IMG/VR virus record: IMGVR_UViG_3300030329_005480
Span: 1 to 31,819 of that record
Strand: one strand, 5' to 3'
DNA length: 31,819 nucleotides
Origin: a virus
Shown here: positions 1-31,819 of the stretch, piece after piece
How the letters are laid out: each line of letters opens with the position of its first letter
Numbering within the stretch: the stretch's first letter is position 1
Translations under genes and position numbers: made by a program
Notes under the pieces: model-generated
Told to the model about the DNA's origin: nothing
The model's input: the letters and a program-made list of their open reading frames with translations, nothing else
Databases searched by the model: none

Positions 1-257
1 CTACGATACGGTTGAGGCCATCTGCGAACGATACGCCATGCGATCACCACATCTTGCCACTCGTACCAGATTCCTTTGTGGCCATTAGGCTTCTCACCAA
101 CGTATCGATATTCCCAGAAGATGATCTGCATGAAGACCGGCCGCCCTTGTTGGTCGAAGTATCGATTGAATTCAATCACATCCACTTCGGAATGCTGGAC
201 CAGCTGCTGGTCGTCTACCCCCAGAGTAGCCAGAACAAGAAGAGAGTAAGCCAGCAT
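1..257 (-). CDS. Exported or membrane-anchored hypothetical protein (partial, runs off the left edge)
   Basis: The ATG at 257-255 opens a frame that continues to the window edge, giving the first 85 residues. The N-terminus (MLAYSLLVLATLG) is a short hydrophobic stretch, either a signal peptide or a membrane anchor. The rest is rich in aromatic residues, with segments such as FNRYFDQQGRPVF and FWEYRYVG. No family is recognised. It is the last visible member of the leftward lysis/accessory block and overlaps the preceding micro-gene by 43 bp in another frame. The C-terminus lies outside the window. Confidence 0.6.
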   Translation of the reverse strand, partial: MLAYSLLVLATLGVDDQQLVQHSEVDVIEFNRYFDQQGRPVFMQIIFWEYRYVGEKPNGHKGIWYEWQDVVIAWRIVRRWPQPYR

Positions 258-370
258 GTTATTTGCCCCACTAGGAATCCGATGCCCCCACCAACAACAA
301 GACCTCGCAAGTAATCATCCACCCAGCGGAACCGATCACGCGTCGTCCTTCTTCTTTCCGAAGTGTTCAA
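215..370 (-). CDS. Micro membrane protein, probable TTG start
   Basis: A 51-aa frame starting at TTG 370-368 and ending at TAG 217-215. It starts inside the 3' end of the 56-aa gene before it and runs into the start of the gene after it, as chained phage genes often do. The N-terminal third is basic (SERRRTTRDRFR) and the rest is one Gly- and Trp-rich hydrophobic segment (GLVVGGGIGFLVG, then LTLFLFWLLWG), so an inner-membrane protein is likely. The start is uncertain: a GTG inside the frame would give 35 aa. Function is unknown. It could be holin-like, or a non-coding overlap. Confidence 0.4.
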   Translation of the reverse strand: MNTSERRRTTRDRFRWVDDYLRGLVVGGGIGFLVGQITCWLTLFLFWLLWG

Positions 371-506
371 GGATCCACTCTTTCAACTTGTGGAAGATCG
401 TCACCGCGTTGTAGTAAAACGGCGCATGGGTGCCGATGATCACCACCAGAACAATAATGATTAGATGATTGGTCGACCAACGTCGTTCGTCGAAGCTGAA
501 CTTCAT
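336..506 (-). CDS. Small single-span membrane protein (56 aa)
   Basis: The ATG at 506-504 overlaps the TGA of the preceding gene as ATGA, which fixes the start better than the longer frame beginning at 572. After a short charged head (MKFSFDERRW) comes one membrane span (LIIIVLVVIIGTHAPF), then an amphipathic, Lys-rich tail ending GKKKDDA. Basic tails of this kind are common in phage holins and membrane-anchored lysis accessories, and the location next to a peptidase gene agrees with that. No family match can be claimed. Confidence 0.55.
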   Translation of the reverse strand: MKFSFDERRWSTNHLIIIVLVVIIGTHAPFYYNAVTIFHKLKEWILEHFGKKKDDA

Positions 507-727
507 TTGGCACCTATGGGGCTGTCGACGATCACGCTGCTGTCTTGAGCCAGCTGAGAACTTCGACGGCATGCTGCCTGGGCATTCAACGCCCCGGCCA
601 GGTCGTCCAGGAAATCAATGTCGGGAGAGTCCATCACTTGCTCGTCGTTGTGAAACAACACGGCATGCTTCGCGTTGCCGCGTACCGTGTACTCTGGCGC
701 CTTCAGTCGAGTGTTGCTGCCGAACAT
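503..727 (-). CDS. Hypothetical acidic protein (74 aa)
   Basis: I chose ATG 727 because it lies 1 nt after the TGA of the 37-aa gene and has a G-rich GGGGG tract 6 nt upstream. The frame open to 772 would start inside the previous gene. The protein has no membrane span. It contains an acidic middle (DSPDIDFLDDLAG) followed by an Ala/Gln-rich stretch. Its TGA overlaps the next ATG as ATGA, so the two are probably translationally coupled. Function unknown. Confidence 0.55.
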   Translation of the reverse strand: MFGSNTRLKAPEYTVRGNAKHAVLFHNDEQVMDSPDIDFLDDLAGALNAQAACRRSSQLAQDSSVIVDSPIGAK

Positions 728-728
728 G

Positions 729-842
729 TCATCCCCCAAAGAGTGCTGCTCCAAGGACTGCCAGCGTGACAATGGTCAGTACGATGGCGATAGAGACAAG
801 TTGTATCTTGTCTTCATCGCGGAGTGGTCCGGTTGGACTCAT
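729..842 (-). CDS. 37-aa single-span membrane microprotein
   Basis: ATG 842-840 overlaps the stop of the upstream lipoprotein gene (ATGA), and TGA is at 731-729. The N-terminus is polar (MSPTGPLRDEDK), followed by one long span (LVSIAIVLTIVTLAVLGAAL) and a Gly-Gly end. The coupling on both sides and the clean topology support a real gene despite its size. It could be a holin/antiholin-type peptide or an accessory to the lipoprotein. No homolog is recognised by eye. Confidence 0.55.
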   Translation of the reverse strand: MSPTGPLRDEDKIQLVSIAIVLTIVTLAVLGAALFGG

Positions 843-1300
843 CGTCTGCACCTAAAGATTCGGAATCGTCGAAAGAACCGACCAGCTCGTCGCAGTGGCC
901 CCGTCCGCACTTCGGCTTCACCTTCAGGGGCTGACGCCTCTTTGGGCGGCGCTGCAGGCGGATCCGGTTTCTTCGGTTCAACAGGTGGTGGCATCTTGCG
1001 AACAACTGGAATCTCTCGTATCGGAGGGAGCAAGCTGCTGCCGTCGTCATAGCAGTTGCTGCAGCTCACTCGATGCAGGCCGTCGCCAGAAAGGACGGTG
1101 CCGGATCCGTTGCACACGTTGCACTGAGATCGCGGAACCTTGTCTGGCTTTTTGTTATCTACGCCCGAACTAACGAAGTCTTGGAAGTCCTGGGCGATCC
1201 TCACCCGCACACGAGCGCGGAACTTTGGATCGACCTCCTTAGCTCGTGCTCCAGCACATCCGGCCACAGCACAGCAACACAACAAAAGAAACAATCGCAT
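839..1300 (-). CDS. Putative lipoprotein with a DnaJ-like Cys4 zinc motif
   Basis: 153 aa. The ATG at 1300 is preceded by AAGGGAG about 7 nt upstream. Residues 1-15 form a lipoprotein signal (hydrophobic core, then a lipobox ending VAGC with Cys15), so the mature protein should be acylated and membrane attached. Two CxxC pairs (C60/C63 and C80/C83), the first within CNVCNGSGTV, resemble half of a DnaJ-type zinc-binding repeat. A Pro-rich linker (about 94-120) and a very basic C-terminus (RRFRIFRCRR) follow. Position in the lysis block makes an outer-membrane spanin-like role conceivable, but the zinc motif is not typical of spanins. Confidence 0.65.
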   Translation of the reverse strand: MRLFLLLCCCAVAGCAGARAKEVDPKFRARVRVRIAQDFQDFVSSGVDNKKPDKVPRSQCNVCNGSGTVLSGDGLHRVSCSNCYDDGSSLLPPIREIPVVRKMPPPVEPKKPDPPAAPPKEASAPEGEAEVRTGPLRRAGRFFRRFRIFRCRR

Positions 1301-1302
1301 GA

Positions 1303-1443
1303 CTAACTCCCTTCTTTCTCGTCTTGTGGTGGTATCGGGCCCTCTGGTGCCACTCCCGTGTTCGTCTCAAAGCGAGCATGCTCGTTCCCCAACACGTCAC
1401 GAATCACCCAGTAGTCACCGTTGCGAAAGAATTGCTTATTCAC
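1303..1443 (-). CDS. 46-aa hypothetical protein, GTG start, TAG stop
   Basis: A short frame from GTG 1443-1441 to TAG 1305-1303 fills the gap between the peptidase and the lipoprotein. The product begins VNKQFFRNGDYWVIRD and ends in an acidic Pro-rich tail (PIPPQDEKEGS). The Shine-Dalgarno sequence of the lipoprotein gene lies inside its 3' end. No domain is recognised. It is supported only by fit in the gene chain and a sensible composition. Confidence 0.45.
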   Translation of the reverse strand: MNKQFFRNGDYWVIRDVLGNEHARFETNTGVAPEGPIPPQDEKEGS

Positions 1444-1453
1444 AGATCGACTC

Positions 1454-2446
1454 TCAGAGTGCGTTTGCGAAATCCCAAAGCCGATCCCACTTGAACCGAT
1501 CCGGACGCCATCCGTCTACGTCGCCGATCGCCCAGGTATCTTCCTCGCGGCAGATGCGATCGATGTCGTCTGCCGGTATCCACCAAGTGAAGCCCAGGAT
1601 GTTTCTAGGCGTCGGTCCTGGGAGGTTGTCGGTGTACTTGTCACCGCTGGGACCGCTCGCCACCTCAGGTCCCCAGCTCTGGGCACAGAGGCAGCCAGGA
1701 CGGCTTCCAAAGCGGACAGCGATCAGAACCATCTGGTGCGGCCAGCGTTGATTCCAGCGGCACTCACCGTAGTTGTTGCGCCGCATCGAGCAGCCGTAGT
1801 TGCTGGCGATCGTGACCGGGCACTTGGAGACAGCGATCGACCTCGCACAGTCGTCGAATCCGCGGCAAAGGCTGGTTGTCTTGACGGGGTGGTCGCGAGC
1901 AATGGTGTCCAGCTTGCCGCCATCGTTCTTCCCGCCACAGCCATATGCACCCCAGTTCTTTGCCTTGCGACTGGAGTACTCACCGAGGTTGTGATCTGGG
2001 TTGCCAGTCTTATCGCTGTAGTTCATGCGGTAAAGGATTCCCCAGTCACGCATGAACTTTGCCTGGGCACCACCGTAGCTGCCGTCAGACCAACCACCAA
2101 AGCTGATGCCCTCGGCTTCAACTCGGCCGCCGCCATACAGCGGCTCGGTCGCCGCCTCCATGAACCGGCCTTTGGCTCGTCGCTTGTAGCAGATCTTGGC
2201 AGTCAGGATGGTGGCTGCAAGCTCAGCTCCCCAACTAACGCAGTCGCCGATACCTTGGGCTCCACGTCGGTAGTTTGGATTGCACCAGAGAAGCGGAAGC
2301 CAGAGGTGCGTGTCCTTAAGGTTCTCATTGCGAATCTTGTGGTTCGCCAAGCTGAAGATGGGATGCTTGTTGGCCGGATCGTTGACACACGCCTCAACGC
2401 CTTGCCGGTTTTCCTTCCACCCCATCAGCTGTGTAAAGTCTGGCAT
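1454..2446 (-). CDS. Papain-fold (C1-like) cysteine peptidase, candidate endolysin
   Basis: 330 aa; the ATG overlaps the upstream TAA as TAATG. Three papain-type blocks appear in order. QGIGDCVSWG holds the oxyanion Gln64 and nucleophile Cys69. HQMVLIAV holds the probable catalytic His237. QSWGPEVASG (256-265) matches the papain NSWG..WG block, with Gln in place of the usual Asn. There is no signal peptide. The protein has many extra cysteines, so disulfides or metal binding are possible. In papain peptidases these residues hydrolyse peptide bonds. Its place after a holin-like gene suggests cleavage of host wall peptides, but processing of virion proteins is equally open. The call of the fold is fairly firm; the lysis role is inference. 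Confidence 0.7.
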   Translation of the reverse strand: MPDFTQLMGWKENRQGVEACVNDPANKHPIFSLANHKIRNENLKDTHLWLPLLWCNPNYRRGAQGIGDCVSWGAELAATILTAKICYKRRAKGRFMEAATEPLYGGGRVEAEGISFGGWSDGSYGGAQAKFMRDWGILYRMNYSDKTGNPDHNLGEYSSRKAKNWGAYGCGGKNDGGKLDTIARDHPVKTTSLCRGFDDCARSIAVSKCPVTIASNYGCSMRRNNYGECRWNQRWPHQMVLIAVRFGSRPGCLCAQSWGPEVASGPSGDKYTDNLPGPTPRNILGFTWWIPADDIDRICREEDTWAIGDVDGWRPDRFKWDRLWDFANAL

Positions 2447-2895
2447 TACTCACTTCTCAGTCGCTTGACGAAATCACGTATTACCCCGATCGCTCGACCC
2501 CTCGTTACACTGTCGAGCTTCCTTGACTTGGCATCGTTGTTGAGCGCCTCCAGTTCCGCACCGAGTGCGTTGATCTTGGACTTCTCTTCGGCAGTGAATG
2601 CTCGCTTGAGGAACACTCTCGCGGCCATCTGGGCAACGTACTTACCAAGGTCCGCCAGGAACTCGAATCGGCGTTCCTTGGTATCGGGCGCTCCATCCAC
2701 CTCCAGCTGGCCGGCCAGCTCTTCCAGCAGAACAGCCAGCAAGTCGTCCGTCGGGATCTCTGGCTTCTTCTTCTCGTCGCTCTTATCGCCGCCACCCATG
2801 AACATGAACAGCAAAAGAGCACCGATGATCAGAATCCACCCGTTGCCCTGTGGCGGGTTAGCTTGTTGGTGTGTTGTGGTCATCACTGTTGCCAT
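2446..2895 (-). CDS. Membrane-anchored helical protein of the lysis block
   Basis: 149 aa. The ATG at 2895 has a textbook GGAGG five nt upstream, so it is preferred over the inner ATG at 2883, even though it overlaps the previous gene by 38 bp. Residues 18-35 form one membrane span (GWILIIGALLLFMFMGGG), followed by a charged, mainly helical cytoplasmic or periplasmic domain with heptad-like Leu/Ala spacing around residues 50-130. This one-span-plus-coil layout resembles inner-membrane spanins, but the family is not recognised. Confidence 0.55.
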   Translation of the reverse strand: MATVMTTTHQQANPPQGNGWILIIGALLLFMFMGGGDKSDEKKKPEIPTDDLLAVLLEELAGQLEVDGAPDTKERRFEFLADLGKYVAQMAARVFLKRAFTAEEKSKINALGAELEALNNDAKSRKLDSVTRGRAIGVIRDFVKRLRSE

Positions 2896-3217
2896 CGTCG
2901 CCTCCGTGGGCTTTGTGGACTTCAGACATCAAGTCCAGGGTTTTCTTTGCCAAGGCCGGCTTGTTGTCCATCGCGAAGCTTGACGCGAGACGAGTGAGCA
3001 TCGCGCACTTCTGTTGGCATGTCTGCATGGGCTCGGCCACAGGGACAACTCGCCGTTGGCGGTTGAACAGCCCACCCAACATTTCCAACAGACTGTCGGC
3101 GATGCCACCGCCTGCGTTACCTCGCAAAAAGAAGACTGCAATCACGGCGATCACAATCGTGCCCATCGGGCTTCCGTCAAACACTTTTGTCAACAAGTCA
3201 CGAATTACGTCTGCCAT
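2858..3217 (-). CDS. Small membrane protein with a basic juxtamembrane segment
   Basis: 119 aa from ATG 3217, which overlaps the preceding TGA (TGATG) and has AAGGAA a few nt upstream; a GTG one codon earlier is possible. Residues 17-30 are a short span (GTIVIAVIAVFFLRG), followed by a second weakly hydrophobic stretch, an Arg-rich FNRQRRVV and a helical domain with CQQKC. The tail is His/Asp rich. It sits between a holin-like gene and another membrane protein. Function unknown; part of the same membrane-acting cassette. Confidence 0.5.
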   Translation of the reverse strand: MADVIRDLLTKVFDGSPMGTIVIAVIAVFFLRGNAGGGIADSLLEMLGGLFNRQRRVVPVAEPMQTCQQKCAMLTRLASSFAMDNKPALAKKTLDLMSEVHKAHGGDDGNSDDHNTPTS

Positions 3218-3459
3218 CACATCTTCCTTTGTGTGTCACCCCAAATGAGCGTGGCGATGACGCCCGCCACGTATTTGGCGTTCTCGTGGTCAATTTCGAT
3301 GTTCAGATCCTTGCCGAACAGAAGAATGACTGAGGTGGTTATGCCCAGCCAAAACCTTCGCGAGGACAACACGCCCACGAGCTTGCTTGGCGTGATGTCG
3401 GGCGGCTGGTTGATGAGACCAGGGTCCAATGGCTGCTGAGGCAGTGGCTGATTGTTCAT
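3217..3459 (-). CDS. Holin-like two-span membrane protein
   Basis: 80 aa; the ATG at 3459 is preceded by AAGGGA 5 nt upstream. After a Pro/Gln-rich head, SRRFWLGITTSVILLFG and AKYVAGVIATLIWG form two short hydrophobic segments separated by a charged turn (DLNIEIDHEN), with a basic C-terminus. The pattern of (K/R)FW at the start of span 1, an acidic turn and a Gly-rich span 2 resembles small two-span phage holins. In that role it would permeabilise the inner membrane to release or activate the muralytic enzyme. Identification is by topology and neighbourhood only. Confidence 0.5.
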   Translation of the reverse strand: MNNQPLPQQPLDPGLINQPPDITPSKLVGVLSSRRFWLGITTSVILLFGKDLNIEIDHENAKYVAGVIATLIWGDTQRKM

Positions 3460-3471
3460 AGCTTCCCTTCG

Positions 3472-3849
3472 TTATCGTTTGTGGTACTTGAGCCAACCCC
3501 ACGCACGAACGGCGCTGTAGATCCAACCGATCCGCCACCGAGGCACGTCGAGATCGATCATCGCCTGACGGAATATGGCATCTCCAACTGCCCGGTCGCA
3601 CTCGGCTTCCTTGGAGCACAGCCAGTCGTGGACAACCGCTGCGAACCGATGGTCGCCAGTTGGGCTGAACACAAGCCGGGCCCACCAGGGTATGGATGCA
3701 TAATCAGTCTCAAACCCAGCCGGAACGGTGACGTCGATGGAAAACGAGCTTCTGTGCGTGTACGTGAAGTCAGCGAGCAGCCGCACGACATGGCGACCTT
3801 TGATGGTTCGTCCGGTGTCTTCCGTTTTTAGTCGGCTGAAGAAACTCAT
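3472..3849 (-). CDS. DUF1353 family protein
   Basis: 125 aa from ATG 3849 (alternative ATG 3888 would add 13 residues). The hallmark block is VPAGFETDYASIPWW, followed by FAAVVHDWLC, which matches the conserved VPaGF.TD.AS.P and A..HDwL signatures of DUF1353. This family is common in phage genomes near tail or lysis genes and its role is unresolved. I prefer the inner start because the extra 39 nt lie inside an RNA/DNA structure (see the interleaved inverted repeat). It is the first gene after the strong terminator, so it needs its own promoter or readthrough. Confidence 0.75.
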   Translation of the reverse strand: MSFFSRLKTEDTGRTIKGRHVVRLLADFTYTHRSSFSIDVTVPAGFETDYASIPWWARLVFSPTGDHRFAAVVHDWLCSKEAECDRAVGDAIFRQAMIDLDVPRWRIGWIYSAVRAWGWLKYHKR

Positions 3850-3858
3850 AGGCGCATG

Positions 3859-3929
3859 CCCCACAACACAATGGAGCCAGCGCAGCATCCAGAAATCATG
3901 TGTTGTGAGGCGTGAGGTGGCTGCGCTGG
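3859..3929 (-). promoter_or_regulatory. Interleaved inverted repeats (pseudoknot-type leader)
   Basis: On the minus strand CCAGCGCAGC (3929-3920) pairs perfectly with GCTGCGCTGG (3886-3877), and CCTCACAACACA (3910-3899) pairs with TGTGTTGTGGGG (3870-3859), 11 of 12 positions. The order is A-B-A'-B', so the two stems can coexist only as an H-type pseudoknot, or else form as alternatives. The loops are 9, 12 and 6 nt. It lies between the terminator and the DUF1353 start, so it would sit in that gene's mRNA leader. Confidence 0.6.
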
Positions 3930-3942
3930 GCTTCGGTCAAAT

Positions 3943-3971
3943 AAAAAAGGGACCGGCATTCCGCCGGTCCC
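3943..3971 (-). terminator. Strong intrinsic terminator of the tail operon
   Basis: Perfect 9-bp GC-rich stem (3971-3963 with 3957-3949) around a 5-nt loop, followed on the minus strand by six T (3948-3943). This is a textbook Rho-independent terminator for leftward transcripts coming from the fibre genes. A second 7-bp hairpin (3970-3976 with 3987-3993) abuts it and shares 2 nt with its stem. Confidence 0.9.
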
Positions 3972-4135
3972 CAAATGACCAGTGAGATTTGGGCTCAGGT
4001 TGGCTAGCTACTTCCAACCGTTTGGCCGCAGGTTACCGACGAATCGCCGGTCCCGTTGTCGTCAACGAAGGGAGTTGACTGGTTCGTTCAAAGTACCACC
4101 TTCGGAACAAAGCCTTCTGAAACTCCCTTCGCTTA
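3943..4135 (-). ncRNA. Structured non-coding region, candidate phage RNA or 3' UTR
   Basis: The 250-nt gap between the zinc-ribbon gene (ends 4142) and the terminator holds no plausible gene but several perfect inverted repeats. These are an 11-bp arm pair (4066-4076 with 4121-4131, 44-nt loop), a 6-bp hairpin (3998-4003 with 4014-4019), a 7-bp hairpin (3970-3976 with 3987-3993) and the terminator. Together they would form a roughly 190-nt structured 3' RNA. No known RNA family is recognised. It may be a processed small RNA or a stabilising 3' UTR. Confidence 0.4.
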
Positions 4136-4141
4136 TCAGTA

Positions 4142-4498
4142 TTACCCGCTTTCGGAAGTTTCCTCAATATCGCGTACTTTCTGGTGCTCCCCTTTGGTAA
4201 CGCACTCCACGCAGTTTCGGTGGGCTCGATGACGGAACGCCGGCACCTTCCTTACCGTCGTTTGGCAGTCGTGATGGCTGCAATGAAACACCTCCACTGG
4301 CTTCGTTGCGCCACACCCGCAGTCCTGCGGTGCGATCGTGCGAATAACCTCGTCACCTCGAGCTGGACAATACGTTCCGTAGTCTAAGATCGTGCCGTCG
4401 CGATGACCGATCACTGCCCGACACGAGCAGTGCAGCGGAAAGACAATGTCAGCAGGATACTTTTGTTCGCAGAGAGGACAGAACCAAACGTCAGGCAC
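4142..4498 (-). CDS. Cys-rich multi-zinc-ribbon protein
   Basis: 118 aa with a GTG start (4498-4496) overlapping the TAG of the fibre gene by one nt, with GAGG about 8 nt upstream. It has many Cys/His: CPLC at residues 7-10, HCSC, a CGCG cluster, and HCSHHDC, consistent with two or more zinc-ribbon folds. The C-terminus is charged (KGEHQKVRDIEETSESG). It is the last gene before the strong terminator and follows the fibre gene immediately, so it may be a fibre partner or a late regulator. No specific family recognised. Confidence 0.6.
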   Translation of the reverse strand: MPDVWFCPLCEQKYPADIVFPLHCSCRAVIGHRDGTILDYGTYCPARGDEVIRTIAPQDCGCGATKPVEVFHCSHHDCQTTVRKVPAFRHRAHRNCVECVTKGEHQKVRDIEETSESG

Positions 4499-6192
4499 TA
4501 GATGTCCCTCGCTCGAACGTATGTGAAGAGTGTGTCACAGGTAGTCGCGTTGCCTTCAGGCTGAGGGAAGATCACGTCCATGTCCTCGCACTCAACCTTC
4601 CCCACGAATGTTTTAATCCAGGTCTCATACTCAGGCTGGCTCGCGATGTAGGCAACTGCCTTCAGCACGGTCATTGTCGTCACGTCATCATCTTCGTCGT
4701 ACGACATTGTCAGACGGACGATTCCTGTTGAATCCGGATCACTGAAGTCACACGGGACGGTTCCAGCTGAGTGCTCGTGTTCCCACACGCAATCCGGAGC
4801 GAATCCACCAACGTGCAATAGCGAATAGGATCCGTTGTTGTTTGTGCAGCAGGAATTCGGTGAACTACTGAACCCAATGAAGTCGAGAACGAGTGAGGCG
4901 GGGACAGCATCTTCGCAGGCCTTGCAGTCATCGCCATCTCCGCACTTGGCACACCCAGCCAGGTCGCGGTCGCGGTGGGTCCGAGATCCCTTCCAGTCAT
5001 CGACCGTAACTGCACCAACGGTCGTGCTTCCTTGACCGCACCCGAACCCTGCCTTCGTCCCCTCTCCGAGGTTAAGGATCGGTGTCGTAAGAGTCACCGT
5101 GTTCAGGCTCGCGTTCCCTGGAGCATTGTCTGGTGCATCTAACACCGTCGTTCCGGTCTGTGCGTACGTTGCGGTGACCGTCGCTCCAGTCGGCTCTACG
5201 CAAAGCGTGATCCGATATCCTGCTCCCGGTTGGCCCGACATCGTCTTTTGGGTCGTTTGTGCAACCTTCCCGCCAGCGGTCATCTTGAACATCTGGAGGG
5301 TCGCGTGGCCATAGAAGTACTCGACTTCAACAAACCAGTAGTCTGTGTCGTTGCGATAACCGGCGATCAACCGGACCTGTACTCCGACCTCGGTGCCGCG
5401 CAACATACCTTCGATGATCTGGCCATCGAGACGAATGTGCCGATCGAAGATGTCACTGAGGATGATGCAGTCGTTGCCGGTCATTGCGGCTTTGTTTTCG
5501 TCGATCTCCGCGCTGCCAGCTTGGTTCGTCCATTCGCACCCAAGATCGCTGGCATCGTCTCGATCGAAGTCGTCCGCGTGCATCTCGCAGCTCAGAGCGC
5601 ACGAGATGCACCCAGCTGCAATCTTGTGAAACAGGAAGTTGTCGACTTTGTTGCTTGAGGCATTTCGGAATCCAGCTTTGGTTCCTGTGCCCATCGTCTG
5701 CGACGCGTCTTCCTGGCGGACCATCCATGGCTCACCCTCTTCACCGAGAATCATGCCCGTAAGATGCACGCCATCGTGGCAGCCGCGGATCGTGTAGACC
5801 TCTTGCTTGACGAAGTCTTGCAGCTCCCAGCCAGTGCCCAACTCCGTAAGCGTGCCGCCCTCCTTTTCGTAGAGTGCAAACGTCGCACAGTCACCCGAAC
5901 CTGGAGTCAGTCGCACCTCGTGATAGTTGTCTTCGTCCGTGTAGTTGAGGATGACGCTACCGAATCCTCCACTGTCACTGTCGATGTAAATGTCGCCCTG
6001 GACCGCGTGGGCATCTCCCGAATGGGTGTTGTTGTGAACGATGGTCCCTGCTGTCGTGCAGTTCAGAGTTCCACCACTGATCGAATGCGCGCCGCTCGGC
6101 TGGGAGTAACTACCGATCGAGTCGCTTGAGTATTCGTCCTGAGCAACAACACAGGTCACTCCGGCGCAGCACTTGTTCCGACGCCGACTCAT
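4498..6192 (-). CDS. Tail fibre/lectin-like protein with two ConA-like repeats
   Basis: 564 aa; ATG 6192 has GAGGAA 5 nt upstream. Two tandem domains of about 190 residues each begin with a D-x-F/Y-x-x-D motif (residue 19, DEYSSDSIGSYS; residue 207, DDFDRDDASDLG) and each closes with GTKAGF. This layout is typical of jelly-roll (concanavalin A-like) modules found in receptor-binding or surface proteins. A Cys-rich hinge (CAKCGDGDDCKAC) links them to a C-terminal domain of about 130 residues. It lies downstream of hub genes, as expected for a host-contact protein. It ends in TAG, directly followed by the GTG of the next gene. Confidence 0.6.
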   Translation of the reverse strand: MSRRRNKCCAGVTCVVAQDEYSSDSIGSYSQPSGAHSISGGTLNCTTAGTIVHNNTHSGDAHAVQGDIYIDSDSGGFGSVILNYTDEDNYHEVRLTPGSGDCATFALYEKEGGTLTELGTGWELQDFVKQEVYTIRGCHDGVHLTGMILGEEGEPWMVRQEDASQTMGTGTKAGFRNASSNKVDNFLFHKIAAGCISCALSCEMHADDFDRDDASDLGCEWTNQAGSAEIDENKAAMTGNDCIILSDIFDRHIRLDGQIIEGMLRGTEVGVQVRLIAGYRNDTDYWFVEVEYFYGHATLQMFKMTAGGKVAQTTQKTMSGQPGAGYRITLCVEPTGATVTATYAQTGTTVLDAPDNAPGNASLNTVTLTTPILNLGEGTKAGFGCGQGSTTVGAVTVDDWKGSRTHRDRDLAGCAKCGDGDDCKACEDAVPASLVLDFIGFSSSPNSCCTNNNGSYSLLHVGGFAPDCVWEHEHSAGTVPCDFSDPDSTGIVRLTMSYDEDDDVTTMTVLKAVAYIASQPEYETWIKTFVGKVECEDMDVIFPQPEGNATTCDTLFTYVRARDI

Positions 6193-6202
6193 TCATTTCC
6201 TC

Positions 6203-6736
6203 TTAGCAGTGGAAGTCCGTGAAGTGCCATTCGTCTTCGTCGCGGAAGTACTCAAAGATCACTTCAACGCCAGCATTCAGGGTGTAGTTGTTGTCAATCC
6301 ATGAGTGCTGGACAGTGATGTACACATTCGGATTGGTCGCAGCACCTTGCACCCACACCAACACTTCGCCAGATCCACCAGGGCTGATCGTGACGCCCGT
6401 CTTGATCTTTCCTTTGCGTCGCAGCCCTTGCGATCCGACAACCTCATACCGGTGACGAGCCTGGGAGAAACGCACTTCCACTTGCTCGGTCGGCAAGAGG
6501 AAGTTGAGGTGATGCGGATCGTAGATCGTGACTTGGTTGGTAGAGTCTGCTGTCCACACGTCATCGTTTGTCGGACTGGCCGTTTCCGTCCACGTCACCG
6601 TGTCTGCCAAGCAGCTCTCGCCAGGATCGAGCTTTGTGCTGGCCGCAACCTGCACGACCATCGTCTCGGGGTCACCAGCTGCGATGTGAGGAATGTCAGG
6701 CCGCAGCTGTTCTGTGCGTTCGAGTTCGTATTCCAT
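6203..6736 (-). CDS. Tail/baseplate-associated hypothetical protein
   Basis: 177 aa from ATG 6736, in a TGATG overlap with the upstream hub gene and with AGGGAG just upstream; GTG 6739 is an alternative. The sequence is beta-rich, with TVTWTETASPTNDDVW and a Gly-rich SPGGSGEVLVWVQG, and no membrane span. It sits between the hub-like protein and the fibre, a place usually held by baseplate or fibre-attachment proteins. No family recognised. Confidence 0.5.
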   Translation of the reverse strand: MEYELERTEQLRPDIPHIAAGDPETMVVQVAASTKLDPGESCLADTVTWTETASPTNDDVWTADSTNQVTIYDPHHLNFLLPTEQVEVRFSQARHRYEVVGSQGLRRKGKIKTGVTISPGGSGEVLVWVQGAATNPNVYITVQHSWIDNNYTLNAGVEVIFEYFRDEDEWHFTDFHC

Positions 6737-8733
6737 CACGCTCCCTGTCTGCTTGTCGGCTCATCAAGATCCAACGTTATCTCTTGCCTCAGCACGTCAT
6801 ATGCGATCGCCACGACCATTGGGTATCGAGGTGTTCCGGCCGTTGGGTGCGTTGAAGTGAAGTTGATGTTCCTCGGGCGAATGTCGGATATCGGCTTGCC
6901 GAGGAAAAAGTCAGCGTCACTGTCGAGTCCTTCAAGGACGATCTTTCCGTCGATCGTTGACTTGCTCCACTTGCCCAGGATGTCCTTGGCCATGTTCAGC
7001 GCGGCCGGAGCATCGTTCCGCTCATGCAACGTTGGGCTTGACGAGGAGTCCCAGAACAGCGAGTTGCGATCGAGAAGGCGAAGCTTGTAACGCTTGGCCA
7101 TGTCGACCACCATGTGCTTGCCATCAACCAGCAATGACTTGCTGACACCAAGGTCATCGTAGGCAACGACCTTAGTGTCACACTTGATGCGTGCAGTCAC
7201 GCGAAACTTCACGGTGCCAACGCCGAGGTTGATGTAGTTCCCCGCCGTCGGTGGCTTTGACTCGTTGCCGATCCGGATACCGCACTCGTTCTGCAGAACC
7301 TGAACACGACTGGCATCAGGAAGTCCTGGCATCTTCTTTGTTTCACCACCAACAAGCGTTCGCTTCCAACCGAAGATCGATCCCCAGTTTTGGCCGCCGT
7401 CAGTGCTCCACTCGATCTCGATGCCCTGGACCTTGCCTCTTGGCGTTCCGCTATCGTCGGTCGTGATCGTCGGCAAGAACTTTCGGCGGTGCTGATACTC
7501 GACAGCAGACGATGCTGGGAAGCCGTTGGCAACCAATACTGATCGCACAAGTCCCTGGAAGTCGAAGGACTTATCCAAGCCAGCGCGAATTCCCGTGTAG
7601 TCGCCTGACTCGTTCAGCACCCAGTCACGCCACACGCGATGCAACCCCAGATCCTCCCAGTCCTCGTGCGACTTGCGCAGCGTCAGTGGTTCACTCCCAT
7701 CGAGTGACTCATCCCATCCAGGCACAAGCTCAACCGTTGCCTCGATCTCTACATGATCGCCCAGCACCGTGACCTGATTTACGGCTTGATCGCTAACGTC
7801 GTAGTTCACGCTGGCACGCGCCGCTTGGTCCACTGTCGGGTTCACCAATAAACCAACTTCCTGCAGCGTCAGCCACGAGACGGCCCCAGTTCCTCGCTCG
7901 AAGATGGTGATCTTGCCCTTGCCAAGATTGGGGTACTCTACCTTCCAATCGTAGCCGTAGGGTCCAAGAACCTCGCTGAGTGCTTCGGGCAATCGAGTGC
8001 CTTGCTCGATCACGATGTTTCGTACCAAGCTCCGATCGTTTGACAGAACGTTGAAGCTTGCGGTGTCCGGATTAAGGACGTACTGCTGTGATGAGTTGGC
8101 AAACCTGCAGAGGTAGTTGACGACATCGCGCAAGTTCCAGAAGTGCACCGTCGCGGCGACGGATGGAATTGCGTCCGCCGCAACAGCTGTGTCGATTGCA
8201 AGCTGAAATGGGGATAGCGACTTGGGGTCGACGAAGGCAAAGATCAACGGAGCACTGGCAAGCTTGTTTGGTGTGATCTTTCCGTCGAGAAGAGGGTTGA
8301 ACACAAGGTCGGAGTGGATCTCGTGTGTAGTCCATTGGCTCGGCGGCGATCCCGAGTGATCACTCAACGCGCGATTGGCGATAATGGTCGATAATGGCTT
8401 GCCGAACATGTGATGATCGAGTCGCGAAGTCGCAATGATCGCGTCCTCCACGCCACTCAGCTCGATCGATCCGGCAGAGATCCGTCCGTGATGAACCTTC
8501 TTCACCCCGTTAACGGTGGAGATGTGCACCTCGACAAGCTTGTTTTTGAACAACGATTGGAGACTGGTTTCCTGAAGTGCAACTGGTCGCTGGCCTGCTG
8601 CTGGTATGCTCAGCTCAATCGTTGCGTAATTGGTCTTCTCTCCAACGGTTCGGCCAACACTCAGCAGTTGCCAGAATCCGCTGGCAACTCCATCGATCAA
8701 TACGGTCGTTGTGGCTGCGTCTCGCGAGGGCAT
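6736..8733 (-). CDS. Baseplate hub-like tail protein
   Basis: 665 aa, starting right after the TAA of the previous gene. It is a long, beta-rich protein without membrane spans. The N-terminal 100 residues include a segment defining an insert or binding site (LFKNKLVEVHI...KKVHHGRI), and the middle carries QGTRLPEALSEVLGPYGYDWKVEY, reminiscent of hub proteins that recruit a peptidoglycan-binding fold. Size, position two genes after the tape measure and composition point to the tail tip or hub (gpD or gp27-like). The assignment is by position and general pattern, not by a diagnostic motif. Confidence 0.5.
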   Translation of the reverse strand: MPSRDAATTTVLIDGVASGFWQLLSVGRTVGEKTNYATIELSIPAAGQRPVALQETSLQSLFKNKLVEVHISTVNGVKKVHHGRISAGSIELSGVEDAIIATSRLDHHMFGKPLSTIIANRALSDHSGSPPSQWTTHEIHSDLVFNPLLDGKITPNKLASAPLIFAFVDPKSLSPFQLAIDTAVAADAIPSVAATVHFWNLRDVVNYLCRFANSSQQYVLNPDTASFNVLSNDRSLVRNIVIEQGTRLPEALSEVLGPYGYDWKVEYPNLGKGKITIFERGTGAVSWLTLQEVGLLVNPTVDQAARASVNYDVSDQAVNQVTVLGDHVEIEATVELVPGWDESLDGSEPLTLRKSHEDWEDLGLHRVWRDWVLNESGDYTGIRAGLDKSFDFQGLVRSVLVANGFPASSAVEYQHRRKFLPTITTDDSGTPRGKVQGIEIEWSTDGGQNWGSIFGWKRTLVGGETKKMPGLPDASRVQVLQNECGIRIGNESKPPTAGNYINLGVGTVKFRVTARIKCDTKVVAYDDLGVSKSLLVDGKHMVVDMAKRYKLRLLDRNSLFWDSSSSPTLHERNDAPAALNMAKDILGKWSKSTIDGKIVLEGLDSDADFFLGKPISDIRPRNINFTSTHPTAGTPRYPMVVAIAYDVLRQEITLDLDEPTSRQGA

Positions 8734-9153
8734 TTATCCTGTCACCTGATAGAAGTGCAACATTCCGTTGATGAACCAACCACCATCCACGGTGCCAGCG
8801 TGATCTTTCAATGGTGATGCATGCTGTTGGCCGGGGAGAGGCATCGGCTCGAACCCCACAAACGTGCAATCGGTGTATGTCTCGGTCTCGCTGTCGAGCG
8901 TCACTGTGAGAGTTGCGTTAGTGCCAACGTGGCCCCGCATTTCGTCCTCAAAGTCTTGCAATTTCGCGCGAGTGGTGTAGCTGTTGTAGATCCACATCGG
9001 CACATCGATCTGTGCACCGCCGGTTCCAAGGACGATTTCAGAGTCGCCGCGCAGGCCGGGGAAGTGCGTTCTCTTGACGTGCAGTTCCGGTGGCTTCACC
9101 ACAGCGAGCCCGTTCTTTCCATTCACCGTCAGCGATCCGTGTGTAACTGTCAT
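8734..9153 (-). CDS. Small tail-tip protein
   Basis: 139 aa; the ATG overlaps the tape-measure TGA as ATGA, showing coupling. Beta-rich sequence with FPGLRGDSEIVLGTGG, VPMWIYN, and a C-terminal CTFVGFEPMPLPG stretch. The place directly after the tape measure is where siphophages encode the distal tail protein that starts tube assembly. The fold cannot be confirmed from sequence alone. An alternative is a minor tail protein related to Mu-type DNA circularisation or hub partners. Confidence 0.5.
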   Translation of the reverse strand: MTVTHGSLTVNGKNGLAVVKPPELHVKRTHFPGLRGDSEIVLGTGGAQIDVPMWIYNSYTTRAKLQDFEDEMRGHVGTNATLTVTLDSETETYTDCTFVGFEPMPLPGQQHASPLKDHAGTVDGGWFINGMLHFYQVTG

Positions 9154-11027
9154 TGGTTCTTCGCTTGTAGTCTCTTGGCTTTTGGTTCAGCTGGTTCCTG
9201 GCGAACGGGAGGTCCGTCGGGAACAACTCGCTGCGGTTTGTCCCCCTGTTTGTTGATGGCGTCGGCGACATCTCCCAGCTTGTTGACGACCTGCTGGCCC
9301 TGCTGCTTGGTCATCGGAGCTTCGCCAGCAGGCGCGATGTTCATGCCTGGGGCAACGCCGAATGATTGCAGGGTTTGGTCAGCGAGCTGCCGTTCCTTTT
9401 GTCGCTCCTTGGGATCAAGAAGGCGATCTTCTCGTTGATCTTCCCTTCGCTGCTTCATCAGCGTTCTCTGGCGGTCTCGCGCAAGTTCAAACTGCTCAAT
9501 TGCCATCGCAAGGGCTCGCGCCTTCGCAACATCCTCTGGAGCGGCCTCGACTTCCATCGCAGCAGCCCCAGGACCGAAGCCACCAACCATACGTGTAGCG
9601 AGAAGTTTCTGTCTTCTGGCTTTCAACTCGTCGACCGCTGCCTGCATTTGCTCTACGACCGTGCCTTTTTTGGGGAAGATATCCTTGATCAGTTTCTTGA
9701 CATCCGCTTCAGCGCCGAACATTCCGCTCTGCAGCAAGGTCTTGGTGACGCTCTCATTGATCGTCTCGCGAATGCCCTCGTCCAGTTGTGCACGCATTTG
9801 CCTTTCGCGGCCGCGGTCCAAATCTCGCTTCAATGTCGCTAGTTGCTGCGACCGACTGGAGTTGATCTGCCTTTGAAACCGCTCCTGCTCGGCAACGTCC
9901 TTATCACTCAGGTTCCCGATGCGTTTTCGCAAGTCTTGCATGCTTCTCACGCCAGTGGACCCTGGAACCGTCAGTTCCGCAGCGGCTACCTTTGTTTTGA
10001 CTTCTGAGCGCGCCTCACCCTTGGGGAGTCGATCGCTTCGCCTTCTTTCGTCTTCAAGCTGCTGCGGTGTAAATCCAAACGTTCCGAACATGCGACGACG
10101 CGCTTCGAGATTGCCTTGGACAAACTTCAACTGTTGCTCGCTCGTTCCCTTGAATCCAAGTTCCAGCGTGATTCGCTTCATGTCCGCAAAGAACTTTTCG
10201 ATCTGGGTTGCGCTTTGCCGACCAGTTGGATCCTCCGAGCGCTGTGAGATCTGAGCGGCAACCCCAGCAAGGAAGTTAAAGTCGTCCCGTTCTCCGGTCT
10301 CAGACGTTGAAAAACTGCGGGACTTCATGATTGATGGCAGCAAGTTGCGCGATAGTGACGCCATGTCTGTCACGCGGGCGGTCGTAAACAGTCCCGAGAC
10401 ACCACTGAGTGCCTTGTCGGCACTCACGTTGAACTCCTTGATGACCGCAAAAGCACCTTCAGTAAGCTGAGCCAGCTCGGCAGGCTGGTCAGCCAGGTCG
10501 GGACGAAGTCGTGCGCTTTTGGTTAGCACGTCCACAGCTTCTGCCGCCGTTCGTTCACCACGAGATGACAGCGTCGTTTCCGCAGCCAACGCTAGCGACT
10601 TTTTCGAGACACCAGTTTCTGTGGATGCTCGCTCCAGCCGGTCATCTAGCTCCTGCGGTGTCAGGTCAGCACCACGACCCAAAGCATTCAACGCACGTCG
10701 CATCGCATTCGCTTCACTGATGTTGAGGTCAGCGATCTCTCGCCGCATCTGCCGCTGCCGTTGGATGTTCGACATGATCATGTTCTGAATCGTCGACAGT
10801 CCCTGCATCATCGATCCCATGCCCGCACCAGCAGCCAGAGATCGGGCCATCTCCATTCCCCACTTACGAATGGTTGAGCCGACGGCTTTACCTTGACGAT
10901 TGAACTTCTGCGTCGCTCCCTCCATTCGTTTCATCATCGAGTCAAACTGCTGAGCAAACTTCTGTAGGTTCGCGACAGCAGCTTGCTGGGCAACGAGCAG
11001 TTCGATTTGGGCAGCGTTCTTCGCCAT
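9150..11027 (-). CDS. Tail tape measure protein
   Basis: 625 aa, almost wholly alpha-helical. It has Gln/Ala-rich N-terminal helices (IELLVAQQAAVANLQKF), a short Gly/Met-rich segment (GAGMGSMMQGLS), and long charged coils rich in Arg, Glu and Lys towards a Pro/Gln-rich end. The longest helical gene before the tail-tip genes is normally the tape measure, which sets tail length inside the tube. At the usual 1.5 angstrom per residue it would set a tail of roughly 90-95 nm. No lytic transglycosylase or peptidase domain is evident. Confidence 0.75.
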   Translation of the reverse strand: MAKNAAQIELLVAQQAAVANLQKFAQQFDSMMKRMEGATQKFNRQGKAVGSTIRKWGMEMARSLAAGAGMGSMMQGLSTIQNMIMSNIQRQRQMRREIADLNISEANAMRRALNALGRGADLTPQELDDRLERASTETGVSKKSLALAAETTLSSRGERTAAEAVDVLTKSARLRPDLADQPAELAQLTEGAFAVIKEFNVSADKALSGVSGLFTTARVTDMASLSRNLLPSIMKSRSFSTSETGERDDFNFLAGVAAQISQRSEDPTGRQSATQIEKFFADMKRITLELGFKGTSEQQLKFVQGNLEARRRMFGTFGFTPQQLEDERRRSDRLPKGEARSEVKTKVAAAELTVPGSTGVRSMQDLRKRIGNLSDKDVAEQERFQRQINSSRSQQLATLKRDLDRGRERQMRAQLDEGIRETINESVTKTLLQSGMFGAEADVKKLIKDIFPKKGTVVEQMQAAVDELKARRQKLLATRMVGGFGPGAAAMEVEAAPEDVAKARALAMAIEQFELARDRQRTLMKQRREDQREDRLLDPKERQKERQLADQTLQSFGVAPGMNIAPAGEAPMTKQQGQQVVNKLGDVADAINKQGDKPQRVVPDGPPVRQEPAEPKAKRLQAKNQ

Positions 11028-11038
11028 GATCTATGTTC

Positions 11039-11785
11039 CTATGCGAGGTCGAAGGACACGTACTGGTCCTCTGACTCCCACCGTCCGGACAGGATATCTT
11101 CAATGCCAAGAGCAGTCGCCAGGGCGAGCATCATCGACTGTTTGTCGAAGAGCCCCAGCTCGTTGGCGATCTCGTTGGTCACTCGGTAGTTGAGTGCCAT
11201 CATGTCGCACAGCAGCTCCAGTCCGTCGTGCACAGGAAAGACCTGCGTGGTGGGACTGAAGTTCTGCGGATCAAGATCTTCTGAGCGATGCAAGTGGTTG
11301 ATCCCCAAAGCTTCAAACATCGCGTCCCTGATCGCCTCGCAGCGATCGGCAATCGATTTATAAGCTGGCTTCGGTTTCCCAACCCATTGGCGAAACTCGT
11401 TTCGGTCATAGGTCATGGGCAGGTGCTCATCCTGGGGAATGAGCCATTCCATGCCGTCGGCCATCTCGACGTTGCGACCTTCAATCGGATTGCGGTGAGC
11501 TAGTTCGCGCGGAACTGGCGGGCGATCGAGAGGGATGCCAAGCCAGAATGTTTCGTCCTCGCTGAACACCCATCGCTGATTGTCAGGGTTGTACTCAAGA
11601 GCCGGATCTACGTCGGGATTCCCCGTCAACCACGTACAGAACATGCCACGCGTGTCCGACGGATTGCGATCGCATTCAAACCAATCAGGACCACCGCTGC
11701 GACTCAGCGCACCCAGGCCGATCTTGGACAGGTTGTCTTGGCTCGCACCAAAGGCATCGGGAATGAAGATCAGATAATGTGACAC
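11039..11785 (-). CDS. Tail-assembly region protein (GTG start, TAG stop)
   Basis: 248 aa, starting at GTG 11785 with GAGG five to eight nt upstream and overlapping the previous gene by 16 bp in another frame. It is Trp/Asp/Pro rich in the first half (RSGGPDWFECDRNPSD, FWLGIPLDRPPVP), then helical. The place just before the tape measure fits a tail assembly chaperone or an accessory to it, but no family is recognised. It ends in TAG at 11041-11039. Confidence 0.5.
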   Translation of the reverse strand: MSHYLIFIPDAFGASQDNLSKIGLGALSRSGGPDWFECDRNPSDTRGMFCTWLTGNPDVDPALEYNPDNQRWVFSEDETFWLGIPLDRPPVPRELAHRNPIEGRNVEMADGMEWLIPQDEHLPMTYDRNEFRQWVGKPKPAYKSIADRCEAIRDAMFEALGINHLHRSEDLDPQNFSPTTQVFPVHDGLELLCDMMALNYRVTNEIANELGLFDKQSMMLALATALGIEDILSGRWESEDQYVSFDLA

Positions 11786-12366
11786 TCGGCCCTCGCTCGT
11801 TTGATTAGCTCGCTGGTGATTCTCTCGTAAGTCGGGTTTTCGTTGATAGTGCGGATTCGCGCCTCGTAGTCACCAAGCTGGTCGCACAGGATGTAGTTGT
11901 CGAATGTCGTTGGTGGCTCCCCGCCTCCCGTCGCGCGCCACCGCAAGTGCTGTAAGTACCTGGGCTGGCTGATCCTGAATCCTGTTTTGCGAAGTTGGCG
12001 ATACTCCAATATGTCAGCGATGTCGAACATTGACGATATGACGCGAGTGAGTGACTGTGAGTCGAGTAGGCATCGCGCGATGATGTCTTCCTCGTTCAAC
12101 TCGTAGTTCTCTTTCAAACCGCCGATTGCCAGTTCGATTGCATCCTCCGTGGTGACGAGATCGGCAACGCCATGATGCTTGCCGGCACCTTGAACATGCC
12201 CTTCGTTGACCGTATCGATGATGGTCAACAGGTCGAACAGCTTTGTTTGAATCGTCGCGGTTCTAGGGCATTCCGGAGCAGGGGGGACGAGCCATAGCTT
12301 GCCGTCTCCGAGTTCTACCAACCTTCCGGAAGCACTGTCGCGCGCTGGAGCGTCAGTGACATCCAT
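11770..12366 (-). CDS. Probable tail assembly chaperone-like protein
   Basis: 198 aa; ATG 12366, with AGGA about 10 nt upstream. The N-terminal part contains ELGDGKLWLVPP, a phrase common in short tail-assembly proteins. The middle is helical and acidic (ENYELNEEDIIARCLL). In siphophages the gene or gene pair between the tube and the tape measure encodes the chaperones that coat the tape measure. That position, after removing the inserted HNH gene, supports the call. No slippery heptamer was found in the overlap with the next gene, so classic programmed frameshifting is not supported. Confidence 0.45.
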   Translation of the reverse strand: MDVTDAPARDSASGRLVELGDGKLWLVPPAPECPRTATIQTKLFDLLTIIDTVNEGHVQGAGKHHGVADLVTTEDAIELAIGGLKENYELNEEDIIARCLLDSQSLTRVISSMFDIADILEYRQLRKTGFRISQPRYLQHLRWRATGGGEPPTTFDNYILCDQLGDYEARIRTINENPTYERITSELIKRARAECHII

Positions 12367-12373
12367 GTACTAT

Positions 12374-13090
12374 CTATCCTGCGGTCCTCACTTCGTCACG
12401 AATCGTACGTCGCTGGCTACCCCGTGGCGTCGGAGGTCGCGTCAACGCCTCATGAAACGGCCATCCTGAACGGAGCCGCTCCCACAGTGTGTCGTAGGAT
12501 ACGCGGCATCGGGAATCGTCCGCCCACGCCGCAAGGCACTTTGTCTCTCCATCTAGAGTCTGGAATGGAGTGTTGCGGCGATTTCGATTGTTTTCTTTGC
12601 ACGTTACGAAACGGATGTTCCCAGGCTCGTAGTTGCCGTCGTTGTTGGGATAGCGATCGATCTGCAGCCCTGGCTTGTATCCATGAGCGAGTGCGTAGTC
12701 GCGAAACACTTCATATGACTCTTTCCACTCGTCACACACGGTGATACCGCGACCACCATAAAGCAGGTAGTTTGGCTGGTTGGGATCGCAGCACCGAAGT
12801 TTTATGTTGTGCCAACAGTTGTGCAGTGGCGTCCCCGTCTCCCCGTGGGTGGTTCGCTGCCCAAGCTGACGTCCAACATCCACGCGATGGCATCCGCAGG
12901 ATTTCTGGAAATCACGGATGAGATCTGACGGGTAGACAATCTTGTGATTGCCGCAATCGCACTGCACGACGCACGCCCACTTCGGTTTCCCTTTTTCTGG
13001 AAACAGTCGGAACTGAGGACCGACAACAGTTAGCTTGTGGAACCGTGAACCAACCTCAACTTCTCTCCATGAATAACGCAGCCTAAACAT
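12374..13090 (-). CDS. Free-standing HNH homing endonuclease
   Basis: 238 aa with the three-part build of phage HNH nucleases. An N-terminal Cys cluster (C40, C44, C46 and C65, C67) suits a zinc finger. The nuclease core (about 90-172) contains HNCWHNIKLRC, YGGRGITVCDEW, QIDRYPNNDGNYEP and KENNRNRRN. The C-terminal DNA-binding repeat (178-218) reads like the NUMOD-type GetK.laaWa...RL..GW...EAL pattern. Such enzymes cut a target allele and spread the gene by repair. It sits between two tail genes, with a gap of only 4 and 7 nt, and has no structural role. It ends in TAG. Confidence 0.85.
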   Translation of the reverse strand: MFRLRYSWREVEVGSRFHKLTVVGPQFRLFPEKGKPKWACVVQCDCGNHKIVYPSDLIRDFQKSCGCHRVDVGRQLGQRTTHGETGTPLHNCWHNIKLRCCDPNQPNYLLYGGRGITVCDEWKESYEVFRDYALAHGYKPGLQIDRYPNNDGNYEPGNIRFVTCKENNRNRRNTPFQTLDGETKCLAAWADDSRCRVSYDTLWERLRSGWPFHEALTRPPTPRGSQRRTIRDEVRTAG

Positions 13091-13094
13091 CGCT

Positions 13095-14660
13095 CTAGCC
13101 TATCAGGTTGTCGTTGATCGATTCCCCAGACGCTGTATTCGATGGTAACTGTTTTTTCGGTAATCCATACAGGCGATGAAACGCCTTCTGGAAGTCACCT
13201 CGCTGATCGTTCGTAACTGCAACGCTGAACGCGTCGTTGACTGCAAAGTTCTGGCTTCCCTGGAACAGGGCGATGTATGGTCCGCCGACGTAAGCTTCGG
13301 TCATCGGAACAACTGCAACGTCGTCAACGAACACATTCGTTCCGACGGAGATATGGGTCTCTACTTTGAACCGAAACTCGACCGTTGATGGCACTGGATC
13401 CGGAAGTCGGAAGACCGTGCTGTAGGGAGTCCAGTTGGTTGTCGCCACAACCAGATTAATCCCGAAGTCGTTATCGACTCCCTCGTCATCTGCGATGATC
13501 GCTGCGCTGTCATAGAAGGACAGGTTCAGCACGCCAGCAGCTGGAGCTACATCTACCTTCAGTCGCACTTGAACTGCATACGGAACGTGTGCCTTCAGTC
13601 CCGTGATCGCCTGCGACAACTCAATGTTGGTTGCCGTGCCACCGATGAACTTCAGCGCCTTGGATCCGCGGAACACCGTGCTGGACTCTTCGGCAATGTC
13701 CGTTCCACCGGTTCCGGTGTCCAGGCTCCACGATGCCGGGATGTTCGCAGCCCATGCTGCCTCAAAGTCGCCATTGGCCAGCACGTTAACTGTCGTGGCA
13801 CTGGGGCTGCCTACGGTGAGCGTAGCAGCCCCACCCGATCCACTGGGCCACGCGTGATGCAACTTGTCAGTCGACTTGTCGCGTTCACCACTAATGGAAA
13901 AGGACTCTGAACCGCCGGTTGTGTTTGCCGTGCACTTAACGATGATGTCTTCCTGAAGCACGTTCTCGCGAGTCTTGCCGTTGCCGTCGAGGACACTGGT
14001 GACCATCACGCCATTGCCTACGGACGATCGCCACACGCCACCACTGGTGTAAGCCGAGTGAGCCAAACCGTTCTCGTCCTGCAGCTCGAACGTGTTTGTT
14101 GCGACGGATCCGGCAATGAATTGGCGATCGTTGATTTGTGTATGACCACCGACTCCAGTGATCGTCACGATGTCGCCATTGGACAGTCCGTGCCCGTTGC
14201 TGGTGACCACAACAGGATTGGCTTGCGTGGTGTTGGTGATGACTCCGTTCTCTGGACCATCCACCAGTGATGCGATCGTTGGCTCGTTGCCAACGATCGA
14301 CTCGCTGTTCTCCTCCATCTGGCGGATCAGCTCATCCAACGCCAGCTCGACTGTCTTGCTGGGAAGCGGATTGTCGGCATCGACAGTTTCGATCAGCGTC
14401 TTCTCTGCCCATTGCTGAAGAGCAAGGCGAATGTCGTTTGCCCCAGAGTCCTGAAGGCCAGTCAGTGCAGCCAGGATCTCTGTGGTCGTCGAACGGATGT
14501 CGTTCGACGAGGCATCGAACTTCACCAGGGCATCGTTGATCTCGGTTGGCAGATCTCCCGATGCACTTCCACCGATGTGGGTATTGAGGACGTTGAGCGC
14601 ATGGACGATCTTGCCAATCCGATCAAACAGCCCGGTTCCACCGTCGAATGTTATGGTCAC
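13095..14660 (-). CDS. Tail protein with FCCH-like and carbohydrate-binding modules
   Basis: 521 aa; GTG start at 14660, TAG stop. Residues 1-115 are helical. Residues about 140-208 match the beta module often annotated as a ubiquitin-activating-enzyme FCCH-like domain in phage tail proteins (SNGHGLSNGDIVTITGVGG, QFIAGSVATNTFEL). Residues about 290-450 look like a galactose-binding/CBM4-9 jelly roll (NVLANGDFEAAW, PASWSLDT, SKALKFIGG). This combination suits a sugar-binding tail or fibre protein that contacts the host surface. It lies unusually early, directly behind the tube gene rather than after the hub. Confidence 0.6.
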   Translation of the reverse strand: MTITFDGGTGLFDRIGKIVHALNVLNTHIGGSASGDLPTEINDALVKFDASSNDIRSTTTEILAALTGLQDSGANDIRLALQQWAEKTLIETVDADNPLPSKTVELALDELIRQMEENSESIVGNEPTIASLVDGPENGVITNTTQANPVVVTSNGHGLSNGDIVTITGVGGHTQINDRQFIAGSVATNTFELQDENGLAHSAYTSGGVWRSSVGNGVMVTSVLDGNGKTRENVLQEDIIVKCTANTTGGSESFSISGERDKSTDKLHHAWPSGSGGAATLTVGSPSATTVNVLANGDFEAAWAANIPASWSLDTGTGGTDIAEESSTVFRGSKALKFIGGTATNIELSQAITGLKAHVPYAVQVRLKVDVAPAAGVLNLSFYDSAAIIADDEGVDNDFGINLVVATTNWTPYSTVFRLPDPVPSTVEFRFKVETHISVGTNVFVDDVAVVPMTEAYVGGPYIALFQGSQNFAVNDAFSVAVTNDQRGDFQKAFHRLYGLPKKQLPSNTASGESINDNLIG

Positions 14661-14665
14661 AGTTA

Positions 14666-14974
14666 CTACTCGTCATTGGACTCATCGTCGTCGTCATCGC
14701 CCAGGGCGAGCGGCTCTGGCTCTGGATCGGTAACGATTGGAGCTGGCGGCGGGCCAGCTAACCGCACGGCCTTCGCATCCTCTTCCTGCATGGCCAGCAA
14801 CGCGACGAGGATCGGATCTTCTAGACTGGTTGCCAGAAAGGACATTCCCGTTCCACACTTCAGGCAGTTCACCTGCACGTTGATGCGTGTCTCGTGCTTT
14901 TCGCTTGCAGGAAGTTCAGAGGTGGCGACGTCGACTTTGGGAGGCATGCAGTCGCACTTTAGTGCTTCACTCAT
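14666..14974 (-). CDS. Small Cys4 protein with a very acidic tail, ending TAG-TAA
   Basis: 102 aa; ATG 14974 follows the tube gene. Cys pairs CDC and CLKC suggest a small metal-binding fold. A Pro-rich linker leads to a run of Asp/Glu (LGDDDDDESNDE). The stop is TAG immediately followed by TAA. Position after the tube protein is where tail chaperones also occur, but zinc ligands are not expected there. Function unknown. Confidence 0.55.
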   Translation of the reverse strand: MSEALKCDCMPPKVDVATSELPASEKHETRINVQVNCLKCGTGMSFLATSLEDPILVALLAMQEEDAKAVRLAGPPPAPIVTDPEPEPLALGDDDDDESNDE

Positions 14975-14986
14975 GGCTACTCTCTA

Positions 14987-15907
14987 TTACGGAATTGCGC
15001 TGTTGGTTACCGTTGTGATGGTGCCTGTTGGACGGACAGAGAAGGTTTGCTGTCCGTCCTCGGTTCCCTGAACTGAGGCTTCGTCGAGTCGCCAGTAACC
15101 TGCGGTGCAACCGATCTTGCAGTGCACTGTCGATGCAGCTGGCTCACGAGTTCCACCAGCAAGTCCCTTCTGCAAGTAGATTGCCAGAGAACTGGTTACG
15201 GTTCGTCCAAACATGTCCAGCGCTGCACCCACTGCCCAGTCTTTGGTGACGAACGTGAACACTGGCTGACGAGTGACAATCGCTCCAGTCTTCGCATAAG
15301 CGTCGCCATTGAATGCCTCAGCCACATAGTTGATCCCGTAGTCAACGGTGATCGAGGTGATGCCATCCAGCTGAGCCGCGTTGTGATAAACCGGACCCAA
15401 AAAGAAACGGCTGTTGAATGCGGGCGTGGCTTCGGAGTCGATGTCGACCGAGGCATTGTGAACCAGTGGCTCTGTCGTTGTTCCGTCCCACAGCGGCGTG
15501 AACTCGGACTGCAACATTGCACCGTCGGTGTCATCCTGCGATGCCGTGATCGTCGTCGGTCGCAGGAAACCATTGGTCGACGTGTAGCTGTGGTTGCTGC
15601 TGCCCGTTTTGAACGTGCCGCCGTCATCGCGACGCTGGAAGTAGAACGTCGATGCACCTGCAACGGCCAAACCGGCTGTCGCAGAAACGGTTCCGAAGAA
15701 CGTGACCAAGTCTCGCGTTCGCAACCCAACCGTTGGAGATGCAGAGCCGATGCCAACGTGGGCGCGATCGACTGCACCGCCAGGGATTATTTCCGCTTCG
15801 GTGGCGTTGGTTGATGGATCAACACCATCCACCTGATCGAGAGTCAACGTGGTACTCGGAAGCGTGTAAATGAACTTCGCGGTGTACAGTGAGGATCGGA
15901 CGGTCAT
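14987..15907 (-). CDS. Probable major tail (tube) protein
   Basis: 306 aa; ATG 15907 has AAGGA 8 nt upstream, one of the best ribosome sites in the operon, as expected for an abundant protein. It is Thr/Ser/Gly-rich and beta-rich throughout (STTLTLDQVDGV, TFFGTVSATAGLAVAG, VTSSLAIYLQKG). It follows the tail-completion genes and precedes the tape-measure cluster, the standard slot for the tube subunit. No diagnostic motif was seen. Confidence 0.5.
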   Translation of the reverse strand: MTVRSSLYTAKFIYTLPSTTLTLDQVDGVDPSTNATEAEIIPGGAVDRAHVGIGSASPTVGLRTRDLVTFFGTVSATAGLAVAGASTFYFQRRDDGGTFKTGSSNHSYTSTNGFLRPTTITASQDDTDGAMLQSEFTPLWDGTTTEPLVHNASVDIDSEATPAFNSRFFLGPVYHNAAQLDGITSITVDYGINYVAEAFNGDAYAKTGAIVTRQPVFTFVTKDWAVGAALDMFGRTVTSSLAIYLQKGLAGGTREPAASTVHCKIGCTAGYWRLDEASVQGTEDGQQTFSVRPTGTITTVTNSAIP

Positions 15908-15922
15908 GTTTCAAATCCTTAT

Positions 15923-16498
15923 TTACAGAGCCGCAACCTTGGCCGCGAGCTTTTTGCGTAAGCGAGGCGCATCGGCAAGTTCTTGCTCGAGAAACTCTTT
16001 GTAAAACTGGGCCATGTCGTCGGCCGCACCCCGAGATTCATCCTCGGTCCAGGCACCGATTTCCTTAGCCATCTGAGCCTGCGTGACACCCTTTCCGTCC
16101 TTGCCACCATCCATCTCCAGATTGACGGGAAACGGGAAAGTCAGATGCATCGTTCCTTTCATCACCGACTGGGCACTGCCACCAACTCGAATGACAGGGA
16201 ACTGGCTGGTCATGTGATCTCGGGTCTTACCGGTCTTCACGAGGTCGGTGACGCTGTTGAACTTCTGTTTCTTCACCGTCCGCGTCCGCGTCTTACGCGG
16301 CATGTGGTCGTATCGTGATCGGTTGCCACGCTGAAAGTGCTTGGGGAGTACTTCCAAGCGATGCTTCAGCAACGTGGTCCGAACTGCGTTCTTGGATGCA
16401 CGGTTGTGGATGCGCATGAAGCGAGCGCTGTCGTGAATGGGAGCTGGTGCCGTAATGGCGAATCCAACTTCCGGCAGTGCTGTGACTCCAAACGGCAT
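15923..16498 (-). CDS. Head-tail connector/minor tail-type protein
   Basis: 191 aa from ATG 16498, which overlaps the upstream TGA as ATGA. The longer frame starting at 16531 would overlap the previous gene by 34 bp. The N-terminal half is very basic (RASKNAVRTTLLKHRLEVLPKHF is followed by RKTRTRTVKKQK), then comes a beta region and a helical Lys/Ala-rich C-terminus. HK97 gp10-like and related tail-completion proteins have a similar length and position. The family is not certain. Confidence 0.45.
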   Translation of the reverse strand: MPFGVTALPEVGFAITAPAPIHDSARFMRIHNRASKNAVRTTLLKHRLEVLPKHFQRGNRSRYDHMPRKTRTRTVKKQKFNSVTDLVKTGKTRDHMTSQFPVIRVGGSAQSVMKGTMHLTFPFPVNLEMDGGKDGKGVTQAQMAKEIGAWTEDESRGAADDMAQFYKEFLEQELADAPRLRKKLAAKVAAL

Positions 16499-17055
16499 CA
16501 GAAATAACTCACTTGAAAACCGGCGTGCCAAATCTGCTTGAACGTCTCGCCTTCTTCCGGATCGGGCAGCTCCATCTCAGCGGCATCGATTTCAAAGGGA
16601 CCACTGGTCTTTCGGAAGCCGACGACGTTCAGGTGCGTCTCGCCAGAGACTGGTGTTCCTTGCCCCGAGTTCTGCCCCATCTCGTTGATGATTGCTTCGA
16701 CTTGTGTGATGAACCAACTCTCCGCATCCTCTTCCTCATCTGCGTACTCGGGCGGTATCGGAAACTGAAACGACACCGTCAGGAATGCGTTTTCGATGTG
16801 GAAGAAGTTGACTCCACCTTTGACGTAGTCCAGTGGTTCGTCTTCGTCGGACACCACTGCGATCGGCGGCAGGTGGTTCTCTCGCAGGACCTCGTTGCGG
16901 TCGTATGGCTTGGCTGCTGGGTAGTGGATCCGCTTGCGTGCTGTAGCTTCGTCTGCCGCCTCGACCACACTCCGGAACGTGGCACTCGACCCAATCAGCA
17001 ACTTCATCCGATAGGGACCTTTGAAGATTCCTGTTGGTAGCGGTGCTGTGACCAT
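16498..17055 (-). CDS. Tail terminator/completion-like protein
   Basis: 185 aa; the ATG follows the upstream TAA by 3 nt. Mixed alpha/beta sequence with an N-terminal basic helix (DEATARKRIHYPAA), an acidic loop (YADEEEDAESW) and a C-terminal strand IWHAGFQVSYF that resembles the end of many tail terminator proteins. It lies between connector and tube genes. The protein would cap the tube and join it to the head; this rests on position and a weak pattern. Confidence 0.45.
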   Translation of the reverse strand: MVTAPLPTGIFKGPYRMKLLIGSSATFRSVVEAADEATARKRIHYPAAKPYDRNEVLRENHLPPIAVVSDEDEPLDYVKGGVNFFHIENAFLTVSFQFPIPPEYADEEEDAESWFITQVEAIINEMGQNSGQGTPVSGETHLNVVGFRKTSGPFEIDAAEMELPDPEEGETFKQIWHAGFQVSYF

Positions 17056-17058
17056 GGG

Positions 17059-17493
17059 TTATCCGGAATTCGTTTGTCTGGCGACCAACAGGTCCTTTCG
17101 GTGAACTGCCAGTACGTCGAACATGCCTGCGTCTCGACCAAGAATCCTTTTGACTGCGTAGACGCTGCCGTCAGCGATCTTGATCAAATCAGGGTCACTC
17201 TTGCTCGGCCTGATTCGGATGTTGCTGATTGCCGTCTGTGGAATGGAGACGACGATGCTTTCTCGAATCGATCGACCCTGTGATGTGTTGTGCGTGATGC
17301 CATCGCCTCGCGCTTCGCGACTGCCTTCAAGGGCATCCTCTTGAACGATCGCCTGGGTGGTTACCTTCTTTGCTTGTTGTCCCTTGGGGAATATCTCGAT
17401 CTGCTCGTTGAACTCTTCCGCATTGCCATCGGAGTCCGTCGGCAAAAAGACGTCCAAGATGTCGGATGACAGAAGTGACTTGAGCGTTGCCAT
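17059..17493 (-). CDS. Head-completion (stopper)-like protein
   Basis: 144 aa from ATG 17493. The frame is open to ATG 17535, but that start lies in the loop of a strong terminator-type hairpin, and residues upstream of 17493 would be encoded by the stem and T-run, so the inner start is chosen. No clear ribosome site precedes it. The C-terminal part, VYAVKRILGRDAGMFDVLAVHRKD, has the look of head-closure proteins, which fold as a small beta barrel at the portal exit. The call is tentative. Confidence 0.45.
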   Translation of the reverse strand: MATLKSLLSSDILDVFLPTDSDGNAEEFNEQIEIFPKGQQAKKVTTQAIVQEDALEGSREARGDGITHNTSQGRSIRESIVVSIPQTAISNIRIRPSKSDPDLIKIADGSVYAVKRILGRDAGMFDVLAVHRKDLLVARQTNSG

Positions 17494-17550
17494 AAACAAA
17501 AAGGCAGGCTGCCGGGGGTAAGGCACCCAAGCCATGTACCCCCGACAGCC
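17494..17550 (-). terminator. Intrinsic terminator after the decoration-like gene
   Basis: A 14-bp stem with a single mismatch (17550-17537 with 17520-17507) encloses a 16-nt loop and is followed on the minus strand by TGCC and a T-rich run (17502-17494, TTTTTGTTT). It separates the capsid/decoration genes from the connector and tail genes, and probably lowers transcription of the latter. Confidence 0.8.
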
Positions 17551-17569
17551 AAACCTTGTGAAGGGTTAG

Positions 17570-18247
17570 TTACACGCCGGCTTGCCAGCGGTACTTCATG
17601 CCGAACTGGAACAAGGACACGGCAGGCGTGCCAGTACCAGAAGCCTTTTGCAACTGCACGAACGGCTGGACAAGGTCGCCGCTTGCGGACAGTGCACTCA
17701 TGTCGAACGTGGTGGTTTCGGCCACTCGCTCGCCATCGAAGTAGAACTTGACGTCGGCCAAGCCTGCACTGAGATCGACCAACATCTTCTTGTAGGTCGT
17801 GCTCAGCGTCTTGCCACTTGCCACGTCGTTGTTGTCAACGGAACCAGAGTCGGTTTCCACGACAACGTTGCTCGTGGAGGCAGAACCTTCCATTCGGAAC
17901 CACGCGTTGGTGGTCACGTCGTCAGCAGTGTCGTCTTGCTCGCTGCCCAGGCCCATGACGAGCGTGGTCACGGAATCGATGCCAGAGACTTTCGCGATCC
18001 ACCAGATGTGTTCGATGTCGCGAATGTCGTAGGACAGCAAGTCCTCGTGATAGAGAGTGACGATTTCCGCTTCACTGGTGGCAGCCAGGGTGATGTCAAA
18101 CGAACCGCCACGAATGGCAGTGTTGACGAAGCTCGGTGTACCGCCAGAGCTGGTGTCTTTGATTGCCCACCCGTTTGACGTTCCTGCCGTCAGGTCGAGT
18201 GGTCGATCGAAGTTGTCGATGTAAGTGCTTACGCCGCGATGAATCAT
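17570..18247 (-). CDS. Capsid decoration/jelly-roll protein
   Basis: 225 aa; ATG 18247 has AAGGA 7 nt upstream. The sequence has a beta jelly-roll character: FDRPLDLTAGTSNGWAI at the start, alternating Ser/Thr-rich strands, and VDLSAGLADVKFYFDGERVAET near the end, a phrase typical of ConA-like folds where a ligand or small-molecule loop precedes a strand. It lies right behind the capsid gene between two hairpins, so it is likely made in large amounts. A head decoration or head-fibre role is the best guess. Confidence 0.5.
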   Translation of the reverse strand: MIHRGVSTYIDNFDRPLDLTAGTSNGWAIKDTSSGGTPSFVNTAIRGGSFDITLAATSEAEIVTLYHEDLLSYDIRDIEHIWWIAKVSGIDSVTTLVMGLGSEQDDTADDVTTNAWFRMEGSASTSNVVVETDSGSVDNNDVASGKTLSTTYKKMLVDLSAGLADVKFYFDGERVAETTTFDMSALSASGDLVQPFVQLQKASGTGTPAVSLFQFGMKYRWQAGV

Positions 18248-18328
18248 GTGTAAATCCTTTTTTCGGGTTTGGCTGCACCTGGCTCGGTGCTCTCCCTTTG
18301 AAAAACGGGTTTATGGAAACTGAATGAC

Positions 18329-18361
18329 CCCGCCCTGGGAGTGAAGGGTTCCCAGGACGGG
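18329..18361 (-). terminator. Hairpin after the capsid gene (weak terminator or mRNA-stabilising stem)
   Basis: A 12-bp stem with one mismatch (18361-18350 with 18340-18329) and a 9-nt loop follows the capsid stop. No T-run adjoins it; the nearest T-rich stretch is about 20 nt further on. It is therefore more likely an RNA 3'-end stabiliser or partial terminator than a full stop. Confidence 0.45.
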
Positions 18362-18379
18362 ATCGAGTCAGGAAGCTAA

Positions 18380-20968
18380 TTACGCACCAGCGTTTCGGAC
18401 CACACCGCGGTGATCGATGGCTTTCGCTGCGAACGTTTGGATGATGCTGAACTTACGAGCCTGCGTCTCTTCGTCGATCCAGTCGACGGTCATCGGAGTC
18501 TCTTGCCCTTGCAGGAAGGTGACTTCGATCGTGTCGATCTGTGCCGGATCAGCGAACAGGTAGTACTTGGTTGCACTGTCGGCATCCAAGAGAGGCTCAA
18601 CGATGGGCTCAAGAGTGCCAGCGGTGTTGAATACCGCGCTGCTCTTGTTGTCGGCCGGATCTGCACCCGAGCGAACAACGACCATCGTTCCTTGTTCCAG
18701 GGCGGCCGGAACAACGATGTACTTGGGAGTGAGGTTCAAGATGTCATCGCTCTCGTTGTTCTCAGGCGTGTTCAAGCCACGCATGAGTCGCATGAGAGTT
18801 TTCATCTCGCCGATTTCCGATGTGCTCGGAGCAGCACCCGAGGTGCGATCGTTGGATCGCTTTCGGTTGCCGGTTGCCGTGCTGAACAGAGCCACGCTAT
18901 CGCCGCCCATCGTCGGGTTGCTGGTAACGATGTTCCAGAACACCTTGTTGATGGTTCGGGCAGCTGCGTTGCCCATGATGGAAGGACGACGACTCAAGGC
19001 GGACATGTCGTCGTTGACGATCAAACGCCAGCTGAAGCTGAGCATTTCTGCGTACGCTTCGACGGCGTAGGTCTCTTCCTCGTTGCTCAGTGCAGCGAGT
19101 TCCGGAGCAAGGTTGTCTTGCCAGACCGGAAGGTTTGCTGCGGCCGACAACTTGGTGCGATGGATGGTCTTGAAGTCGGCAACCGACTCCGCTTGACGAC
19201 CAGGACCTCGCCACGTTGAGGGTGCTTCGGCGTAGCCAGCCTGCAGCGACTTATTGACTGCATCCTGGGTAATCACCGACAGAGTACCGGTGTCGTGGTA
19301 CGCTGCGTGGATGCTGGGCAAGCCAGCCAGTCGGGTGAAGCCCAAAGCGGCCATCGCGATTTGCGTGCCACTGAGGTTTCGCAGTTGCTGGTAGCTATAA
19401 CCGTCAGCCATCAAGCACTCGCGAGCAATGTCGCTGAGGCGAGCGTGCTGGAAGTCTTGCCACGTCTTGCTGCGTTCGGCCTCGGGGAAGTACTTGTCCA
19501 GCTTCTCCTTGGTGCCGTGACCGGCTTGATCCAAGGCTCGCATGGACATCGCTGTCTTCAACGCCTCGCGATGGTTGTCGGAAGGCTGAGTGCCCATCGA
19601 GCTGATGCGACCGCCGAATATTCGGTTGCCGTCTGCTTGAGCTTTGACGTCGATCAAGGCGTCTTTCAGTTCAGCCTTGTCTTCGATGCGATAGAGCCGA
19701 TCAAGATCGGATGCATCGATGTTATCTTTGTCGATGCCCTGGATTTCGAGCATGTCGTGGACATTCTCTTTCCGAGCTTCGAGTTCCGCCTTGGCTTGTG
19801 CCTTCTCTTCCTCACGCAACTCTTGGATCAACGACTTAACGTCGACGGCTGCAGTTGGATCGGCGGGGGGATCTGCGGGCGGATCAGCTGGGGGATCTGC
19901 TTTGCCGTAGACTTTGTCGCCGTTGGCGTCTAGCCACTCAAATGCAGCAGCGTCGTCGAGAGACGAATCCATCCCTGCAGCGACACATTTCGCTCGTAGT
20001 GCTGGAGGCATTTCATGCTCCTTGAGGTTTGATGGGGATGGATCCCCGGTAGAAGCCGGTTTCGACGGTGAAGCCGGCGGAGTAAGGCTGGCGGCCGAAG
20101 CCGCCACGCGAAGCACCTGTGCTGCACTAGTCAGCAAATCAGATGTAACGTTGACTTGTTGTTCACGAAGTCCCCACGCATCCAGAACAGCGTTGGGATC
20201 GTCGACCTCTTCTGCTTCGGTGGAGTTGGCGTCGACGATCTCGTCGATGAAGCCAAGCTCTTCCGCTTCAGCTGCGGTCATCCAGTTGTCTTTGGCGAGC
20301 AGCTCAACCAGATCGTCGTTGGACAGTCCGGTTCGCTTGCTGTAGGTCAGCCGCAGGTTGCTGTCGGCTTGGTCCAGCAGCTCGATGAAGTCCTTGATTT
20401 CTTCCTTCGTTCCATAGATGCCACCTCGAGCGTTGTGGATCATGAAGAAGGCGTTCTCGGCCATCTTGATCTGACCGGGAGATCCGGACATTGCGATCAG
20501 CGTTGCGGCCGATGCGGCTACACCCTCGATGCTGATTTCGATTTCAGCACTGTGAGCGACCAGCATGTTGTAGATGGCCGTCGCGTCGAAGACGTCGCCA
20601 CCACCTGAGTTGATGCGAACGACGATCTTGTCGATGTCGCCCATCTCTTTGAGTTCGCGATTGATGCTCGCTGCAGTGACTGCATCGTCATCCCACCACG
20701 AGTCGCCGATCGCGCCAAAGATCAACAGTTCGGCTGTGTTGGAATCCTCTGCCCGCACCCATTGGATTCTCGATCGCAGCCGTTTGTTTCGTCGCTTCTT
20801 TCGCTGAGCAGCGCTTGATGCCACTGGGCGCGTTGCGACACTGCGAGGCACACTTCGCACTACCGAACCAGGGAGCTTTGCATCTGCCTCGCGGCGTTTT
20901 GCTTCACGCTTTCGCAACTCAGCGATTCGCTTCTGGAAGCTCGTGTTGGATGGCTCTTTGGTTGTCAT
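18380..20968 (-). CDS. ClpP-type prohead protease, scaffold segment and major capsid protein in one polypeptide
   Basis: 862 aa; the ATG overlaps the portal stop (ATGA). Residues 68-245 are a ClpP-like (S14) protease: NSGGGDVFDA oxyanion loop (120-129), catalytic Ser153 in GVAASAATLIAMSG, His178 in FMIHNA, and probable Asp227 in AKDNWMTAAEAEELG. A Pro/Ser linker (295-313), ADPP repeats (357-371) and a Lys/Glu-rich coil (378-405) form a scaffold-like middle. From about residue 515 the sequence looks like a capsid subunit (SGTQIAMAALGF, RTINKVFWNIVTSNPTMGG, AAARTINK). The protease would mature the head after assembly. Protease-capsid fusions are known in phages. An internal start at Met320 could supply capsid without protease. 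Confidence 0.85.
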   Translation of the reverse strand: MTTKEPSNTSFQKRIAELRKREAKRREADAKLPGSVVRSVPRSVATRPVASSAAQRKKRRNKRLRSRIQWVRAEDSNTAELLIFGAIGDSWWDDDAVTAASINRELKEMGDIDKIVVRINSGGGDVFDATAIYNMLVAHSAEIEISIEGVAASAATLIAMSGSPGQIKMAENAFFMIHNARGGIYGTKEEIKDFIELLDQADSNLRLTYSKRTGLSNDDLVELLAKDNWMTAAEAEELGFIDEIVDANSTEAEEVDDPNAVLDAWGLREQQVNVTSDLLTSAAQVLRVAASAASLTPPASPSKPASTGDPSPSNLKEHEMPPALRAKCVAAGMDSSLDDAAAFEWLDANGDKVYGKADPPADPPADPPADPTAAVDVKSLIQELREEEKAQAKAELEARKENVHDMLEIQGIDKDNIDASDLDRLYRIEDKAELKDALIDVKAQADGNRIFGGRISSMGTQPSDNHREALKTAMSMRALDQAGHGTKEKLDKYFPEAERSKTWQDFQHARLSDIARECLMADGYSYQQLRNLSGTQIAMAALGFTRLAGLPSIHAAYHDTGTLSVITQDAVNKSLQAGYAEAPSTWRGPGRQAESVADFKTIHRTKLSAAANLPVWQDNLAPELAALSNEEETYAVEAYAEMLSFSWRLIVNDDMSALSRRPSIMGNAAARTINKVFWNIVTSNPTMGGDSVALFSTATGNRKRSNDRTSGAAPSTSEIGEMKTLMRLMRGLNTPENNESDDILNLTPKYIVVPAALEQGTMVVVRSGADPADNKSSAVFNTAGTLEPIVEPLLDADSATKYYLFADPAQIDTIEVTFLQGQETPMTVDWIDEETQARKFSIIQTFAAKAIDHRGVVRNAGA
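19856..19900 (-). repeat. Tandem ADPP coding repeat in the capsid fusion
   Basis: Residues 357-371 of the fusion protein read as consecutive ADPP units (Gly-Lys-ADPP-ADPP-ADPP-ADP-Thr), encoded by near-identical 12-nt units. It forms a flexible Pro-rich tether inside the scaffold segment and is a natural site of unit-number variation. Confidence 0.7.
20009..20023 (-). promoter_or_regulatory. Internal ribosome binding site and start codon (Met320)
   Basis: A perfect AAGGAG (20023-20018) lies 6 nt before an in-frame ATG (20011-20009) inside the protease-capsid gene. Initiation here would make a 543-aa scaffold-capsid protein lacking the protease. The site falls at the domain border, just after the Pro/Ser linker, and the residues that follow (MPPALRAKCVAAGMD) look like a normal N-terminus. 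Confidence 0.6.
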
Positions 20969-22665
20969 GCAAGCACCGTGTCTTCTTCGAGTTGGTCTTC
21001 GAGCATCGTGTCGTCGTCGACGTCTTCTTCCTGTGCGTTTTGCTGCTCAAGCTGTGCCTTCTGGACCTGAACCGACGCGTCAGCTGCCTCCAATCCGAGG
21101 CCTCGCATCAGCAGTTCATCTGGAAGGTTCTTGGATCGACCCTCTTCGAGATACTCAGCCTGTTCGGACTGAATCTCACGCCAGTCGCTGCCGACTCGGG
21201 CAGCTTCGCGTTGTGGCGAACTACGTCCGCCGCGAACTCGGTTGTCTGCGGCAGCTTCGTCGTCTTTGGGATTGATGGAGCGACTGACTGGTCCCTTCCA
21301 CTCGACCTTCAGCAACTGCTTGCTGCGATCGCGGAAGTCGTCCATGTCAAAGCCGTCGACTTCATCGAAGTAGCCAGCCAACACGCCTGCGTTGACGACT
21401 TCCTCGTAGACCGGCTGGTTGAAGTTCTGCCCAAACCACTCTTGGATGACTTCGATCTCGGGCCAGATGTCGTTGTCTGCGGATCGCTCGGAGCTGAAGC
21501 TCGAACCCTTGTAGTCGCCCGTGACCGTCGATGACTTGATGCCGGGCACTGAGCTTGCTTCGCCACGAAGCTGGTACTGCAGAAACGGCTCGGCTCCGCT
21601 GTTGGGCCGATTCGGGTTGATCATCTGCAGCTCGCCGGTTTGCCCGAGATTGAGCAACATGCCTGGGGTGACATGGGTTACCGTGTTGCCGTCGGCATCG
21701 GTCAGCTCAAAGTTCTCTTGCGTGCCGGGCAGCCCCATCGGGTTGGAGTTGCTGCCGGATGCCCGGTAGCCGATCACGTAGCTGCTGCCAACTTTGGCAG
21801 CAACCATTTCGCTGTTCTCGTAGTCGCGCCGATCATCGGCACTTAGCAACGTGGCGCAGAACCAGGAAGCTCCGAGGATCTGATCGATATCTTCCTCGAA
21901 CAGCAGATGGCCTATGTGTTTGGCACTGACCGGGACTGATTCCAGCGTGTGATCGTTTTGAAGGAGGTGGTACTTCTTGGGGCGATTGTCGTCGTCGAGT
22001 TCAATGCCACCGTGACCCTTGCTTTGATCCAATCGCTGGATGTGCACTAACTGCAGCTGCAGAGGGATTTCGAGTCGCTGTCGACGCCAGTCTTTTGTCT
22101 TGAGATGCCGAAACCGGAAGAGGCAGCCACCACTGAGCATGGCCGATCGGAAAGAGGTGCGCTGAAGTGCCGGCAGCGTCTGCCCACCTCGGCCAGGGCG
22201 GCCTCGATAGTCGATCTCTTTGCCAGCTTCGACCCACAGCTGACCAGCTCGCTCACGGAACTCCGTCCAGGCTGATCCGTCAGGACGGGTCGCTTGGCTC
22301 ATTGGAGTCTGGCCGTTCTTGCCGACGACCTTGCTGGTCAAGCTTTTGACCATCTTCCGCGTTTGCGGATTGTTTCGATATAGATTCCACGCGCGATACC
22401 GCATGTTGCGGATCTGGTCGCGTGGCAGCATGTTCTCGCTGTGCATGCCAGGGGCAGCCGGTCCAGTGCCGTGGCCGCTCTTGCCTGACTCGTATCCACC
22501 GCTGCTCGATCCGCCACCAGTCATCTGCTTGCGGATGCTGGCCAGATCGCTCTCCATCCGAATCCGATTGTGCCGCGCAACCATATGCTCGATGCGGGCG
22601 TTCTCGCGATTGCGCGCCCACGTCGGAGAGATGACGGCGATGATGCGATCGAACAGAGGGATCAT
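20965..22665 (-). CDS. Portal protein (lambda gpB-like)
   Basis: 566 aa; the ATG overlaps the gpW-like stop (ATGA). It has the hallmarks of the lambda-type portal family: RYRAWNLYRNNPQTRKMVKSL near residues 90-110, EIDYRGRPGRGGQTLPALQR, FRSAMLSGGCLFRFR, the loop with HIGHLLFEEDIDQILGASWF, and the late PGIKSSTVTGDYKGSSFSSERSADNDIW region. The dodecameric ring forms the DNA entry channel and packaging-motor base. The C-terminus is acidic and Gln-rich. Length is within the family range. Confidence 0.9.
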   Translation of the reverse strand: MIPLFDRIIAVISPTWARNRENARIEHMVARHNRIRMESDLASIRKQMTGGGSSSGGYESGKSGHGTGPAAPGMHSENMLPRDQIRNMRYRAWNLYRNNPQTRKMVKSLTSKVVGKNGQTPMSQATRPDGSAWTEFRERAGQLWVEAGKEIDYRGRPGRGGQTLPALQRTSFRSAMLSGGCLFRFRHLKTKDWRRQRLEIPLQLQLVHIQRLDQSKGHGGIELDDDNRPKKYHLLQNDHTLESVPVSAKHIGHLLFEEDIDQILGASWFCATLLSADDRRDYENSEMVAAKVGSSYVIGYRASGSNSNPMGLPGTQENFELTDADGNTVTHVTPGMLLNLGQTGELQMINPNRPNSGAEPFLQYQLRGEASSVPGIKSSTVTGDYKGSSFSSERSADNDIWPEIEVIQEWFGQNFNQPVYEEVVNAGVLAGYFDEVDGFDMDDFRDRSKQLLKVEWKGPVSRSINPKDDEAAADNRVRGGRSSPQREAARVGSDWREIQSEQAEYLEEGRSKNLPDELLMRGLGLEAADASVQVQKAQLEQQNAQEEDVDDDTMLEDQLEEDTVLA

Positions 22666-22871
22666 GTAGACCGATGGAACTGAGCAACTGTGACCTGAGA
22701 TCCAGCAGATTCGGCTTGGATCTCTTGCAGCAGCTCGCGACGTGCATCAAAGAGTTCTTTGAGGTTTGCACGCTTCACTTCTCGCTGGCGAACCGTATAC
22801 GCCTGGGCTGCCAGAGCCTTTTCGATGGCGGACTCGATTTGGGCCAAGAGAGTGGAAGTTGCGACTGCCAT
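22662..22871 (-). CDS. gpW-like head-tail joining protein
   Basis: 69 aa from ATG 22871 (GTG 22877 is an alternative). The pattern AQIESAIEKALAAQAYTVRQ followed by VKRANLKELFDARRELLQEI matches the small gpW-type adaptor encoded between large terminase and portal in lambda-like phages. That family binds the portal ring after packaging so that the tail can join. The start codon lies in the 3' arm of an 11-bp hairpin (22865-22895), which could restrict translation. The stop overlaps the portal ATG. Confidence 0.75.
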   Translation of the reverse strand: MAVATSTLLAQIESAIEKALAAQAYTVRQREVKRANLKELFDARRELLQEIQAESAGSQVTVAQFHRST

Positions 22872-22895
22872 TCGCACACGAGTAGCGAATGGCAG
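22865..22895 (-). promoter_or_regulatory. Hairpin covering the gpW-like start codon
   Basis: Perfect 11-bp inverted repeat (22865-22875 and 22885-22895) with a 9-nt loop. On the minus-strand transcript the 3' arm contains the ATG of the gpW-like gene, so folding would hide it from ribosomes. It may equally be a palindromic protein-binding site. Confidence 0.6.
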
Positions 22896-22918
22896 CCGGT
22901 TCCATCAACGTCGGAGAT

Positions 22919-22954
22919 GGCGCGATGGTATCGCGCCGACACTTTTTGCGTGTC
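22919..22954 (-). promoter_or_regulatory. Two adjacent small hairpins in the intergenic gap
   Basis: Within the 102-nt gap before the gpW-like gene lie a perfect 8-bp hairpin with a 3-nt loop (22919-22926 with 22930-22937) and, immediately beside it, a 5-bp hairpin with a 7-nt loop (22938-22942 with 22950-22954). Neither is followed by a T-run on the minus strand. A CTGACA/CGATAC pair with 17-nt spacing overlaps them and could be a leftward promoter, but this is weak. Confidence 0.35.
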
Positions 22955-22979
22955 AGACGTATCCGTCGGTTATTTTTCG

Positions 22980-23387
22980 TCAGACGGAAGTGACGATTTC
23001 AGGTCGGTCGGCGTCCTCAGTGCCTTCCTCCGTGTCTTCCTCTGGCGGAACGGAGCAACCTACCAGGACGGCAAGAGCGAGTTCTACGGAATCCTGTGCG
23101 ATCTGCTCAGTAGGAAGACCGTTCTCCAGTGGCATCGTTGCCATCTTTGCCGCCACTTGTGTCGCGATATCGCCAGCGAGTTTTTCAAGCTTGGAGAAGC
23201 CGCCGCCGATGACTGTCTTGCAACCAACGGCACTTTGCATGTTGACGACTGCGGCGTTCGCGTTCGGGCCCGCGACGCATTCAAACTCGACGTCAGGGGC
23301 GACGCCCGGCTGCACAATCTGTCCCTGGCCGGGTCTTCGTTTGGGTCTTTTGGTCATCTGTCTCTTTCTTCGTTTCGGTTTACTCAT
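22980..23387 (-). CDS. Hypothetical protein, basic head and acidic tail
   Basis: 135 aa; ATG 23387 is 1 nt after the TAG of the zinc-ribbon gene. It has a strongly basic N-terminus (SKPKRRKRQMTKRPKRRPG), which could bind DNA or RNA, and a mixed middle with three Cys. The helix SKLEKLAGDIATQVAAKMATM precedes an acidic end (PPEEDTEEGTEDADRPE). It lies between terminase and connector genes. No family is recognised; it may be a packaging accessory. Confidence 0.5.
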   Translation of the reverse strand: MSKPKRRKRQMTKRPKRRPGQGQIVQPGVAPDVEFECVAGPNANAAVVNMQSAVGCKTVIGGGFSKLEKLAGDIATQVAAKMATMPLENGLPTEQIAQDSVELALAVLVGCSVPPEEDTEEGTEDADRPEIVTSV

Positions 23388-23388
23388 G

Positions 23389-23841
23389 CTACGTTCCTGG
23401 TGCGTGTTGGCCCGAGTAAACCTCGGACTTCTCTTCGTAGTACTCGTCGTTCACGAGAACGGCTGGCTGTCCGTTGATACGCTCAACCGTTTCCGTCACA
23501 CGAACGTCGATGTGCCAGTTGTTCCCACACTGATTGCATTGGAAGTACCGCCGAAGCAAGCCGCCAACTCGACGGTGGTACTTCTGCTTCGCTGCGTAAC
23601 CTTTGTAGCCACCCCAGCACGCAGGGCATCGTTTGTACGGAGGGATCTTGTCCAGATCCACCTCTTCCGGTGCTTCGGGATCCGGTGACGCATCATTGGC
23701 CGTCGCGGCCGGCGGTGCCGCGTTTTCTGGCGTCGCTGCAGAAGCGGAGTCGGCTTTCGTTTCCTCCTCCTTTTTCTTGACGTCCGGCTCTTTCGCTGGA
23801 GAGTCTTTTGTTCGGTTGTTGGGACGGTTTCTTCTAGACAT
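23389..23841 (-). CDS. Zinc-ribbon protein behind the large terminase
   Basis: 150 aa from ATG 23841, with AAGG 8 nt upstream overlapping the end of the terminase gene; two GTG codons a little earlier are alternatives. The first 75 residues are low-complexity Lys/Glu/Ala/Pro. The folded part carries CPAC and CNQC, a four-Cys ribbon (RCPACWGGYKGY, then FQCNQCGNNW) with an aromatic spacer. Such ribbons bind nucleic acid or protein. Its place after the terminase suggests a packaging accessory. It ends in TAG. Confidence 0.6.
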   Translation of the reverse strand: MSRRNRPNNRTKDSPAKEPDVKKKEEETKADSASAATPENAAPPAATANDASPDPEAPEEVDLDKIPPYKRCPACWGGYKGYAAKQKYHRRVGGLLRRYFQCNQCGNNWHIDVRVTETVERINGQPAVLVNDEYYEEKSEVYSGQHAPGT

Positions 23842-23843
23842 GG

Positions 23844-25871
23844 TCACCACCTTCTGTTGGGTGTTTGGATTCCTGGGTTCACTACCTTTGCTTTGTTGGT
23901 CGGCGGTGCGATGTCGCCGGGTGGACGGATCGGTGCGCCACGAGTCGCCGCGAGAATCGCGATGTACCCGTAACGCCAGATGTCGCGATAGTCATTGGGG
24001 ATGTCGGTGTTGACCCGTCGCCACGATTCACGCTCGTTGTTGTTGGAATCGTTTTCCAAGATCGACGTGTCGTTCAGCAGCTGCTCGAGAATGTCCTGGT
24101 GCTCGGCAACCGTTCCATGGTGAATGGATCCGGCACCAGCATCGCCCGGCATGACCGTATGCAAGATGCCCTCGACCCATCGCTGCGTGCGGATGGTATC
24201 GATCCAGTACAGGTGCATCCCTGGCGTGCGAGTGTTCTTGCCAAGCACGGCCAGCTTGAAGTCAGAGTCGAGCGCCTTGTTAGATCCCTTGCATGGCCAG
24301 CACTGGAACTTCTTATCCTTGACCATCTTCAAGCAGAAGTCAGTCACCGCGCTGTCGGGACGAAAGCCGTCGTCGATCAAACAGAAGCATGGCTTCTGCC
24401 CAGGCCTGTCGTCTTCGCGTTCAAACGTGCGATCAAGAATCAGGTGTTCGACTTCAGTGACATGATCCATGTCTCCGTACTCGATGCACTGATGCCGATA
24501 CTCGGGACCGTAAGCAAAGACGCCGTACGGAAGAAATACTTTCTGTCGATCGACTGCCGCGACAACGTACGTCGCCCATTCGGGAATGACGGCTTGGAAC
24601 TGCGGAGCGATGAACCGGCCGCCGAGGTCTTCCCAGGTAGTTGTGTGTTGCCTGATCTCGACCGTTTCCGCCAGCCAGCCGTTCTTGAAGTTGTGCATCT
24701 CCGTCGGCTTCTTCAAGCAGCTGACGTACTCGGCTGCTACGTCTCCCCAGCCAAGCGAGAGTGCACATAACGATGGCAAGTGGTAGCTGGCGTTTTCATC
24801 GTCCGGTGTCGGTCCCTCGATCCAGTCGGCGTTCTCCCATCCGTGCCATAGTTCGTCACCATCATCGCTGTAGTTGGCGATCATGTCTTCGTACCAGTGC
24901 TCGGCTGCGGCACGGGCTTTGTCGTCAATCGCCGTGCATCCCTCGGGAACCCACACGCCGTGTCGCAACATCTCAGGACGGTGATGGTCGAGAATCGGAT
25001 CGCACTCGCCACTGACGCAGACGTAGTGCGCCGTCCTGCGAGCGTGTGCTTGATCCCAGCGGCCAGACGGATGTTTTTCAAACTCAAGGCGGCCAGGTCG
25101 GTCGTCAACTAGCTCGCCACGTTCGTCACGTTCACCAAAACGAATCGGCTGATACTTGCCACAATGTGGACACGGAACAAAGTAACGGCAGTTGGTTCCG
25201 CGGACCCGACGGCTTTCGATTCGGCTCTTGCCTCGCACCGTTGGTGTCGACTCGTAGATCTGCTTGCGATAACTCCAGAAGTCTTTGAAGCGTTCGTCGA
25301 ACAACTTGATGGGTGATCCTTCACGAGAGGTCGAGACACCTTCCCACCCTGGCTTGTCCAATTCGTTCGCGACGCCAACGCGGATATTCTCATCCCCGAG
25401 CGTTCCTGGCGATCCGGCCCAGGCACCGACGATCTGGCAACGACGGAACTCCACCAGATCAGATGCCTGATCTCTCTTGTTTTTGTGAATGAGCCGACTT
25501 TGCACCTGCGGCATGTTGTTGATCATCTTGTACAGACGATGCACAAACTTCTTCTTCAGCTGCTTCTCTGTTTCGGTCGCCACCATCATTGGGCAGGCGT
25601 CGGTGTCGGCGAAGTAAAGCAATGCTCCTTGGCTGAAGAATGTCTTGCCCAGACGAGTGCCGAACTGCAGGGTGATCGTGCGACAGTGAATGTCGTCCAG
25701 CATGTCCGCCGGCCCGCCAGGGGCACTGTTGTGCGGATAGCTCGCGGGATCGTAAGCACGGCCAACGTCGGTCACCAAGTGCTCGACACACCATCGCGCA
25801 TGACGATGCTTGGCTTCAGGCTCAAAGACCTCAAGCTCTCGGTCGCGATCGTCTTGGACGACTGTGCTCAT
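23844..25871 (-). CDS. terL: Terminase large subunit (gpA-like)
   Basis: 675 aa; the ATG overlaps the stop of the 53-aa gene (ATGA). N-terminal ATPase: P-loop-type GTRLGKT (71-77) and a Walker B-like strand RVGVANELD (164-172), where the expected Asp is Asn169 ahead of Glu170. A Cys cluster typical of gpA proteins follows (CPHC at 232-235, C283/C288). The C-terminal nuclease of RNase H fold has Asp439 in AAVDRQ and CLIDDG (495-500). The enzyme pumps DNA into the prohead and cuts concatemers, working with the Nu1-like small subunit and portal. Confidence 0.9.
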   Translation of the reverse strand: MSTVVQDDRDRELEVFEPEAKHRHARWCVEHLVTDVGRAYDPASYPHNSAPGGPADMLDDIHCRTITLQFGTRLGKTFFSQGALLYFADTDACPMMVATETEKQLKKKFVHRLYKMINNMPQVQSRLIHKNKRDQASDLVEFRRCQIVGAWAGSPGTLGDENIRVGVANELDKPGWEGVSTSREGSPIKLFDERFKDFWSYRKQIYESTPTVRGKSRIESRRVRGTNCRYFVPCPHCGKYQPIRFGERDERGELVDDRPGRLEFEKHPSGRWDQAHARRTAHYVCVSGECDPILDHHRPEMLRHGVWVPEGCTAIDDKARAAAEHWYEDMIANYSDDGDELWHGWENADWIEGPTPDDENASYHLPSLCALSLGWGDVAAEYVSCLKKPTEMHNFKNGWLAETVEIRQHTTTWEDLGGRFIAPQFQAVIPEWATYVVAAVDRQKVFLPYGVFAYGPEYRHQCIEYGDMDHVTEVEHLILDRTFEREDDRPGQKPCFCLIDDGFRPDSAVTDFCLKMVKDKKFQCWPCKGSNKALDSDFKLAVLGKNTRTPGMHLYWIDTIRTQRWVEGILHTVMPGDAGAGSIHHGTVAEHQDILEQLLNDTSILENDSNNNERESWRRVNTDIPNDYRDIWRYGYIAILAATRGAPIRPPGDIAPPTNKAKVVNPGIQTPNRRW

Positions 25872-26029
25872 CTACGCGGCGGCTCCGGTGGTGCAGGCGG
25901 TGGATCCGGAGGAGGATTCTTGGCTGGAGGCCTCCAGTTGACCTCGCCCTCGCTCTGCGGGCGGACGGCAATCAGCACCCACGCGAGAGCACTGAACATC
26001 AGGCCACAACAAAACCCGACACAAATCAT
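25868..26029 (-). CDS. 53-aa membrane microprotein with a Pro-rich tail
   Basis: ATG 26029 overlaps the previous stop, and its own TGA overlaps the terminase ATG (both ATGA). The N-terminus is one membrane span with three Cys (ICVGFCCGLMFSALAWVLIAV); the rest is a Pro-rich tail (KNPPPDPPPAPPEPPRR). The double coupling makes it likely to be translated. A Cys-containing span next to terminase genes is unusual, and no role can be assigned. Confidence 0.5.
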   Translation of the reverse strand: MICVGFCCGLMFSALAWVLIAVRPQSEGEVNWRPPAKNPPPDPPPAPPEPPRR

Positions 26030-26145
26030 TTCTTGTCCTTCTTGAATCGCTTGATAGCACCCATGATCGTTTCACTCGCCTCGTCCTTCACCGCTTTGAT
26101 CGCGCCACGAGTGACATGCTCGCCTGCCTTCGTGTAGCGTTTCAT
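26026..26145 (-). CDS. 39-aa basic microprotein between the terminase genes
   Basis: ATG 26145 overlaps the small-terminase TGA (ATGA), and its TGA overlaps the next ATG. The product is a single amphipathic, Lys/Arg-rich helix (RYTKAGEHVTRGAIKAVKDE, ending RFKKDKK). It may act with DNA or with the terminase. It is also possible that it only keeps ribosomes coupled to the terminase gene. Confidence 0.5.
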   Translation of the reverse strand: MKRYTKAGEHVTRGAIKAVKDEASETIMGAIKRFKKDKK

Positions 26146-26879
26146 TTCTTACCGTTACTCCTTGGCTTGGTTTTCTGCTCTCGACGAAGAGCAGCGAAGG
26201 CGTCCTCGAACAACTTTGTATCACCGTCACGAAACAAAAGTGCGAACGCGCGGGCCATCGTTTTGCCGTCGGTCTTCTTGAGGATCAGTTTGTCGACTCC
26301 AGGTGCCAACTCGCTTAGCTCGAGAAATCGGGCCAGCAGAGATGGGTCGCCGTCCTCGATAACCTCGTTGCAGATCTGGTTGAGCCGACGCATCGCAAGA
26401 CCGCGCTCGCGTGCAAGACCGCGCAGCATCAAACGGATGCGTTGCTCGGAGTCTCGGATGAACTGGGCACGTCTTGCGGGCTCGATGGAAGCCGCCAGCT
26501 CGCCAGGAAGATTCTCCAATCGCACCTTGAGTTCCAGGTGCTGACGGATGATCTTGGCTTCCGCTTCGGCACGATCGATTAACGTGCCGTCTTCCTTGCG
26601 AAGCGCAAGCTCTCGTTTTTCGATTTCGAGTTCCGCTTTGCGTTCGTCCAGCTGGCGCTTCTTGCCACCTTCGTTGACGCGGTTCTCGTGTTGCTCGCGA
26701 ATGCGAGCGATCCGCCAAGCGAGACACTCGGGAAGATTCCAGCGACCGTCTTCCTCTTTGGGCATGCCCATCGAGCGCCATTCGCGAATGGTGTTCGACG
26801 AACACTTGAAGAGCATGCAGACGAATCGCTGCGATGCGAAGATGAGCTTTTCGGGCTCGTCTTTCTTTGTCGCTGCCAT
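26142..26879 (-). CDS. terS: Terminase small subunit (Nu1-like)
   Basis: 245 aa; ATG 26879. Residues 12-60 look like the winged-helix DNA-binding module of Nu1-type subunits (ASQRFVCMLFKCSSNTIREW, then a glycine turn and WNLPECLAW). It continues with the characteristic Glu/Lys/Leu helix pattern KRELALRKEDGTLIDRAEAE, a phrase seen in this family, and further helices rich in Arg and Leu. The protein recognises the packaging site and recruits the large subunit. A candidate promoter lies 45-70 bp upstream of its ATG. Confidence 0.8.
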   Translation of the reverse strand: MAATKKDEPEKLIFASQRFVCMLFKCSSNTIREWRSMGMPKEEDGRWNLPECLAWRIARIREQHENRVNEGGKKRQLDERKAELEIEKRELALRKEDGTLIDRAEAEAKIIRQHLELKVRLENLPGELAASIEPARRAQFIRDSEQRIRLMLRGLARERGLAMRRLNQICNEVIEDGDPSLLARFLELSELAPGVDKLILKKTDGKTMARAFALLFRDGDTKLFEDAFAALRREQKTKPRSNGKK

Positions 26880-26923
26880 GCACCACCGGAAACTCCACGT
26901 TCCGAACGGTGGTACATCACTCG

Positions 26924-26951
26924 AATATAGAGAGTTACTGCGTTCCGTCTA
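26924..26951 (-). promoter_or_regulatory. Candidate promoter for the terminase/head operon
   Basis: On the minus strand a -35-like TAGACG (26951-26946) and a -10-like TATATT (26929-26924) are 16 nt apart and lie upstream of the small-terminase ATG, overlapping the 3' end of the preceding gene. The fit to a sigma-70 consensus is fair (4/6 and 5/6). Planctomycete promoter rules may differ. Confidence 0.35.
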
Positions 26952-27192
26952 CCTCGGAACGCTTGAACCAGTTACCGATCAAGTCCATCACGTACGACTT
27001 CGACGGCTCTGCTAGCTCCACTTCAGCACGATCGCATTCGCGTATTCGCTCCCACACTTTGGCGAGATCGATGGCCTTCTTCTCTGGCAACTTGATCGCT
27101 CGATGGATCTCTGGAACAAGACAGTTGTTCGGAGACACAAAGAAGGATCGCTTGCGTTGATAGACGCGAACTACGTACTTAGCTCGTGGCAT
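26935..27192 (-). CDS. Hypothetical protein (85 aa)
   Basis: I chose ATG 27192, which overlaps the previous gene by 14 bp and has a GGTGGGA tract before it. The longer frame to 27237 would overlap more. The N-terminal MPRAKYVVRVYQRKRSFFV is basic and beta-prone, followed by helices (EKKAIDLAKVWERIRECDRAE). It lies between an exported protein and the terminase genes. No family recognised. Confidence 0.5.
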   Translation of the reverse strand: MPRAKYVVRVYQRKRSFFVSPNNCLVPEIHRAIKLPEKKAIDLAKVWERIRECDRAEVELAEPSKSYVMDLIGNWFKRSEVDGTQ

Positions 27193-27541
27193 CGTCCCAC
27201 CCAATGCCCGCCAATCGCTCGGACGCCGGCCTGTCATCAGTCCAGGTGCGATGACCGTTCAGTTTGACGAGACCGTCCCAGCTGGTGAAGCTCAGCGTGC
27301 CACCTCTGGGGTCACGAAACACTGGACTGTCTGCGGCAACGAAGTCCGGAGGACACCGCTCGCCGAAACGGTTGACGACCTCGATCAGATTGTTCGACCA
27401 CTTTGTGACCGTGAAGTAACTACCGACGTTCACGGATCCAACGACGCTTATTGTGGCGTCGGCGGCCGGGGCGGCAGGAACAAACCATCGAGCGAAAGGA
27501 AGCGCGGCGAGAGCACCAAGCAACGTTCTGCGGTTGATCAT
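27179..27541 (-). CDS. Exported protein with a Tat-like signal
   Basis: 120 aa; ATG 27541. The N-terminus is a twin-arginine-like signal (INRRTLLGALAALPFARWFVPAAPAA), Arg-Arg followed by a hydrophobic core and an Ala-rich cleavage region near residue 27. The mature part is beta-rich with GSYFTVTKWSNNLIEVV and a Cys in GERCPPDF. An exported phage protein at the start of the late block is unusual; it might be a virion-surface, superinfection or host-surface protein. It begins a leftward gene run divergent from the plus-strand accessory genes. Confidence 0.55.
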   Translation of the reverse strand: MINRRTLLGALAALPFARWFVPAAPAADATISVVGSVNVGSYFTVTKWSNNLIEVVNRFGERCPPDFVAADSPVFRDPRGGTLSFTSWDGLVKLNGHRTWTDDRPASERLAGIGWDDATS

Positions 27542-27560
27542 AATTAATGCACTTTTCGGC

Positions 27561-27587
27561 TTGAATTACCGAAGTCCACTCTATAGC
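27561..27587 (+). promoter_or_regulatory. Candidate promoter for the rightward accessory genes
   Basis: TTGAAT (27561-27566) and TATAGC (27582-27587), 15 nt apart, lie in the 89-nt divergent gap about 45 bp before the first rightward start codon. Both hexamers are close to the sigma-70 consensus, though the spacing is short. Confidence 0.35.
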
Positions 27588-27630
27588 ATTCACTGTGTTA
27601 CGTCACTACAACCTTTTTGGAGTCTCTCTC

Positions 27631-28098
27631 ATGGCCATGTCTCTTGAAGACTTTGTCGCCACCAAAGAACGGTGTGAAAACCTGGGCTCGCAGTTTGGCG
27701 AAAACGTTCGCGACATCCCAGGATTCATCTACGTCGGCCATCTCTACATCGAAGATCACATCGGCCAAGAGGCTGCTCCCGGCATCTACCCTGGAATGTA
27801 CTTCCTGCTTGTCGATCGCTCCGACTACACCTCAACGGAGATCGAGGTGCTAGAGAAGATCCTTTTTGAGTGGGCTGGGGAGGAAGGCTACCTCGACGAC
27901 GACGGCTCCGAGCTGCTCAACGAGATGGATCAGGTCGATCAGGCGCACATGACGCCAACTAGCATCTGGTGCCCCGATTGCAAAACGTTCACCTTGGCCG
28001 CGTATGCATCAGAGGGCGAACCGCCAGAGCTTCTTGCGTGCGACAATTGCAATGGCAAGTGGCATGTTCCGACGATCGCTTTGAGGAAGATGGCATGA
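27631..28098 (+). CDS. Hypothetical protein with a C-terminal zinc ribbon
   Basis: 155 aa; ATG 27631 has TTGGAG 8 nt upstream (an ATG two codons later is possible). The N-terminal 110 residues are acidic and mixed alpha/beta (VGHLYIEDHIGQEAAPGI, LLVDRSDYTSTEIEVLEK). The C-terminus carries a four-Cys ribbon, WCPDC ... ACDNC, ending in KWHVP. This is the first gene of the rightward accessory cluster. Function unknown. Confidence 0.6.
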   Translation: MAMSLEDFVATKERCENLGSQFGENVRDIPGFIYVGHLYIEDHIGQEAAPGIYPGMYFLLVDRSDYTSTEIEVLEKILFEWAGEEGYLDDDGSELLNEMDQVDQAHMTPTSIWCPDCKTFTLAAYASEGEPPELLACDNCNGKWHVPTIALRKMA

Positions 28099-28225
28099 AG
28101 AAGGTCTATCTTTAGACGGGCGCGAACGGGAGTAGTGACCCGCGTCGCTGAGGCAGTCGCCGGAAAAGATCAGCCTACTGTTGGCTGCTCCAAAAAGGCC
28201 GGCGGCTGCCGAGCCCACCTTTACC

Positions 28226-28564
28226 ATGAACAAACGCGATAGCATCAACGTCCACACCCTGCGAGTCGAAGCCGATCGCGCTGACGAGCAAGGATTGGAT
28301 CTCGCGGCCGATATCATGCGACGCGCCGCACGGGAGATCGAGTCGCTCCGATGGGAGAACGAGCGACTGCCACAGACCAGAATCAAAGACGCCCGCACCG
28401 GTGACGACGTGACCGGGCATTCACTGACGGCTGGTGGTGAGTATCGATTGGAGATCCTTCTGGACCCGCATCCTGACGATCGGCGCAGCGACAAGTTCGG
28501 AATAACCTTCACCCTTCAGGTCTCGGATCAACTCCACGTCGCAGGACCATACGTTTCAAGGTGA
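28226..28564 (+). CDS. Hypothetical helical protein (112 aa)
   Basis: ATG 28226 starts a clean reading frame; a TTG at 28181 would add 15 residues of Ala/Pro. No good ribosome site is visible. The N-terminal half is helical and charged (ADRADEQGLDLAADIMRRAAREIESLRWENERL), consistent with a coiled coil, and the C-terminal half is beta-rich (YRLEILLDPHP, FGITFTLQVSDQL). The 127-nt gap before it holds no clear gene. Confidence 0.5.
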   Translation: MNKRDSINVHTLRVEADRADEQGLDLAADIMRRAAREIESLRWENERLPQTRIKDARTGDDVTGHSLTAGGEYRLEILLDPHPDDRRSDKFGITFTLQVSDQLHVAGPYVSR

Positions 28565-28568
28565 CATC

Positions 28569-29249
28569 ATGGATGGCCACAAGTACACGGAAGCCGATCT
28601 GAAAGTCGCAGCCGACTGCCTGAAGGAGAACGGGTTCGACCGCGTATCCGATTTCCTTCGGCGATATTACTGGCGAAAGTATGTTCTCACGAGTCTTGTT
28701 CAGGACTGGTTTGAAAGCCTTGACGTCCTTCGATCCTTTGACGATCCAAGGATGACACCAGGGCGATACGTATACGACATGTTCTGCCAGTTTGAGCCAC
28801 CACAACAAGCGAACGTGTGGCTGATGCGATTTCGCAAGATGAACGAGATTAACGATGACATAGTCACTGAACGCAAATGCGGTGTCCTGTCATCCCGCAT
28901 TCTTTACACCAGCGACATCAATAAGGTCGCTGCCGAACTGCGAGAAAACATTGACAAGTGGCTCAACAGCCTGCTGGCAGCACCTTGGCATGAGCAAGGC
29001 GCGTTTGCGGGTGATGAGATCCCGAAGTACGACCTTCCGTATGAGAAGCCACTTATGTCGATGCCCGAGGTGGAGATTGAACCACTCCTTCCGCCCGGCA
29101 TGGTCATCCTTCGCAATCGCGACGGCACGGTTCATCGCATCGAGCTGACAGCACAACCGGAATTCACGCTGCAGGAAGGGAACCGGGCAACGGTTGAGTT
29201 TGAAGGGCGACCGATTCAAGTTCAAGGTAACGACGAGCCAATCGAATGA
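28569..29249 (+). CDS. Hypothetical accessory protein (226 aa)
   Basis: ATG 28569 follows the previous stop by 4 nt. Residues 1-150 are helical with Trp/Tyr-rich turns (RYYWRKYVLTSLVQDWFESL). The C-terminus is beta-rich (PGMVILRNRDGTVHRIELT) and acidic. Its TGA overlaps the ATG of the nuclease gene as ATGA, so the pair is coupled and may act together, for example as a nuclease partner. No family recognised. Confidence 0.55.
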   Translation: MDGHKYTEADLKVAADCLKENGFDRVSDFLRRYYWRKYVLTSLVQDWFESLDVLRSFDDPRMTPGRYVYDMFCQFEPPQQANVWLMRFRKMNEINDDIVTERKCGVLSSRILYTSDINKVAAELRENIDKWLNSLLAAPWHEQGAFAGDEIPKYDLPYEKPLMSMPEVEIEPLLPPGMVILRNRDGTVHRIELTAQPEFTLQEGNRATVEFEGRPIQVQGNDEPIE

Positions 29250-29839
29250 GCGAAATTAAAGCTATCCAGACCCGTCACGGAGACTGTTTCTTTCGCAGTC
29301 GCCTTGAAGCACGATGGTCGATATTCCTAACTGAATCAGAGATTGAATGGGAATATGAGCCCGAAGGTTTCGAGTTGAACAAAGAGTGGTATGGAGCGTG
29401 CCCCGAAGGCGTGCCCCCTGGTCCATACTGCTACCTGCCGGATTTCTGGCTGCCACAGGTGTCAATGTGGGCCGAGGTGAAACGAGGTTGGCCGACACCC
29501 AAAGAGCTTGCTGTGATTGGCCTGCTCGCAGACTGTACTGGGTACTCGGTGCTGATCTTGGATGGCAAGCCTCGCGCCGATTCGTGGTTCTACGGTATTG
29601 ATGGACTTGAGTTTAATCACGGATCTTGGGATCTGATCGTGGACCCCTTAGACATTTGCGAGGGCCACAAATATTGGACATACGAAAGTCGGTTTTACTC
29701 CGAATGGGGCGGACACGCCGAAGAGGCAGCGTGGAACGAACGTCCGCAACTCCCAGACAATGATTGGACGTGGAGGGGTGACTTTGTCCACCAAGCTGTT
29801 ACTGCAGCGCTTAGTGCACGGTTTGAAAGAGACGGGTGA
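29246..29839 (+). CDS. PD-(D/E)XK superfamily nuclease
   Basis: 197 aa. The core matches small phage restriction-endonuclease-like proteins: FRSRLEARWSIFL (16-28, the conserved Arg/Glu helix), YEPEGFEL, and YLPDFWLPQVSMWAEVKRG, giving Asp66, Glu77 and Lys79 as the catalytic PD-(D/E)XK residues. The hydrophobic strand VLILDGK follows. Such proteins cleave DNA, but whether host or phage DNA is the target is unknown. Its last 10 bp, including the stop, overlap the 3' end of the first tRNA gene on the opposite strand. Confidence 0.7.
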   Translation: MSEIKAIQTRHGDCFFRSRLEARWSIFLTESEIEWEYEPEGFELNKEWYGACPEGVPPGPYCYLPDFWLPQVSMWAEVKRGWPTPKELAVIGLLADCTGYSVLILDGKPRADSWFYGIDGLEFNHGSWDLIVDPLDICEGHKYWTYESRFYSEWGGHAEEAAWNERPQLPDNDWTWRGDFVHQAVTAALSARFERDG

Positions 29840-29900
29840 GGGAATCGAACCCTCATCATCCGAGCTAGAATCGGAGGCCTTGCCGTTAGACGAACCCGTC
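29830..29900 (-). tRNA. tRNA-Sup(CUA), copy 1 (U73)
   Basis: A complete cloverleaf: acceptor GACGGGT/ACCCGTC (7 bp), a short D arm (GTC/GGC), anticodon arm TCCGA/TCGGA with loop TTCTAGC, T arm GAGGG/CCCTC with the standard TTCGATT loop. The anticodon is CUA (29868-29866), reading UAG. The discriminator is U. Nucleotide 37 is G, unusual after A36. Amino-acid identity cannot be set from sequence. Confidence 0.85.
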
Positions 29901-29905
29901 TTAAG

Positions 29906-29978
29906 CCTCGGGGGCTGGACTCGAACCAGCATCTAGTGGAACTAGAATCCACGGCTTTGCCAATTAAGCTACCCCGAG
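29906..29978 (-). tRNA. tRNA-Sup(CUA), copy 2 (G73)
   Basis: A complete cloverleaf 5 nt from copy 1: acceptor CTCGGGG/CCCCGAG, D arm GCTT/AAGC, anticodon arm GTGGA/TCCAC with loop TTCTAGT, T arm GCTGG/CCAGC. Anticodon CUA at 29945-29943. G73 and the GATTCTNNTTC-type anticodon arm recall tRNA-Gln, so Gln insertion at UAG is a fair guess. Confidence 0.88.
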
Positions 29979-29982
29979 GTAG

Positions 29983-30056
29983 TGCGGGCGGCAGGAGTCG
30001 AACCTGCAACCAGCGGAACTAGAATCCGCCGCTCTAACCAATTGAGCATGAGCTGG
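29983..30056 (-). tRNA. tRNA-Sup(CUA)-like, copy 3 (A73), 5' acceptor strand not complementary
   Basis: D arm (GCTC/GAGC), anticodon arm (GCGGA/TCCGC, loop TTCTAGT, anticodon CUA at 30022-30020), T arm (GCAGG/CCTGC) and the 3' acceptor strand CGCCCGC with A73 are all intact. The 9 nt before the D stem (CCAGCTC plus AT) cannot pair with CGCCCGC and lack U8. The molecule is probably a truncated or recombined tRNA rather than a working one. Confidence 0.65.
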
Positions 30057-30136
30057 AACATGACGAACTAACACTCGAACCACGGGCATTGTCTGGTCTT
30101 AAATTCGAATCGGCGACGAAGAACAGGGAGTCGTAC

Positions 30137-30196
30137 ATGGGTGCGATGGAACTCACCATCAAGGAAGCCAATGCATGTCACGGAAGAAAAAACTAA
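30137..30196 (+). CDS. Possible 19-aa leader ORF overlapping the methyltransferase start
   Basis: ATG 30137 has a strong GGGAG six nt upstream, better than that of the methyltransferase, and the frame ends at TAA 30196, 19 nt inside the methyltransferase gene. The peptide (MGAMELTIKEANACHGRKN) has no recognised function. It may couple translation of the methyltransferase or be chance. Confidence 0.3.
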   Translation: MGAMELTIKEANACHGRKN

Positions 30197-31545
30197 ATGT
30201 GGTATCCCTTTTTTCTGGGGCGATGGGTCTCGACGTTGGTCTTGAAACGACCGGTCGTTTTCAAGTCATTGCATGTGTCGAAAAGGAACCATCTTTCTGC
30301 GACTCAATCCGTACAAACCACGCTGCCGGCCGACTGTTTCGCGATCTTCAGGTTTTCGAAGGAGACATTGTCGATGTAGACCCGTTTGAAGTCCTTAACG
30401 CAGTTGGATTAGAGCCAGGACAGGTGGATCTTCTCGTTGGCGGTCCACCATGCCAATCGTTTAGCACTGCGGGCAAACGAAAGACGACACAAGACCCACG
30501 CGGTACGCTGCTTTGGCAATTCCTCCGGTTCATCGAAGCGATGAAACCACGTTTTTTTCTGATGGAGAATGTTCGCGGGCTGCTCTCCGCAGCTCTCCGT
30601 CACCGTCCTATCGCGAACCGACCAAACAAAGGCGGACCGGCACTTGAAGCAGATGAAGAACCAGGTTCCGTGGTTCGTATGTTTGCCAATGACCTCCAGG
30701 AGATTCCCAACGCAGCATACCATATGGACTGTTTTGAAGTGAATGCTGTCAATTATGGTGCTCCCCAGCTTCGGGAAAGGGCATTGTTTATCGGCAACCG
30801 CTACAACGCAGTTGTTGATTTTCCTGACCCCACACATGGACGCTCTAACGAGAACTCGCAGCAAAGTCTCTTTCCAGATCTGAATGCTCCCGAATTGCAA
30901 CCTTGGGCCACTCTTTCGGATGCAATCAGCGGACTCGAAGAGAACGAGGATCGGATAATCATGGATTTCAGCCCGCGTAAGAAGAAGTATCTCTCGATGG
31001 TGCCACCAGGTTCAAACTGGCGAAGTTTGCCCATCGATGTACAAAAGGAATCTATGGGTCGGGCTTGGAACGCAAAGGGAGGGCGTTCTGGTTGGTGGCG
31101 GCGACTTACTTTCGATCTTCCGTGCCCAACACTCGTCACAATGCCAAACCATGCAAGCACATCACTTTGCCATCCCACCGAAGTGCGAGCACTATCGCTC
31201 AAGGAGTACGCACGCATTCAAGAGTTTCCAGATGATTGGTGCTTTTGTGGCAAACCGTCGCAACAATATGCACAAGTTGGTAACGCTGTTCCCGTTAGGC
31301 TGGGGAGGGTGGCCGGTGAAGTAATTGCCGATCAGTTGAACACTTTAGCGAAACGGCAATTCACCCCCTTCGAGAATACGCCGGAATCATATCGAATCGT
31401 CTACATACAGTCTCATGTGAGAACGCGACAGTGGTTTAAGAATGGCGAGACCCTTGTTTGGGATGACTCTGTTTCCAACGACAAACCAGAGTACGCAACT
31501 GCCAAGACGAAGCGAAAGACCACCCGATTGTCCGAGAGAACGTAA
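30175..31545 (+). CDS. DNA (cytosine-5-)-methyltransferase
   Basis: 456 aa; ATG 30175 with AAGGA about 10 nt upstream. All key C5-methyltransferase motifs occur in order: motif I FSGAMGLDVGLE (13-24), motif IV GGPPCQSFS with catalytic Cys93, motif VI MENVRGL (130-136), motif VIII QLRERALFIG (198-207), motif IX RALSLKEYARIQEFPDDW and motif X QVGNAVPV (367-374). It transfers methyl from SAM to cytosine in a specific site that cannot be read from sequence. No partner restriction gene is adjacent, so a solitary, protective enzyme is likely. Base composition seems more AT-rich than the structural genes. Confidence 0.95.
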   Translation: MSRKKKLNVVSLFSGAMGLDVGLETTGRFQVIACVEKEPSFCDSIRTNHAAGRLFRDLQVFEGDIVDVDPFEVLNAVGLEPGQVDLLVGGPPCQSFSTAGKRKTTQDPRGTLLWQFLRFIEAMKPRFFLMENVRGLLSAALRHRPIANRPNKGGPALEADEEPGSVVRMFANDLQEIPNAAYHMDCFEVNAVNYGAPQLRERALFIGNRYNAVVDFPDPTHGRSNENSQQSLFPDLNAPELQPWATLSDAISGLEENEDRIIMDFSPRKKKYLSMVPPGSNWRSLPIDVQKESMGRAWNAKGGRSGWWRRLTFDLPCPTLVTMPNHASTSLCHPTEVRALSLKEYARIQEFPDDWCFCGKPSQQYAQVGNAVPVRLGRVAGEVIADQLNTLAKRQFTPFENTPESYRIVYIQSHVRTRQWFKNGETLVWDDSVSNDKPEYATAKTKRKTTRLSERT

Positions 31546-31819
31546 GCCGTTCGGGGGCTGATTATCACGCTTTTCGTCGCTCGGTCGCATTTCCGAACCA
31601 CCGGTGCGGCGTTCACATCGTGCACTTCACCGATCGGCGTCGTTTGCCCGCGTTTTTTCGTCGTTTTCCCACGATTTCCTCCCGTTTGGCATGCCTACAA
31701 AAGTAGCAACCACCCACCCGGGGGACAAGGGTTTTAGGTCGACCCGGGCCCCATCCTGGGCAGCCTGAATTGCCGAAAAACGGCAATAAACCGTACAAAA
31801 AATTTCCAGGTCTCCGCCC
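31546..31819. other. Right-edge intergenic sequence
   Basis: No gene is supported in the last 274 bp. It holds a 7-bp hairpin with a five-A loop (31769-31775 with 31781-31787) and two CCCGGG blocks near 31718-31747. A Cys/Arg-rich frame on the minus strand (31613-31798) has no start signals worth trusting. Confidence 0.6.

Follow-up and report, generated by a model that had tools for sequence, protein, structure and literature searches.

A phage from the IMG/VR collection carries a row of three tRNA-like genes with the amber anticodon CUA. With moderate confidence, they can be read as two functional amber-suppressor tRNAs and one relic that lacks an acceptor stem, in a phage that uses the standard genetic code. 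The window, meaning the whole stretch of DNA that was analysed, is the complete IMG/VR virus record IMGVR_UViG_3300030329_005480, with a length of 31,819 bases. The record is classed as linear and may therefore be a fragment. It encodes a GpA-type terminase, a lambda-type portal, a ClpP-capsid fusion, an HNH endonuclease, and a C5 DNA methyltransferase, and it shows no replication genes.

The three genes lie on the minus strand at 29830-30055 and are the sole tRNAs of the window. Together with their two neighbours they are arranged as follows.

29246..29839, plus strand: convergent gene (phrog_21138), weakly similar to Holliday-junction resolvase
29830..29900, minus strand: tRNA 3, complete cloverleaf, CUA at 29866-29868, G1-C72, U73, glutamine-like
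29906..29978, minus strand: tRNA 2, complete cloverleaf, CUA at 29943-29945, C1-G72, G73, glutamine-like
29982..30055, minus strand: tRNA 1, the 5'-most in transcription, CUA at 30020-30022, acceptor stem unformed, not called by ARAGORN
30175..31545, plus strand: C5-cytosine DNA methyltransferase (PF00145, E=2.7e-54), divergent, adjoining the tRNA cluster

The end of the phrog_21138 gene and the 3' end of tRNA 3 overlap by 10 bases. A consensus scan gave no match to a promoter or terminator for the tRNA cluster.

The anticodon loops read TTCTAGT, TTCTAGT, and TTCTAGC. Each has seven bases, with U33, CUA, and then G37, just as the original prediction described. Within the window, GATTCTAG is found at three places, each inside one of these loops. 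Chance is no explanation for CUA in all three genes. The three bodies show pairwise identities of 68, 52, and 59%, so they are not recent copies of one another, which bears out a further point of that prediction.

Its claim of three tandem CUA tRNA genes holds for the anticodons, but two of the genes are complete and one is acceptor-less. A tRNA finder had been proposed as a check. ARAGORN calls two tRNAs, both with CUA (29829-29900 and 29905-29978), and misses tRNA 1, whereas the Rfam model RF00005 detects all three above its cut-off (60.9 bits at 29906-29978, 54.6 at 29830-29900, and 42.9 at 29991-30047). tRNAs 2 and 3 match the full model, while the match of tRNA 1 spans only model positions 10-63 of 71.

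All four stems are present in tRNAs 2 and 3. The fold of tRNA 2 has a z of -2.8, and the minimum-energy structure of tRNA 3 is not a cloverleaf. tRNA 1 has well-formed D, anticodon, and T arms, but its acceptor strands (5' CCAGCTC and 3' CGCCCGC) pair at only 3 of 7 positions. It also lacks U8, with AT standing at the expected position. Because of these few acceptor pairs and the missing U8, tRNA 1 is probably a dead gene, broken or recombined (a pseudogene or recombinant). No better replacement for its acceptor strand was found close upstream, and a split tRNA 1, with the acceptor strand elsewhere nearby, was dropped since no candidate lies close by. A match to YrlA (Y RNA-like) over two of the tRNAs reached 36 bits against a cut-off of 69 and is explained by shared tRNA modules. 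As for the discriminator bases listed originally, U73 of tRNA 3 and G73 of tRNA 2 are as described, but A73 of tRNA 1 carries little weight where no acceptor stem forms.

The origin of the tRNA bodies was approached by comparison with planctomycete tRNAs. The closest planctomycete tRNA to tRNA 3 is tRNA-Gln(CUG), whose loop TTCTGGC becomes TTCTAGC by the single change G36A. This accounts for G37 beside A36, a combination that had been called unusual and is not odd given such an ancestor. The body of tRNA 1 is about equally like Trp, His, Met, and Arg tRNAs. With the anticodon masked, isotype models, which place 64 of 109 test tRNAs (59%) correctly, assign tRNAs 2 and 3 to glutamine and tRNA 1 to histidine. 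The tRNAs may be charged with different amino acids.

A tRNA-Gln is expected to have a U1-A72 pair and G73. The pair is absent from tRNA 2 (C1-G72) and from tRNA 3 (G1-C72), and G73 is present in tRNA 2 and replaced by U73 in tRNA 3. Charging of both by GlnRS is therefore uncertain, with U73 adding to the doubt in tRNA 3.

Another candidate was tRNA-Pyl, which was rejected, as the ARAGORN label of this name derives from the CUA anticodon alone. A tRNA-Pyl has a compact D arm, a single base between the acceptor and D stems, and a 6-bp anticodon stem. The window tRNAs share CUA with it, but have two bases before the D stem, a 5-bp anticodon stem, and a full D loop. No Pfam family for PylRS or pyrrolysine genes appeared among the window proteins scanned.

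The phage uses the standard code, without UAG recoding in the visible 31.8 kb, since no gene there is interrupted by TAG or needs UAG read-through and TAG ends 6 of 36 genes, including structural ones, in a hand-picked set. In a codon-usage-scored set TAG ends 7 of 35. Coding coverage is 0.925 under the standard code versus 0.923 with TAG as sense, and all in-frame TAGs under the latter reading are at gene ends or in spurious frames. Coverage, TAG positions, and TAG stops together rule out the suggestion that the phage recodes UAG, as far as its visible genes are concerned. TAG makes up 17-20% of the stops in the window, compared with 0-9% in most relatives and 16% in one relative. The six genes of the hand-picked set are listed below.

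4498..6192, minus strand: 564-aa phage gene, TAG end, next TAA or TGA after 28 codons
11039..11785, minus strand: gene with TAG end, next TAA or TGA after 34 codons
12374..13090, minus strand: HNH endonuclease gene, TAG end, next stop after 6 codons
13095..14660, minus strand: 521-aa gene, TAG end, next TAA or TGA after 12 codons
14666..14974, minus strand: gene with TAG end, second stop directly behind (tandem stop)
23389..23850, minus strand: gene with TAG end, next stop after 2 codons

An in-frame TAA or TGA thus follows these TAG stops after 0, 2, 6, 12, 28, or 34 codons. The median distance to the next stop behind TAA and TGA stops is longer, at 46 codons in the scored set. As an adaptation, these backed-up TAG stops are suggestive only; selection is unproven with six genes, and they were set aside as proof. 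Four of the six lie together at 11039-14974, a clustering with a hand-calculated p of about 0.04 that was not used. A read-through fusion from an upstream ORF to TerL via the TAG at 25872 was also rejected, because the frame before it does not look like a coding one.

A short frame (ATG AAG AAG GTC TAT CTT TAG ACG GGC GCG ... TGA) is found at 28095-28150, after the gene at 27595-28098. This intergenic stretch is without explanation.

For a view of the relatives, the capsid protein was aligned with planctomycete prophage relatives and the alignment was used to retrieve related virus contigs. Many were found (the best 46% identical), several of them syntenic for portal, capsid, and terminase; single-protein searches gave no close phage relatives. 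Of 20 records with related capsids that were searched, 19 gave no tRNA, which makes the cluster look lineage-specific; the last, a distant relative, gave one weak match of 29 bits. A pattern scan of bacterial genomes found none with two CUA tRNAs among the matches listed. The planctomycete genome G024 holds a tRNA-like gene (L318 1495-1568) that ARAGORN reads as CUA. Its anticodon loop is an odd one of five bases (CTCGG CTCTA CCGAG), and its other arms are sound.

Several phages with suppressor tRNAs have been described. Sup-CTA occurs in 375 of 715 predicted code-15 phages (PMC11210395). Within recoded genomes, phAss-1 has three tRNA-SUP-CTA and its relatives have two (PMC10607447), so a set of three, which had been thought new, has a precedent. 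These phages resemble the window in having several such tRNAs, which in their case are glutamine by isotype (PMC10607447). They belong, however, to a class with 136-kb genomes, 28-36 tRNAs, and about 40 genes that contain TAG (code 15) (PMC10607447), whereas the window is a 32-kb record with no other tRNA and no recoded gene.

Closer in this last respect are the Zeta crAss-like phages, which have Sup-CTA without UAG recoding, suggested in the same paper to act on the host (PMC12386605). Amber suppressors in non-recoded phages have also been described as apparently inactive (PMC12386605). In the Zeta crAss-like phages TAG stops are backed by another stop soon after (PMC12386605), which the window resembles. 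The CUA tRNA of those phages is one among many tRNAs in about 175 kb, and TAG is rare (PMC12386605), while the window has two or three CUA tRNAs alone and TAG at 17-20% of its stops. The number of CUA tRNAs and the absence of recoding each have precedent, and their combination with no other tRNA in 32 kb is unusual.

Tandem CUA tRNAs in other phages were sought by a pattern scan of IMG/VR with an ARAGORN check. Three other contigs have two CUA tRNAs each, namely G001 (32.9 kb), G002 (97.6 kb), and G003 (40.0 kb), the last with a tRNA-Lys between the two. Like the window, they have small CUA clusters that are their only or nearly their only tRNAs, and they use the standard code. Unlike the window, in which a six-frame search gave no match to such a gene, each of the three carries a Pth2-like gene immediately upstream of its CUA tRNAs and in the same orientation.

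G001 10002-10676 (L135/L439): Pth2-like gene and CUA locus
G002 4093-4807 (L142/L466): Pth2-like gene and CUA locus
G003 about 37158-37800 (L162/L297): Pth2-like gene and CUA locus

G001 (L298, L299) has 36% GC and two CUA tRNAs as its only tRNAs. TAG ends 0 of its 25 genes, unlike in the window.

The Pfam family PTH2 matches at 2e-7 in G001, at 5e-5 in G002, and marginally (0.07) in G003. A profile of the three proteins matched one further locus, from a fourth CUA phage, at 3e-31 and gave no other notable match among the loci compared. Extended to four sequences, the profile hits solved structures of Pth2 (2zv3, 5.7e-7). Searching IMG/VR with the four-sequence alignment gave 35 Pth2-like loci (including L456 and L439-L473) in many unrelated phages. 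A CUA tRNA lies downstream on the same strand in 16 of the 35, often within 40 bases. In most of the remaining loci, inspection of the tRNA loops by eye gives UCA; one locus has UUA. The link between pth2 and phage suppressor tRNAs is apparently undescribed, as a literature search found no description of it.

An in-frame UAG is present at codons 3-8 of about nine Pth2-like genes, after the start codon and ahead of the conserved core, and no ATG, GTG, or TTG separates it from the core. Across 42 genes, a single UAG lies inside the matched cores. Early UAGs were seen in the following entries, which overlap and together make up the nine or so genes.

G003/L297 17364-17822, minus strand: pth2-like gene beginning ATG ACA TAG
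L456 about 2468-2821: pth2-like gene beginning ATG GAA CAC ACT TAG, behind GGAGAGG
LR756501 (INPHARED huge phage): pth2-like gene beginning ATG TCG TAG, behind AAGGAG
LR756500, LR745206, LR756504 (INPHARED huge phages): pth2-like genes with early UAG
L461, L464, L470, L474, L475, L477, L478: pth2-like genes with early UAG, match start 2501 in each

There is no general recoding in L474 and L475, as the ORFs beside the pth2-like gene lack any in-frame TAG. Since the UAG precedes the conserved core, expression of the pth2-like gene should depend on the suppressor. These sequences point to a circuit in which the suppressor tRNA would permit synthesis of the Pth2-like hydrolase. The hydrolase could in turn clear peptidyl-tRNA that drops off.

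Two cultured mycobacteriophages, Myrna and HyRo, also have a CUA tRNA behind pth2.

HyRo, NC_028869.1 92250-92323 (L481 14251-14324): CUA tRNA, not annotated
Myrna, L476 2966-3037: CUA tRNA, annotated as tRNA-Ser

Both pth2 genes begin RTG-TAG-GTG. The TAG in this first position is ambiguous, because a Shine-Dalgarno sequence is well placed for the GTG that follows. In G003 (L297, about 17800, minus strand) the ATG ACA TAG is preceded, at a distance of about 9 bases, by a near-perfect sigma-70 promoter (TTGACA, 17 bases, TATATT), so that the mRNA gated by UAG may lack a leader. TTGACA boxes stand at similar places in HyRo and Myrna.

Amber suppression was the direct prediction for the window, and the two well-formed CUA tRNAs with different bodies agree with it. 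If tRNAs 2 and 3 are transcribed, they would probably be charged with glutamine, their loops being the tRNA-Gln(CUG) loop with G36A. They would compete with host RF1, and some ribosomes would pass UAG. Because TAG is an ordinary stop in this phage, its visible genes would gain only short C-terminal tails of 0-34 residues, and the useful target would most likely be host genes that end in UAG, or a phage gene outside the contig. Against two working suppressors stand the lack of a consensus promoter or terminator and the break in one of the three tRNAs, as in decay. It is also odd, if suppression were strong, that TAG is not avoided as a stop.

The main rival is decay of a former, larger tRNA array, in which anticodons drifted or were once useful and no tRNA works now. 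The loss of the acceptor stem and U8 in tRNA 1, the minimum-energy fold of tRNA 3, and the ordinary use of TAG as a stop all fit with decay. It is nevertheless unlikely, as two complete cloverleafs are kept and the same CUA loop stands in three bodies only 52-68% identical. A little less likely again is that the window cluster represents the tRNA half of a widespread, undescribed Pth2 gating circuit, as in the other tandem-CUA phages, with the hydrolase gene off-contig or lost. The upstream Pth2-like genes of the three other contigs, the CUA tRNAs just downstream in 16 of 35 loci, the early UAGs, and a linear record without replication genes speak for this. However, the cluster adjoins a DNA methyltransferase, no window gene has a convincing early UAG behind a ribosome-binding site, and the window is not assigned to the Pth2/suppressor module because it has no Pth2-like gene.

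Recoding of UAG in genes outside the record is improbable. Sup-CTA is common in predicted code-15 phages (PMC11210395), recoding can be limited to some gene classes, and the record may be incomplete, but late genes are usually the recoded ones (PMC12386605) and the structural genes of the window stop at TAG. Hardly credible is a role of the tRNAs as decoys or replacements against a host anticodon nuclease, with no part in UAG translation, even though a typical counter-defence gene, the DNA methyltransferase, lies next to the cluster. Phage tRNAs that resist host nucleases are known, but replacement tRNAs should read sense codons.

Amber suppressors in non-recoded phages have no accepted explanation. 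With CUA tRNAs as its only tRNAs, the window provides a clean case for distinguishing between action on the host, a hidden phage gene, and no function. The Pth2 link provides a concrete candidate target for such suppressors, and one that can be tested in the cultured mycobacteriophages Myrna and HyRo. Such a circuit, if it exists, would sense termination at UAG and would have a formal parallel in the UGA of the RF2 gene.
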